This document shows, piece by piece, positions 1 to 64,000 of a stretch of 64,000 nucleotides of DNA (positions are counted from its first letter, which is position 1; the number at the start of each line of letters is the position of its first letter). Source of the stretch: Sulfurimonas sp. (GTDB lineage: Bacteria; Campylobacterota; Campylobacteria; Campylobacterales; Sulfurimonadaceae). Under the pieces are notes generated by a model. It saw only the letters and a list, made by a program, of their open reading frames with translations. It had not been told where the DNA came from and searched no databases. Position numbers and translations under genes: made by a program. Where the stretch lies: the NCBI GenBank assembly GCA_026988315.1, contig JALSLJ010000076.1:33760-97759 (forward strand). The letters run 5' to 3'.

Positions 1-533
1 TAATCAACAGAGGTGTCCGTTTCAAATATGTCATCACTATAAGTATTTTGATAATTTAAAGTGAATAATCCAAAATTAACAGATCCATGAATACCCTTTG
101 ATTCTAGCTCTTGTGTATATTTACTAACAGTATTTCCGTATATAAATGATGTTGGTCTATTTGTAGTGTTGTAATAAATATAAAAAGGTATTTTCGTGCT
201 TTTTATAAAGTTAGCATTTACTTTATAATCTTGACTTTCAATCTTAGACTTTGAGTCATAACCTGCATTTTGGTTTGTTATATCATCGTAACGAAATGTT
301 GTTTCTAGAGTATATTCTAGTAATTTAGGGCTATATATATTCCCTTTATATCCAAGCTTATACTCTTGTATTATTCTATCTTGAGCATTTGTATTTCTTT
401 CGTCATAATAGATATCTTCTATATATGAATAACTCAAACTCCCGTATAACCCTCTATCTTTATAGGTAATAGCATCAAGTGTAGTCACCAACAACAAAAG
501 TAAAGGTATATACACGAGTGTTATTTTTTTCAT
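1..533 (-). CDS. Partial CDS (C-terminus outside window): secreted, probably outer-membrane beta-barrel protein
   Basis: Open frame from ATG at 531-533 (MKKITLVYIPLLLLLVTTLDAITYKDRGLYGSLSYSYIEDIYYDERNTNAQDRIIQEYKLGYKGNIYSPKLLEYTLETTFRYDD...) to the window edge; signal peptide followed by alternating aromatic/polar beta-strand pattern. Missing from the ORF track because it has no stop in the window. Confidence 0.7.
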   Translation of the reverse strand, partial: MKKITLVYIPLLLLLVTTLDAITYKDRGLYGSLSYSYIEDIYYDERNTNAQDRIIQEYKLGYKGNIYSPKLLEYTLETTFRYDDITNQNAGYDSKSKIESQDYKVNANFIKSTKIPFYIYYNTTNRPTSFIYGNTVSKYTQELESKGIHGSVNFGLFTLNYQNTYSDDIFETDTSVD

Positions 534-541
534 ATAATATC

Positions 542-1474
542 TTATTTAATAATTACTGCTTTTGACATTAATGCCTCAAGAAGTTCTGATTTTCTTTTCT
601 TTTCCTCTTTCTTTTTAAGATCTTTTTTTAGACCATCTTTAATTTTATCAAATGGAAGTTGTTTTGATTCTTGTTTTTTTTCAACTCTAACTATATAGTA
701 TCCGATATCTTTTTCTATTATTTCGCTGGTTGTGTTTACATCCATTGCAAATGCAATCTCTTCTACATTTATATCAAGTCTTCCCTTATGTATAAAACCT
801 AAATCTCCACCCATTACACGACTGTTATCGTTAGAGTATTCTTGGGCTATAAAGGCAAAGTCTTCACCTTCTTCAAGTTTGCTTTGTGCTTCTTCTATCT
901 TAGCTTTTGCTTTTGCTTTTCCATCTGGGTCTGTTGGATCATTTCTTACATAAATCAATCTAACTTTTATTTTATCTGGCTCTTTAAATTTAAATTTATT
1001 TTTTTCATAATACTCTTGAAGTTCTTTATCAGTAACTTTGTACTCAATTTCACTTTCATTGAATTTTTCAAGAACAATGCCTCTTTTTACTGCCTGCTTA
1101 AACTCTTCAGTTGTAAATTTTGAGTTCTTAAGTGCTTGCATCAGAACTTTCTTAGATCCATAAGCTTCTTCTAATTTCTCTAACATCTCTTCAAGCTCAT
1201 CGTCTGTTACAGTTATGTTTTTACTTAAGGCATAGTTATATATAAGCGTTTCTTCTATCAAGGATTTCAATGCAGTTTTCTTTAATTTAGCAAGCTTTTT
1301 ATCATTTAATTTTGCATGATAGAAAGTTTGCGGAAGCAACTTAGCAACCTCTCTGTCTAGTTGATTTTCTGATATTGCATTTCCATCTACAACCGCAACA
1401 GTAGCCTCAGGTAGCATCACATTGTTTGCAAATAAAGATATTTTAAGTAAAACTATACATATAATTAATTTCAT
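542..1474 (-). CDS. Peptidyl-prolyl cis-trans isomerase, parvulin/SurA-like, periplasmic
   Basis: SurA-N-like region plus parvulin domain (IKVRLIYVR...FAFIAQEYSNDNSRVMGGDLGFIHKGRL...VEEIAFAM). ORF extends to 1504, but internal ATG at 1474 has a GAAGGA SD and a signal peptide (MKLIICIVLLKISLFA). Confidence 0.85.
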   Translation of the reverse strand: MKLIICIVLLKISLFANNVMLPEATVAVVDGNAISENQLDREVAKLLPQTFYHAKLNDKKLAKLKKTALKSLIEETLIYNYALSKNITVTDDELEEMLEKLEEAYGSKKVLMQALKNSKFTTEEFKQAVKRGIVLEKFNESEIEYKVTDKELQEYYEKNKFKFKEPDKIKVRLIYVRNDPTDPDGKAKAKAKIEEAQSKLEEGEDFAFIAQEYSNDNSRVMGGDLGFIHKGRLDINVEEIAFAMDVNTTSEIIEKDIGYYIVRVEKKQESKQLPFDKIKDGLKKDLKKKEEKKRKSELLEALMSKAVIIK

Positions 1475-1475
1475 T

Positions 1476-2594
1476 CTATTCCTTCTCTTGTAGATCTTCT
1501 TCACTTTCTTCTGTCACTACTGGCTTAAACTCTTTATACTCTTTGTATTGCTGAGGATTATTTTCTATCCATTTTTTACTAAGATATTGAAAAGTTTGTA
1601 TTCTCCCGCTAAAACCATCAGCAATGGCTATTTTATCGTTTTCATCTATATATATACCAGTTATAAGACGAAATCTAGTTGGTCCACGCCCCGCTCCACC
1701 AAAGAACATCATTAGCCTACCAGTATCGTCAAATATTTGTATATTATTAAATGCACTATCTGTTACATATATATGCCCTTCACTATCAACTGATACACCT
1801 TTGGGTCTTGCGAACATTCCAGGCTTGTCACCAATTTGACCAAAACGGCGTATAAAATCTCCATCTTTATTAAAGATTTGAATACGAAAGTTCTGAGTAT
1901 CACACACCACTATGTTGTTATTTCTTCTATCTACAGATACATTTGTTGGGAAGTTAAACTCTCCATCCTCTTTTCCCCTTTTGCCCATAGTAAAAATAAG
2001 CTCTTTTGTTTCTAAATCAAAAGCTTTTACATTATGTGCCTTAGTATCAACAACATAAAGGCGGTTTAATGCTTTATCTATCGCTATACCAGTTGGATGA
2101 ACAAACTCCAATCTTCCACCAAGAACAAATTTCAATTTACCTTTAGAGTTATAGCCTTGAATTTTCTTCTTTCTAGAATCACTCACATAAAGCATCCCTT
2201 TACTATCAAAAGCCACGGCAACAGGGGTGGCTAAACTACCACCCTTGCCGACCAACTCTAAGCCTCTTGTTTTTTCGTCCATAATAAAGACAGCAGCAGA
2301 ACCTGTATCAGCAGCATAGACTTTACCATTTTGCAAACCTACACCGTATGGTTTTACAATATTAGATCTACGCACTTGGACTTCATCAGCACCAAGAAAA
2401 ATATCTAACATACTTGGACCCTCTATTTGGCTTTGTGTAGCACCACCATTAAACACATCTAGATAAACAATCTTTGGTTCCTCTGGATACGGCGGAAAGA
2501 TGATAGTAGGTTCAGGCTCTACAGGTTTTGTTGTGGAACATGCTGACAAAAATACAAGCATAAAAATAGATAAAAGAATATGAAATTTTCTCAT
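1476..2594 (-). CDS. NHL-repeat beta-propeller lipoprotein
   Basis: Lipobox LVFLSACS; repeated GVAVDS.G.IYVTDS..N.IQIF...G units. ORF extends to 2663; ATG at 2592-2594 has an AGGAG SD and starts the signal peptide. Confidence 0.85.
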   Translation of the reverse strand: MRKFHILLSIFMLVFLSACSTTKPVEPEPTIIFPPYPEEPKIVYLDVFNGGATQSQIEGPSMLDIFLGADEVQVRRSNIVKPYGVGLQNGKVYAADTGSAAVFIMDEKTRGLELVGKGGSLATPVAVAFDSKGMLYVSDSRKKKIQGYNSKGKLKFVLGGRLEFVHPTGIAIDKALNRLYVVDTKAHNVKAFDLETKELIFTMGKRGKEDGEFNFPTNVSVDRRNNNIVVCDTQNFRIQIFNKDGDFIRRFGQIGDKPGMFARPKGVSVDSEGHIYVTDSAFNNIQIFDDTGRLMMFFGGAGRGPTRFRLITGIYIDENDKIAIADGFSGRIQTFQYLSKKWIENNPQQYKEYKEFKPVVTEESEEDLQEKE

Positions 2595-2656
2595 ATAATA
2601 ACTCCTAGTCTTACTTAATATACAATTTATTATATCAAAAAAATATGATGATAGTG

Positions 2657-2686
2657 TACTCAAGAGGGAGTAATCTCTCTTGAGTA
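2657..2686 (-). terminator. Strong hairpin between tetraheme cytochrome and NHL genes (attenuator or 3'-stabilising hairpin)
   Basis: TACTCAAGAG-N10-CTCTTGAGTA, perfect 10-bp stem, intergenic after start correction; no immediate U tract. Confidence 0.5.
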
Positions 2687-2713
2687 TAAGTTTAAATAGT
2701 AAAATGTTTACTA

Positions 2714-3427
2714 TTATTTATCGTGACAACCTAAACAAAGAGCACTTCCCGCATTAGTATGGCGTAAGAAGTTAACTTCTGTTGAACGAGTTGCCTGATC
2801 AGCTAAACCGTTATGTGGATCGTGACAAGAACCACACTCAACTTGATCTTGACCTGAACCACGAAGTAAATCTAAAATAGTACCTGCACCTTGCCAACCA
2901 GTCAATACAGTATTGGTAGGTTTAAGACTTGCATTACCTGGGATATAAGTAACTGAAATTGGGTGTGTGTTAGTTAGGTCTGCAGTTAAATTAGCATTCG
3001 CATTAACACCGATTGTTGTAATCGAAGTTACAGTAGTTACAGAGTTAAGTCCAGAACCTGGAGCATTAACAATTGAATCTATTGAACTAACACCATCATG
3101 ACAGCTTAAACAAGCAAGTGATGAGTTTGACGGATCACTAACACCTGTGTCTGCTTGTGCAATCGTTTGACCATTAGTTGCCGCACTAGTAGCACCATAC
3201 ATAGTAAAATCTGTAGTAGGGCTTGCTTTATTCCATAGTGGAGCACCTGTAAATGCACTGTTACCCGCGTGAGGCGTGTGACAGAAAACACAAAGTTCAC
3301 CATTTACTGCAACACCAGTAGTAGTTGCACTTAAATCATGCGGACTACCTGTGATTACACCTGCATAAGCAGAAGCTGAACCAAGAACTAATAACGCCGC
3401 TACGACACTTAATTTCTTTTTAAACAT
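2714..3427 (-). CDS. Tetraheme c-type cytochrome, OmcE-like
   Basis: Four CxxCH (CVFCH, CLSCH, CGSCH, CLGCH); pattern SPHDL..CVFCHTPH..APLWNK..FTMY..SLACLSCHDG..THPIS..CGSCHDPHNG..LRH..LCLGCH. ORF extends to 3448; ATG at 3425-3427 has a GGAG SD and signal peptide MFKKKLSVVAALLVLGSASAYA. Confidence 0.85.
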   Translation of the reverse strand: MFKKKLSVVAALLVLGSASAYAGVITGSPHDLSATTTGVAVNGELCVFCHTPHAGNSAFTGAPLWNKASPTTDFTMYGATSAATNGQTIAQADTGVSDPSNSSLACLSCHDGVSSIDSIVNAPGSGLNSVTTVTSITTIGVNANANLTADLTNTHPISVTYIPGNASLKPTNTVLTGWQGAGTILDLLRGSGQDQVECGSCHDPHNGLADQATRSTEVNFLRHTNAGSALCLGCHDK

Positions 3428-3485
3428 ATTTTCTCCTTCTCCCACCATTATAATGTAATCCTAAAATATCTCTATATAAGAAATC

Positions 3486-3511
3486 ATTATATGATGTATG
3501 AAAGCAGTATA
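3486..3511 (-). promoter_or_regulatory. Candidate promoter(s) for the tetraheme cytochrome gene
   Basis: Minus-strand TATACT (3506-3511) and TATAAT (3486-3491) in the roughly 180-nt gap upstream of the cytochrome start. Confidence 0.35.
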
Positions 3512-3606
3512 ACAAATTATTAATTAAGTGTCATGAAAATAATTTTATTAATTGCGTATGTAAAGATTTATGTTACTTAATGTAGCATGTGGCAAAATAA
3601 TTTGTG

Positions 3607-4632
3607 TTATTTTTGATGACATCTTTGACATACACCGTAAGTAAATGAACCTTTCATGCGCAATAAAAATATACCTTCAGATCCATGTGGGTTATGGCAA
3701 CTACTACAGTAAAAGTCTCTCCCTTTTCTCGCTGGATCTTTTCTATCTTTTGTTGGATGTCCACCTCTTGTTGGGCTTCTTCCAAATCCAATAGCTGGTA
3801 TAACATGCTTACCATTTGCTTTTTCTGAATGGCAAGTTGTGCATAAGTCCCAGATAGGTTTACGCAGAAAAAACTCATAATCGGAGCCATGTGGATTGTG
3901 ACACCTAACACATCTACCATCATTCACCGGTCCATGAGTATAATCTTGCATAAACCAGTCTTCAACATCTTCATGACATTGCCCACAAGTTCTTGCAACA
4001 GGGTCACGCACCAAATATTTTGCTATTCCCCTTTGATCCATATTGTACTCGCCTGATTTACCATTATGGCACTCAAGGCACAACCAGTTTGCTGCAGGTG
4101 CATGAGTATTCTTACTTGAGATTTTCGCTTGATGGCAATTGTAACATGTAGTTATAGTTACATCTTCATATGCCTCACCATCTGTTGGAACATTAGAGGT
4201 CATATCGTGACAAGCTTTGCATTTTTCTTCATTGTCATTAGCATGAAAGTAATTTTTATCATAGTCCTCAGACTCCTCTTCATCAGAACCTTCAAAAACA
4301 TCAGCGTAAAAATATAAATTACGCTTTACACTTTCACTTAAATTATTGTCTTTATATCCATTGACTGCTATCTTATTCTCTCCAACATCTAATAAAATTG
4401 CTTTACAGTAGGTGGCTTTTGTTTTATTAAGTTCTATATTTATAGTTTTACCACTATTGAGGACTACCTCTAGCTTATCAATTTTTGTAGTGTCAATCTC
4501 AACTACGACAGTAGCGTCATGACCAGCATATAAACTATTATCAATTGGTTGAATGATTTTTATAGAGGAGTTTTCATTTGCTATGCCGCATATTGCGACA
4601 ATGAGCAAAAATAAGATATAAGGTAATTTCAT
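3607..4632 (-). CDS. Octaheme c-type cytochrome with N-terminal non-heme (possibly Ig-like) domain
   Basis: Eight CxxCH (CKACH, CYNCH, CLECH, CGQCH, CVRCH, CTTCH, CSSCH, CQRCH) with CxxCHNPHGS motifs; about 110-residue N-terminal non-heme region. Confidence 0.88.
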   Translation of the reverse strand: MKLPYILFLLIVAICGIANENSSIKIIQPIDNSLYAGHDATVVVEIDTTKIDKLEVVLNSGKTINIELNKTKATYCKAILLDVGENKIAVNGYKDNNLSESVKRNLYFYADVFEGSDEEESEDYDKNYFHANDNEEKCKACHDMTSNVPTDGEAYEDVTITTCYNCHQAKISSKNTHAPAANWLCLECHNGKSGEYNMDQRGIAKYLVRDPVARTCGQCHEDVEDWFMQDYTHGPVNDGRCVRCHNPHGSDYEFFLRKPIWDLCTTCHSEKANGKHVIPAIGFGRSPTRGGHPTKDRKDPARKGRDFYCSSCHNPHGSEGIFLLRMKGSFTYGVCQRCHQK

Positions 4633-4640
4633 CTATTTAC

Positions 4641-5846
4641 TTATTTTAAATTTACTTTTGGATTTTCTCTATCATAGTGACGACGAGCATGACATGCTGG
4701 AGCACATGAACCACCAGTTGGCGTCTCTATAAAACGGATAGGGAAATTAATCTTTCCAAATTTCGTTTTCTTTCTTAGGTGATGAGGATACTCTTTTGTT
4801 CCATGGAAATCGTGACAAGCACGGCATGAACGACCTTTTTCCTTGTTAACATGAACAAAGTGCATATTTACTTCACCATTTCTAAAGTTAGTATCATTTA
4901 CGGTAAATTCATCTTGAATTTTAGCTGGTACATGGCACTCAAAACAAATATAGTTTTTCTCATCAAATTTTTCATAAAATGTTCTCGGGAATGGTTTTTT
5001 CAACATTCTTAGGTTGTTTGAACCGTGTGGATTATGACAAGCCGCACAATCACCCCATAGAATTGGTCCATGCCAATCCGGATTTTTTTCAAGATGCTTT
5101 GCAATATTTTGGAGTTTATAGCCAGTTTCATCAGTAATAAGCGTTTGGTTGTGACAAGTTAAACAAAGCTCTTTGGAAGTATCTTTAATCAAGAACTTTG
5201 GATGTTCTGAACCATGAGGATCATGACACTCAAGACATTTTCTCGGTCTATTTAAAGCTCCATGCTTATCTGTTACCTCTTTTATCCATACCTCTTTTTC
5301 AAAATGACACATAACACAAAGGTCTTGTTTTCCATCTGCTTTTAACTGATAAAGATGGTCTTCGGTATGAGGATCATGACAATTTGTACACTGATCAAGT
5401 ACTGGCGGATGAATATGAGTTGTTGTATGTAAAAACTCTCCTTTTGCTTGGTGACAAGTTGTACAAAGTTCATTTATACTCGAGGTAACCAGTAGTTTTG
5501 CATTGTCTGATTCATGTGGATTATGGCATATTGTACACGCACCAGCAGCAACGGGACCATGAATAAATTTTTTATCATCCTTAGGTGTATGACACATATA
5601 GCAAAGATCAGGAGGATCCATAATTACATCCTCTTCCCCTTTTGCATCAGCATGACATACAGTACAATCACCCCACTCATATGGTGGATGCACCACTTTT
5701 TTTGATGAACGCAGTTCAGTTCCATAAAACTTTTCTTCTTCTGTTAAAGGGGCTACCTCTTGTGCAGTTTCTTGCGCAGACAATGTTGAATATGAGAACA
5801 TTAAACTCAGCATCATAGTGATTATATAAATATACTTATTTTTCAT
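4641..5846 (-). CDS. Multiheme c-type cytochrome (11 CxxCH plus one CX3CH)
   Basis: CTVCH, CYMCH, CTICH, CTTCH, CTNCH, CVMCH, CLECH, CLTCH, CAACH, CFECH, CRACH and CAPACH; signal peptide at N-terminus. Confidence 0.9.
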   Translation of the reverse strand: MKNKYIYIITMMLSLMFSYSTLSAQETAQEVAPLTEEEKFYGTELRSSKKVVHPPYEWGDCTVCHADAKGEEDVIMDPPDLCYMCHTPKDDKKFIHGPVAAGACTICHNPHESDNAKLLVTSSINELCTTCHQAKGEFLHTTTHIHPPVLDQCTNCHDPHTEDHLYQLKADGKQDLCVMCHFEKEVWIKEVTDKHGALNRPRKCLECHDPHGSEHPKFLIKDTSKELCLTCHNQTLITDETGYKLQNIAKHLEKNPDWHGPILWGDCAACHNPHGSNNLRMLKKPFPRTFYEKFDEKNYICFECHVPAKIQDEFTVNDTNFRNGEVNMHFVHVNKEKGRSCRACHDFHGTKEYPHHLRKKTKFGKINFPIRFIETPTGGSCAPACHARRHYDRENPKVNLK

Positions 5847-5881
5847 TTTTTTGTACCTTGTTTCAAGTTTGTTGTATTGTT

Positions 5882-6226
5882 TTAGTACTGTGCTTCTGTT
5901 GCCGAAACAATATACTCTACTAGTTTTTTAACATCTTCATCAATAAGTGAGCTAATTTTTACCAGCTGAGGATTCATAACCGAAGCACGAGCTGGATCAA
6001 CAATAGCTTCACCTTGACCTTTAAGATATGACAACAATGAGGTCTCTTTGCCCATATAAGCTGTCGAAATTTTCTTTAAAGAGGGACCTATTGTATCCAT
6101 ATGGTTTTTATGACATAAGGCACAACCCTTGGTTTCAAAAATTGTCTTGCCACTTTCACCTTGAGCATTTGCATTTACTATAAGTATTGTTGCTACTAAT
6201 GATAAGCCAAATATTATTTTTTTCAT
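5882..6226 (-). CDS. Small monoheme class I-type cytochrome c
   Basis: Signal peptide; CALCHKN near N-terminus; downstream MNPQL as candidate Met ligand; 114 aa. Confidence 0.85.
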   Translation of the reverse strand: MKKIIFGLSLVATILIVNANAQGESGKTIFETKGCALCHKNHMDTIGPSLKKISTAYMGKETSLLSYLKGQGEAIVDPARASVMNPQLVKISSLIDEDVKKLVEYIVSATEAQY

Positions 6227-6282
6227 CTACTAACCTTTTTAAGAGCATTATTTTTTCGATTATATCATAAAATTTTATAATT

Positions 6283-6723
6283 CTATAGAAGCATCTCATC
6301 TTTTATTTCGATAGTTTTATGATATTTTTTAAAAAATTTGGTAGCAATACCATCTCCATAGCCTATTATTTGACGATTTTTATCTACTATTGGTGTTGTT
6401 CCTAGCCCACAACTTGGTGATTTTGATTTTAAAACGATTGCATCAATATTTTGATTTTTTTCAATAAAGGAGTAAATTTCATCTTCGAGTAGTTTTGTAA
6501 CATCAATATTACCAATATCTGTTATAATCCTATTTTCACCGTCAATTTTAACCATATTTATCCTCTCTCTTGGAGTTCCAAAAAGTGGTGCTTCTGGACA
6601 AAATGGGATGATTTCATACTCTTTATAAAGCTTAAGTACCTTATCTACTTTTTTTATTTTCCCATCATAACGGCAAATTTCACCGAGCAAACAGGCACTT
6701 ACAACAACTTTCTTTTTAGACAT
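6283..6723 (-). CDS. DUF523 family protein
   Basis: VVVSACLLGEICRYDGK ... CPE...GTPRERI ... LKSKSPSCG pattern. Confidence 0.85.
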   Translation of the reverse strand: MSKKKVVVSACLLGEICRYDGKIKKVDKVLKLYKEYEIIPFCPEAPLFGTPRERINMVKIDGENRIITDIGNIDVTKLLEDEIYSFIEKNQNIDAIVLKSKSPSCGLGTTPIVDKNRQIIGYGDGIATKFFKKYHKTIEIKDEMLL

Positions 6724-8138
6724 TAGCAGATAATAATACTCTTAATCTCTGTCATCTCTTCAATAGCATACCTAGGACCTTCACGCCCTACACCACTCAA
6801 CTTAACCCCGCCATATGGCTGAATATCAAAGCGTAAAGTAGGCATATCATTTATCACAATCCCACCAGCGTCAAGCTCATTTATAGCTCTTTGTGATAGG
6901 TTTAAATCATTTGTAAAGACTGAAAATTGAAGTCCATAAGGAGAATTGTTCATGCGTGGACAAGCATCATCAAAATCATTAACTTTTACAAGGCTAACGA
7001 TTGGAGCAAAGACCTCTTCACAAACTATAGCCATATCATCTCGAACATCAGCCATCACGCAAGGATAAAACATCCTTCCCTCATGTTTTGGAGTAAGCAA
7101 TGCAGTAGCACCCTCCTCTATAGCGCTCTCTACCCATTTCATAGCTCTAGTAGCTGCTTCATCATCAATAAGAGGACCCATAAATGTTTCTTCATCATAC
7201 GGAGACCCAACAACCAATTTTTTAGTTTCCTCAGCCACAAGAGATGCAAATTCATCATATATATCAGCGTTAACATATATACGCTGTAAAGAGATACACA
7301 CTTGACCAGAGTTTACAAAAGCACCAAGGGCACAACGAGAAGCAGCAAGTTGTAAATCAGCACTTTTATCTATATATGTTGCTGCATTTCCGCCAAGTTC
7401 CAAAGATACTTTTTTTATCCCTGCATTTTTTGTAATGATATTCCCAACTGGAACACTCCCAGTAAAACTAATAACACGAGGTATATCACTTGTTATTAGA
7501 GCACTTCCTACCTCTGCATCACCATACACTACACTAAGCGCATCTTTTATTGCATACTCACTATCTACAAAGAGCTTTGCAAATTTATATGCTGTAAGTG
7601 GAGCTTCGGGAGTTGGTTTTAGTACGACAGTATTTCCTGCTACTAAAGCTGGTGCTAGTTTGTGAGCTACAAGATTGAGTGGGAAGTTAAAAGGGGTAAT
7701 TGCAACAACAACGCCTACACTCTCACGCCTAAAAAAACTAAGAGTCTTTTTACCACTAGCCATAGCATCTGTGTTGATAGTTTCACCGTGCATGGTTCGC
7801 ATAGTTTCAGCAGAGAGTGTAACAGTCTCTATACATCTCTCAACCTCAACTCTTGCAAATGCAATAGGCTTACCCACTTCATCAGTAATAGTTTGAGCTA
7901 TATCCTCTTTGTTTTGTTTTAATTTTTGAGCAACATCTAAGAGCCATGAGCATCTTTGTGCAAGTGTTGATGCCTTAGCTGCCACAGTTGCTTGTTGTGC
8001 AATTTGAAGAGCTTTATTTGCATCATCTGCACTACAAATAGGAGCAGTTGATACAACTTCACCGCTGTAAGGACTTTTTCTTTCGCTAACTTCTTGAGTT
8101 ACTGCCTGTGTTGAACCAAAAAATATTTTTGCTTGCAT
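6723..8138 (-). CDS. NAD(P)-dependent aldehyde dehydrogenase
   Basis: ALDH motifs VVAITPFNFPLNLVAHKLAPALVAGNTVVLKP, FTGSVPVG, SLELGGNA, NSGQVCISLQR. Confidence 0.9.
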   Translation of the reverse strand: MQAKIFFGSTQAVTQEVSERKSPYSGEVVSTAPICSADDANKALQIAQQATVAAKASTLAQRCSWLLDVAQKLKQNKEDIAQTITDEVGKPIAFARVEVERCIETVTLSAETMRTMHGETINTDAMASGKKTLSFFRRESVGVVVAITPFNFPLNLVAHKLAPALVAGNTVVLKPTPEAPLTAYKFAKLFVDSEYAIKDALSVVYGDAEVGSALITSDIPRVISFTGSVPVGNIITKNAGIKKVSLELGGNAATYIDKSADLQLAASRCALGAFVNSGQVCISLQRIYVNADIYDEFASLVAEETKKLVVGSPYDEETFMGPLIDDEAATRAMKWVESAIEEGATALLTPKHEGRMFYPCVMADVRDDMAIVCEEVFAPIVSLVKVNDFDDACPRMNNSPYGLQFSVFTNDLNLSQRAINELDAGGIVINDMPTLRFDIQPYGGVKLSGVGREGPRYAIEEMTEIKSIIIC

Positions 8139-8195
8139 AATAATCTCCCTAAATTGTTAGGAAGATTATAGCATTTTTAATATTTAAAAAGTAGT

Positions 8196-11100
8196 TTAGA
8201 ACGCTTCACCGTAACTCTCTCCATCTACAAGTTTAAATGTACCAGTTAGTGTTCCATCACTTACCCAATACTCTTGTGTATTACTGTTATCATAATTAAA
8301 TAGCACTACATACAATTTACCATTATCCTCTACTATCCCTTCTGAACCACTAACTTCATAAGTATCACTTGAAAATGCTTTTACAAGCTGTGTTCCCGTA
8401 CTTGTTCCATCAGTTTTATAAAGCCCACTATTTGCAGGTGTTGTATTATCAGTAAACCAAAAGTAAAGGGTACCATCCATCTCCACTAAATAACTTGGAG
8501 CAGAGTAGTTATCACTCCCCATATCCTTAACCATAACTGTACCCGATGAAGTTCCATCACTTTTCCATAGCTCTTGCCCATTTGCTTCATCATTAAAGAC
8601 AAAATAAAGCATACCATTTACATCTGTAAAATCACTATAATTATATCTATGTGTATAGCTTGTTCCCGTATCATCCAAAAAGCTATCTTTGACCATAACA
8701 GTACCAGATAAAGTTCCATCACTTTTCCAAAGTGCAAAACCATTTGAAAGACTATTTGAAACAAAGAACAGCTGATTGCCAACTATTGTCAAATTTGATG
8801 CTCCACCATCTGTCCCTCTGCCTGTACCATCATCTTCATAAATATCTTTAACTATATGCGTGCCAGATTCTGTCCCATCAGTTACCCACAGTTCAGCTCC
8901 ATGATAATAGTCATCCGCAGTAGCGTAGCATTTAGAGTTTAACTCCAAACATCCTATAAAACTTGAACCATCCTCTCCAGACCATATATCTTTTAGTTTA
9001 TATGCTGAACTTGAACCATCACTTATCCATGGTTCCCATTGGTATCCACCACCTGCTCCATCATCTTTGGCAAAGATTAGTCTATCTCCAAAAGGCTGTA
9101 GATAACCAGGTGCTCCATAACTTGTAAGTGAATAATCACCAAAATCCTCTATAAGTTGAGTACCCGTTCCATCACTTTTCCATAATCCCTTACTACCTTT
9201 CCAGTTGCTTCCGTTGTTATCTCCAGACATACCAAAAAAGTAAAAAGAATCTCCAATAAGAGAGAAGCTGGATGGAAAGGAGCCATCATCTACACCTGGA
9301 TTTATATCTTTTACCATATATGTCCCTGACTCAGTACCATCGGTTCTCCAAAGTTCTGTGCCATTGACTCCATCATTTGCGGCGAAATAGTAAATATCTT
9401 TCATAAGCACTACACTACCGACTGAACCACCGCCATTAGTTCCAGCCCATATATCTTTAACCATTGTAGTACCTGCTACAGTTCCATCAGTTCTCCATAT
9501 CTCATAACCATGAACATCATCATACCAATCAAATAGATGGACTTTTGGTAAAGGAGCTTTTACCTCAATATCTACTCTACCAATATCATTATATAAACAT
9601 CCATCAATAGTTTCACTCAATGTATAAAGAAAATAATCATCACCTACAAAGCCATCATCTGGATCGTAGTTGTAGTTTACAATCTCATTGCCAATTATAG
9701 TTAAAGATGAACTTCCTCCTGTTGCATCTTGTGTTATCTCAATGCCTATACTTGTGCTGTTGGCTCTTAAGTACTCTCCACTAATCACCTCTGTATTAAA
9801 AATTGATGTTGCTATGTTATTTGCAGAAGATAAGCTTGTAGGGGCGGTTATAGTAACATTAACGCGACCATAATCATCTCCACTCTTATAAACAAAACTA
9901 TCTTTTCCCACAAAACAATCTGTACTTTTATAAGTAAACGCTGGTACCTCATTTCCTATCTTAAAGTAAGTAACTTCTCCATGTTTTGGGTCTGTATATG
10001 CGACATCTAACACATCTGACAAACCACTAGTTTGTACACTATTTGTTTCCCCTTTTACAACTACACTTATATTTGTATCTTCAAGTGTAATAACAACTTC
10101 TGGTACCTCAGGCTCTAAAACAATAATATTTGCAATATTTGTATCAGTAGCATCTTTGTTATCTGTAACACTCAATGTGTAAACATATGTTCCAGCAGTA
10201 TCAAAGCTTAAATCATTCAAATCACAAGATAGATCATTTGACTCTTTTATAATTGCCCCTGCTGGGTCTTGCCACATACAGTGAGTTATACCACCAAAAG
10301 GATAAGGATCCATATCGTACGAATAAGAACTCTCAAGTCCAGTAACTATTTCACCAACCAAAACTTCAATATTTTGCTCACCATCATCGCTATAATCTGT
10401 ACCTATAATTGCAACTGGGAGTTGATTTATTGGCTCTAGTATTGGCTCTGTTATATCACTATTTTGTGTACAGATTACCATCGGATTGCGATATGGCATT
10501 TTGTTTGATTGAAGTGGTATGCTATCTTCACCGTTTAAACTATTATACTCAATAGTAAAAGTTATATTTATATCTTTACATCCACTAGTTGTATTCATAT
10601 CTAGTAAAACTGATTTATTATCATCTGCTACCATCATACTCTCTATTTTTAACAAGGCTCCCTCTACTGAGATGCCAATATCAGGCGTTTGTGTGTTAAA
10701 TGTTGCCCCAAAAAGGCTTAGGTAAACTTGAGCACTATTCTGCGTAGAGATTCTAGCTCTAACAAATGGGTTAATCTTTATATCTGAGATAGATATAGCA
10801 TCTGTTATCTCTGATTCAACACCCATAACATTAAGAACCTCTTTAACATCTACTTTTTGCATCTCGTCCATAAGTTTTTTATAAAGTGGTGAGTTCAAAA
10901 CAGCTGAGAATCCACCATCGTTATAAATTTTCATAAGCTCTTCTAAGTCACCTATGGGGTCACTAGAGTTCGCAATAGCAGCAGATATTCTCAATAACTC
11001 TGCATTAACAGAAGCTTTACCTTCACTAAAATCAACTAAATCTAGCTCAGTAAAATCATCAGATGTTATATTAAAGAGTTTTTTCACATCCTCCTTTGAC

Positions 11101-11567
11101 TCCTCTTTAGCTTCCTCTAGGCTCTTATCATCATCCACAAGCTTTTTCATTCTCTTAGCACGAATATCTGTTAAAATATTTGTATTGCTCTTTTGCTTTG
11201 TGTTTGATTTTATATCTACAATTGCGGTAATTGTAGCTGGAGAAAGACTAGTTGTTCCTGTTGCTTCATCAAAGTAGTAACCACTAATGCTAAGGCGACT
11301 AAGCCCACTCCATGGGAGAGTTTTAAACTCATAACTCCCTTTATCATCACTAACTTTTACTTCAAGCAGATCATCTGTACAAACCATCTTTTCATCAAGT
11401 CTGCAAAGTGACACATTTGAGTCTTTTAAAAAGGCTCCTTTTTGTGCTACACCACTTAGCGAAGAGCTTACACTCGAACCACTAGCACTATCTTCACTAC
11501 TGCATCCACTAAAAAAAGATAGTGATAACAACATTGTAAATAAAATTATTTTGATTTTACTAAACAT
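8196..11567 (-). CDS. Large surface lipoprotein with C-terminal ELWxxDGT repeats
   Basis: Lipobox LSFFSGCSS; about nine repeats such as GTELWRTDGTESGTYMVKDI and GQELWKSDGTSSGTVMVKDM; PKD-like region in the middle. Confidence 0.85.
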   Translation of the reverse strand: MFSKIKIILFTMLLSLSFFSGCSSEDSASGSSVSSSLSGVAQKGAFLKDSNVSLCRLDEKMVCTDDLLEVKVSDDKGSYEFKTLPWSGLSRLSISGYYFDEATGTTSLSPATITAIVDIKSNTKQKSNTNILTDIRAKRMKKLVDDDKSLEEAKEESKEDVKKLFNITSDDFTELDLVDFSEGKASVNAELLRISAAIANSSDPIGDLEELMKIYNDGGFSAVLNSPLYKKLMDEMQKVDVKEVLNVMGVESEITDAISISDIKINPFVRARISTQNSAQVYLSLFGATFNTQTPDIGISVEGALLKIESMMVADDNKSVLLDMNTTSGCKDINITFTIEYNSLNGEDSIPLQSNKMPYRNPMVICTQNSDITEPILEPINQLPVAIIGTDYSDDGEQNIEVLVGEIVTGLESSYSYDMDPYPFGGITHCMWQDPAGAIIKESNDLSCDLNDLSFDTAGTYVYTLSVTDNKDATDTNIANIIVLEPEVPEVVITLEDTNISVVVKGETNSVQTSGLSDVLDVAYTDPKHGEVTYFKIGNEVPAFTYKSTDCFVGKDSFVYKSGDDYGRVNVTITAPTSLSSANNIATSIFNTEVISGEYLRANSTSIGIEITQDATGGSSSLTIIGNEIVNYNYDPDDGFVGDDYFLYTLSETIDGCLYNDIGRVDIEVKAPLPKVHLFDWYDDVHGYEIWRTDGTVAGTTMVKDIWAGTNGGGSVGSVVLMKDIYYFAANDGVNGTELWRTDGTESGTYMVKDINPGVDDGSFPSSFSLIGDSFYFFGMSGDNNGSNWKGSKGLWKSDGTGTQLIEDFGDYSLTSYGAPGYLQPFGDRLIFAKDDGAGGGYQWEPWISDGSSSAYKLKDIWSGEDGSSFIGCLELNSKCYATADDYYHGAELWVTDGTESGTHIVKDIYEDDGTGRGTDGGASNLTIVGNQLFFVSNSLSNGFALWKSDGTLSGTVMVKDSFLDDTGTSYTHRYNYSDFTDVNGMLYFVFNDEANGQELWKSDGTSSGTVMVKDMGSDNYSAPSYLVEMDGTLYFWFTDNTTPANSGLYKTDGTSTGTQLVKAFSSDTYEVSGSEGIVEDNGKLYVVLFNYDNSNTQEYWVSDGTLTGTFKLVDGESYGEAF

Positions 11568-11612
11568 CTTATACTCCTAAAAATTCATCTATTTATAGTA
11601 TAAGGCATTAGC

Positions 11613-11634
11613 ATTGCAAAATCATTGCAAAATC
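11613..11634. repeat. Two tandem copies of an 11-bp motif (ATTGCAAAATC)
   Basis: attgcaaaatc attgcaaaatc read directly upstream of the 1123-aa lipoprotein gene. Confidence 0.8.
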
Positions 11635-11639
11635 ATTAT

Positions 11640-11990
11640 TTAGAATGTAATATTTTCAATTATTTCAGTATTTTTAGGAGTAATAATTATGGCATCATAC
11701 ACATACGAAACATCAATAGAATTTTTTTTCATATACACATCAGCAGTTTTTATAAGTCGGGAGAGTTTTTTGGGGGTGATGTTTTGGATAGCAGACTCAA
11801 AGTCGAGTCCGCTTTTTACCTCAACGAAGTGGAGAATTTCATCTTTTAAAGCAATTATATCTATCTCACCAAAGCGGGAGTAAAAATTTTGCTCAATTAC
11901 AGTATAACCATTGTCATATAGAAATTTACACGCTCTAGCTTCCGCTAAATTTCCTTTGGCTCTGCTCATTTTAGCAGTTAATAACCTCAA
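11640..11990 (-). CDS. yraN: YraN family (UPF0102) nuclease-like protein
   Basis: GNLAEARACKFLYDNGYTVIEQNFYSRFGEIDIIALKDEILHFVEVKS. Confidence 0.88.
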   Translation of the reverse strand: MRLLTAKMSRAKGNLAEARACKFLYDNGYTVIEQNFYSRFGEIDIIALKDEILHFVEVKSGLDFESAIQNITPKKLSRLIKTADVYMKKNSIDVSYVYDAIIITPKNTEIIENITF

Positions 11991-14040
11991 CTTTTATAGT
12001 TTTAAATGCAGCGGTCAAAATCACCTCATCACGAGCATCTCCAAAGAGTGCATTTATTTTTGATTTTGCGTGGTGAAAGGTTGCAAAAAGTGTTTTTGGT
12101 TGCACTTTGTCAGTTATTTTAATACACAACGGTGTTGTCTCACCAAATTCACTTCTAAGAATCACTCTATCAGATGTAAAATCTTTTGCGTCATCTTCAC
12201 AAACAAGTAAAATATCTTCATCGTAACGCTTCATTAAAGTCTCAGTTCTTGAGGTTTGTGCTGCATTATTGTAGTGTGCTAGAGTTCTTCCTGTACTAAG
12301 ATGATACCCTGTAAGTTTATTCTCTTTTATCTCTTGTATCATCCCGCGAAGTTTATATTGGTTGTACATAAAATGTCCATAGCCATCATCTGTTCTAAAG
12401 TCTAATTGATGCAAAATAGGGGTATCTTCTGTGTGAACTGGCCATTGAAGTCCACGCTTTCTATGTTTTTCTAGTCTATGGTAATCAGCCCCAGAGAATC
12501 TTCTATAGGCAACACGCTGAACCTCTTCCCATACATCTTTTGAACTTTTGTAATTATAATCTCCACCCATTTTATTGTCTAAGATTTGTAAAACTTCCCA
12601 GTCATCTGGAAGATCTGATTTTACAAGAGGTTGAGAGAGGTGAAGGCGACGCATCGCATTTACATAAACACCTGTTTTCTCATAAGCTGATTTTACACCA
12701 ACAACAATGTCTGCACGATTGGCTATATCTGTCATAAAAAGTTCTTGAACAAAAATCATATCTAACTTATCAAAAGCCTTATCAACCTTGTTGAGATTTG
12801 GATGGATGTGCGTTAAATCTTCACCAATATTAAGCACAACCTTTACCTTATCTTCAAGCATCTCATCAACAAGTTCAGGAGTCATAAGTCCTATCTCTTT
12901 TGGTTCTTGGTAGTCTGGTGCGAAATATGGAAGCATCCCCATATCACAAGTTCCTTGAACATTGTTTTGACCACGAAGAGGCATAAGTCCTGTTCCACTT
13001 TTACCAATATTTCCAGTCATAAGACTTAAATGAACTATAGCCATAACAGCGTAAGAACCATCTATATGCTCAGTAATTCCTAATCCCCAAAATATCATAG
13101 ACTTTTTCAGAGCATACTCACGAGCAACTTTTTTTATCATCTTTGAGAGGTACTCATAGCCCTCTATCTCATTATAGTAGTCTGGATTTGCATAAGGGTC
13201 GTTCATGATTTTTTCTTTAAACTCAAGAAAACCTTTTGTTCTATCTGCTATAAAACTCTCATCATAAAGTTCTTCATCCATAATTACATATGCGATCATA
13301 TTTAAGGTAAGAAGATTTGCTTCATGAGGCATAATCGCCTTATATTTTGCAAAGCGGTGTAGCTTTATCTCTCTTACATCAAATACCGCTAAATTATCAT
13401 GATCTCTTGCAACATCTATGATTCTATTTGCGATAATTGGATGTGCTTCTGTTGTATTTGAACCTATTACTATCATAAACTCTGCATTATAAATATCATT
13501 GTATGGGTTAGTTGCTGCACCCTCACCTATAGTCTTTTTCATCCCACTTAACGATGGAGAGTGACAAACTCTAGCGCAGTTATCAACATGAGGAGAGTTG
13601 AGAGTGTGGCGTGTAAATTTTTGAAACAGATAAGCAGACTCACATGAGCTTCTAGCCCCACCTATAGAACAGATAGATTTACGACCATAATTCTTCTGTG
13701 TTTCTTTGAGTTTCATAGCACAAGCAGTTGTTGCAGCATCTAAATCTGTTTCATACCAAGTATCATCAAAATCTACTAAAGATGAATCAATTACCTCTTT
13801 AATAGCTGGATTTTTCTCTAAAAAGCTTTTTCTTATTCTTGGGATGCGAAGTCTATCATCAGCATCTACAAAATCAAAACCATACTTCCCTTTGATGCAG
13901 AGTTTACCTTGTGAGACTACACCATCAGGGTGAGCAAAAATCTTTAGGATTTTGTTCTCTTTAGTATCTACATTAGCTGCTATATCACATCCAACACCAC
14001 AATAAGTACAAACACTATCTATCGTTTTACTATTTTCCAT
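11971..14040 (-). CDS. Molybdopterin oxidoreductase, formate dehydrogenase alpha subunit-like
   Basis: CTYCGVGCD [4Fe-4S] motif, CIKGKYGFDF, CARVCHSPSLSGM (Cys at the usual Sec/Cys site), MTGNIGKSGTGLMPLRGQNNVQG. ORF extends to 14082; ATG at 14038-14040 has an AGGAAAG SD. Confidence 0.85.
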   Translation of the reverse strand: MENSKTIDSVCTYCGVGCDIAANVDTKENKILKIFAHPDGVVSQGKLCIKGKYGFDFVDADDRLRIPRIRKSFLEKNPAIKEVIDSSLVDFDDTWYETDLDAATTACAMKLKETQKNYGRKSICSIGGARSSCESAYLFQKFTRHTLNSPHVDNCARVCHSPSLSGMKKTIGEGAATNPYNDIYNAEFMIVIGSNTTEAHPIIANRIIDVARDHDNLAVFDVREIKLHRFAKYKAIMPHEANLLTLNMIAYVIMDEELYDESFIADRTKGFLEFKEKIMNDPYANPDYYNEIEGYEYLSKMIKKVAREYALKKSMIFWGLGITEHIDGSYAVMAIVHLSLMTGNIGKSGTGLMPLRGQNNVQGTCDMGMLPYFAPDYQEPKEIGLMTPELVDEMLEDKVKVVLNIGEDLTHIHPNLNKVDKAFDKLDMIFVQELFMTDIANRADIVVGVKSAYEKTGVYVNAMRRLHLSQPLVKSDLPDDWEVLQILDNKMGGDYNYKSSKDVWEEVQRVAYRRFSGADYHRLEKHRKRGLQWPVHTEDTPILHQLDFRTDDGYGHFMYNQYKLRGMIQEIKENKLTGYHLSTGRTLAHYNNAAQTSRTETLMKRYDEDILLVCEDDAKDFTSDRVILRSEFGETTPLCIKITDKVQPKTLFATFHHAKSKINALFGDARDEVILTAAFKTIKVEVINC

Positions 14041-14103
14041 AAGAGCTTTCCTGATTTTTCTATGATAATCCCTAGTAAACAACTAGTCTTTATTAAGAAT
14101 TTT

Positions 14104-14835
14104 TTATTTTTTGGAGTTTACAATTATATCTCTTAAAAATTGTGGAAGTGAGTTTAAAAACAAAATGATTAAATAAAACCTAAGGGGAAACGGGTAGAAT
14201 CGTCTCTCTTTTTCAATTGCATCATAGATTCTTTTTACTCCATCTTTTGTACTTAGTAAAAATGGCATATAAAAATTGTTTTTATCTGTCAATTCACTTT
14301 TTATAAATCCTGGCAAGATGTTGATTACTTTTATATTGTCATTTTTGTATTTATATCTTATCCCCTCTGCATAAGCATTTAATGCGCGTTTAGATGAACT
14401 GTAAACTTTTGAACTTGGCATAGAAAAAAGGGAGGCTAAAGAAGATATGAAAACTATTTTACCACTTTTTTGTGCCACAAAATGGGGCAATAAGACTTCT
14501 AAAATAGCATGATTAGAGATTACATTGACATCATAAAGATTCTTAAACTCATCTATGGGTGTTATATCTTTTGAGTGACCAACTGAGATACCAGCATTTA
14601 ATATCACCATATCAACAGCACCTATAGTTTTTATTTTTTTTTGAAGCTCATCAAACTTTGTAACATCTGCTACTATAATTTTTACTTTTTTTGTATGTGG
14701 CTCTAACTCTTTTTGCAAGTTTAAGAGACGAGTCTCTCTCCTTGCTAGTAAAAAAAGTTCATTATCTTCATTTGCGTAAGAGCGGGCTAGTTCTTCACCA
14801 AGTCCACTACTTGCACCCGTTATCAATATTTTCAT
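14104..14835 (-). CDS. SDR family oxidoreductase
   Basis: ITGASSGLGEELA, LNAGIS, SSLASLFSMPSSKVYSSSKRAL (YxxxK). Confidence 0.9.
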   Translation of the reverse strand: MKILITGASSGLGEELARSYANEDNELFLLARRETRLLNLQKELEPHTKKVKIIVADVTKFDELQKKIKTIGAVDMVILNAGISVGHSKDITPIDEFKNLYDVNVISNHAILEVLLPHFVAQKSGKIVFISSLASLFSMPSSKVYSSSKRALNAYAEGIRYKYKNDNIKVINILPGFIKSELTDKNNFYMPFLLSTKDGVKRIYDAIEKERRFYPFPLRFYLIILFLNSLPQFLRDIIVNSKK

Positions 14836-14948
14836 TTTTTCACTTTACCTCTACCAAATCAATAGAACAAATTTTACATTATCACCAATTATCGTGTAAT
14901 CAGACCTATCCTCTACTCCCATTTAGTGCTAAAAAATTAAAGACTGTT

Positions 14949-16208
14949 TTACACTATCCTAATCATAACAGGTGTAGAGTTTACAAAATCAAGAACCTCT
15001 ATCTCTTTTATCATATTTTGGATATCACTCTCTATAGCTGTATGAGTAGATATAAGTAAGTTTGCAGAATCTTCAGATGATGGACGCTGAAGCATTGTCT
15101 CAACTGAGATATTGTTATCTTCAAAGATTTTAGTTATTTTAGCTAAAACACCTGCCTTATCTGAAACATTTACACGAAGATAATACTTAGACTTTATGTC
15201 TGCAGTTGGCTTGAGTGTCAGGTTTGCTTCCATAGGTTTGTCAAAACCTAGCATCGGCGTAGATTTTCCACTTCTAGCAATATCAATGATATTAGCTACA
15301 ACCGCAGACGCAGTTGCATCACCACCAGCACCAGGACCATAATAAAGTGTTTCACCAACCTTATCACCAATCACAGAGATACCGTTCATTACACCATCAA
15401 TTTTTGCAATCATCTCCTCTTGTTTTATAAGACAAGCATGAACACGAAGTTCAACCTCATTACCATCTTTTTTAGCAATTCCTAAAAGCTTGATTGCATA
15501 ACCAAACTCTTTTGCAAATGCTATATCATCTTGTGTAACATTTTCAATGCCTTCAATTAAGATATCTTCAGGTTTAGCATCAATTCCATAAGCGATAGAA
15601 GCAAGAATTAAAAGTTTATGTGCAGCATCATAACCACCTACATCAAACGATGGATCAGCTTCTGCATAACCTAGTTCTTGAGACTCTTTTAAGATCGTAT
15701 CATAAGCTACACCTTCGTTTGTCATCTTTGTCATCATATAATTACAAGTACCGTTCATTATTCCCATAATTGATTCTATATGATTAGCAGATAAGCCATC
15801 GCGAAGAGCATTAATGATAGGGATACCACCTGCGACAGATGCCTCATACTCAAAAGCGATATCTTTTGCTAATTCTGCCAGTTCATAACGGTGATATGCT
15901 AAAAGTGCTTTATTTGCAGTAACTACAGCCTTACCACTTTTTAATGCCTTTTTAACAACTTCAAATGGCTCATCCACTCCACCCATAAGTTCAACTACTA
16001 TATCAATTTTTGAATCGTTTAATATATCATCTACATTGTCTGTCAAAACTATGCCAAGACCTCTGTCTTTGTTTAAATTTTTAACAACACCGCTTTTTAC
16101 AACAATGTCAGTTCCAGCACGAGCAGAAATCACATCAGCATTATCTTTTAATATTTGAGCAACACTTGTCCCAACAGTTCCAACACCGATTATTCCAACT
16201 TTTATCAT
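14949..16208 (-). CDS. hom: Homoserine dehydrogenase
   Basis: VGIIGVGTVGTSVAQIL, GIMNGTCNYMMTKM, C-terminal ACT domain. Confidence 0.95.
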   Translation of the reverse strand: MIKVGIIGVGTVGTSVAQILKDNADVISARAGTDIVVKSGVVKNLNKDRGLGIVLTDNVDDILNDSKIDIVVELMGGVDEPFEVVKKALKSGKAVVTANKALLAYHRYELAELAKDIAFEYEASVAGGIPIINALRDGLSANHIESIMGIMNGTCNYMMTKMTNEGVAYDTILKESQELGYAEADPSFDVGGYDAAHKLLILASIAYGIDAKPEDILIEGIENVTQDDIAFAKEFGYAIKLLGIAKKDGNEVELRVHACLIKQEEMIAKIDGVMNGISVIGDKVGETLYYGPGAGGDATASAVVANIIDIARSGKSTPMLGFDKPMEANLTLKPTADIKSKYYLRVNVSDKAGVLAKITKIFEDNNISVETMLQRPSSEDSANLLISTHTAIESDIQNMIKEIEVLDFVNSTPVMIRIV

Positions 16209-17428
16209 TACTTTTTTTCCTCTTCAAACTGTTTTAAAAACTCTTTTATATTTCTAGCTGCTTGACGGATACGGTTATCGTTTTCTATGAGTGCTATACG
16301 AACATAGTTCTCGCCATATTCACCAAAGCCTATCCCTGGGGCAACTGCGACTTGAGCCTCTGTTAAAAGTCTTTTTGAAAACTCTAAACTTCCTAGGTGT
16401 TCTGCACATTTTGGAATTTTCGCCCACACAAACATACTGGCTTGGTTTCTGTGTATCGACCAACCAGCTCTTGAAAATGCTTCTATCAGTACATCTTGTC
16501 TATGATCATACTTATCTGTTATATCTTGAACACATTGTTGATCACCATTTAGTGCGACTGTTGCTGCAACTTGAATAGGGGTAAACATCCCATAATCTAG
16601 CCATGATTTTATTTTTTGTAAAGCACCAATGAGTTTCTTATTTCCAACAAAGAAACCAACACGCCATCCAGCCATATTGTAAGATTTAGAAAGTGTAAAA
16701 GATTCAACTGCTACATCTTTTGCACCCTCTACACTCATAATTGATGGTGTTTTATAACCACCAAAAGTTATATCACCATAGGCGATATCAGAGATAATAT
16801 AAAACCTCTCTTTTTTCGCCATCGCCACAAGTTTTACATAAAATTCTTGAGATACTGTTGCGGTTGATGGATTGTGAGGGAAATTAACTAAAACATATTT
16901 GGGGCGTGGTGAAGTTTCTTTAAAAACACGCTCTAAATTTTCAAAAAAGTGATCTTCGTTAATCTCATACTTATCATTAAAATCAATTCCAAACTTCACA
17001 ACATTTCCACCAGCTAAGATAAAGGCATAAGAGTGAATAGGGTAAGTTGGATCTGGAACAACAGCTATATCACCAGGGTTTGTAATAGCATACGCCAAGT
17101 GAGCATAACCCTCTTTTGAACCCATTGTTGCAACACATTCAGTCATTGGGTCTAAATCACAATCATATCTTCTTTTATACCAGCTAGCGATTGCCATAAG
17201 AAGTTTAGGGATACCCTTAGATGTTGAATAACCATGAGTTTTTGTTTTTTGAGCAGATTCAACTAGTTTTTCACGGATATGCTCTGGAGTATCACCATCT
17301 GGATTCCCCATAGAAAAATCTATCACATCTGCACCAGCTCTACGCTCAGCCATTTTCAAATCATTTACTTCTGCAAAAACATATTTTGGAAGTCTTTTCA
17401 TTCTATCGAATTGTATTTCATCAAACAT
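16208..17428 (-). CDS. Class I/II aminotransferase (LL-DAP-AT/AlaC-like)
   Basis: VLVNFPHNPSTA, SFTLSKSYNMAGWRVGF; start/stop overlap with hom. Confidence 0.9.
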   Translation of the reverse strand: MFDEIQFDRMKRLPKYVFAEVNDLKMAERRAGADVIDFSMGNPDGDTPEHIREKLVESAQKTKTHGYSTSKGIPKLLMAIASWYKRRYDCDLDPMTECVATMGSKEGYAHLAYAITNPGDIAVVPDPTYPIHSYAFILAGGNVVKFGIDFNDKYEINEDHFFENLERVFKETSPRPKYVLVNFPHNPSTATVSQEFYVKLVAMAKKERFYIISDIAYGDITFGGYKTPSIMSVEGAKDVAVESFTLSKSYNMAGWRVGFFVGNKKLIGALQKIKSWLDYGMFTPIQVAATVALNGDQQCVQDITDKYDHRQDVLIEAFSRAGWSIHRNQASMFVWAKIPKCAEHLGSLEFSKRLLTEAQVAVAPGIGFGEYGENYVRIALIENDNRIRQAARNIKEFLKQFEEEKK

Positions 17429-17500
17429 TTAGATTCCTGATCATATGGGCACTAGGAGCCCTTTAAAATATTAATGGTATTCTAGCAAAAAAAAGCTTAT

Positions 17501-18349
17501 CTATCTTGAATCTACAGGAGCTAAAACTAACGGATCTTTAATATTCTTAAGTGTGTATAGGTCAGATATTTTGATATACTGGGCACTTTTAGGGATATGC
17601 AGTCTGATTTTTCTTTTCTTTTTATCTCTTTTGATAACTTCTAAAAGATGCAAAGAACTATCGTAATATGCAATATATGGATACCAGTCATTTCTTCTTG
17701 AACTCACAATTTCCAGTTTTTTTATGCTTGAAACATTGAGCCAGTGTGCATAAAGGGATCTCTTCAACTTCACTTCCACCCCATCTTCAAGCTTTGGAAT
17801 ATTTAAAATTCCTTCACGCATATCCACAACATAAGTCCATTCCCTAGATGAATCTCTTACTACATCTACAATATAACAACCACTTTTTTTAAGTTCTCGG
17901 CTTAATATTAAGGGATCTGTTGCGTACTCAGCATTTAAACTTATAGTCCAAGTAAACTCTGAACTATTGAGGTTTGATTCTTGTGTTACATATCTGTAAT
18001 AACCTATGTTTCTAAGAGTGTCGCCCATTATTTTTACAAAAAACAGAGGGGGACCACTACTTTTGAAACTTAATTTTAATTCAGTTGGTTTTTCAAAAAA
18101 AAGGTTTAAAAGTCCATTCTCTTTAAGGGTGTGAATAACCTTTACAGCATCAACCCTTTCATTTATATAGTAATCACTCTCGGGTGAAAAAATTATATCT
18201 ATATAGGCGCTGTTTTGCTCATAAGTATTAGCATCTATAAAAGATTTAATTTTAAGTTTTAATAGGTTCTCTTCTTGGAATTCCTCTTGAAGTTCTTGTG
18301 AAAACGAGAGGTTAAAAAGCAGTAAAATAGATACAAAAACTTTTACCAT
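17501..18349 (-). CDS. Secreted hypothetical protein
   Basis: 282-aa ORF with signal peptide; overlaps the upstream gene start; no family recognised. Confidence 0.7.
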   Translation of the reverse strand: MVKVFVSILLLFNLSFSQELQEEFQEENLLKLKIKSFIDANTYEQNSAYIDIIFSPESDYYINERVDAVKVIHTLKENGLLNLFFEKPTELKLSFKSSGPPLFFVKIMGDTLRNIGYYRYVTQESNLNSSEFTWTISLNAEYATDPLILSRELKKSGCYIVDVVRDSSREWTYVVDMREGILNIPKLEDGVEVKLKRSLYAHWLNVSSIKKLEIVSSRRNDWYPYIAYYDSSLHLLEVIKRDKKKRKIRLHIPKSAQYIKISDLYTLKNIKDPLVLAPVDSR

Positions 18350-19098
18350 TCATTACCTTTATTTATTCTTTTAAACTCTTCAAAATTTATCTTAGTTAGT
18401 TCACCATCTCTATATACAAATCTTAAGTTTTTTCCTTTTTTATACTCTATCGTTTTGCCATTGACATCAAAATCTACATAGCCGTGTCCTAGAGAGAGAA
18501 GCCAATCTTTATTGGGATCTAAAACAAGCTCCTCCGTAATAGTTTTTTGATTTTTTTTATGAACACCAAGCTCAATATAGCCAATCCATAATTTTGATTT
18601 TGGCTTTATACTAAAATATTTTACAACAACAGGTTCAATAACTTCTTCAACTATGGGTTCAGGGTCGTTTATATTTTGATTGCTACTTACACTTTTAGCA
18701 CTCTCTATAGCACTATTGTCTAGCTCCTCAACAACAGTAGAACTACTTGAAGAGGATGAATAAGTACTTATTAAAGCTACAATAAGAAAAACAATAACTC
18801 CAATGACGATATATATTTTTGTTGAATTTTTCTTTAATTTAGACTCAGTAAAAACATCTGCTTCTTGTTCAGGAACGATAGTGTTTTCTTGAAAATACTC
18901 GATACCCTCTTCTCTTAATGAATCTAGTTTTATGCTGTACTCTCTCTCAAGTATCGAGATAAATCCACAAAATTGTATCTTTGTCATATTATCAAAAGAG
19001 TGGCCAAAAATCGCTTGTACATGTATTTTTGATATATGTGTATTTTCATGTATTTTTTGAGCACCAATACTTTTTAACTTCTCTAATCCTTCACTCAT
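18343..19098 (-). CDS. Single-pass membrane protein, RodZ-like architecture
   Basis: N-terminal helical cytoplasmic segment, TM (IYIVIGVIVFLIVALISTY), Ser-rich/acidic linker, C-terminal beta-rich domain (DKDWLLSLGHGYVDFDVNGKTIEY region). Confidence 0.6.
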   Translation of the reverse strand: MSEGLEKLKSIGAQKIHENTHISKIHVQAIFGHSFDNMTKIQFCGFISILEREYSIKLDSLREEGIEYFQENTIVPEQEADVFTESKLKKNSTKIYIVIGVIVFLIVALISTYSSSSSSSTVVEELDNSAIESAKSVSSNQNINDPEPIVEEVIEPVVVKYFSIKPKSKLWIGYIELGVHKKNQKTITEELVLDPNKDWLLSLGHGYVDFDVNGKTIEYKKGKNLRFVYRDGELTKINFEEFKRINKGNEW

Positions 19099-19775
19099 AT
19101 TCTCATCCTATCCATTAAAATAGCTCCTGCCACACTAACATTTAATGAATCAAACTTATGTGACATTTTTATACTAACAACCTTGTCTAATTTTGAAACA
19201 ACACGGGATGTAAGCCCTTCCCCCTCACTACCTAAAACTAAAACTCTTTTTCTTGTAAGCACGACATCTCTAATATCTTCACCACCCATATCAGCACCAT
19301 AAACACAAAAACCTGATGTTTTCAAATCGTTTAAAACAGTATGGATGTTATGTTCTAGTGCAAAAGGCATATCGAACAAAGCTCCTGTACTAGTGCGTAA
19401 AATCGGCTCTAAGGGAAGATTTTTAACTCCACATGCTATTATAGAGTCCACACCTAAGGCGTATGCACTTCTAACAATTGCACCAATATTTCCAACATCT
19501 GTCAGACTTGAAAGAACAAGTACAAATTCAGAATCAAAAAAAGATCTATAACTTTGTAGTTTATACTCATCTACCTCAGCTAAAAATCCTTGATGATTAG
19601 CATTTTTACTCATTTTTTGAGCAGCTTCTGCCGGGATGCGTTTCACTTCAAAGTCCATTTTCATAAGACGCGAATACTCTTTCTTGTCAAGATCTTTTGA
19701 TAAATATAAAATTTTTATCTTACTTGGATGATTATTTATTATATAATAAATTGGTTGTTTAGCATAAATTAACAT
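19095..19775 (-). CDS. rlmB: TrmH/SpoU family RNA 2'-O-methyltransferase (RlmB-like)
   Basis: LTDVGNIGAIVRSAYALGVDSII, VLGSEGEGL, SLNVSVAGAILMD. Confidence 0.88.
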   Translation of the reverse strand: MLIYAKQPIYYIINNHPSKIKILYLSKDLDKKEYSRLMKMDFEVKRIPAEAAQKMSKNANHQGFLAEVDEYKLQSYRSFFDSEFVLVLSSLTDVGNIGAIVRSAYALGVDSIIACGVKNLPLEPILRTSTGALFDMPFALEHNIHTVLNDLKTSGFCVYGADMGGEDIRDVVLTRKRVLVLGSEGEGLTSRVVSKLDKVVSIKMSHKFDSLNVSVAGAILMDRMRI

Positions 19776-19891
19776 GAAAGTATTCTAGCTAAAAAAAATT
19801 AATTTTGCTATATTATAGTTCTTTAATTTGACTAGAGCTAATATAAGAGAGTATTATTAGCATAAAATTACAAAATAATTAAGGTTGTAAA

Positions 19892-20104
19892 ATGTCTAAA
19901 GATAAGAAAGATTTATTTAAAGATTATGTTCCTGAAGTGCTTGAATATGATGTGAATGTTGATGGAAGTGACGAACATAAAATAAGAGAGGAGCATCTCA
20001 GTACAAAAGAAAACCTTGTTGAGAAAATAAAAAAAGCTAAAGCTAAAGCTAAAGGTAATCAAACAACCTATAGAGGAAACATACGAACAGAAAATGAGAA
20101 ATAA
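19892..20104 (+). CDS. Small hypothetical protein
   Basis: 70-aa ORF with upstream gap and overlapping stop/start with the next gene. Confidence 0.5.
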   Translation: MSKDKKDLFKDYVPEVLEYDVNVDGSDEHKIREEHLSTKENLVEKIKKAKAKAKGNQTTYRGNIRTENEK

Positions 20105-20790
20105 TGATACAAAAAGCACATGATGCCTACAATGCAAAAGATTTCACAACTGCATATAAAATCTATACAGAGCTAGCCAATCAAGGGGATGCTGATGCAC
20201 AAACTTCACTCGCCTTTATGCACCAAAATGCCCAAGGTTGCGAAGTAGATGAGCAAAAAACCTTAGAGCTGTATATAAAAGCAAGTGAACAAAACCAACC
20301 TTATGCTTTTTTTAATCTCGCTATTCTTTATGCCAATGGCTTAGGTGGTGTAGAATATAATCAATTGAGAGCACATGAACTTTTTATGGAAGCAGCAACA
20401 AGGGAAGTACCACCTGCAATGTATGAAGTAGCACTAATGTTAGAACGCGGTCTTGGATGCACTCAAAATTACTCAGAATCTGCATTTTGGTATGAGGAGG
20501 GAGCTAAGCGTGGTCATCTAAAATGCTTCAACAATCTAGGTGTACTTTACAAAGAGGGGCACGGCGTTGAGATAAATGAGGCAAAATGTTTTATATGTTT
20601 CTCTCGTGCAGCTGATGGTGAACTAGCTGAGGGACTTTATAATCTTGGTCAACTTTACGATCAAGGTATTGGATGTGAAGCAAACCATGAAATGGCACTA
20701 GACTTATGTAGAAAAGCTGCCTATAAAGGGCATGAAAAAGCTAAAAGCATTATCAAAAACTTACAAGAAGAGGGAAAAATAGTTTTTTAA
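20104..20790 (+). CDS. Sel1-repeat (SLR/TPR-like) protein
   Basis: Repeats such as A...LA.MYE.G.GV.....A....AA..G.... Confidence 0.88.
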   Translation: MIQKAHDAYNAKDFTTAYKIYTELANQGDADAQTSLAFMHQNAQGCEVDEQKTLELYIKASEQNQPYAFFNLAILYANGLGGVEYNQLRAHELFMEAATREVPPAMYEVALMLERGLGCTQNYSESAFWYEEGAKRGHLKCFNNLGVLYKEGHGVEINEAKCFICFSRAADGELAEGLYNLGQLYDQGIGCEANHEMALDLCRKAAYKGHEKAKSIIKNLQEEGKIVF

Positions 20791-20856
20791 AAGCTAAAAG
20801 GGAAAGTTGCTAACGATTAGCAATTATTGAACGAAAGAAAACTAAAAGGAAACTAC

Positions 20857-21468
20857 TTGTTTACAGGACTAATTAGAGAGATTGCAAATGTTAAAAGCCT
20901 ATCTGGAAGTACTCTTAGCATAGAGGCTAAACACAAAGCAAAACTTGGTGATTCTATTGCCATAAATGGTGCATGTTTAACTGTCACAAAAGTACTTAGA
21001 GATGGTTTTAGTGTTGAACTTTCACCAGAATCTCAAAAACTTCTAGCTATGGAGAACTATAAACACCAAGTTCATATAGAGCCTGCCATGATTATGGGTG
21101 ATAGATTTGAAGGGCATGTGGTTCAGGGGCATATTGATGCTATAGGCACCATAAAAGATATAAAAAATAATGGTAACTCTTTTGATATTTTTATAGAAGT
21201 AGAAAAAAAATTTATCCCTTACATTATTCCCAAAGGCTCTATCACAATAGATGGAGTGAGTTTAACTGTCAATGATGTCGATGTAAATAGTTTTAGATTA
21301 ACTATCATCCCACATACTATGAAAGAAACTCTTTTTAAAAACTACAAAAAAGGCTCAAAAGTAAATATTGAAACAGATATGTTTGCCCGTTATGTTTCCC
21401 ATATAATATCTCACCAAAAAAATGCTCTTTCATGGGATGAAGTGGAATCGATTGTAGCAAGGTATTAA
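20857..21468 (+). CDS. ribE: Riboflavin synthase alpha subunit
   Basis: Canonical (M)FTGLI start from TTG at 20857 with AAAAGGA SD; two lumazine-binding repeats (INGACLTV, IDGVSLTV). ORF track starts 30 nt upstream at another TTG. Confidence 0.9.
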   Translation: MFTGLIREIANVKSLSGSTLSIEAKHKAKLGDSIAINGACLTVTKVLRDGFSVELSPESQKLLAMENYKHQVHIEPAMIMGDRFEGHVVQGHIDAIGTIKDIKNNGNSFDIFIEVEKKFIPYIIPKGSITIDGVSLTVNDVDVNSFRLTIIPHTMKETLFKNYKKGSKVNIETDMFARYVSHIISHQKNALSWDEVESIVARY

Positions 21469-21473
21469 GCAAA

Positions 21474-21740
21474 ATGCCAAACAAAGCTGCAGCTCTTCAG
21501 TATGACAAGGGGAATGGCAGTTCTCCAAAAGTTGTAGCATCTGGCAAAGGTGAACTAGCACAAAAAATTATAGAAAAAGCACAGGAGTTTGATGTTCCCC
21601 TATTTGCTAATGAGATGCTTGTTAACTCTCTGCTTGATTTAGAGATAGACCATCAAATACCACAAGAACTTTATAAGGGCGTAGCCGATGTTTTTATTTG
21701 GCTAATGAAAAATGAGCAAAAGTTTACAAAACAGCTATAA
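21474..21740 (+). CDS. flhX: FlhB C-terminal-domain-like protein (FlhX)
   Basis: AAALQYDKGNGSSPKVVASGKGELAQKIIEKAQEFDVPLFAN...LL.LEIDHQIPQELYKGVADVFIWL matches the FlhB cytoplasmic domain; no TM region. Confidence 0.88.
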   Translation: MPNKAAALQYDKGNGSSPKVVASGKGELAQKIIEKAQEFDVPLFANEMLVNSLLDLEIDHQIPQELYKGVADVFIWLMKNEQKFTKQL

Positions 21741-21859
21741 TCTTCACTAATAGTAATAAATTTCTTATTTTTTAATACAATTTAAAGAAACTTACACCAT
21801 TCCCTATTAAATACTAAAAATACTGCTAGATAAGTTTAAAACATAAAGGATAATATCCC

Positions 21860-23356
21860 TTATTTTTCCCCTTTTTTCTTCGCTTTAAAGAGCAAAGGTG
21901 TACCTGTAAAATTAAAGGTCTCACGAAGTTTGTTTGTAAGGTATCTTCTATATGTAAAGTGTAACCCCTTTGGTTTATTCATAATTATAGCTATTTTTGG
22001 TGGTCTAGTCTCATACTGAGTAGCATAATAGATACGGATAACTTGCCCACGCATTGATGGCAATTGATGGCGTCGCATAGCCTTCTCCATCGCCTCATTG
22101 AGTTGTGAAGTACTTATTCTCTGAGAGTAATTTTCATTTATTTCTAAAATCAAATCATGTAGTTTATCAACTCTTTGATGCGTTAAAGCAGATAAAGTGA
22201 TAATAGGAGCATATGCCAAGAACTTAAATCTCTCACGAACATCTTGAATGATTTTATCATGCTCTTCTCTTTTGGAAATATCCCATTTATTTAAAACAAT
22301 AATACATCCGAGCTTATTACTATCAACTAGTCCAGCTATTTTTTCATCAAGATCTAAAAAAGGCTCACTCGCATCTAAAACAACAAGAGCCATATTTGAG
22401 TTTTCAAGCATCTCTTTTGTACGCATTAAGGCATATTTTTCAATTCCTAAAATTTTACCACGACGACGAAGCCCGGCTGTATCAACAAAAGTTAGTTGCT
22501 TATCTTTATAATCAACAGTCTCATCAATTGGATCAATTGTAGTTCCAGCGACACTACTTACAACAGAGCGCTCTTCACCTAAAAGAGCATTTAAAAGTGA
22601 GCTTTTACCAACATTTGTGCGGCCAATAATCGCTATTTTAATGTGGTTAATATCCTCTTCATTAAACTCTTTGATACGGTCATTTTGACCAAAGATAGAA
22701 TCATCTTCAATGAGTCCATCCATCTCATCATCATCCCAGTATGTAAAACCGTCATCAAGCTCTTCGTCGTAATTATTTGGTGCAAAAAATTCTTCATCAC
22801 TAAGTTCAGGTTCAATTATGTTTATTCCATCATCTTCTTCAACCGCCTCATCCTCTTTTATTATATCAGAGTCTGGTACTTTTGAAGCTATCCAGTCTAA
22901 AAGTTCAACAGTATTTCTATTGTGTGCAACAGAGATTCCAAAGATAGCATCTGTTCCAAACTCATAATATTCCCAAAGTTTCTCTTTCATCTTATCGTTG
23001 TCAATTTTATTGACAACAAGGGCCATATCTTTTCCCATAGCTTGCAGTTCATAAAAAAGTTTTTTATCCTCCTCTTCAGGAAGACCTTTGCCATCAACCA
23101 TATAAAGGATGATGTCTGCTTTATATGCAGCTTTTAATGACATCTCTTTTATTTTATCAAATAGCTCGCACCCTTTATCTAAGCCACCCGTGTCTAAGAG
23201 CTGTACCTCTTTGTTTATTATAAGAGCTGTTCTTCTTTTGACATCCCTAGTTGTACCAGCTAAGTCAGATGTAATGGCATCTCTTTTTTTAACAAGCCTG
23301 TTAAAAAGTGAACTTTTACCAACATTTGGACGACCAATTATGGCGATTTTTTTCAT
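21860..23356 (-). CDS. der: Ribosome biogenesis GTPase Der
   Basis: Tandem G domains (AIIGRPNVGKSSLFNRL and AIIGRTNVGKSSLLNALL) plus KH-like C-terminus. Confidence 0.96.
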   Translation of the reverse strand: MKKIAIIGRPNVGKSSLFNRLVKKRDAITSDLAGTTRDVKRRTALIINKEVQLLDTGGLDKGCELFDKIKEMSLKAAYKADIILYMVDGKGLPEEEDKKLFYELQAMGKDMALVVNKIDNDKMKEKLWEYYEFGTDAIFGISVAHNRNTVELLDWIASKVPDSDIIKEDEAVEEDDGINIIEPELSDEEFFAPNNYDEELDDGFTYWDDDEMDGLIEDDSIFGQNDRIKEFNEEDINHIKIAIIGRTNVGKSSLLNALLGEERSVVSSVAGTTIDPIDETVDYKDKQLTFVDTAGLRRRGKILGIEKYALMRTKEMLENSNMALVVLDASEPFLDLDEKIAGLVDSNKLGCIIVLNKWDISKREEHDKIIQDVRERFKFLAYAPIITLSALTHQRVDKLHDLILEINENYSQRISTSQLNEAMEKAMRRHQLPSMRGQVIRIYYATQYETRPPKIAIIMNKPKGLHFTYRRYLTNKLRETFNFTGTPLLFKAKKKGEK

Positions 23357-23433
23357 ATAGTGCCTTATTTATTTTAATTATAAAAAAATTAAATCTTATT
23401 TGAAATTATATCTAAAAAATATAAGAGGGGATA

Positions 23434-23453
23434 AACTCTCCAAAAAGAGAGTT
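23434..23453 (-). terminator. Hairpin downstream of LPP20-like operon
   Basis: AACTCTC-N6-GAGAGTT between the stop at 23469 and the start of der. Confidence 0.5.
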
Positions 23454-23468
23454 ATAATTATAGAGGTT

Positions 23469-23867
23469 TTAATCTAAGACTAGCCATACAAAATACTCTT
23501 GACTCATTGGATCTTGCCAAACTTCTTCTATATGTGCTGTGATTTTAGTATTTGCAGTATAGCTAGATTTTACATTCAAATCTGTACTTACTCTGTCGTT
23601 TGTAACTTGTTCTTCTTTAGCCATACTCATGCTGACATCTACACCTCTTTGAAGTGAAAGCTCATCTAAGGCACGAGTAATAGCGAGTCTTCTTTGATGA
23701 GACACACCTCGATGATGTATATAAGCACTACCAACAGCACCAATTTTACCATCTTGGTTTGGTTTCATAACCCAAGAGGGACGCTCATATTTTGATTTTG
23801 GTTCAGGTTGAGAGCAACCTGAAAAAACCAAAAGTAAAAACGCAATAGAAACTACAAATAGTTTCAT
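23469..23867 (-). CDS. LPP20-family lipoprotein
   Basis: Lipobox LLVFSGCS; RPSWV...GKIGAVGSA....ALDEL pattern. Confidence 0.75.
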   Translation of the reverse strand: MKLFVVSIAFLLLVFSGCSQPEPKSKYERPSWVMKPNQDGKIGAVGSAYIHHRGVSHQRRLAITRALDELSLQRGVDVSMSMAKEEQVTNDRVSTDLNVKSSYTANTKITAHIEEVWQDPMSQEYFVWLVLD

Positions 23868-24439
23868 TAGTCAGTTGGGAACTCTTTATCAAGACTCTCT
23901 AAAGCATTCTTAGACTGAAACTGTTGCCATAAAGCTTGATCATTTTTAAAACTTGTTTTCACAGCTTTCTTAACCTCACCATTTACAGTTGATTCAGGAA
24001 CTGTAACTAAAAGATATAACGCACCCGATGGAGCTTGCCAAGAATCTACAGCTTTTGAGCCCTCTAGGTTGATTTTTGCAACCTGCTTAGAAACAGCAGT
24101 CGTTACTTGGTCAACTGTTTCAGCATCACCATCACCTGTTGTACGAGTGAAAGTCTCAACCTTATCTTTTACCTGAGATTTAATCTGCTGTGCCAAATCC
24201 GAACGACCATTTGCAGTAGCAACTCTTCTCATATGACCCATACCTGCAGCACTTTTTTTAGCTATACCAACACCAGCATACGCACCCTCAGCAAAAGGAT
24301 TACATGTCCATTTTGGAGCTAATACATTCTCTTGTTTACAACGAAAATCTGCTTCTGGCTTAGGTGCAGCACCACCACATCCAGAAATTGTTGCAGCTAT
24401 TAAACCTGCTAATGCTATTGATGAAATTGTTTTGATCAT
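23867..24439 (-). CDS. LPP20-family lipoprotein
   Basis: Lipobox IAATISGCGG; APKWTCNPFAEGAYAGVGIAKKS..G...RR.AT.NGR.DLAQQI. Confidence 0.8.
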   Translation of the reverse strand: MIKTISSIALAGLIAATISGCGGAAPKPEADFRCKQENVLAPKWTCNPFAEGAYAGVGIAKKSAAGMGHMRRVATANGRSDLAQQIKSQVKDKVETFTRTTGDGDAETVDQVTTAVSKQVAKINLEGSKAVDSWQAPSGALYLLVTVPESTVNGEVKKAVKTSFKNDQALWQQFQSKNALESLDKEFPTD

Positions 24440-24530
24440 TAAGATCTCCTTTTATTAGTTAAAAGCATTATACTCTCATCAATCTTAAAAAATATTTATT
24501 ACTATTATATGCTTCAAATACTAGCAAAAT

Positions 24531-25523
24531 TTACAAACCTATAAAGTCATAGAAACCGAGCTTCTTTATTTTTCCATTGAGATGTATAGCGGACTGATCT
24601 TTAGCCTCTTTATGACTTTTTCTTGATTTACCAATAAAAGTGTGTTGCCTAAAAGATATTCTCTTTTTATTCATATCATAAGTGCTTAACTTTATAAGAG
24701 TGCTTGATTTCATAAAACTATACTCTTGGGAATCAGTTGTAACAGATTTAACAATCAACTTTAAAGAGTCTTTAGAGCTTGGTGTTTTGCTAATTTTTAA
24801 ACCCTCTTTTTTTATAGCTCGCTTTATATATTTTGCAAAAACCTTTGAATTTCCATCGCTAAGTAGATAAAAACTCAAGCGCTTTTTTAAATCATTATAC
24901 TCATCATTCATCTTTTTTAGAAAAGCAAACTCTTTGGTTACTCTATATGTTGTAAGTGTAGTTTTTTTCAGCTGTGTATATGTAGCTAAGATTGGATACT
25001 CTTGCAACAATCTATTTAAGCCTGAAAATCGTTTAATTGCTATCTCATTTTGAAGCGATTCATATTTTTTCACAACTGCTTCAAACTTTGGATTTGAAAT
25101 ATCTTCAATTTTTTCAAAGAAGCTCTTTTTTTCCATTTTTATAAGGACTAAAAAACGGCCTTTAAAATTTGTGGATTTATCTATTTGTATATCTCTGAGT
25201 GGCAATGATTTTATAAACTTAGTATTTTCTTTCAAAATTTTACTTACATTTATTTTACTTATTGTTCCTAGTGGATGGAGCGGTTTTGCAAATTCTGCAT
25301 CCAACTTAGTGATTAATTGATTACGCAAAGATGAAATCGCCTTATTTTTAGCTTTTTTTAAAGTCTCACCCGAGCCTGTTGCATAAAAAAATTGGTAATC
25401 TTGCGGTGGGGATGTGTACCAAAGTGGTTTAGTTTCTGGTTTTGGTGCGGAACATCCAGCAAAAATTGCCATAACTATTGCTATAAAAACAAACCTATAA
25501 ACCTTACTCATATACATTTTCAT
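24531..25523 (-). CDS. LPP20-like lipoprotein
   Basis: Lipobox AIFAGCSAPKPE; KPLWYTSPPQDYQFFYATGSGETLKKAKNKAISSLRNQL. Confidence 0.7.
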   Translation of the reverse strand: MKMYMSKVYRFVFIAIVMAIFAGCSAPKPETKPLWYTSPPQDYQFFYATGSGETLKKAKNKAISSLRNQLITKLDAEFAKPLHPLGTISKINVSKILKENTKFIKSLPLRDIQIDKSTNFKGRFLVLIKMEKKSFFEKIEDISNPKFEAVVKKYESLQNEIAIKRFSGLNRLLQEYPILATYTQLKKTTLTTYRVTKEFAFLKKMNDEYNDLKKRLSFYLLSDGNSKVFAKYIKRAIKKEGLKISKTPSSKDSLKLIVKSVTTDSQEYSFMKSSTLIKLSTYDMNKKRISFRQHTFIGKSRKSHKEAKDQSAIHLNGKIKKLGFYDFIGL

Positions 25524-26679
25524 CCTTTTGAATAGAATTGTTTTCTTCTATATATATCGACTGTGATGGAAAGGCAAACGATGCACCATTTTGCTCAACT
25601 ATTCTCATAAACTCAAGGTAAATTCTTTCTCGAACAGCCATAAATTCACCCCACTTTACTGTTTTTGTAAAGAAGTAACAAAACACATCTAATGAGCTAT
25701 CATTAAATTCACTAAAATATACATAGATAGTTTGAGGATGGATATCTTCATCATTGTGCAATAGCTCCCTAATATCTTTTAGTATATTTTGCATCTGCGT
25801 TGATGTAGTAGAGTATGTTAAGCCTAGAGTCATTTTAATTCTTCTTCTATCCATCTTAGACCAGTTTAGTATAGCACTATCTGCAAGGTTTCCATTAGGG
25901 ACAGATACAAGTGCTTGAGCAAAGGTTCTCACTCTTGTTGAACGCATCCCTATATCTTCTATGGTTCCCTCAACATCTGGTGTTTTTATCCAATCACCAA
26001 CCTTAAAAGGGGAATCTGTAAAAATCATTATAGAACCAAATAGATGTCTTGCTGTATCTTTTGCAGCAAGAGCTACTGCCATACCAGCTAAACCAAGTGA
26101 AGCAAGAAGCCCTCTTATATCGTAACCCCATGTTTGAAGAAGCAAAATAAAGATAATAACAATCGTTATAATTTTAAAGAGCCTCACTCCAAATTTCACA
26201 AGAGTATCTTTTAAATCTACAACATTATCTTGATCGTACTTATATGTATAAAAGTTATGTAAAAATTCCAAAAAGAGTATAATAATCCACGCGACTATAA
26301 GATAATTTAAAGAGCCGTTTAAATCATACACAATCTTATCTATGGCTTGAGAAAATTCCAATACACCATAAGAAGCATTAAACCCTATAAGTAGAATTTT
26401 CCATTTTATAGGTTCATTGAAAATTTTGAAAAATTTTACACCTAATGGATTTTCAAATTTTTCTGAAATTGTCTTTAAGATGTATTCTAAAAATTTTATC
26501 AGTTGCTTTCTTAGAAGGTAAATTATCAAAAAAACTATAAATGCTGACATCCAGTCAACTAACTGATTTGAAAATATTTTAAAACTCAAAATGCCTTGAA
26601 TATCTTCTGGTATATCAAATATATTTTTTATATATTGACTTATTAGTTTGTAAAACTCATTGATTAAATTTTCTATCAT
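25504..26679 (-). CDS. MscS-family mechanosensitive ion channel
   Basis: GLAGMAVALAAKDTARHLFGSIMIFTDSPFKVGDWI...GTIEDIGMRSTRVRT. Confidence 0.93.
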   Translation of the reverse strand: MIENLINEFYKLISQYIKNIFDIPEDIQGILSFKIFSNQLVDWMSAFIVFLIIYLLRKQLIKFLEYILKTISEKFENPLGVKFFKIFNEPIKWKILLIGFNASYGVLEFSQAIDKIVYDLNGSLNYLIVAWIIILFLEFLHNFYTYKYDQDNVVDLKDTLVKFGVRLFKIITIVIIFILLLQTWGYDIRGLLASLGLAGMAVALAAKDTARHLFGSIMIFTDSPFKVGDWIKTPDVEGTIEDIGMRSTRVRTFAQALVSVPNGNLADSAILNWSKMDRRRIKMTLGLTYSTTSTQMQNILKDIRELLHNDEDIHPQTIYVYFSEFNDSSLDVFCYFFTKTVKWGEFMAVRERIYLEFMRIVEQNGASFAFPSQSIYIEENNSIQKDENVYE

Positions 26680-26754
26680 TGTTTATCCATTTGTAAATTC
26701 ATGAATTTTAGCTCTAAAAGCTTTAAATAATCCTTGATATGTATAATTGTACCT

Positions 26755-27192
26755 ATGAAATATTATGCGTATGAAAATTTTAAAAAAGACACAAATAGAT
26801 TACTCCATGAACTTAGAGAGTTTCAACCAGAAGTTATACTAGGTATAGCAAGGGGTGGGCTAACACTTTGTCATGCAATCGCTGAGGGCTTAAATGTGAG
26901 AGCGGTTCAAACTATTAGAACTGAACTCTATGATAATACTTGCAAAAGAGATGCCGTAAGTATTTTTGGAGAGTGTGATTTTAATTTTATTACAAAGGTT
27001 TTAGTGGTAGATGATATAGCTGATAGTGGAGAAACACTCGATGCCGTTATGAGACACCTAGAAAATAAGTATAGAACAATAGAATTTAGATCTGCTACAC
27101 TTTTTTACAAAAAAACATCTATCTATAAACCAAATTACTGGATAAATGAAGCAGATGGGTGGATAGACTTTTTTTGGGAGCGTGATTTTTGA
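26755..27192 (+). CDS. Phosphoribosyltransferase
   Basis: VILGIARGGLTLCHAIAEGL, VLVVDDIADSGETL. ATG at 26755 preferred over the TTG at 26734 used in the ORF track. Confidence 0.88.
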   Translation: MKYYAYENFKKDTNRLLHELREFQPEVILGIARGGLTLCHAIAEGLNVRAVQTIRTELYDNTCKRDAVSIFGECDFNFITKVLVVDDIADSGETLDAVMRHLENKYRTIEFRSATLFYKKTSIYKPNYWINEADGWIDFFWERDF

Positions 27193-27257
27193 TTTAGCAC
27201 TTATAATATTATTTTATATGTTATAATCATACTTTTAAAATAAAGGTGCAATTAGAG

Positions 27258-29096
27258 ATGAGTACAAGACAAAAAGTTACACTGATTTTATTAGGATTAT
27301 TCCTTACATTTTTTGTTGCCATGATTATTATTATTACAACAAACTTTAGAGACTTTGGTATCAAAAGTGCAGAAAAACGCGCATTACTTACTGCTGAGAT
27401 TGTCAAAGGCGGACTTACGGCACACATGGTTAACGGCATGATGGATAAACGCTCTTACTTTCTTGAACAAATTGAAAGTATTGAAAATATTGATGCTTTA
27501 TGGGTTGCTCGCTCACCAATAGTAATTAAACAGTTTGGCGAGGGTATGAATAATGAAATTGCTCGTGATGAGATAGATAAACAGGTACTCAAATCTGGAC
27601 AAACCTTACGAGAGATGACAGAAACAGCCACTAAGAGTACTATGCGTATGACAATTCCTTTTGTCGCTTCAGCCTTTGGCACACCAAACTGCCTTAATTG
27701 CCATGATGCTAAAGAGGGTGAAGTTTTAGGTGCCGTTAGTATGATTATAGATGTTAGTGATGTTCGTGGCAGCAGCTTTCATACAGTGCTTTACATCGCT
27801 ATGTTTGCTATTATTATCATGTTTTTTATTTTGCTTGTTGTCAATAAATTTATGAAACCTTATATTAGTATTTTTTACTCCATCAAAGAGGTGATGACGG
27901 CGGCATATGAAGGAAACTATTCCAAAAGAGTTATGGGAGGGAGTCTCAGTGAAAGTAAAGCCGTTGCAGATATGCTCAACTCTTTATTAGAAAAGCTGCA
28001 AAAAGTTTTCCAAGAGATTGATAAAAAAGTGTATATTTTCCTTCGTAATAAAAACAAAGCGCATAGCTATGATCCACTCGTAAATATCAACAATACTATT
28101 GACCAACTCTCAGAGATTTACAAATTTAAACAAACTATTGAGCATGATCAAGAGTTGGAAGATATTTATGAGAGATTGGCATATGTTTTTAAAAATAAAT
28201 TTGCGATTGAAGATTTTACCATAATTGAATCTGACAAAGTGAGTGGGGCTAAAACTGTTGTCTATACAACAAATGGCTGCCATTGTACAGTGGAAAAAGG
28301 GGAGTGTCGTGCTGATCGCATAAATCTGATAGTTGACTCAACAATTTTTGATAACACCTGCGATCAAATTAATGAACCAGATACGCAATATCTATGTATT
28401 CCATATACAATTTCAAGTGAGCTAAACCTTGTTATCTCTATAGTAACAAAAACTCCACAAGAGAGCCAAAGAATTAGAGATTTAGTTGGAATTATTGAGG
28501 ACTATGTAGCGACTGCTCAACCAACAATAGTAAGTAAAAAATTGATGCAAATCCTTAATAAAATGGCTAGAGTTGATCAATTAACTGGTATGTATAACCG
28601 TAAATATCTTGATGAGTTTGCAGAAACAGCTATCCCTCAAGCACTGAGAACTGGAACTCCATACGGAATTTTAATGATTGATATTGATTTCTTTAAAATG
28701 ATAAATGATACTTATGGTCACGATGTTGGTGATGAAGCTATCCGTATCATATCTAGAGTTATCAAAGACTCCATTCGCAAGTCTGATGTTGCTATCCGTT
28801 TTGGTGGTGAAGAGTTTATTGTTTTACTTCATAACTGTGACAAAGAGTTTATAAAGACTATCGCTGAAAAAATTCGTACAACTTTTGCAAAAGAGGTTAT
28901 ATCAGCAGGTTCAGAATCATTTAGCAAAACTCTAAGTGTTGGAACGGTCATGTTCCCTGAGGATAGCGAGAGTATTTGGAAATGTATTAAGTATGCAGAT
29001 ATGTCACTCTACTATGCAAAAGAGCATGGACGAAATCAAGTGGTTTGTTATGACCCAAGTATCATCAAAAACCCATCTTCACAAAATGAGTTTTAA
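27258..29096 (+). CDS. Diguanylate cyclase (GGEEF) with periplasmic CxxCH sensor domain
   Basis: N-terminal TM, periplasmic region ending PNCLNCHDAKEGEVLGAVSMIIDVS, second TM, GAF-like region, GGDEF domain RFGGEEF with upstream RKSD I-site. Confidence 0.88.
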   Translation: MSTRQKVTLILLGLFLTFFVAMIIIITTNFRDFGIKSAEKRALLTAEIVKGGLTAHMVNGMMDKRSYFLEQIESIENIDALWVARSPIVIKQFGEGMNNEIARDEIDKQVLKSGQTLREMTETATKSTMRMTIPFVASAFGTPNCLNCHDAKEGEVLGAVSMIIDVSDVRGSSFHTVLYIAMFAIIIMFFILLVVNKFMKPYISIFYSIKEVMTAAYEGNYSKRVMGGSLSESKAVADMLNSLLEKLQKVFQEIDKKVYIFLRNKNKAHSYDPLVNINNTIDQLSEIYKFKQTIEHDQELEDIYERLAYVFKNKFAIEDFTIIESDKVSGAKTVVYTTNGCHCTVEKGECRADRINLIVDSTIFDNTCDQINEPDTQYLCIPYTISSELNLVISIVTKTPQESQRIRDLVGIIEDYVATAQPTIVSKKLMQILNKMARVDQLTGMYNRKYLDEFAETAIPQALRTGTPYGILMIDIDFFKMINDTYGHDVGDEAIRIISRVIKDSIRKSDVAIRFGGEEFIVLLHNCDKEFIKTIAEKIRTTFAKEVISAGSESFSKTLSVGTVMFPEDSESIWKCIKYADMSLYYAKEHGRNQVVCYDPSIIKNPSSQNEF

Positions 29097-29108
29097 ACTA
29101 AGTTTGTC

Positions 29109-29129
29109 ATTCCGGGCTCGACCCGGAAT
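29109..29129. repeat. Palindromic repeat element, copy 1
   Basis: ATTCCGGG-CTCGA-CCCGGAAT between convergent genes. Confidence 0.85.
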
Positions 29130-29150
29130 CTACTTCTTTATTATCAAGTT

Positions 29151-30536
29151 TTAGTCTAGCCCCATCTTCGCAGGATTTAAGATATTATTTGGATCAAAAG
29201 CCATCTTAATCGACTTAAACAGATTCATCTCCTCTTCACTAAATGCCATATGCATATAGGGTGCTTTTGCGAGACCTATGCCATGCTCACCAGAGAGAGT
29301 TCCACCTAAATCAATGGTAGCTTGAAAAACCTCCTCTATTGCCTGATAAGCGATTTTTATCTGCTCAGGATCACTGCCATCTACCATTACATTTGTGTGA
29401 ACATTACCATCACCTGTATGACCAAAACAAGGGATATTTATTTGATATTTATCTGCAATAGCATAGAACTTTTCTAAAAGTTCTGGTAAAACAGCACGGG
29501 GAACTGTTACATCCTCATTGAGCTTTTTACTTCCATATACACTTAATGCTGGAGAAGCATTACGACGAGCAAACCAAATATCCGCTGCTTCTTTGTCATC
29601 TTTTGCAATTTTGAACTCTTGGCACCCATTTTCACGAAATACTTTCTCAATTTGAGCGAGTTGAAAATTTAAATCCTCTTCCAAATTTCCATCAACATCC
29701 GTCACCAAAAGTGCTCCAGCATCCACAGGGAGTCCTTTGTTAAAAGTTTGCTCTACCGCACGGATAGTCAAGTTATCTAGGAACTCCATTGCCACAGGTG
29801 TAATTCCACTCGCCATTGTTTTATACACTGCTTCCATTGCATCATTGACACTATCAAAAATCCCCATAGCAGTTTTTGTTAACTTCGGTTTTGGGATAAG
29901 TCTTAATGTAATCTCACTTAAGACTGCCAATGTTCCCTCAGACGCAATTAAAATACCACTAATGTTATATCCTGCAACATCTTTGATTGTTCTTTTTCCA
30001 GCTTTTATAATGTCACCATTTGCTAAAACAGCACGAGTAGCCATCACATAATCTTTTGTAATTCCATATTTCGCTGCACGCATACCACCAGCATTTTCAC
30101 TAACATTGCCACCTAAAGTTGAATACTCTTGAGAAGCTGGATCTGGTGGATAAAAAAGTCCTATCTCCTCTACTGCCCTTTGCAGATCCATATTTATAAC
30201 ACCTGGCTGAACTATAGCTACCATATTTTTAACATCTATCTCTAAGATTTTATTCATATGTTTTTCCATTGCCAAAACTATACCGCCCGAACTAGGCAAT
30301 GCTCCACCAGTAAAACCACTACCAGCTCCACGAGGAACTATAACTATCTTATGTTCGTTACAATATTTTAAAATCTCACTAATATCATTTTCATCTCTTG
30401 GAAATATGACAGCATCGGGTTCAAAATGCTCTCTTGTTGCATCATAAGAATACGCTATCAAATGTGCTTTGTCACTATAAATATTTTCATCGCCAACTAT
30501 AGATGTAAAATGTTGTATATGTTTTGTATCTATCAT
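29151..30536 (-). CDS. glcD: FAD-linked oxidase, glycolate oxidase subunit GlcD-like
   Basis: IVPRGAGSGFTGGALPSSGGIVLAMEKHMNKI; GHTGDGNVHTN; GEHGIGLAK. Confidence 0.9.
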   Translation of the reverse strand: MIDTKHIQHFTSIVGDENIYSDKAHLIAYSYDATREHFEPDAVIFPRDENDISEILKYCNEHKIVIVPRGAGSGFTGGALPSSGGIVLAMEKHMNKILEIDVKNMVAIVQPGVINMDLQRAVEEIGLFYPPDPASQEYSTLGGNVSENAGGMRAAKYGITKDYVMATRAVLANGDIIKAGKRTIKDVAGYNISGILIASEGTLAVLSEITLRLIPKPKLTKTAMGIFDSVNDAMEAVYKTMASGITPVAMEFLDNLTIRAVEQTFNKGLPVDAGALLVTDVDGNLEEDLNFQLAQIEKVFRENGCQEFKIAKDDKEAADIWFARRNASPALSVYGSKKLNEDVTVPRAVLPELLEKFYAIADKYQINIPCFGHTGDGNVHTNVMVDGSDPEQIKIAYQAIEEVFQATIDLGGTLSGEHGIGLAKAPYMHMAFSEEEMNLFKSIKMAFDPNNILNPAKMGLD

Positions 30537-31336
30537 TTTTTATCTCCTATCTCAAAATTATCTATCAAATCACTAATGTTTTCATCACTATTTTTTACAA
30601 TTTGGTAAAGTTTTTCATTTTTTTTGTTCGCCTCAACTAAAAGTTTATAATAATGAGGCTCATACTCTGTAAGTCTATCACTACCCTCTCCCCACCAGTT
30701 AGCTTCTATCTCTTGAAGTCTTGTATAAAAAGGGAGCGTAACTGTTTTTTGCTCCAATGGTGCTTTTGTAATATTTAATATCCCAAAACTTTTACAATCA
30801 AGGGTAAACAGATTTTGATTTAAATATATAAAAAGTATGCCAACTGATGTTGTGTCACATATATCTTGAAAATCACTACGAAGTGGTGTTGGATGTCCAC
30901 TATAAGAAAGAGTAGTAGCAAATATATCTGGATGTATCCATTGTAAATCTTGTGTACTTTTTGTTATACGATGATAAATCTCTTCACTTGGTGCAATCAA
31001 CAAAGCCCTTGTGTAACCAAAAGCCAAAATCACACTATCACCAACTTCAGGCTTCCATTTTCCCTTTGGAAGAGCATCATTTTCTAGTAATTTATAATCA
31101 CTACTTTTTAGTACTGCTTTTTTTGTATCTGCATCAAAACTGCTAACAACTACACTTGCAACTATGCTACCGTGGTTCTTATCTAACATTTTATATGCAA
31201 AACCGCTCATACCCACATCTATTTTGTCTATCTGTATTGTTAATGTTTCATTATCATCCACACTTAAGATTGGTGTTTTTATAACTGATGCAAAAACACC
31301 ACTAACAAATAATAATACTAAAAATAACTGTTTCAT
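30533..31336 (-). CDS. Plasminogen-binding protein PgbA N-terminal-domain-like
   Basis: PgbA_N-like sequence (VGMSGFAYKMLDKNHGSIVASVVV ... HPDIFATTLSYSGHPTPLRSDFQDICD), adjacent to glcD as in H. pylori. Confidence 0.75.
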   Translation of the reverse strand: MKQLFLVLLFVSGVFASVIKTPILSVDDNETLTIQIDKIDVGMSGFAYKMLDKNHGSIVASVVVSSFDADTKKAVLKSSDYKLLENDALPKGKWKPEVGDSVILAFGYTRALLIAPSEEIYHRITKSTQDLQWIHPDIFATTLSYSGHPTPLRSDFQDICDTTSVGILFIYLNQNLFTLDCKSFGILNITKAPLEQKTVTLPFYTRLQEIEANWWGEGSDRLTEYEPHYYKLLVEANKKNEKLYQIVKNSDENISDLIDNFEIGDKK

Positions 31337-31439
31337 TCATCTTCTTCTTTTAATTTTTATAAAGCGATTATAGCAAACAAACCTCAGACTAAGCCAAATT
31401 TTGTTAAGGTTTTAACATTTTTTATTTAGGGCTATATTT

Positions 31440-32633
31440 GTGATACGATTTTTCATACTTTTTTTACTGACCTACTCTATACTTTTTAGTGCAGAAGTTG
31501 AAAATTTTCGATGGAAAAATGGTGAAAGCTACCTTATGTTTTTAGAAAAACAGAACCTTCCCGCTAAAAGTTTATACTACAACCTTGATAAAGATGACCA
31601 GCGACTTACAGAAGAGATGAGAGCAGGTGTTCATTGCCAAATTTTAAAAGGTTCAGACGGCAAAATTGAGCAAGTTTTACTGCCACTTAATGATGAGCTA
31701 CAGATTCATATATTGCAAGATAAAGATAGCTACAAATTTGAGGCTATCCCTATCATCAGCACAACAAAAACAGAAGCATTCACAATAAAGATAAACCACT
31801 CTCCTCATTACGACATACTCAAAGCCACTGGTTCAAAAAAGATAGCACAAATTTTTGTAGCTGGATTTAAAAACTCGCTCAACTTCAAAAGAGATTTACA
31901 AAAAGGTGACACGCTAGTGATGATTTATGAGCAAAAATATCGTCTTGGTGAGCCTTTTTCAATGCCTATCTTAAAAGTTGCTATGATAGAGATGAGAAAG
32001 AAAAAACACTTTATCTATCTAAATACCGATGATAGATACTATGATGAAAAAGGTCATGAAGTTGAGGGGTTTTTACTTGCTCGTCCTGTAAGGGGTGCTA
32101 GAATCTCATCCTATTTTACAAAACGCCGTTTTCATCCAGTTTTAAAAAAATGGAAAGCACACCTTGGGATAGACTATGCTGCTAGGAGAGGGACACCTAT
32201 TGTCGCTGCTGGAAGTGGAAGAGTAATCTATGCAGCAACACTAGGAAGCTACGGAAAGCTAGTTAAAATTCGCCATGCTGATGGATATGAAACAAGATAT
32301 GCCCATATGAAATCATTTCGCAGAGGGATAAAAAAAGGGAAGTATGTTAAAAAAGGTCAAACCATAGGATATGTTGGAAGTACAGGTCGATCAACTGGTC
32401 CACATCTACATTTTGAACTACGAAAAAGAGGTCGTGCTATCAATCCTCTCAGAGTTGTGCAGGTTACAACAAAAAAACTCAAAGGCAAAGAGAGAAAAGC
32501 TTTTATGAAACTTCGTGATAACTATAACCAAAGTATAGAGCTTCATCTAGCAAACAATACACCCTATAAAAAACTTCCCCCCATGGAAAAAGTGTGTTAT
32601 ATCTACATGCCTAAAGCACAAAAAAATTCTTGA
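31440..32633 (+). CDS. M23 family peptidoglycan metallopeptidase (Csd3-like)
   Basis: FHPVLKKWKAHLGIDYAARRGTPIVAAGSGRVIYA...GPHLHFELRKRGRAINP. Confidence 0.92.
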   Translation: MIRFFILFLLTYSILFSAEVENFRWKNGESYLMFLEKQNLPAKSLYYNLDKDDQRLTEEMRAGVHCQILKGSDGKIEQVLLPLNDELQIHILQDKDSYKFEAIPIISTTKTEAFTIKINHSPHYDILKATGSKKIAQIFVAGFKNSLNFKRDLQKGDTLVMIYEQKYRLGEPFSMPILKVAMIEMRKKKHFIYLNTDDRYYDEKGHEVEGFLLARPVRGARISSYFTKRRFHPVLKKWKAHLGIDYAARRGTPIVAAGSGRVIYAATLGSYGKLVKIRHADGYETRYAHMKSFRRGIKKGKYVKKGQTIGYVGSTGRSTGPHLHFELRKRGRAINPLRVVQVTTKKLKGKERKAFMKLRDNYNQSIELHLANNTPYKKLPPMEKVCYIYMPKAQKNS

Positions 32634-32648
32634 ATCACAAAAGCCTCA

Positions 32649-34592
32649 TTAACCAAACTCTATAGGATCCATATCAATCTCAGCTAAATCAACCTTTGTT
32701 TGAGCTATAGCTTGCAGTAGGTATGTACTCTTATCTGAACGGAGTAAAATCTCAAACCTATACTTATTTGCTATCCTCTCAACAGCACACTTTCCAAATC
32801 CAACTATCTCTATAGTAGAGATTTTAGATAAATTTTCTTGCATTTTATGCATTTGCTCTTTTGCTTTTAAACCATTTTTATGTGCAAATAAAACACGACA
32901 TAACTTTTTATATGGAGGATATAACTCTTGACGGTAAATCTTTTCCTCTTGTAAAAATTCTTCATAGTTATCTACATAAGCACTAAAAAAGTCCTCATTA
33001 AAACTCTGCACTAAAACTTTTGCATTTTTCTTTCTACCACTTCTTCCTGCTACTTGGATGAGAGATGAGAGTGCTTTTTCTCTTGCTCTATAATCACTCA
33101 TATTTAACATATTGTCCATACCTAAAACAACCGCTAAGGTAACACCATGATAATCATGCCCCTTACTTAACATCTGAGTTCCTACAAGTATATCTGTCTC
33201 GTGATCGTTAAATCTCTTTAATGCTTTTTTCAACTTGTTTGATGTGGTGATAACATCACGGTCAAACTGCTCTACTTTAGCCTCACTAAACTCTTCACCT
33301 ATATTTTTTACAGCCTCAGCAGTTCCAAGTCTTGAACTTGTAAGATTGCCACTCCCACACTCACAACATACTTGAGGAATAGCCTGTGTGTAGTTACAGT
33401 AGTGACACTTCAAAGCACGAGAGTTTTGATGGATACTCATCCCGATGGAGCAAAAAACACACTCATAAGTGTGTCCACAATCTTGACATATAAGATACTT
33501 AAAGTTTGCACGAGTTGGGATGAAAACTATGGATTGTTCTTTGTTTAGTAAAGTATTTTTAAGATTTTGCAAAATCATAGGACTCAGCATTTCAGATGAA
33601 CGCTCATAAATAAACTCTTTGTTGGAGTTAAAATAGCCACCTTTTAATCTCACATGAGGAAACTTGACATAAGAGTTTAGCGAGGGTGTAGCACTTCCTA
33701 AAACTACATGAACATCATAAAGTTTTCCCATATAGATTGCAATATCTCTAGCATTATAACGAGGTCTTGAAGATGATTTATAACTATCATCATGCTCTTC
33801 ATCCACAACAATAAGTCCTAAATCTTTTATGGGTAAAAACAAAGCCGAACGGGGACCTGCTATGATGTGAGCAGAGCCATCATAGATTTTTTGTAGTGCT
33901 TTTTTCTTTTGAAGTGGTGTTAGTTTTGAGTGCCACATCACAACTGCCTCACCAAAATGGTGTTGGAGTCTTTGTCCCATTTGAGGAGTTAGTGAAATCT
34001 CAGGCATTAAAAATATAGAGCGTTTTTTTTCCTCTATCATCTGCTCAAAATACTTCATATATATCTCTGTTTTTCCACTTCCTGTATCGCCAAAGAGGAG
34101 TGAGGTTTTGTGTTGTTTAAAAAATTCTAACGCTTTTTCTTGTTTTGCTGAGAGTGTTAAGCTAGATTCCAAATCAAGTTTGGAATGACGAGTGGAGTTA
34201 CTGTCATCAGATGCGCAAACTTTCTCATTCGATGCGCTAACTTTCTCATTCGATGCGCTAACTTCGTCATTCCAGGCTTGACCTGGAATCTCATCAGCAC
34301 TTTCGTTCTCAAAAGCCACCATCAACCCCAATGCCTCACCTAAAGAGCAAACATAATAAGTCGCTATAAACTTAGCTAACTTCACCTGTTTAGATGAGTA
34401 TAAAAAATCTGATACTTCTAAAATAGGACTAGTTTTAAAACTGGGTTCCTCGGATGTGCAAATCAGCACTCCCTTTACCTTTTTGTTTCTCAAAACTACT
34501 TCTACTACAGTGCCTGTTTTAATATCTTTCTCAAAGTGGTAAGTAAGGGGTGTTAAAGGGGAGGAGAGGATACTCAATTTATAAAAAAACAA
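32649..34592 (-). CDS. priA: Primosomal protein N' (PriA helicase) with in-frame repeat insertion
   Basis: LLFGDTGSGKTEIYM, VVDEEHDDSYKSS, Cys-rich zinc region CQDCGHTYECVFC...CHYC...CCECGSG, LVGTQMLSKGHDYHGVTLA. Confidence 0.93.
   Translation of the reverse strand: MFFYKLSILSSPLTPLTYHFEKDIKTGTVVEVVLRNKKVKGVLICTSEEPSFKTSPILEVSDFLYSSKQVKLAKFIATYYVCSLGEALGLMVAFENESADEIPGQAWNDEVSASNEKVSASNEKVCASDDSNSTRHSKLDLESSLTLSAKQEKALEFFKQHKTSLLFGDTGSGKTEIYMKYFEQMIEEKKRSIFLMPEISLTPQMGQRLQHHFGEAVVMWHSKLTPLQKKKALQKIYDGSAHIIAGPRSALFLPIKDLGLIVVDEEHDDSYKSSSRPRYNARDIAIYMGKLYDVHVVLGSATPSLNSYVKFPHVRLKGGYFNSNKEFIYERSSEMLSPMILQNLKNTLLNKEQSIVFIPTRANFKYLICQDCGHTYECVFCSIGMSIHQNSRALKCHYCNYTQAIPQVCCECGSGNLTSSRLGTAEAVKNIGEEFSEAKVEQFDRDVITTSNKLKKALKRFNDHETDILVGTQMLSKGHDYHGVTLAVVLGMDNMLNMSDYRAREKALSSLIQVAGRSGRKKNAKVLVQSFNEDFFSAYVDNYEEFLQEEKIYRQELYPPYKKLCRVLFAHKNGLKAKEQMHKMQENLSKISTIEIVGFGKCAVERIANKYRFEILLRSDKSTYLLQAIAQTKVDLAEIDMDPIEFG
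34163..34189. repeat. Palindromic repeat element, copy 2 (inside priA)
   Basis: ATTCCAAA-TCAAG-TTTGGAAT core at 34166-34186. Confidence 0.85.
34210..34272. repeat. 3 x 21-bp tandem repeat inside priA
   Basis: GATGCGC(A/T)AACTT(TC/CG)TCATTC three times; encodes NEKVSAS-like heptads. Confidence 0.9.
34266..34290. repeat. Palindromic repeat element, copy 3 (inside priA, inverted relative to copy 2)
   Basis: ATTCCAGG-CTTGA-CCTGGAAT core at 34269-34289. Confidence 0.85.
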
Positions 34593-34609
34593 AAGAGCCC
34601 TTTAGTATA

Positions 34610-35059
34610 TTAATAAATAAGTTTTTTACAAGTATCACCAAAATCTGTATCTGAGACATCACATGTAAAGATTCCGCTTGTATCGTTGTATGTAAAAGTG
34701 ACGGCTATATCATCAGCGGTGTATGTGTATGTTTTGTAGCCTGTGTCACTTGCAGCCCAACCAGGAGAACCACTAGATGCTGCTTTTATGCCGTACATCA
34801 AAAGAGTTCTTGTCCCATCACCTGTAAAAAGGATGTTGCCATTATCGCTTAGTTTTGGTATAAAAGTATTGACACCTTTTATGAGTTGTGTTTGCCTCTC
34901 ACTCACTATAGCAGAGCGGATAGTGGCAACATCCGCATGACCTTTAGATATATCTGCCATATTTTTAGTAGAGGCAAATTTTGGAACGGCTATAGCCGCT
35001 AGTATTCCTAAAACAACTATAACAAAAATGAGTTCAATCACAGTAAAAGCTTTTTTCAA
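34610..35059 (-). CDS. Type IV pilin/pseudopilin-like protein
   Basis: Prepilin N-terminus KKAFTVIELIFVIVVLGILAAIAVPKF. Confidence 0.85.
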   Translation of the reverse strand: MKKAFTVIELIFVIVVLGILAAIAVPKFASTKNMADISKGHADVATIRSAIVSERQTQLIKGVNTFIPKLSDNGNILFTGDGTRTLLMYGIKAASSGSPGWAASDTGYKTYTYTADDIAVTFTYNDTSGIFTCDVSDTDFGDTCKKLIY

Positions 35060-35147
35060 TTAAAATCCTTTAGTGTAAGTGAGTTGTCGAAGAGTTGTTG
35101 TTTTATATATGTATTCCACCTCAGGAGAGGTGGAACGAGAAAAAGAG

Positions 35148-35585
35148 TTATTGTAATATTACATTTTCTCCATCATCTAAGAAAAACGAAGGTGCCCCCG
35201 TTAGACCACCATCTATACAACCAATGTTATAAGTCGTTGCACCAACAGTTGCAGAAGCTATAGTACCTGTATTAGCTGCTATTGGCGTTGCATTTGCGGC
35301 ACATTTACTCAAATCAGGATCAGCTGTCAATTCACTTAGAGAATCTATTTGAAGCAGTAAAGCAGAACTCAAAGTTGTAACTGAACCATTAGTAGTTCCG
35401 GAAATTGATTCAGACCATAACGCAGGTCCTACGGTACGATTAAGCGTTCCAACATACGACTTCAATTTACCTTCATGTGCTTGATCAGCAACACCAATAA
35501 ACTTAGGCAACGCAACCGCTGCCAAAATACCTAAAATAACGATAACAAAGATCAATTCGATCATAGTAAAACCAGCTCTTTTCAT
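35148..35585 (-). CDS. Type IV pilin/pseudopilin-like protein
   Basis: Prepilin N-terminus KRAGFTMIELIFVIVILGILAAVALPKF. Confidence 0.87.
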   Translation of the reverse strand: MKRAGFTMIELIFVIVILGILAAVALPKFIGVADQAHEGKLKSYVGTLNRTVGPALWSESISGTTNGSVTTLSSALLLQIDSLSELTADPDLSKCAANATPIAANTGTIASATVGATTYNIGCIDGGLTGAPSFFLDDGENVILQ

Positions 35586-35737
35586 AAGAGACTCCTTGAG
35601 TTTATAAATTTTTACAATGGGCTACTCTAGTAACCTTAACATGTATTATGGAGTAGTTTATCTAATTTTATGCTTAAACTCTTCATTTAAATCTTTTTTA
35701 ACACATTAATATCAACTTTTATAATCATTTATAAAGA

Positions 35738-35752
35738 TGGAACTAAACTTGC
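35738..35752 (+). promoter_or_regulatory. Sigma-54 (RpoN) -24/-12 promoter for flgB operon
   Basis: TGGAAC-TAAAC-TTGC with GG-N10-GC spacing, 29 nt upstream of the flgB ATG. Confidence 0.75.
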
Positions 35753-35780
35753 TTATAATCACGAAAGAAAAGGAGTAGTC

Positions 35781-36209
35781 ATGATTCAAACATCTCGTTC
35801 TGGTGCTTTAGTATCAGATGCACTTGATTATAGAGCGGCTCGTCAAGATATGATAGCCTCTAACATTGCAAATGCAGACACCCCTTTTTATAAACCTAGA
35901 GATATAAGCTTTGAAGATACACTCAGAGAAAAAAGAGCTGAGATATACTCTAGTAAAAGTAATGAGCTCAAACTAGCTCAAACAAATGGAGCACATATAT
36001 CTGCAAATGATGAAAAAAGTGCATCTAAAGCTACAACATTTTTTAGAGATGGGCATATGGCAAGAAATGATGGCAATAGTGTAGATATAGATGTAGAAAC
36101 AACAGAGATGAGTAAAAACTCCATCATGTTTAATGCTTTAGTGAGTGCAAACAAAAAACATGGAGCTATCTTTAAGAGCGTTATAGAAGCTTCACAAAAG
36201 GTTAGTTAA
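35781..36209 (+). CDS. flgB: Flagellar basal-body rod protein FlgB
   Basis: ARQDMIASNIANADTPFYKPRDISFE; operon with flgC and fliE. Confidence 0.95.
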   Translation: MIQTSRSGALVSDALDYRAARQDMIASNIANADTPFYKPRDISFEDTLREKRAEIYSSKSNELKLAQTNGAHISANDEKSASKATTFFRDGHMARNDGNSVDIDVETTEMSKNSIMFNALVSANKKHGAIFKSVIEASQKVS

Positions 36210-36211
36210 TT

Positions 36212-36706
36212 ATGAGTAATTTTATGAGCAGTTTTGACATATCAGGTTATGGTTTATCAGCACAGAGAGTTCGTGTTAACACCATCTCAAGTAACATAGC
36301 AAACGCACAAACAACTAGAACTACAGAGGGTGGACCATACAGAAGACAAGAGGTTGTTTTTAAAGCCATAGACTTTAACCAACAGTTTAACAATGCCCTC
36401 CAAGGCATGACAAATAGTGCAAAATATGAGGACCCATTAAGTGAGGGTGATTTTGGTAAAAGGGTAAATCCTGCTATAATGAGCGTAGTAATTGACAAAA
36501 TATCACGCGATGACAGAGAACCAAAGATGAAGTTTGAGCCAGATCATCCAGATGCAGATGCAAATGGTTATGTTGCGTACCCAAATATTAATCCTGTTAT
36601 CGAAATGGCCGATTTAGTAGAAGCAACTCGCTCTTACCAAGCAAATGTAGCTGCTTTTGAGAGTGCAAAAAACATGGCAAACAGTGCTATTTCACTGTTG
36701 CAATAA
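36212..36706 (+). CDS. flgC: Flagellar basal-body rod protein FlgC
   Basis: FDISGYGLSAQRVRVNTISSNIANAQTTRT...MADLVEATRSYQANVAAFESAKNM. Confidence 0.96.
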   Translation: MSNFMSSFDISGYGLSAQRVRVNTISSNIANAQTTRTTEGGPYRRQEVVFKAIDFNQQFNNALQGMTNSAKYEDPLSEGDFGKRVNPAIMSVVIDKISRDDREPKMKFEPDHPDADANGYVAYPNINPVIEMADLVEATRSYQANVAAFESAKNMANSAISLLQ

Positions 36707-36718
36707 AAGAGAGTAATA

Positions 36719-37030
36719 ATGAGTGAATTTGGAAAAATAGATGCTATATCAACTCCATCGACAGCCCAACTCCTAAAGCAAAAAGGGAGTGTAGAAAAAA
36801 CTGCTGGGGGAGAACAATTTGCTAATCATCTAAAATCTGCACTTAATGAAATAAATGAGATTCAAGTAGATGGCGATAAAGCGGTTGCTGATTTGGCAAC
36901 TGGACAGGTAAAAGACCTACATCAAGCCGCACTTGCCATTGGCAAAGCTGAAACCAACATGAAACTTATGCTTGAGATAAGAAACAAAGCTCTTAGTGCC
37001 TATAAAGAGTTAGGAAGAACGCAACTATAA
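36719..37030 (+). CDS. fliE: Flagellar hook-basal body protein FliE
   Basis: FANHLKSALNEINEIQVDGDKAVADLATGQVKDLHQAALAIGKAETNMKLMLEIRNKALSAYKE. Confidence 0.95.
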   Translation: MSEFGKIDAISTPSTAQLLKQKGSVEKTAGGEQFANHLKSALNEINEIQVDGDKAVADLATGQVKDLHQAALAIGKAETNMKLMLEIRNKALSAYKELGRTQL

Positions 37031-37103
37031 AAAAGAGTTTATGACAATCACCTAATAACCTTCTAACAATTTACATGATATAATCCGCTTAAAAAAAGCG
37101 TTC

Positions 37104-38864
37104 ATGACAAATCCTAATAAAAGCAAAAAAATATTTCTTCTTTATACCCTGCTCTCTGTAGGCTTTTTAATATTTTTAAGTGTAATGCTTTTGACTGCAG
37201 TAAAATCAAGAAACCTTCCATCTTTATATGCAAAAAAAAGTTCAAAGGCTGAACGGGGGAATATTATCAGTGCAGATGGTTTTCATCTTGCTACTACAAA
37301 AAAACTCTATAAAGCCGTTGTCAACACCCTTTATATTGATCCTCAAAAGAGGGAACTTTTTATAGAGCTTTTTAGCATCTACTCTGGTATCTCCTCTAAT
37401 GAAGTCAAGAAAAAACTTGATAAAAAAGAGGGTGTGATAGTTCTAAGCTACCATATCACTGAAAAAAGAGCTCAGTACTTAAAAAAATTGGCTTATGAAT
37501 TGAGACGATACAAGGTTTTTATCGAGAGAGTAAACCCCCGTACAGGGCTTAGAACACTTCATGGCTTAAGTGTTTTAGAGAGTGGTGAGAGTAGAGAATA
37601 CCCTTATGGAAATCTACTAACCCCGATCATTGGCTACACACATAAAGTGGAAGAAGAGGGCTACACTCGTGTTCAAGGTATCAAAGGTTTAGAAAAACGA
37701 TTTGATAGTGAACTTCAAGCCAGACAAGATGGAAGCTCTCAAGGTCCACGGGATGTAAACAGATATATCATACTCAATAAAAATAGCTTCACAAAACCAA
37801 AAATGAATGGTCTGGATGTAAAGATTACTATCCCTATAAGTCTCCAGATACGGATAGAAAAAATGCTCGATACCATGAAAAAAGAGATAAGAGCAAAAGA
37901 GATTATGATAGCTATAATGGAATCAAAAACTGGAAAAGTTATCACTATGGCCAGTTCAAACCGCTACCTGCCAAAAGCGATAAAAAAAAGTGATTATCCA
38001 TCTCTTAATAGTGGGATGATTGAGTATAGTTTTGAACCTGGAAGTGTTATAAAGACTATCACTTTTGCTCTCCTTTTAGATAAGGGCCTTATAAATCCCT
38101 ACGATTTAGTCAATGGGCATAACGGCAGATTTAAAATAGGCAAAAAAATCATCACAGATGAACATCCATTTGATTGGATTAGTGCTGAAAATGCCATAGT
38201 GCACTCTTCTAACATCGCCCTAGCACAACTAGCACAAAAACTTACAGGACACCAATTTAATGAGGGGCTCAAAAGCTTTGGATTTACTGAAAAATCTACA
38301 CATGATTTAGTGTATGAAAAAAAAGGCTCTATCCCAAGCACGAGAAGACTTAACAATGAGATATATAAGGCGACTGCCTCTTATGGCTATGGGATGCACG
38401 CCAACCTTATGCAAATAATGCGTGCATATACAGCATTTAACAACAATGGAAAAATGGTCTATCCTTGGTTAGTAAGTGCTCTTGTAGATGAATTTAACCA
38501 AGAGATAAAACTTCCCCAACAGGAGCAGATACAAGTTATAAAAAGTGCAACTGCCCAAAGAGTTAAAAAAATCTTAATAAAAACAGTAAATAAGGGAACA
38601 GGTGTGAAAGCCAAAACAGAAGGGCTTATCATTGGTGGCAAGACAGGAACTGCTCATATGGTTGAAAAAGGGCGATATGTAAGAAAATACAACACTGCTT
38701 TTATAGGTTTTGTAAACGATAAAACCGCACACTATACAATGGGGGTGGTAGTAATTGAGCCAAAAAAGAGCCAGTTTGCTTCCCTTACATCTGTACCAGT
38801 CTTTAAAAAAGCTGTAGATATTATGGTTGAGGAGGGATACTTACAACCAGATGTTGTCAAGTAG
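37104..38864 (+). CDS. ftsI: Penicillin-binding protein 2 / FtsI-type transpeptidase
   Basis: AERGNIISADG, HSSNIALAQLA (SxN), IGGKTGTAH (KTGT). Confidence 0.92.
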   Translation: MTNPNKSKKIFLLYTLLSVGFLIFLSVMLLTAVKSRNLPSLYAKKSSKAERGNIISADGFHLATTKKLYKAVVNTLYIDPQKRELFIELFSIYSGISSNEVKKKLDKKEGVIVLSYHITEKRAQYLKKLAYELRRYKVFIERVNPRTGLRTLHGLSVLESGESREYPYGNLLTPIIGYTHKVEEEGYTRVQGIKGLEKRFDSELQARQDGSSQGPRDVNRYIILNKNSFTKPKMNGLDVKITIPISLQIRIEKMLDTMKKEIRAKEIMIAIMESKTGKVITMASSNRYLPKAIKKSDYPSLNSGMIEYSFEPGSVIKTITFALLLDKGLINPYDLVNGHNGRFKIGKKIITDEHPFDWISAENAIVHSSNIALAQLAQKLTGHQFNEGLKSFGFTEKSTHDLVYEKKGSIPSTRRLNNEIYKATASYGYGMHANLMQIMRAYTAFNNNGKMVYPWLVSALVDEFNQEIKLPQQEQIQVIKSATAQRVKKILIKTVNKGTGVKAKTEGLIIGGKTGTAHMVEKGRYVRKYNTAFIGFVNDKTAHYTMGVVVIEPKKSQFASLTSVPVFKKAVDIMVEEGYLQPDVVK

Positions 38865-39662
38865 TCTTGTTGTCCCAACTTTCACTTCCACTAAAACAAC
38901 TGTGTTTTTAATAATAACTTCGTCTATAGGCTCAAAATCACGATTTAGTATCTCAACATAAGCTATTTCAAGTGGACTTAAACACTTTCTCATCGCTTTT
39001 TTTATCTCTGTGGATGATAAAATATTTTGACTTATCATCTTGTGAGCTAAATGAAGTGAGGTTGATATTTTGAGGGCTTCTTTTCTTTCATCTGCATCCA
39101 GATAAACATTTCTGCTACTTAGAGCTAAACCATCACTCTCCCTTACAGTATCGACAGCTATAATTGCAACACTCATAAACATCTGCTTCACCATCAGGCT
39201 TATAAGATTGAGTTGTTGCGCATCTTTTTTTCCAAAATATGCCTTTGTTGGGTTTACAATATTTAAGAGTTTCATCACAACAGTTAAAACACCATCAAAA
39301 TGAGCTGGTCTGCTGGTTCCCTCTAAAACATATCCTCTTACTTTTGGTGCAAGTAAACTCACCTCATCATCACAATAAATATCTTTTTTATGTGGGAAAA
39401 ACAAAACATCTACCTCGCTCATCTCACATATCTTCTTATCTGCTTCATCTTTTGATGGGTACCTATCTAAATCCTCACCTTTTAAAAACTGTGTAGGATT
39501 TACAAAGATAGAGACTACTATTAACTCATTCTCTTCTCTTGCTTTTCTTATAAGGGATATATGCCCCTCATGCAGTGCGCCCATAGTTGGTATAAAACCA
39601 ATGGTTTCTTTTTTGTTTTTTAAATAGTTTTTTAATTCAATAGGGTTTGATATAATCTTCAT
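38841..39662 (-). CDS. panC: Pantothenate synthetase
   Basis: IGFIPTMGALHEGHISLIRKA, VSIFVNPTQF, YFGKKDAQQL. Confidence 0.96.
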   Translation of the reverse strand: MKIISNPIELKNYLKNKKETIGFIPTMGALHEGHISLIRKAREENELIVVSIFVNPTQFLKGEDLDRYPSKDEADKKICEMSEVDVLFFPHKKDIYCDDEVSLLAPKVRGYVLEGTSRPAHFDGVLTVVMKLLNIVNPTKAYFGKKDAQQLNLISLMVKQMFMSVAIIAVDTVRESDGLALSSRNVYLDADERKEALKISTSLHLAHKMISQNILSSTEIKKAMRKCLSPLEIAYVEILNRDFEPIDEVIIKNTVVLVEVKVGTTRLLDNIWL

Positions 39663-39751
39663 TTTAAGTCACTTTTATATATAATCGCGTAATTATACAC
39701 TATATTTTAACGGAGGCGAGGCTTTAAGCACCCCTCCAGAGATAGGACAAC

Positions 39752-40846
39752 ATGGATAACTACGAATATACAGAACTTTTAAAAAGTATTAGTATCAAGA
39801 TGGATAACATCACGGGCGTTGTTCAGCCAGATAAAATAAGATTGAGACTCCAAGATATAGAAAAATTAGAAAATAATCAAGATTTTTGGAACGATGCTAC
39901 AAATGCCGCAAAAATACAAAAAGAGAAAACACAACTACAAAGAAAACTTGATAAATATGCGGTAGCCAAAGATGCTGTAATGGATGCAAGTGAACTTTAT
40001 GAAATGGCAAAAGAGGAAAACGATGAGGAGTCATTAGTAGCTCTTTATGAGGAAGCTCCAGCCTTAGAGGAACTAATCCGAAACATGGAGGTGGAAGTGC
40101 TTCTCAGTGGAGAGAGTGATGCAAATAACGCAATACTTTCCATACATCCAGGTGCAGGTGGAACAGAATCTCAAGACTGGGCAGAGATGCTTCTTAGAAT
40201 GTATAAAAGATTTGCAGAGAGGCAAGGCTTTAAGGTTGAAGTACTTGATTATCAAGCTGGTGATGAAGCTGGGATAAAAGATGTTTCCATACTTGTTAAA
40301 GGTGAAAATGCTTATGGATACTTAAAAGTTGAAAATGGGATCCACCGACTTGTTCGCATAAGCCCTTTTGACTCAAATGCAAAACGACACACCTCTTTTT
40401 CTTCTGTAATGGTTTCACCTGAGATTGATGATGACATAAACATAGCTGTTGAAGATAAGGATATACGCATAGATACATATAGAGCAAGTGGAGCGGGTGG
40501 ACAACATGTTAATAAAACTGAATCGGCTATAAGAATTACCCATATTGCGACAAATGTAATTGTGCAATGCCAAAATGATAGAAGCCAGCATAAAAATAAA
40601 GCTACAGCGATGAAGATGTTAAAATCTCGTCTCTATGAGTTAGAGCTTGAAGCCAAAAAAGCAGAACAAGACGGAATAGAAAAAAGTGAAATAGGTTGGG
40701 GTCATCAGATTCGTTCATATGTTATGCAACCATACCAGCAAGTGAAAGACACTCGCTCAAATGAGGCGTATTCAAATGTTTCTGGAATCTTAGATGGTGA
40801 TATTAGTAAAATGATAGAGGGTGTACTTATTTCTCAAAATAAATAG
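39752..40846 (+). CDS. prfB: Peptide chain release factor 2
   Basis: [37 protein letters not shown] (GGQ). Confidence 0.96.
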
Positions 40847-40872
40847 ACTTTCTTGAATAAGCTTAAAAATTA

Positions 40873-40940
40873 GATTCTGAATCAAGTTCAGAATGACGAA
40901 AGTTTAAGTTTGTCGTCATTCCGTGCTTGACACGGAATCT
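40873..40940. repeat. Inverted pair of palindromic repeat elements, copies 4 and 5
   Basis: ATTCTGAA-TCAAG-TTCAGAAT (40874-40894) and ATTCCGTG-CTTGA-CACGGAAT (40918-40938) between convergent genes. Confidence 0.88.
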
Positions 40941-41265
40941 AGGTTTCTTTTTTTATAAAACTATACCCTAAAAATCCTATCCCTAAAATCATAGCAAGTA
41001 TAGTTAAATACTCCATCTGTTTTTTTTGAGCACTTTTGAACTCACTAAAGAGTGGCTTATCGTTTGCATGTGTGACTTTACTAGATGTTGCACTTCCACC
41101 CGCTACACTGGCTTCCATTCTAGCAACATTTGCAGCTGCTAGTTCATCTCTTGTAAAACCCTCTTTTGGAGTGCTCCAAAAATGGATAACAAAACCAACA
41201 AGTAGCATCAAGCCACCTAAGGTTCTTAAAATAATTTTCTGATATTTTTTAAATATTTCTGCCAT
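40939..41265 (-). CDS. Small membrane protein of unknown function
   Basis: 108-aa ORF with N- and C-terminal TM segments; TAG stop lies in the flank of repeat copy 5. Confidence 0.65.
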   Translation of the reverse strand: MAEIFKKYQKIILRTLGGLMLLVGFVIHFWSTPKEGFTRDELAAANVARMEASVAGGSATSSKVTHANDKPLFSEFKSAQKKQMEYLTILAMILGIGFLGYSFIKKET

Positions 41266-41331
41266 AAACTAAGCTACTTTTTTAATTTTTTAAAAATTAT
41301 ACTTCATACAAATGAAGTATAAGCTTATGGA

Positions 41332-43329
41332 TTAAAACTTTGCAGTTAAATTAGTATAAATATATCTTCCAGGTTCATTCATAAGCATAATATCCGAAGT
41401 ATTTCCCGTAATTAAAGTAAGATCTGTGTAAGTGTTATTGACAGCATATGTCGTATCAAGTAAATTATTTACCCCTAAAGTAAAGTCAAAGTTTTTGTTG
41501 ATCTCATGTTTTACTTTTAAATTTATAACACTCCATGCATCAAGTTCTTGCTCACCATTATCACTATCTATATCAGTCCATTTAGCTGAATACTGAGTCT
41601 CTAAAGTAGCAATACTATTGTTCATATACTCATAATTAACAGCTATATTTGCACGAAACGGAGCCATATCTGCTAAGTCTGTATCAGTCTGTCCAGCCAT
41701 TGCTTTATCTTTTTGCCCTTTTTTATATGAGGCACCTGCATCTATAACTAACTCATCACTTGCATACAAAGAGGCACTTAGTTCAGCACCATAAATAGTT
41801 GCATCAATATTGACAAACTTACTTGATGCGAGAGAATTATTGTAATATATATAGTCACTTAACATTGAATAAAAACCCTTTACTTTAAAGTTCATATTTT
41901 CACTACTCAACTCATATCCTAAATCTAACTCTTGATTTGTAGTTTGATCTAAATTTTGGGTACCAACTATAGTGCCGTTAGAACTAACAAAGTAAAGCTC
42001 TCTTGCATCAGGAACACGAGAAGCTTGACCAACGCCTATAAAAACTCTATTTTCATTACTTAAATCATATGATGTAAATAGATTCATATTTAGGGCTGTA
42101 TAGTCATTAGATGATAAGGTGGCATGCGTAATCTCTGTAGAATCGTATCTCAGTCCCATACTAAAACTAAGTGCATTATATCTTTTATCCAATTTTGTAA
42201 AGATGGCTACATTTGTTGTTAGTGCATCATCAATACTTTTTGAATTTCCTGCTGCTAAAGGTAACCCTGTTGTTGTATTATAATATTTACCATCCCAAGT
42301 TCTCTCACTTGAATCTAGTCCTACTAAAAGTTTATAGCTATCTATATCAAATTTATTTTTTAGTTTGATTCCTTGCATACTTGTAGTTAAATGATTTGTA
42401 TTATCCATTGCAGGCATATTTGACGACATTCTATACTTTGTAGCCATTGGATGATCAACATCTGAATAATAATATTGTAAGTTTATGTTTTCTACTAGCT
42501 CACTAATATCTTTTATATTGTACTCAACACTATAGATATTAGAGTCATCATACAAAGCATCCATTTTAGAATTTCCATAAAGAATATCATCACTTCTGTT
42601 TGCTGTGTAACTCAAACGCACCTCTTGATTATTTCCAAGATTGATAAACATTTTTGCCATTAAACTTTTTTTCTCGTATGCCTTCATATCTGCATATTCT
42701 GCTTTATATTTAGTACCTGCTACAGCTGGATAAGTTGTTGCATATGCATCTATCTGTTGTGCAATAGTATTGCCATCTCCATCCTCATACTGATCACTAC
42801 TCTCACTTGAAGCACTCACTAACATGCGCACAGTGTCGTTACCACCACTCACCGTTGCTCCATACTTGATGTAGTTAAAACTGCCATAACCAAGATTTAC
42901 TTCTGCGTATAAATCTTTAGTTGGTCTCTTAGTTTTAATACTCAAACCTCCACTCAAAACTCCAAAATTTTCTACATCATAAGGACCCTCAGTAATTATA
43001 ATCTCATCAATCTGATTTGCCAATATATGAGAAACTGGTGGATCCATTCTATTTACACAGGCACCACAAACCTTTGTTCCATCCACTTCAACCGAGATGT
43101 TATCTCTTTTTTGACCACGGATGTAGATATCATTTGCAATACCACTACGGCGATTCATATCAATACTAGGAACACTAGCGCTTATAGCTTGCGCTAAATC
43201 TGCTGAAACTTGAGCATTTTCACTAACTTGCGTTATGGTTGTTGATTCTACATTTATCGGTGCCAATTCAATCTCTGAAGCATATAAAGATGCAATAGCG
43301 ATTAAAGATAGAGGAATTATTTTGTTCAT
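41332..43329 (-). CDS. TonB-dependent outer-membrane receptor, OprC/NosA-like
   Basis: Plug (SIDMNRRSGIANDIYIRGQKRDNISVEVDGTKVCGACVNRMDPPVSHI) and C-terminal barrel ending YTNLTAKF. Confidence 0.88.
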   Translation of the reverse strand: MNKIIPLSLIAIASLYASEIELAPINVESTTITQVSENAQVSADLAQAISASVPSIDMNRRSGIANDIYIRGQKRDNISVEVDGTKVCGACVNRMDPPVSHILANQIDEIIITEGPYDVENFGVLSGGLSIKTKRPTKDLYAEVNLGYGSFNYIKYGATVSGGNDTVRMLVSASSESSDQYEDGDGNTIAQQIDAYATTYPAVAGTKYKAEYADMKAYEKKSLMAKMFINLGNNQEVRLSYTANRSDDILYGNSKMDALYDDSNIYSVEYNIKDISELVENINLQYYYSDVDHPMATKYRMSSNMPAMDNTNHLTTSMQGIKLKNKFDIDSYKLLVGLDSSERTWDGKYYNTTTGLPLAAGNSKSIDDALTTNVAIFTKLDKRYNALSFSMGLRYDSTEITHATLSSNDYTALNMNLFTSYDLSNENRVFIGVGQASRVPDARELYFVSSNGTIVGTQNLDQTTNQELDLGYELSSENMNFKVKGFYSMLSDYIYYNNSLASSKFVNIDATIYGAELSASLYASDELVIDAGASYKKGQKDKAMAGQTDTDLADMAPFRANIAVNYEYMNNSIATLETQYSAKWTDIDSDNGEQELDAWSVINLKVKHEINKNFDFTLGVNNLLDTTYAVNNTYTDLTLITGNTSDIMLMNEPGRYIYTNLTAKF

Positions 43330-43408
43330 ATTATTACCTTTATAAACATTTTACATACATATTATAAGATTTATGTTAAATAAGTGTTAAATTTGCTAAA
43401 ATTCCACT

Positions 43409-43537
43409 ATGAATGCGATAGAAAAAATAAAAAGAGTAATTTTGATAATTTTAGGCTTTAGTTTGTCTGCATATCTAATCTATGGTGGTGCAACTATTTT
43501 AAATCAAGAAGAGAATAATCAAACACAAACTAAATAA
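43409..43537 (+). CDS. 42-aa single-TM small protein
   Basis: MNAIEKIKRVILIILGFSLSAYLIYGGATILNQEENNQTQTK*; absent from the ORF track. Confidence 0.45.
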   Translation: MNAIEKIKRVILIILGFSLSAYLIYGGATILNQEENNQTQTK

Positions 43538-43551
43538 AATCAAGGCTTAAA

Positions 43552-43920
43552 ATGATAATTTATGAAGATGCAGATATATATATCGAGACAGAAAAAAGTG
43601 AAATACCTTGGCTTAAAATCTTTACAAAAGAAGTCTATATTGAGTTAAGTGATGTGCCTAAAAATTTACGCGTTAAACTTTGGGATGTTTATGAGATACT
43701 TGAGATAGAGATGATTAGCTATTATAAACCAAAAAAAATAAATATGGCTTCATTTGCAAACATGCTTCCAAGGGTTCACATCCATGTAATGGCAAGGTTT
43801 GAAGAAGATAGCTATTTTCCAAATCCTATGTGGGGAGAAAAGTTAAGAGAGTCAAAACTAAACTTACCAAATGAAAATTTATTTTTTGAAAAAGTAAAAA
43901 AAGCTTTAAAAGCTAAATAG
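43552..43920 (+). CDS. HIT-family-like protein
   Basis: RVHIHVMARFEEDSYFPNPMW resembles the HxHxxxR HIT C-terminal motif. Confidence 0.7.
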   Translation: MIIYEDADIYIETEKSEIPWLKIFTKEVYIELSDVPKNLRVKLWDVYEILEIEMISYYKPKKINMASFANMLPRVHIHVMARFEEDSYFPNPMWGEKLRESKLNLPNENLFFEKVKKALKAK

Positions 43921-43928
43921 AGTCAGTA

Positions 43929-44070
43929 ATTTTCATCATTAAAATTCTCAGTTTTGTTCTAGTTCAAGGCGGAGTTTTATTTTATTGAGGAGCTTACTAT
44001 AGTAAGTGACGAAAGAAAATCAAAGTCCAACGAAGAAATTGGACAAAAATGTTATTTTAATGGTGAAAAT
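43929..44070. repeat. 142-bp imperfect palindrome with 17-bp terminal inverted repeats
   Basis: ATTTTCATCATTAAAAT (43929-43945) vs ATTTTAATGGTGAAAAT (44054-44070), one mismatch as inverted repeat; perfect centre CTTACTATAGTAAG. Confidence 0.75.
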
Positions 44071-45050
44071 GGGACTAGAGCGCTTCCCCATGTTAACCCT
44101 CCGCCAAAAGCATCTAAAAGCATCAATTCACCACTTTTCAAAGTTCCCTGCTCATAAATATCATTAATAGCCATAGGAATTGATGCGCCAGAAGTGTTTC
44201 CGTATTTTGCAACTGTTAAAACGACTTGCTCCTCTCTAAGTTTAAGAGCATCTCCAACAGCTTTTATAATTCTATAGTTTGCTTGATGCGGAACAAAATG
44301 TTTTATCGCTTCACTATCAATTTCGTTCTCTTTTAAAATCTCAACAACATCTTTTGTAAGTGTACGAACTGCAACTTTAAAAGTTTCGTTTCCCTTCATC
44401 TGCATAAAACAACTCGAAGCCTCTTGATCCAATGAATCATGAGCAGAGCCACTTCCACCATTTGGAGTCATAAGTAAATCAGCATACTCTCCATCAGCGC
44501 CTGTATGGATGTCGATAATAGCTTCATCCTTATTTTGTGTAGCACTAATTACTGCAGCACCTGCACCATCACCAAAAAGGATACAAGTACCTCGATCTGT
44601 ATAATCAGTTATCGCAGATAATTTTTCAGCTCCAACAATAAGAACATTTTTTTTCATTCCAGATTCTATAAAAGCTTTTGCAATTGAAAGGATGTACACA
44701 AAACCTGTACAAGCAGCAGATATATCGAAAGCTGTTACATTGCCGAGACCTAATTTTGTCGAGATAATTGTTGCAGTGGATGGCATACAAAAATAATCAG
44801 GCGAGATTGTTGCACAAACAACCATGTCGATATCTTCTTTACTTACTCCGCTTCTTTGTATTGCAAGTTGGGCAGCTTTTACACCCATATCACTTGTTGT
44901 TTCATTCTCTGCCGCAATATGACGCTCTTTAATACCTGTTCTTTTCGTAATCCATTCATCAGTTGTATCAACCAATTTTGACAAATCTTCATTTGTTAGA
45001 ATTTTTTTCGGAGCATAAGCACCTATTGAACGAAAAGCAGCGTAAGCCAT
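44052..45050 (-). CDS. fabH: Beta-ketoacyl-ACP synthase III
   Basis: [37 protein letters not shown]. Confidence 0.96.
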
Positions 45051-46048
45051 TATATTTCCTTTTGATTATACTCTTGTAGTTTTTCCAGTATATGCTCGTT
45101 AACACCAGTATCTACATAACTGATAGCTTGATAGATTGCATTTTCTATAGCTTTTGCATTACTTTTTCCATGACTTACAATTGCACAACCTTTTATACCG
45201 ATAAGAGGTGCTCCACCAACTTCAGCATAATCTATCTCTTTTTTAAGAAGTTTAAAAACTTTTCTCATTAAAAGTGCTCCTGTAATGGCAACAGGTGATT
45301 TTCTAATATAATCTTTTATAAAATAACTAATTGTTGAAGCAACACCTTCGCTTGTTTTAAGAACTAAGTTGCCTATAAAACCATCACAAGTGATAACATC
45401 ACATGAGCCGTTAAAGATATCTCCACCCTCAACATTTCCAATAAATCCCTCATAGTTTTTCAACAATCTATGTGCTTCTTTAGTTACTTCATTGCCTTTA
45501 GAGTCCTCTTCACCATTTGCTAAAAGACCGATGCTAGGATTATTGTAACCCATAACATTCTCAGCATAGCACCCTCCCATAATAGCAAATTGCACTAAGT
45601 GTTCAGGTTTAGAATCAACATTGGCACCAACATCTAAAACAACTGAGCGACGACCCTTTACTGTAGGCATAAAAGTTATAAGTGCTGGGCGAGAGATACC
45701 CTTAAGACGACCAAGCCTAAGAGTAGCAAGAGTCATAGTAGCACCACTGTGTCCAGCAGATACAACACCGTCCGCCTCACCATTTTTTACTAAATCAATA
45801 GCTTTATAAATAGTGCTCTCTTTTCTTTTAATAGCATCAGTTGCAGCATCATTCATCGATATGACATCATCAGCTTCAACAATTAAAATCTTATCTCTGT
45901 AACTTTTTGGTAACAGAGGTAAAATTTCTGATTTTTTTCCTATTAAGATAGGTGTGAAAAGCTTTTTCTTCAATGCTAGAACACAACCTTTAACAATCGG
46001 CTCAGGACCAAAGTCCCCGCCCATTGCATCAACAGCGATTCTCACCAT
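45050..46048 (-). CDS. plsX: Phosphate acyltransferase PlsX
   Basis: [43 protein letters not shown]. Confidence 0.96.
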
Positions 46049-46051
46049 CGA

Positions 46052-46201
46052 CTATTTATACTCACCAGTAGTAGGGTTAATGTGATGTGGAAGTTTATAA
46101 GTTCCATCTTTATCTTTAACTGGACGAGCTAAAGAGATTTTATAATGAGTTCTTCTTTTCGCTGAACGCGAATGGGAAACTCGTCTTTTAGGTACTGCCA
46201 T
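46052..46201 (-). CDS. rpmF: 50S ribosomal protein L32
   Basis: [49 protein letters not shown] (49 aa; below ORF-track cutoff). Confidence 0.95.
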
Positions 46202-46231
46202 AATCTATATCCTTTGTTTTTATTTGTAAAT

Positions 46232-46582
46232 TTATTTACAATTTTTGCAACTGTGATAGTCACTTTTAATGAGCTCAATTTCAGAGTTTAAAAGCTCATC
46301 TATATTTGCTTGTGAATCAAATGACTCTACAACATCTATCTCTAGGTTGCCGTCATCTTCATAAATACCGTCAGAGATAAACAGTTCTATCTCCTCATCA
46401 ACTGGTAATTTAAACTCATCACCGCACTGGATACACTGAGCATCAGTTAAACCAGTTAACTTTGCTTTGAGCAAAATTAATTTGCCTGCATGATACTGTA
46501 AATAACCTTTAAAAGTTATTTCTTTAGATTTTACTTCAAAATCTAACGGTGTATTGTTGATTTTTCTAAGAGTTACTTTCAT
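46232..46582 (-). CDS. DUF177/YceD-like protein
   Basis: CIQCGDEFKLPVDEEIELF...IDVVESFD..ELLNSEIELI, adjacent to rpmF. Confidence 0.8.
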   Translation of the reverse strand: MKVTLRKINNTPLDFEVKSKEITFKGYLQYHAGKLILLKAKLTGLTDAQCIQCGDEFKLPVDEEIELFISDGIYEDDGNLEIDVVESFDSQANIDELLNSEIELIKSDYHSCKNCK

Positions 46583-46589
46583 AAACTAC

Positions 46590-47006
46590 TTAAGAGATTT
46601 CTCTCTCTGAGAAAAAGAATGCAATTTCAATAGCTGCATTTTCAACTGAATCACTTCCATGAACAGCATTAGCATCTATATTTTCAGCGAAATCAGCACG
46701 AATTGTACCAGCTTCTGCCTCTTTAGGATTTGTTGCACCCATTAAATCACGGTTAATTTGCATAGCATTTTCACCCTCTAAAACTGATACAACAACAGGA
46801 CCACTAATCATGAAGTCAACTAAGTCATTGAAAAAAGGTCTCTCTGCATGAACTGCATAAAATGCTTCTGCATCAGCACGAGAAAGTTGAATCTTTCTAG
46901 TTGCTGCAACTTTAAGTCCATTGCTCTCAAAACGATCTAAAATTTTACCAATAACACCCTTTGCTACAGCGTCTGGTTTTATGATTGATAGTGTACGTTC
47001 CATCAA
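46590..47006 (-). CDS. ndk: Nucleoside diphosphate kinase
   Basis: [35 protein letters not shown]. Confidence 0.97.
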
Positions 47007-47172
47007 ATCTCCTATATTAAATATAAAATTAAAGTGGAATTGTATCTAAAAAAAGATAGTTTTTTCTTTAAAATTGAATAATTTGTGGATATTGTACAAA
47101 ATGATAAGGGATTACAGTTAAGGATAAAGAGGGGTAAAGCACCATAAACAGTGCTTTACATTTGTTGAAATA

Positions 47173-47457
47173 CTACTCTACGATTGGTTCTTTATTTGCG
47201 CGTTGCTCATCAGTAATATCATCACGATGTGATGGACTCTCACCAACTACATCCCAAACAATACAACCCTCAGTTGGACATGAAGTAGCACACGCTGGCT
47301 CATCATGATGATCAACACACTCTACACATTTGTCAGGGTAAACATAATAAATCTCTTCACCTGTTGGATTATCATCCTCATCTACAATTGCTTCAACTGG
47401 ACACTCATCTATACATGCACCACAGTTGATACAAGTATCATTAATATATACTGCCAT
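47173..47457 (-). CDS. 2[4Fe-4S] ferredoxin (Allochromatium-type)
   Basis: CINCGACIDECPVEAI and CVECVDHHDEPACATSCPTEGCI. Confidence 0.93.
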   Translation of the reverse strand: MAVYINDTCINCGACIDECPVEAIVDEDDNPTGEEIYYVYPDKCVECVDHHDEPACATSCPTEGCIVWDVVGESPSHRDDITDEQRANKEPIVE

Positions 47458-47620
47458 TTCATTCTCCTAAATTTAATAAGATAACTATAACAGAAGATTT
47501 TTAAAGGTAGCTAAAATATGTTTTGTTCTGAGGTAATTCTAAAGAAAAGTTACACTTTTTCAAGTGTTCAAATGAAGAACTTTTACGACGCATATAATTG
47601 TCGCAAAAGTCTCAAGTAAA

Positions 47621-48778
47621 TTAAAGAGCTAAATAATTTTTAATATCTTCTACTCTATCTGTTTTCTCCCAAGTGAAAGTATCTTCTTCTCTTCCAAAGT
47701 GTCCATAAGCTGCTGTTTTTCTATAGATTGGACGGAGTAAATCAAGAGAATCAATAATACCCTTAGGGGAAAGATCAAAAAGCTCTTTTATACATGCTTC
47801 AATTTTTTCCTCTTCAATCTTACCTGTACCATGAGTATCAACCATTATAGATGTTGGTTGCACTACGCCGATTGCATATGAGATTTGTATAGTTGCCTTA
47901 TCGCATGCACCAGATGCTACTAAGTTTTTAGCAACATGACGAGCAGCATAAGCAGCACTCCTGTCAACTTTAGTAGGGTCTTTTCCAGAAAATGCACCAC
48001 CACCATGAGGGCAACTTCCACCGTATGTGTCAACAATAATTTTTCTACCAGTAAGTCCCGCATCACCTTGAGGACCACCAATAACAAATTTTCCAGTAGG
48101 ATTAATATGTAAGATAACATCTTCACCCATCAATTCTGCAGGGATAACTTTGTTTATCACCTCATTTATCATATCTTCATGAATCTTCTCTTGAGAAACT
48201 TCAGGGGCATGTTGCGTAGAGATAACAACAGTCTCGACTGAAACTGGCTTATCATTGACATATTTTACACTTATTTGTGCTTTTCCATCAGGACGAAGAT
48301 AAGGAACTATCCCCTCTTTGCGAACCTCTGCAAGTCTGTGAGTTAAGCGATGTGCTAAGTGTATCGGAAGAGGCATAAGTACCTCTGTTTCACGACAAGC
48401 GTAACCAAACATTAAACCTTGATCACCTGCACCTATCTCACCGCCCTTTTGGTCAACACCTTGATTGATGTCCGGAGACTGCTCACCAATACCATTTAAA
48501 ACTGCCGCTGCTCTATGGTCAAAACCATAGGTTGCATCTGTATAACCAATCTCTTGGATAACTTTTCTAGCAATCTCTTGCATTGGGGCATAAGCCGTTG
48601 TCTTCAGTTCACCTGCAATTACACAAAAACCATTTGATACTAATGTTTCACACGCTACGCGTGCATTAGGATCATGCTCAATAATATAATCCAAAATTGC
48701 ATCACTGATTTGATCTGCCATCTTATCAGGGTGCCCTTCTGTTACAGACTCTGAAGTAAATATATACTCTTTTGTCAT
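47621..48778 (-). CDS. metK: S-adenosylmethionine synthetase
   Basis: [52 protein letters not shown]. Confidence 0.97.
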
Positions 48779-48862
48779 CGATTTTCCTTATTGAAGTACA
48801 GAGTCTAGCTCCGTAAATCGATGAAAGTATATCTTATTTTTTCTAATGTTTCTTGAATTGAA

Positions 48863-49687
48863 TTATTTTGATAAATTATAAAAGTAGTTTGTAGCTTCTA
48901 CATAACCATCAACACTACCGCAATCAAAACGCTTTCCTTCATATTTGTACCCAATTACCATCCCTTTTTTTGCTAAAGTCAATAGTGCGTCAGTGATTTG
49001 AATCTCCCCATTTTTACCTGGCTTTGTATCTTTAATGATGTCGAAAATATCTGGCGTCAAGATGTAGCGACCAATAATTGCAAGATTCGATGGTGCCTTA
49101 TCATTATCTGGTTTTTCTACCATATCATCAACCATAAATATGTTTTTTTCTATCTCTCTACCTGAAATAACACCATATTTATGCACATCTTTTTTAGGAA
49201 CCTCCATAATAGCAACTATACTACATTTATATTTTTTATAAAGTTTTACCATTTGAGTTAAAACACCATCGCCCTTAGTGTTCACACATAAATCATCTGC
49301 TAAGATAACTGCAAAGGGATCACTCTCACCTACTAAAGATTTTCCTTTATAGATAGCATCCCCTAAACCTTTCATCTCATTTTGACGAGTATAGGTGAAG
49401 GTACAAGTTGCAATGAGTTTACGAATCTCTTTGAGCATATCCTCTTTTGAAGTATCTTTTATTTGATGCTCTAGCTCATAAGAGATATCAAAATGGTCTG
49501 TAATAGCACGCTTACCACGCCCAGTAATTGTTGCCATAATACTACAACCAGCTTCAGCCGCCTCTTCCACTCCATACTGGATAAGTGGCTTGGTTAAAAT
49601 AGGCAACATCTCTTTTGGCATTGCTTTAGTAGCTGGTAAGAAGCGAGTTCCATATCCCGCTGCTGGAAATAGACATTTTGTAATCAT
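48863..49687 (-). CDS. galU: UTP-glucose-1-phosphate uridylyltransferase
   Basis: CLFPAAGYGTRFLPATKAMPKEMLPI, VILADDLC. Confidence 0.95.
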   Translation of the reverse strand: MITKCLFPAAGYGTRFLPATKAMPKEMLPILTKPLIQYGVEEAAEAGCSIMATITGRGKRAITDHFDISYELEHQIKDTSKEDMLKEIRKLIATCTFTYTRQNEMKGLGDAIYKGKSLVGESDPFAVILADDLCVNTKGDGVLTQMVKLYKKYKCSIVAIMEVPKKDVHKYGVISGREIEKNIFMVDDMVEKPDNDKAPSNLAIIGRYILTPDIFDIIKDTKPGKNGEIQITDALLTLAKKGMVIGYKYEGKRFDCGSVDGYVEATNYFYNLSK

Positions 49688-49890
49688 ATTTTTTCCTTTA
49701 TATAAATAATAGATGTGATTGTATCGTTTGTAATATTATGTATTGCTAAGAGTTAAATATAAATGATTACATTATCAATACAATAAAAGATAAAATTTTT
49801 CTTTAAGTATATTTACTTGCTAGTAAAATCAGAAGTTTATTAATTTAATTTAGATAAAATTCCAACATTAAAATAATAAGGATATATAAT

Positions 49891-50487
49891 ATGTTAGTAA
49901 CAAACAAAGCTCCAGATTTTACAGCAACAACAGTTTTAGGTGACGGTTCAATCGTTGAAGATTTTAAATTATCAGAAAACATGGGTGAAAAAGGTACAGT
50001 TTTATTTTTCTATCCACTAGATTTTACTTTCGTATGTCCTTCAGAACTTATCGCTTTTGATCATAGACTACAAGAGTTTAAAGATCGTGGTGTTGAAGTT
50101 ATCGGTTGTTCTGTAGATAGCCAATTTTCTCACTTTGCTTGGAGAGAGACTCCAATTAACAATGGTGGGATCGGAAGAGTTGGTTACCCACTAGTAGCTG
50201 ACCTTACAAAACAAATATCTAAAGATTATGATGTACTTTTTGGTGAGGCTGTAGCATTGCGTGGTTCATTTCTAATCGATGCAAAAGGGATAGTTCGTCA
50301 CGCTGTTATCAATGACTTACCACTTGGAAGAAACATTGATGAGATGTTAAGAATGGTAGATACAATGCAGTTTACTGATGAGCATGGTGAAGTTTGTCCT
50401 GCTGGTTGGGTAAAAGGTGACGAGGGTATGAAAGCTACAACTGAAGGTGTTGCTGAATACCTTGGCAAACATGAGGGTGATTTATAA
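49891..50487 (+). CDS. 2-Cys peroxiredoxin (AhpC/TSA family)
   Basis: FFYPLDFTFVCPSELIAF, GEVCPAGW. Confidence 0.95.
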   Translation: MLVTNKAPDFTATTVLGDGSIVEDFKLSENMGEKGTVLFFYPLDFTFVCPSELIAFDHRLQEFKDRGVEVIGCSVDSQFSHFAWRETPINNGGIGRVGYPLVADLTKQISKDYDVLFGEAVALRGSFLIDAKGIVRHAVINDLPLGRNIDEMLRMVDTMQFTDEHGEVCPAGWVKGDEGMKATTEGVAEYLGKHEGDL

Positions 50488-50496
50488 GCACTTTTT

Positions 50497-50521
50497 TAAC
50501 TCTCACCTCATGTGAGAGTTA
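50497..50521 (+). terminator. Hairpin downstream of the peroxiredoxin gene
   Basis: TAACTCTCAC-N5-GTGAGAGTTA 10 nt after the stop; weak/no U tract on the + strand. Confidence 0.45.
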
Positions 50522-50671
50522 GATCACTAGCTAAGTCCTGAATCAAAAATAACACCATTCCAACTTACACACTTTTTTGATTTTTACACCAAAAAGTTCC
50601 ATTCTATGATTTTTATATGAAGTATAAGAATTAAACTGCTATCATAATTAAAATTATTTTAACGGATTACT

Positions 50672-50965
50672 ATGAAAACTACACTCCTTATATTTTTACT
50701 TTCGATGTCACTAATAGCTTCTCAAGCACAAACTCCAGAGAGTTCAAATGCAGCAGAAATTCCAAAATATATGGTTGATGCTAAAACTTTTAGTATGATT
50801 GATTCTACACAAGCTTTTTATGTCATAGGTGGGAATAAATATGGCATTATGACAAAAAGAATCGCTTTTGCAAAAAAGGAAGATGCTCAAGAGTATGCTA
50901 AGATTAATGGTGGCGAAATTGTAGATTACAAAGCATTTATTGAGAGTCTTAAGAAAGCTGAATAG
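50672..50965 (+). CDS. NosL-like periplasmic protein, C-terminal-half only
   Basis: Signal peptide then MVDAKTFSMIDSTQAFYVIGGNKYGIMTKRIAFAKKEDAQEYAKINGGEIVDY, resembling the NosL C-terminal region. Confidence 0.65.
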   Translation: MKTTLLIFLLSMSLIASQAQTPESSNAAEIPKYMVDAKTFSMIDSTQAFYVIGGNKYGIMTKRIAFAKKEDAQEYAKINGGEIVDYKAFIESLKKAE

Positions 50966-51057
50966 TTTACTTTTTTCATCCCAACCAAAATCTATAATTA
51001 TTGTGTAAGCTGTGGCAGTGCAAAACAGTTCTTGTATCTAAATTTTCTTTATCTGCT

Positions 51058-52329
51058 CTACTGAGCAACTTTATCCATCTTCACAAATTCTAAAGCCTTG
51101 TAATTTACAAATACTATCTCATGCCATTGACCTCTTGGTGCTATAAGGTTTAAGCGTTTGGGATTGGAACTTCTTGAGAGTGCCACATAAAACTGAGAGG
51201 GTGCAAAAATCTCATTTGTCTCAATAATCAAATCGATTATACTCATCCCCTGTGATTTATGGATGGTGATAGCAAAAGCGAGCTTTATGGGAAATTGATA
51301 GACACTAAAAATATTTTCCTCTAGCATCTCTTTTTTTCCATCAACCGTTTTTTCTTTCCATGTAGCTTTACTCTGAGCAACAGCTTCAAGTTTTACAACT
51401 TTTTCATCACCCTTTTGCACATATACATAGTTATTGTCAATATTTACAACAACCCCGCGCTCCCCGTTAAAATAGTTCCAAGAATTTCTAGTAAAAAGAA
51501 CAGGTGCACCTATTTTTAACTCTAAATCTTTTTCTATTCTTGAGTCATTCATAAAACGCTCTACTTCAACATCTTTGACATTTTTTAGATGTTTTACTAC
51601 CTGCGCCTTTTTACAAAAGAGTTCTGCATCTATAAATGAGAGCTGATTTTTATTGTGTCTCGAAGCTGACACATTTTTACCAAACAAAAATGTAAACTGA
51701 CTTAAATCTTGCGGGAGGGCTTTTATATATTCGTTGAGATTGTTATGTACATCTTCATCAACATAACCGTATCTGACATTATGTAGAAGTTTTATAAACG
51801 CTTCATCATCGGTTCTGTATATGTGAGTTAGTTCTATTTGAAAAAAATCAAACTCCTTCCAACTTTCAGACTCAAAAGCAAATCGTACCTCACCATAACC
51901 TCTTACAACTGGTGGAAGCTGTAAAAAATCACCAACAACAAGTAAAGTACCTTTAAAATCGGCTTGAGATAGCCTGAGTTTTATCATATCTAACAAGGTG
52001 TCACTCACCATAGAAATCTCATCAATTACTATCAAATCCATACCGTGTATAAGTCTTTTTATCTTCTTTTTAATCTCTAGCTTACCATTTAACTCTAAAT
52101 CTTTTAGATCACTTGCTATCCCTAAATCTAAAAAGCTATGAAGAGTTTGACCATTGATGAGTGTTGCAGCCATCCCAGTTGAAGCAAGTTTTGCCACTTT
52201 TTTAGCATCTTGTTCAAAGTGTTTGATAACCTCTCTAGTGATTGTAGTTTTTCCAACACCAGCACCACCAGTTAAAAAAACATTTGTTTTATTATTTAAT
52301 TTATCTATTGTTACACTTAGAAATTCCAT
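51058..52329 (-). CDS. Pif1/RecD2-like superfamily 1 helicase
   Basis: FLTGGAGVGKTTITREV, LIVIDEISMVSDTLLDMI, VVGDFLQLPPV, AFAITIHKSQGMSI, YVALSRSSN. Confidence 0.88.
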   Translation of the reverse strand: MEFLSVTIDKLNNKTNVFLTGGAGVGKTTITREVIKHFEQDAKKVAKLASTGMAATLINGQTLHSFLDLGIASDLKDLELNGKLEIKKKIKRLIHGMDLIVIDEISMVSDTLLDMIKLRLSQADFKGTLLVVGDFLQLPPVVRGYGEVRFAFESESWKEFDFFQIELTHIYRTDDEAFIKLLHNVRYGYVDEDVHNNLNEYIKALPQDLSQFTFLFGKNVSASRHNKNQLSFIDAELFCKKAQVVKHLKNVKDVEVERFMNDSRIEKDLELKIGAPVLFTRNSWNYFNGERGVVVNIDNNYVYVQKGDEKVVKLEAVAQSKATWKEKTVDGKKEMLEENIFSVYQFPIKLAFAITIHKSQGMSIIDLIIETNEIFAPSQFYVALSRSSNPKRLNLIAPRGQWHEIVFVNYKALEFVKMDKVAQ

Positions 52330-52385
52330 GAGTGAATAATATCTATTATCACTATAAATACAGATAAATTAGAGTAAAATAAGCT

Positions 52386-53630
52386 ATGAATAGAATTTTA
52401 ATTATTGAAGATAACAAAACACTCGCAAAGCTTATAGCCAAAAAGATATATGCTGCACTCAACTTTGAAGTTGATCTAGCATACAGCTTCTCTGAAGCTA
52501 AACTATTTTTAAAAAGATACACCTATTTTGTAACTCTACTTGACTTAAATCTCCCAGATGCTCCAAATGGAGAGGTGGTGGATTATGCTCTTGAAAAAAA
52601 TAATCATGTCATAGTTCTTAGCGGAAATATAGATAAAAACTTTAGAAAAAGTATGCTCAAAAAAAACATCATAGACTATGTAAACAAAAGCGGTGTTAAC
52701 GATATAAACTACATTATTCAATCACTCAAAAGACTCAAAAAAAATCAAGCCCATACGGTTCTCGTTGTTGATGATTCTATGGTTCTGAGAAAACAGCTCA
52801 AAGGGATGTTAGAAAACCTTTTTTACCAGGTGATTACTGTGGCTCACGGGGAAGAAGCACTTGGGATGCTTGCAACTCGTTCAGATATAAGCCTTGTTAT
52901 AACAGACTACAATATGCCCGTTATAGATGGTCTTGAACTAACCCGTGAGATTAGAAAAACATACAATAAAAATGAACTTAGCATCATAGCTCTCTCCTCA
53001 AACGAAGATGATGAGATAACCGCTATGTTTTTAAAAAGTGGTGCAAATGACTACATCAAAAAGCCTTTTTCAAAAGAGGAGTTTTCATGTCGCATCAATA
53101 ACACTATAGAAGCCTTAGAAAATATCCATATCATCACCAACCATTCAAATCGTGACTTTTTAACAGGTCTTTATAACAAACGATACTTTTATGAAGATAT
53201 GAATAACTATTTTTTAGAGGCAACTCAAAATGGGGAAAGTTTCGCAATAGCAATGATAAATATAGATAATTTCAAAAAAATTAATGATAAATATGGTCAC
53301 GATTCTGGCGACAAGGTTATCGTCAATCTCTCAGAAATTCTTAGATCCAATACAAATCAAAATGATATAGTTGCAAGATTTAGAGGTGACGAGTTTTATA
53401 TAGTGCTCAAAAATATTAGCAATGAAAACGCTATGAATGTTTTTGAGAGATTAAGAAAAGAGATAGCAAAATCAATAACAATAAGTGAAAAAGGGGAAGA
53501 GATACACTTCACCATATCCATAGGTGTGTGCATAAACCACGAAGATACACTCGATGACAGTATGAACCACGCAGATATGATGCTCTTCAAAGCAAAACAA
53601 AACGGAAGAAATCTGGTTGCCTTTGAATAA
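52386..53630 (+). CDS. Response regulator: REC-REC-GGDEF(variant) protein
   Basis: Two receiver domains (LLDLNLPDA; ITDYNMPVIDG) then GGDEF-like domain with RFRGDEF. Confidence 0.88.
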   Translation: MNRILIIEDNKTLAKLIAKKIYAALNFEVDLAYSFSEAKLFLKRYTYFVTLLDLNLPDAPNGEVVDYALEKNNHVIVLSGNIDKNFRKSMLKKNIIDYVNKSGVNDINYIIQSLKRLKKNQAHTVLVVDDSMVLRKQLKGMLENLFYQVITVAHGEEALGMLATRSDISLVITDYNMPVIDGLELTREIRKTYNKNELSIIALSSNEDDEITAMFLKSGANDYIKKPFSKEEFSCRINNTIEALENIHIITNHSNRDFLTGLYNKRYFYEDMNNYFLEATQNGESFAIAMINIDNFKKINDKYGHDSGDKVIVNLSEILRSNTNQNDIVARFRGDEFYIVLKNISNENAMNVFERLRKEIAKSITISEKGEEIHFTISIGVCINHEDTLDDSMNHADMMLFKAKQNGRNLVAFE

Positions 53631-53765
53631 GTAAAAAAAATTACACTCAAAAAAAAGAGCGCTTCTTTGATATAATAATTATATCAAAGAATTTTGCAAC
53701 TCACTATTTTAATTCTCATTTTAGCTTCAAAAGGGAGTTTTTTTGGCATTTTAGCCCTTAATTTC

Positions 53766-54905
53766 TCACTCTGCTAAGATGATAAGCTCTCCAAAAGGGG
53801 GAGCAGCCTCTTTTGGAGTTATCCATTTCACATCATAGTCTGGATATTTACTTGGAAACTTTCCCTCCATATCTGTAAAATACAGAAGTAACTTAGTATC
53901 TCTTAATTCATTTTCTATAAAATCAAAAACAGGTCTAAAGTCTGTTCCACCTAAACCTTTCACATCAACCGCTAAAATATCTCCGCTATAAAAAACTTTA
54001 TGTAAATGGATTCTATCATCGCAAACAAGTAGGTCAATTTGATAGTTTTGTATAGTTGTCATTAAAAAGTTTATTTCACTTAAAAATTTATTTAACAACT
54101 CTGCATCAACCGAACCTGAGCCATCAACCGCTATAACAATTTGAAATCGTTTACTGATACAAGAGGGAAGATAAAGCCCCATATGGAGAAACTTTTTATT
54201 GGGTGGCAAAAGAGTATAGTCATCTTTGTGAAATTTATCAATAGCTGCTTGCAATGCATCTCGCCAGTCAATTTTACCACATCTATCAATCTTAAAAAAC
54301 CTCTCTAGCGAGTTTGGCAATTCACCTTTTTTCTTTTCAATCTCAAGTATGCTTTTACTAAACTCTTCAAATAACTGTTCTTGTAAAAGTGTATCTTGAG
54401 TTATTTGTTCTCTCTTTTGTTGATTTTCTTCTTTGGTGTCTGCATCATCGCTAGTATTACGCACATCATCTATATCATCAGCTTCATACTCTAGCTCATC
54501 GCGAAGGATGTCATGTTTAAGTTCAGCGTAAATCTCCTCAGCATACAAACCACAAAACCTTTTTGAGTAGTGTGCTTGCCAAGGTCTATCCATCCCATTC
54601 TCTACCAACATATCGTTTATCGCATAATCAGTTGCTAATTGCCAAAGCCACCCGCTTCTGTTGTTTTGTCTTGACTCATGAGCGAGGGAGGCATGCATCG
54701 CTCCATTGGCAAATACAAACTCCATCTCAGATAGTTCCAATTCATCAAAAAAATCAGGGCTGTATTCAAGTTTAACACCATCGCTTCTAAAAGATTGAAT
54801 CTCATCATTTACAACAAGCTCAAGTTTTGAAGCGATGGTTCCAAAATAGGGGTAGTCAACTAAAAGCTTTGCTTTTGCTTGTGAGATTTTTCTGGATAGT
54901 TCCAC
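53766..54905 (-). CDS. VWA-like/putative metallopeptidase-domain protein (DUF2201 type)
   Basis: MIDAS-like VAVDGSGSVD, GLGGTDFRPVFDFIE, YFTDMEGKFP; N-terminal region with AHESRQNNRSGWLWQLATDYAIND. Confidence 0.85.
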   Translation of the reverse strand: MELSRKISQAKAKLLVDYPYFGTIASKLELVVNDEIQSFRSDGVKLEYSPDFFDELELSEMEFVFANGAMHASLAHESRQNNRSGWLWQLATDYAINDMLVENGMDRPWQAHYSKRFCGLYAEEIYAELKHDILRDELEYEADDIDDVRNTSDDADTKEENQQKREQITQDTLLQEQLFEEFSKSILEIEKKKGELPNSLERFFKIDRCGKIDWRDALQAAIDKFHKDDYTLLPPNKKFLHMGLYLPSCISKRFQIVIAVDGSGSVDAELLNKFLSEINFLMTTIQNYQIDLLVCDDRIHLHKVFYSGDILAVDVKGLGGTDFRPVFDFIENELRDTKLLLYFTDMEGKFPSKYPDYDVKWITPKEAAPPFGELIILAE

Positions 54906-54910
54906 TCTAT

Positions 54911-55948
54911 TTACCCTAAAAGGTAAGCAAACTTTTTAACCCACTCTTTAAAAACAGGTGAATGTTCCATACCTACGCCATTTCTTTGTAAATCTTGCAC
55001 TATCATAACAGCGAACTCACTCTTAAGCTCTAAAGTATAACTCAGTAAATTATCTAAATTTTGTGGGGTATTGCTTTTGAGTAAAGCACTGATAACTCCT
55101 ACACTTAAAGCATATAAAACATCCACCTCATCAGAGTAATCACCCTCACCCGAAGATAAAATATTTTGTATATCTGGCAATCTACCCATCACCTTGGAAA
55201 AACTCAAAAATCCAACTGCAACCTCTCGCCCAATTGCACCAGAGAGTGCATCTAAAAGAAGTGCTTCACTCATGCCACTACGCAAAATACTATCAACATA
55301 TTCCCAACTTCTCGGTGTTGCAAAACTCTTCACATCGCTCTTTGCATCAAAAGTAAAAAGATGCTCATTTTTATAAGCTATGTATGCAATTATCCTCTCA
55401 TCAAGCTCTTTTTTATATGCCCAAAATCGCCAGTCATCTACATCCACTTCCATCTCAAAATGAACAAATCTATTTGCTAAAGGGGAAGGCATACGGTAAG
55501 TTACACCTCTGTCGCCATCTCTATTTCCAGCAGCAATTATCGCCCAACCATCTGGAAGAATGTACTCTCCAACTTTTCTATCAAGGATAAGCTGATATGC
55601 AGAAGCTTGAACAGATGGGGGAGCTGCATTTAACTCATCAAGAAATAAAATCCCCTCACCATCACGAGGTAAAAATGCAGGAGGTGCCCAGAGTGCAGTG
55701 TGGGATTCTTTATCATAAAAAGGGATCCCTTTTAAATCTGTCGGATCCATAAGGGCGAGTCGTAAATCTATAAAGCCTATCTCCTTAGAATCAGCTATCT
55801 GCTTCACTATAGATGATTTTCCAATACCGGGTGCACCCCAAAGAAAAGTTGGCACTTTTTGCTCAACTAAAGATGTTATGGTTGCTGTAAGATTTGATGC
55901 CTTCATATATTTTCCTTTTGTTGTGTCGAAATACTCTAAACTAACCAA
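54911..55948 (-). CDS. MoxR-family AAA+ ATPase
   Basis: LWGAPGIGKSSIVKQIAD, GILFLDELNAAPPSVQASAYQLILDRKVGEY, AAGNRDGD. Confidence 0.9.
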   Translation of the reverse strand: MVSLEYFDTTKGKYMKASNLTATITSLVEQKVPTFLWGAPGIGKSSIVKQIADSKEIGFIDLRLALMDPTDLKGIPFYDKESHTALWAPPAFLPRDGEGILFLDELNAAPPSVQASAYQLILDRKVGEYILPDGWAIIAAGNRDGDRGVTYRMPSPLANRFVHFEMEVDVDDWRFWAYKKELDERIIAYIAYKNEHLFTFDAKSDVKSFATPRSWEYVDSILRSGMSEALLLDALSGAIGREVAVGFLSFSKVMGRLPDIQNILSSGEGDYSDEVDVLYALSVGVISALLKSNTPQNLDNLLSYTLELKSEFAVMIVQDLQRNGVGMEHSPVFKEWVKKFAYLLG

Positions 55949-57180
55949 CCGATATTTTCACTTTGAATGTGTTTACCAAATGCTGGATTCTCTTTTACAT
56001 AGCGTTCAAAACGGCTATCTAGTTGCAATTGATATAAAATATCAATAGGTGTACTCTCATTTTTAGCGAGATTTTTTAAAATCTTTTCATCTGATAGTTG
56101 ATATAACTCCTCTATAATATCTCTTGGTGTTGCTATATTTGCACTGAGGGATAAAAAGTTTTTTTTATCTTGATATGCTTTTATTAAAATCTCTTGAGAA
56201 CAAGCACTGTTTTCATAAAGAAGTTTATTGATAGCATCACTATCGAGTTCCAATAAAGATTCAAACATATCTTCACTCAAATTCTTGTTTGCACTAAGAG
56301 CGAAATGTATCTCATTATCATCTAATAAGAAAAGTTTTTTTTGCATAGATTCATCTAAAGTTTCATTTGAAGCTAAAATAGAGTTATACTTATATAATGT
56401 TGCAAAAATCTCATCATCAAGCTTTATATTTCTAGCTATAATTTGTGCAAATTTTTTATTTTTTATTAATTCTTGAACTATAGATTTCTCAAGATTAGAA
56501 TTATATGCGATTGCCTCTTTTACATTTTCATCATCTTCTTTTAAAAACTTTTTTAAAACTTTTTGAGAGATATTTTCGTGTGTTACTAAAGCTTTTACAA
56601 TTTTAAAATGGTTTTTTATGGGTTCAAGGCTAGCAATAGCTTCCAAAAGCTTTAGATCCTTTGTTTGTAAAACAAGATGATACAATCCAGTAGTAGCATA
56701 CTGAACATTGTGGTTACGCTCTATATTTTCATAAAAACGCCCTATAAGTGCGGCTGTTACATCACGGTTCTCGTCATTATCAAAAAAGTCCTCACCACCC
56801 CATGAGTACATTTTTAAAAGTCTTAAAAATAACTCATCACTTACCATGCTGTTTTTCAAAAAATCTATTAATCTATCTTTATCATGAGAAAGTTTTAAAC
56901 TCATAAGAAGAGTATCTGCATCTATAAACCTAACCAACTCTTTCTCTAAAACATCTATAGATATAGCACCTATTTTTTGCTTTTCATAAAGTTCATCACT
57001 CATATTTTGCTCATAAGGGGTCATCATCTTTCCATCAACAACTAAGACAACATCAGCACTGTACTCTTGCAGCACAGATATTTTATGATATTTCATCTGG
57101 GCATCAAACTCATTCGCACTAAATGCACGGCTTTTTCCAAACAAAAGTATAGCTTTATTTTTTATGGTCTCTAAATTCAT
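55936..57180 (-). CDS. LRV/HEAT-like helical repeat protein
   Basis: Repeated 'L..NENLS.DMFESLLELD..AINKLLYENSACSQEIL' type helical pairs; overlaps the MoxR gene start by 13 nt. Confidence 0.7.
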   Translation of the reverse strand: MNLETIKNKAILLFGKSRAFSANEFDAQMKYHKISVLQEYSADVVLVVDGKMMTPYEQNMSDELYEKQKIGAISIDVLEKELVRFIDADTLLMSLKLSHDKDRLIDFLKNSMVSDELFLRLLKMYSWGGEDFFDNDENRDVTAALIGRFYENIERNHNVQYATTGLYHLVLQTKDLKLLEAIASLEPIKNHFKIVKALVTHENISQKVLKKFLKEDDENVKEAIAYNSNLEKSIVQELIKNKKFAQIIARNIKLDDEIFATLYKYNSILASNETLDESMQKKLFLLDDNEIHFALSANKNLSEDMFESLLELDSDAINKLLYENSACSQEILIKAYQDKKNFLSLSANIATPRDIIEELYQLSDEKILKNLAKNESTPIDILYQLQLDSRFERYVKENPAFGKHIQSENIGWLV

Positions 57181-57257
57181 AGCAAAATTATACCTCTATA
57201 TTTTAAATTATAATCCCTTTAGTTATAATGTAACAATTATTTTAAGGAAACTACAAA

Positions 57258-58136
57258 ATGAGAGAAACTTTTAAGATAGTATGTGTGCTAATTTTTATTA
57301 ACTTTTTTATTGTTGGGTGTATTGATAAAAATGCTACTGCAACAAATGAAGTGATAGAGGGTGAGTGTAGCTTAAATGCAGACTATATAATTAATACTGA
57401 GCCCATAAGACTTTATAGTGATAATCTTGACGCTCCAACTATTATACTACTACATGGGAAAAATGGTTCCCCATTGAGTAGTGATATATATAGCTTAGCA
57501 GATGATTTTAAATTTGATGGCTATAATGTAATCATGCCCTATATGGCTTGGTCTAGCACTCAATGGAGTGGAACTTTTTGTGATAGTATCTCCTATCTCA
57601 ATTATCTCATACTAACTGAAAAAGCAAAAACAGATCAAGATGTAATACTTGCAGGGTATGACCTTGGAGCAACTGTAGCACTCTCATACGAAGCGATGTC
57701 AAATACGCTAAAAGCAGATACTCTTAATATCTTAGCACCCAGTCATTTTATCCATCAAGATAGTGCTTTAGCCAATGCTCATGCTGATAGTATAGCCCTA
57801 GCAAAAGAGATGGTGGAGAACAATCAAAGTGACGAGATAAAGACTTTTTACACTTACAATAATAATACTGCCGTAGCTATCACTACAACTCCTGAGATAT
57901 ACCTCTCTTTTCATGATATAGATGAGTTTCCAAATATAGAGGAGACAACACCACTAGTTTTCACATGGATGCTTTGGCTCGCTGGTCAAGATGATCCTCT
58001 TACAACATCTGCCATGAGCTATGGCATCGTAGATCTTATTCCATCTTATCAGACATACAAAGAAATTCCCGGAAATCATACAACTTTCTTAACTGATGTG
58101 TCTGATGAGTTTAACACCTGGTATAATGAGTATTAA
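57258..58136 (+). CDS. Alpha/beta-hydrolase-like lipoprotein
   Basis: Lipobox FFIVGCID; TIILLHGKNGSP; ILAGYDLGATVALSYEA; C-terminal GNHTTF. Confidence 0.75.
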   Translation: MRETFKIVCVLIFINFFIVGCIDKNATATNEVIEGECSLNADYIINTEPIRLYSDNLDAPTIILLHGKNGSPLSSDIYSLADDFKFDGYNVIMPYMAWSSTQWSGTFCDSISYLNYLILTEKAKTDQDVILAGYDLGATVALSYEAMSNTLKADTLNILAPSHFIHQDSALANAHADSIALAKEMVENNQSDEIKTFYTYNNNTAVAITTTPEIYLSFHDIDEFPNIEETTPLVFTWMLWLAGQDDPLTTSAMSYGIVDLIPSYQTYKEIPGNHTTFLTDVSDEFNTWYNEY

Positions 58137-58137
58137 T

Positions 58138-59475
58138 CTAAGATAAAAAGCTTACTCCAATAAACAAAACAAATGCGATACATCCACTTATAAGAGCATA
58201 AGGGAGTTGAGTTCTTACATGCTCTATAACCTCACACTCTGCTGCCATTGAAGAGATTATGGTTGTATCTGAGATTGGTGAGCAATGATCACCAAAAACC
58301 CCACCAGATATTACAGCACCTATACACAAAGCGACATTAGCATCCATGCCTACTGCCATTGGGATAGCCACGGGAACCATTATGCTAAATGTTCCCCAAC
58401 TCGTCCCCGTTGCAAATGCCATAAGTGAACTTAGTAAAAATATAACACTTGCCAAAAGATAGACACTTAAACTCTCACTCGCCAATGATGCCAAATAAAG
58501 TCCTGTTTTTAAATCACTAGTAACACTGCCTATAGAAAAAGCAAACAAAAGTATCAACGCTATAGGGATAAATTTTTTAGCTCCACTTAAAGCTGTAGAG
58601 CTCCACAGAGATATAGACATATTTTTTGTTCCAACATAGTAAAGAAACATAATAAACAGAGTTAGCAACATTGTATAAAAAACAGAACTTGAACCACTCC
58701 CCTTTAAAATATTTCCATCACCTGTAATATATAAAAATATAAATACAAAAACTACCATAAGTAAAATAGGCAAAAGCATATAGTACATACTTGCACTTTT
58801 TTCATCACTCTCTGACTCAGCACTAGAGATATGTTTTGCATCTTTCATAGCACCTATATCTATGCTGAAGTATATTGATAAAAATGTTACCACTAAAGCA
58901 CTCATGGCATAAAAATTATAAAAAACTGCATCTATTAAGATGCTAATCGCGTCCCCCTCAATCATCCCTAAAGTCAACTGAGTAGTTATGAGACCAAGTA
59001 AAAGTGCTCCCCAGCCATTTAGAACGACAAGAGAACTGATTGGTGCGGATGTTGAGTCACATACAAAGGCTAACTTCGCACGAGAGACCCCATACTTGTC
59101 ACAAAGCGGTTTACCCACTGCACCCGAGACTAAAGCGGTAATAGATGACTCTATAAAAATCACTACACCTATGATATAACTCAAAAAAAGTGCCGAACGC
59201 GCAGATGCTATCAACTCTTTTTTCTCTCCTATATAGTGAACAAAACCGCCTATACCGCCTGACTTTTCAATCAAAGCCATTATGCTCCCTACTAAAACAG
59301 CAAACCCTAAGGTTTTTAAAATCCAAGCTTTGGATAAAAGAGATGAAAAGAGTGTAAAAAGTGCTTCAAAAGAATCGATAAAATGAAAGTTATTTAAAAC
59401 AAAAACTCCTAACAAAGTTCCGCTAAAAAGAGATAAAAGTACATTTTTACAATAGAGTGCTAAAACTATAGCCAA
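58138..59475 (-). CDS. NhaC-family Na+/H+ antiporter-like membrane protein
   Basis: Multi-TM; LMAFATGTSWGTFSIMVPVAIPMA, GGVFGDHCSPISDTTIISSMA. Confidence 0.9.
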   Translation of the reverse strand: MAIVLALYCKNVLLSLFSGTLLGVFVLNNFHFIDSFEALFTLFSSLLSKAWILKTLGFAVLVGSIMALIEKSGGIGGFVHYIGEKKELIASARSALFLSYIIGVVIFIESSITALVSGAVGKPLCDKYGVSRAKLAFVCDSTSAPISSLVVLNGWGALLLGLITTQLTLGMIEGDAISILIDAVFYNFYAMSALVVTFLSIYFSIDIGAMKDAKHISSAESESDEKSASMYYMLLPILLMVVFVFIFLYITGDGNILKGSGSSSVFYTMLLTLFIMFLYYVGTKNMSISLWSSTALSGAKKFIPIALILLFAFSIGSVTSDLKTGLYLASLASESLSVYLLASVIFLLSSLMAFATGTSWGTFSIMVPVAIPMAVGMDANVALCIGAVISGGVFGDHCSPISDTTIISSMAAECEVIEHVRTQLPYALISGCIAFVLFIGVSFLS

Positions 59476-59513
59476 TAGAGATGGAACTAAGGAGATCGCA
59501 GAGAGTTCTATGG

Positions 59514-60137
59514 CTAAAACTCTGTTGCAAGAAGGATTAAACCTAAACGACCAAACTTTTCTTTGTAGAGTTCACATTCCTTTTCATCAACCTCTTTAAA
59601 TCCAAGTTTTTTATAAAAAAGCATACTCTCTAGTGAACCTATCTCGATAATTGTTTGAGCAATTCTATAACCTTTTAGCCTTGCACTTAAAAGACTTTTT
59701 TGCATTAAAGCTTTTAAGATGCCTACATCTTTAAAATCATCAATCTCTTCCATAAAGTCAAACATTAATGTTCTATTATTTTGCTCAAAGTTACATTCAT
59801 TTAAAAATTCTAACTTCTTCTCAGGATCGATTGAATCATCCACTTCTTTTAGTGCATCAACAAAGGTTTGCCTATTGGAAAAACGAGGTTCATAACTACA
59901 AAGGGTGCCAACACTTCTCCCATCAACTTCTGCAATTAAAAAATTACTATAGTGGCAATGGTTTTTAGCCTTTGTTTGCGTCAATAGTTCTAAGGATTTT
60001 AAGATTCCCTCATCATCTCCTGCCTCAAACACTAAATCGAAAATACCATACTTTTTTCCAGCTCTTGAGCTCTGCAATATCATTTTAGCTAAAAAACTCA
60101 CATCTTCTACAATCGCTTTTCTTATTTTAATATTCAT
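59514..60137 (-). CDS. GNAT-family acetyltransferase
   Basis: IRKAIVEDVSFLAKMI, FLIAEVDGRSVGTLCSYE, ESMLFYKKLGFKEVDEKE. Confidence 0.8.
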   Translation of the reverse strand: MNIKIRKAIVEDVSFLAKMILQSSRAGKKYGIFDLVFEAGDDEGILKSLELLTQTKAKNHCHYSNFLIAEVDGRSVGTLCSYEPRFSNRQTFVDALKEVDDSIDPEKKLEFLNECNFEQNNRTLMFDFMEEIDDFKDVGILKALMQKSLLSARLKGYRIAQTIIEIGSLESMLFYKKLGFKEVDEKECELYKEKFGRLGLILLATEF

Positions 60138-60193
60138 AATACTTTATCCGTTTTATTAAACTTTTTCATATAATAGTAATAGTACCATACCTT

Positions 60194-60886
60194 ATGATAA
60201 AAAGTTTCTTAATTATTGCAAGTTTGCAAATTATTTTATATAGTTCTGAGCAAATCATCTTAGTTGTGAGTGATAACTTCAACAGTTCCAAGGCATATTT
60301 AGAGTGCTATGAAGATGGTGAAAAAATCTTTGATACAAAAAAAGTAAACATCGGTACAAATGGTTTAGGTTGGGGTTTAGGAGAGGTGGAACTTACACAA
60401 AAAGCCTCCGAACCTTTCAAACGAGAGGGAGACAAAAAAGCACCTGCTGGTGTATTCAAGATTACATCTGTTTTTGGTTATGCAAAACAAGAAAATACAA
60501 ATCTTCCGTATTTACACACTTCAAATTTAATTTGCGTGGATGATGTCGATTCTGATTTTTACAACCAAATTATTCCTATGCCAAAAAAACAACCAAAAAG
60601 TTTCGAGATTATGAGCAGAAAAGATCATCAGTACGAACTTGGCATAGTAGTTGGGCATAATCAAAATGGAGTTAAAAAGAGCGGCTCCTGTATTTTTATC
60701 CATGTCAAAAAATCAAAAAATGCCTCCACCGCTGGATGCACTGCTATGAGTTTAGAAGAGTTAGAAGAGATAGTTGCTTGGTTAGATACGAGCAAGAACC
60801 CCATTCTTATCCAAATTCCAAAGTCTTCATCGAAAGAGATTTTGAAACTGTACCCTGAACTTAAAAGCTCAAAATTATTGAACTAA
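60194..60886 (+). CDS. L,D-transpeptidase (YkuD-like)
   Basis: KAPAGVFKI...GSCIFIHVKKSKNASTAGCTAMSLEELEEI (HxnSxGC-type active site). Confidence 0.85.
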   Translation: MIKSFLIIASLQIILYSSEQIILVVSDNFNSSKAYLECYEDGEKIFDTKKVNIGTNGLGWGLGEVELTQKASEPFKREGDKKAPAGVFKITSVFGYAKQENTNLPYLHTSNLICVDDVDSDFYNQIIPMPKKQPKSFEIMSRKDHQYELGIVVGHNQNGVKKSGSCIFIHVKKSKNASTAGCTAMSLEELEEIVAWLDTSKNPILIQIPKSSSKEILKLYPELKSSKLLN

Positions 60887-62481
60887 ACTTCCTCTTCTCT
60901 ACTCATAGAGTCTTTTGCCTCTATCCCTAGAAGTAAAAGACCTGTTTTGAGTGAAAGGGCTACTACCATAAGTAGTTTAAGAAGTTTTACCTCATCCTCT
61001 GTACCTATAATTCTACAATCATAATAAAACTTATGCAGGGATGCTGCAAGTGCTTTTAGGTAATCCGGCAGTTTTTGAACCTGACGAGAGTTAAAAGCAT
61101 CTTCGATTATTTCAGGGAGTAAAAGTGCGTCAAACAAAAGGACATCTGCATTTTCTCCTAAGTTTTTCAGAGGAGATTTCAAAATCTCCTCTTCACTTAT
61201 ATCGCTTTTAGAAAGAATTGTTTTGATTCTAGCGTGAGCATACTGGATGTAAAAAATTGGATTTGAGCTATCTTGCTTTTTGAACTCACTAATATCAAAT
61301 TCTAAGGCAGTATCACTCTTTTTAGAGGCAAAAATGTATCTGAGTGCATCACTTCCAATCTCTTCAACTATATCACTCATAAGGATGACATTTCCTGCGC
61401 GCTTACTCATCTTATAGGGTTCACCATCTTTTAGTAAGCTCACCATCTGAGAGAGAAGAGTTTCTAATTTTTTAGAATCGTAACCTAAAAACTCTACCGC
61501 TGCATTGACACGAGGGATGTAACCATGGTGATCAGCACCCCATATGTTAATATAATGATCATAGCCACGCTCAAACTTTTGGTTGTGATAAACTATGTCT
61601 CCAGCTAGATATGTTGGGCGTTTATCTTCACGAACAACAACTCTATCTTTCTCGTCACCTTTAATCTCTGAGGCGATCCACATCTTCCCTTCGCTCTCAT
61701 AAACACCCTCACCCATCTTTTGCATCACTCTATCCCAGTCACCATAAAGGGAAGATTCATTTACAAAAGTGTCAAAGTGGATATTAAGATCTGCTAAAGA
61801 GCTTATAATTATCTCCATAACGCCATCTTTTGCCCAAAGAGCTAGCTCTTTTTGACGAGATACATCACTAAGAATCTCTTTGCCAAATTTTTCTACAGCT
61901 TTTATAGAAAGCTCTCTTAGATACTCGCCTCTATAGTAGCTCTCTGGATATGTAACATCTTCATTCAGAATATTTGCACGACCCTCAAGCTGGATAGAAA
62001 GACCTAGTAAATCTATCTGATTCCCTGCATCATTTATATAATACTCAGCAGTGATATCATAACCCAAATGTCTCCCTAAACGGAGAAGTGTATCTCCATA
62101 AACGGCACCACGAGCATGACCAATATGGAGTGGTCCAGTAGGATTTGCGCTCACAAACTCTAAAAGAATTTTAGTATTTTTTTCTTGTTTGCCAAACTGC
62201 TGTGAATTTTCTAAAGCCCAATCAGCATACTCACTTAAAAAATTTTCACTCAAGCGAAAATTCAAATACCCTTTTACAGACTCAACACTGCTAAAATATT
62301 CATGATTGTCAAAGGAGGATGCCAACTCCTCTGCAATTATCATAGGAGATTTTCTAAGTTCTTTCGCTAAAGAAAAAGCGATAGGGGTAGCAAAATGACC
62401 GAAACTACGGTCACGAGGCTTCTCTAAAACAACTTCACGACCAAATTTTTCACCTAAAAGTGCTGATACTCGTTGTTTCAA
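60883..62481 (-). CDS. argS: Arginyl-tRNA synthetase
   Basis: FVSANPTGPLHIGHARGAVYGD, KMSKRAGNVI. Confidence 0.97.
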   Translation of the reverse strand: MKQRVSALLGEKFGREVVLEKPRDRSFGHFATPIAFSLAKELRKSPMIIAEELASSFDNHEYFSSVESVKGYLNFRLSENFLSEYADWALENSQQFGKQEKNTKILLEFVSANPTGPLHIGHARGAVYGDTLLRLGRHLGYDITAEYYINDAGNQIDLLGLSIQLEGRANILNEDVTYPESYYRGEYLRELSIKAVEKFGKEILSDVSRQKELALWAKDGVMEIIISSLADLNIHFDTFVNESSLYGDWDRVMQKMGEGVYESEGKMWIASEIKGDEKDRVVVREDKRPTYLAGDIVYHNQKFERGYDHYINIWGADHHGYIPRVNAAVEFLGYDSKKLETLLSQMVSLLKDGEPYKMSKRAGNVILMSDIVEEIGSDALRYIFASKKSDTALEFDISEFKKQDSSNPIFYIQYAHARIKTILSKSDISEEEILKSPLKNLGENADVLLFDALLLPEIIEDAFNSRQVQKLPDYLKALAASLHKFYYDCRIIGTEDEVKLLKLLMVVALSLKTGLLLLGIEAKDSMSREEEV

Positions 62482-62484
62482 GAT

Positions 62485-62724
62485 TTAAGCTTGTGTAGTA
62501 TTTTTTGGAGCTTGGGCAGATGCAGTAGTTTCATCACTGCCCTCTACTTTCTTTGGTGCATCTGTAGTTGCAGCTGTAGGGGTGTCATCTTCTTTCATTT
62601 CACTTTTAAAGTTTTTGATCCCTTTACCAATACCCTTTGCTAAATCTGGTATCTTTTTAGCACCAAACAATAAAACGATGATTCCAAAAATTATTAATAG
62701 TTCTGTTCCACTAGGCATTCCCAT
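62485..62724 (-). CDS. tatA: Sec-independent translocase TatA/E
   Basis: [43 protein letters not shown]. Confidence 0.95.
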
Positions 62725-62810
62725 AGTCGCTATCCTTTATTTAAAATTAAGTTGTGTAGTATAACTACACTTTGCTGTAAATACTCTTATCGTAATAATA
62801 AGCATAGGCT

Positions 62811-63440
62811 TTATTGCTCTATATCTTCCCACTTTTGCACAAATTCATTAATTTTATCGGTTGGAATTTTTATCCTTGCTGTTTTTGCTATTTGCTTTAA
62901 AACATCTGCGGCCATCTCAAAATCATCATTTACTATGACAAAATCATACTCTGAAGTTCTTTGAATCTCTCTTTTAGCCATTTTTATTCTCTTTTGAATC
63001 ACTTCTATAGAATCTGTTGAACGACTTAAAAGTCTTTTCTTTAATTCTGAAAGAGTTGGCGGAGTGATAAAAACAGATGTTGTAATATCTCCTAGTCTGT
63101 TATTGACCGCTGTGTTTCCTTGAACATCAATGTCAAAAATTACTAGTTTGCCCTTATTTAAAGCTTCTCTAACTGGCTTTAAAGATGTTCCGTAGTAATT
63201 TCCATGAACTAAAGCATATTCTAAAAAATTATTTTCCTCAATATCTTTAGCAAACTCTTCATTACTTACAAAATGATAATGCACACCCTCCTCTTCACCT
63301 TCTCTCATAGGACGAGTTGTAGTTGATATAGAAAAATAATAATCTCCAATATCATCTGCGATTTCATTAATCAAAGAGCTTTTTCCAGCACCACTAGGAC
63401 CTGATAGCACTAATACAACTCCATTTTTTTCATACATCAT
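62811..63440 (-). CDS. gmk: Guanylate kinase
   Basis: VLSGPSGAGKSSLINEI, STTTRPMREGEEEGVHYHFV. Confidence 0.97.
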   Translation of the reverse strand: MMYEKNGVVLVLSGPSGAGKSSLINEIADDIGDYYFSISTTTRPMREGEEEGVHYHFVSNEEFAKDIEENNFLEYALVHGNYYGTSLKPVREALNKGKLVIFDIDVQGNTAVNNRLGDITTSVFITPPTLSELKKRLLSRSTDSIEVIQKRIKMAKREIQRTSEYDFVIVNDDFEMAADVLKQIAKTARIKIPTDKINEFVQKWEDIEQ

Positions 63441-64000
63441 TTCTCACCCAATGTTATGTTAATATTGATCTTCATCCCTTGTAATGATGCTGCTACATCT
63501 TCATTTGAGAGGGCTTGAAGTAGTTTTTTCAAGGCTTCTACACCTTCGTTGCCTGATGGTTTTTCACCTATATCAGCCTCTTGATTGAACTCTTGTGATC
63601 CAGCAGGATTTGGAGCTATATCATCAGTAGTATCAACCACTTCTTCTAATTCATCGCTAACTTCCTCGCCAATAGCTAGTTTTAAATCCCTACTTGTAAG
63701 TCCATCCATAGAATCAATCTCACTCGTAGCAATATCAATCAATGTTTCTTCATCTACTTCACTCTCTAGCTCTTCTTCACTTAATTCAGATACAGCACTC
63801 TGTATCTCTGCTTCAAGATCTTCGCCTTCTAAATCATGAAGGTCAAGCTCTTCATCTTCTCCATCAAGTGAAAGTTCTTCACTCTCATCCAATTCCTCAA
63901 GGTCAAGCTCTTCATCTTCTCCATCAAGTGAAAGTTCTTCACTCTCATCCAATTCCTCAAGGTCAAGCTCTTCATCTTCTCCATCAAGTGAAAGTTCTTC
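63437..64000 (-). CDS. Partial CDS: highly acidic repetitive protein (poly-E-rich-like; N-terminus outside window)
   Basis: Glu/Asp-rich frame (DESEELSLDGEDEELDLEEL repeats) continuing off the window; C-terminal conserved block GVEALKKLLQALSNEDVAASLQGMKININITLGEK; adjacent to gmk. Confidence 0.75.
   Translation of the reverse strand, partial: EELSLDGEDEELDLEELDESEELSLDGEDEELDLEELDESEELSLDGEDEELDLHDLEGEDLEAEIQSAVSELSEEELESEVDEETLIDIATSEIDSMDGLTSRDLKLAIGEEVSDELEEVVDTTDDIAPNPAGSQEFNQEADIGEKPSGNEGVEALKKLLQALSNEDVAASLQGMKININITLGEK
63841..64000. repeat. Perfect 60-bp tandem repeat (at least 2.67 copies, continues beyond window)
   Basis: Three successive 60-nt blocks starting at 63841, 63901 and 63961 are identical over their available length. 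Confidence 0.97.

Follow-up and report, generated by a model that had tools for sequence, protein, structure and literature searches.

The window analysed here is a stretch of 64,000 nucleotides from a Sulfurimonas genome that is assembled as 2.19 Mb in 112 contigs. On its minus strand, at 32649..34592, lies the priA gene, whose open frame runs from 34592 to 32649 and, with TTG as the listed start, encodes 647 aa. The identity of the protein is based on the NCBIfam model PRK05580.2-1, which it matches with 899 bits against a cut-off of 767. Its Pfam domains are PriA_3primeBD (3'BD, aa 15-92), DEAD (aa 150-306), Zn_ribbon_PriA and PriA_C; the helicase part starts at about aa 148 and the Walker A motif lies at about aa 168-175. 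A preliminary description of this DNA had placed an insert between the N-terminal DNA-binding region and Walker A, in a frame that stays open with intact motifs on both sides. Both points agree with our domain assignments, in which 3'BD and the helicase domains are recognized in one uninterrupted frame and the insert-bearing linker between them occupies about aa 100-146.

The insert consists of two copies of one 26-nt palindrome, called the CGTC-type REP here, and a tandem array between them. The first copy is on the minus strand at 34164..34189 (GTCATTCCAAACTTGATTTGGAATCT) and the second, inverted, on the plus strand at 34266..34291 (GTCATTCCAGGCTTGACCTGGAATCT); the coding strand reads them as the peptides RHSKLDLES and EIPGQAWND, respectively. 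Each is composed of GTC, ATTCCRRR, CTTGA, YYYGGAAT and CT, i.e. a perfect 8-bp stem closed by the loop CTTGA. The two belong to one family and are inverted relative to each other, with the GTC heads facing inward. The preliminary description had recognized both palindromes, with one end of each misplaced by 1 nt (34163-34189 and 34266-34290), and had correctly seen a 21-bp tandem repeat bracketed by them. This array is found at 34210..34272 on the minus strand with 3.0 copies of period 21 bp (92% match), and its units consist of a spacer and of the half stem and head (GAATGA) that belong to the REP at 34266-34291. Folded as a single strand, the 146-nt insert region has an energy of -32.3 kcal/mol, versus -15.1 +/- 2.7 in shuffles (z = -6.5). 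Of the six reading frames of the CGTC-type REP, four are open.

The palindrome is not confined to priA. A scan of the window allowing up to 3 mismatches gave 3 matches where 0 were expected, the third being a plus-strand copy between genes at 29106..29131. Over the whole genome, 28 copies were found by a degenerate pattern and none by its reversed control. Nearly all of these roughly 28 copies are intergenic or lie outside convincing genes, and several form inverted pairs with the heads inward. An intergenic copy at G000:C9:3470-3495 is identical to the REP at 34164-34189, and two at G000:C97:6-31 and C97:259-284 are identical to the REP at 34266-34291. Among 21 variant copies, 99.4% of the stem cells are paired, 45 double changes are seen against 12.7 +/- 4.1 in shuffles, and changes on both sides occur at six of the eight stem pairs; it is therefore the hairpin that is kept, not its letters. 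These observations bear on the idea that ordinary drift of the linker together with slippage made the repeats in place, with no mobile element involved. The 21-bp array is indeed of the slippage type, but both arms have identical genomic copies outside priA, and the same palindromes are multicopy in their carriers with stems that covary across copies, which makes such a local origin very improbable.

The sampled intergenic copies of the CGTC-type REP are often adjoined by arrays as well, in which the CGTC head, half a stem and a spacer are repeated next to an intact REP. The spacing is 21 in 30 of 43 intervals at these copies and 17-23 in the others; the interval count and TRF together give periods of 17-24 with a peak at 21. 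Because the same arrays are common at intergenic copies, the array in priA is a usual companion of the CGTC-type REP, grown from the one at 34266-34291. The earlier guess that the array had grown from the palindrome is thus borne out by the head and half-stem arrays that adjoin many intergenic copies. The possibility that the reading frame forces the 21-bp period was rejected, since 21 is the commonest spacing at intergenic copies too. In another PriA gene (G016) several 21-bp units lie between the palindromes, and in a further one (G072) there are several 18-bp units; the linkers of G016 and G057 have common outer arms and different interiors, a comparison that indicates probable turnover of the array. 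Elsewhere in the window, a 60-bp tandem repeat at 63828-64000 (2.7 copies, 100% identical) reaches the window edge.

PriA is present in 118 of the 135 genomes of the genus. We extracted the linkers of 108 Sulfurimonas priA genes as the span from a conserved LGEA motif to Walker A, which varies from 45 to 130 aa. They were scanned for five motif families: A, the CTTGA-loop CGTC REP of the window itself; B, GTCATTGCGAGCGAAGC; C, TTCCCA..TGGGAAC; D, CCCAGACTTCAGTCTGGG; and G, TTCCACCTC..GAGGTGGAA. Singly or together, these families occur in 38 of the 108 linkers and 70 have no recognizable one, other palindromes such as the GGATGTGTGGCTTTAGCC type being left out of the count. The families C and G are stem variants of one RAYT-flanking family, and therefore at least four unrelated families are present at the linker. 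None of the five families was found in the remainder of the 108 priA genes scanned. Perfect stems of at least 9 bp occur in 13 of the 108 linkers; among 2160 windows of the same length taken from other parts of PriA, 8 have one. Some linkers carry two families, i.e. A and B in G133 and G070, and B and C in G069 and G083. Carriers are richer in the same family elsewhere in their genomes (p=5.5e-9 for A, 1.1e-8 for B and 8e-4 for C, Mann-Whitney), and this link loses significance under a phylogenetic pairwise control with few informative pairs (4 to 0 of 10 for A). The longest linker, with 130 aa, belongs to the priA gene of G099 (L127) and has three units of ~105 bp with the CCCAGACTTCAGTCTGGG palindrome. 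In the priA gene of G021 (L018), the frame is broken by a TAA that lies among the linker's family C palindromes, reflecting either a split gene or an assembly error.

Contigs C38, C54 and C97 of the source genome end at or near CGTC-type REPs, and C38 and C54 have ends in common. Contigs that end at such repeats are what an artefact of assembly or binning might leave, but the insert is internal to a contig of 97,759 bp with its frame open, and linker inserts are also found in single-contig genomes, e.g. G043, G150, G011, G047, G056, G135 and G136. We give an artefact hardly any credence.

The presence of the families was compared with a FastTree tree of PriA minus the linker, in which many forks are open. 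The minimum numbers of presence changes are 11, 5, 9, 3 and 6 for A, B, C, D and G, respectively, and at least 19 for the presence of any family, where a change may be a gain or a loss. The preliminary description had raised the possibility that close relatives carry the same linker; this is not borne out for the insert, as the rows adjoining the window's PriA on the tree (G081, G094 and G066) have no family A insert. Comparison of linkers, along the lines that it proposed for defining the insertion, gave no clean empty site: none with otherwise identical flanks was found for the window's own insert, and the linkers of the close pair G043/G052 differ throughout. Between G112 and its near sister G073 there is one clean 72-bp in-frame indel in the linker, bearing a palindrome and having almost identical flanks, for which gain and loss cannot be told apart.

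We sampled 141 palindrome copies in other genomes, among which 114 are intergenic, 8 are at ORF edges and 19 are inside ORFs of at least 80 aa. When short ORFs and ORFs with no Pfam match are left out, about six convincing invaded genes are found among the 141 copies, i.e. sugar-nucleotide epimerases and dehydratases, a DUF4214 protein and possibly a HIT protein. The same loops of the sugar-nucleotide epimerase (L262, L310 and L314) are invaded in frame by different CGTC-type palindromes in G043, G004 and G070. With invasions in several other genes, in-frame invasion is thus general in Sulfurimonas, PriA being the strongest case seen. The earlier proposal that the insert is a protein-invading repeat of the kind known as RPE in Rickettsia is supported, since the palindrome is multicopy, mostly intergenic, in frame in priA and absent from the nearest species on the PriA tree.

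One could suppose instead that the linker is a preferred target, i.e. that palindromic elements of several unrelated families are drawn to it throughout the genus, by its DNA or by the replication state of priA. The concentration of at least four unrelated families in one stretch of ~40 codons speaks for this, as do the repeated hits on some genes and the small number of other genes struck. However no target motif common to the inserts and their flanks is evident by eye, the sugar-epimerase loops are also struck repeatedly, by two families, and tolerance combined with purging accounts for the pattern with no targeting at all. Overall we regard a preferred target as unlikely.

In an AlphaFold model of PriA built from 30 aligned sequences only (mean pLDDT 79.6), residues 100-138 have pLDDT below 50 with ordered domains on either side, and they are predicted to be disordered. 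A Foldseek search with the model finds solved PriA structures, and the lowest rmsd among the top matches is that of 6dcr, an E. coli protein with the winged helix deleted. Even with the insert, ~55 fewer residues precede Walker A in the Sulfurimonas PriA than in that of E. coli. The match to 6dcr and the early Walker A together suggest that the winged-helix domain is apparently absent from PriA of the genus, and the insert appears to occupy the place where it would be. In E. coli PriA, the winged helix is mobile and touches the parental duplex (PMC10175261).

Our data hence make it very probable that separate landings of mobile palindromes persist in a disordered PriA linker that tolerates open peptides. 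The insert is a head-to-head dimer of CGTC-type REPs enclosing a 21-bp satellite array, a composite that is common in the intergenic DNA of the genus, and one copy of this composite, we infer, landed in the priA segment that joins 3'BD to the helicase. Because the REP is open in most frames and the linker is disordered, an in-frame landing there would be neutral, leaving a working helicase, and hence would be kept. Insertions into the rest of priA, and into most other genes, would be purged. Unrelated palindrome families would have landed separately in the linker of many Sulfurimonas species because it tolerates almost any soluble peptide. The array would lengthen or shorten by slippage later. 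A point against separate landings is that some of the inserts may have spread by transfer of priA segments from one species to another.

A different explanation is that the inserts are adaptive, with a longer or hairpin-coding linker tuning PriA or the priA mRNA. According to Di Nocera et al. 2013 (PMC3733652), intragenic REPs are biased to replication and repair genes, with speculation on altered activity, and PriA would be a further gene of this kind. But the peptides in the linkers resemble each other in neither sequence nor length (45-130 aa from the LGEA motif to Walker A), and the majority of the species (70 of 108) have no recognizable insert, so that an adaptive role is improbable.

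We inspected 30 RAYT loci (L073 and L335-L363, NF047646), and 28 of them have a TTCC..GGAA palindrome within 400 bp, mostly TATGCA-TTCC..GGAA-CGAG, with flanking stem variants that include the TTCCCACGC and TTCCACCTC types. RAYT transposition would be a reasonable mechanism for the linker inserts of families C and G. The RAYT gene of the source genome itself (L073, 102 bits) is flanked by a palindrome other than the window's family. RAYT was also considered as the mobilizer of the CGTC family and rejected, since no CGTC-type REP lies within 400 bp of the RAYT genes at any of the 30 loci. The genome of G043 has 109 CGTC copies and apparently no RAYT, which is suggestive only: the genus-wide Pfam Y1_Tnp search behind it missed the RAYT of the window's own genome, and absences in it prove nothing. 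No transposase is known for the CGTC family, in agreement with PMC3733652. A RAYT-type palindrome (TTCCACCTCAGGAGAGGTGGAA) is also present in the window at 35114-35135, between two pilin-like genes.

Intragenic REPs and RPEs were known earlier as scattered cases across many proteins. That one helicase linker has been entered by four or more unrelated families in a third of a genus amounts to a naturally replicated experiment on the acceptance of selfish DNA by proteins. Tolerance versus targeting thereby becomes testable in a genus that is harmless, and two classes of mobile element, RAYT-flanking REPs and CGTC REPs, are shown side by side. If the linker is truly a favoured landing site, an essential replication-restart gene would log which small mobile DNAs have been active in each lineage.

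Among known systems, the closest are the CGTC REPs, defined together with the GTAG REPs by Di Nocera et al. 2013. The priA palindromes have the features given in that paper: the unpaired CGTC head (or TGTC/CCTC), which both arms show as CGTC-ATTCC; a stem of 8-9 bp starting from AT with a loop of 4-5 nt, here 8 bp and CTTGA; multiple, mostly intergenic copies with head-to-head dimers and some in-frame intragenic cases; and no dedicated transposase gene flanked by the family. A short tail is present, with CTA and CTC in the priA arms where the published 3-nt consensus is CCA. The relation to the Rickettsia RPEs is closer than analogy and close to kinship, because RPE-4 and RPE-6 of Rickettsia conorii are themselves CGTC REPs according to the same text. 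Like the priA insert, they are palindromes in frame in functional genes that code for tens of residues. Rickettsia is however of another genus and phylum, and Sulfurimonas has unrelated families at one protein site. REPINs and RAYT-mobilized REPs share the inverted REP pairs, and the RAYT-flanking palindrome of Sulfurimonas (TGCA-TTCC..GGAA-CGAG) is itself an invader of the priA linker in other species, whereas the window's family was not found beside the examined RAYT genes and so has no cognate RAYT flanked by its repeat. The main text of PMC3733652 does not mention Sulfurimonas or PriA, and we found in it no description of a ~21-bp satellite between dimer partners or, there and in the other literature searched, of a multi-family site in one protein. 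The nearest precedent in that text is recB of Xanthomonas campestris and X. oryzae, a DNA-repair gene in which the REPs of related species differ but occupy nearly the same position; that case comprises two species, whereas at the PriA linker four or more families are spread over 38 of 108 species. The kind of element is already known, and what is new is the site, one PriA linker invaded by several families.
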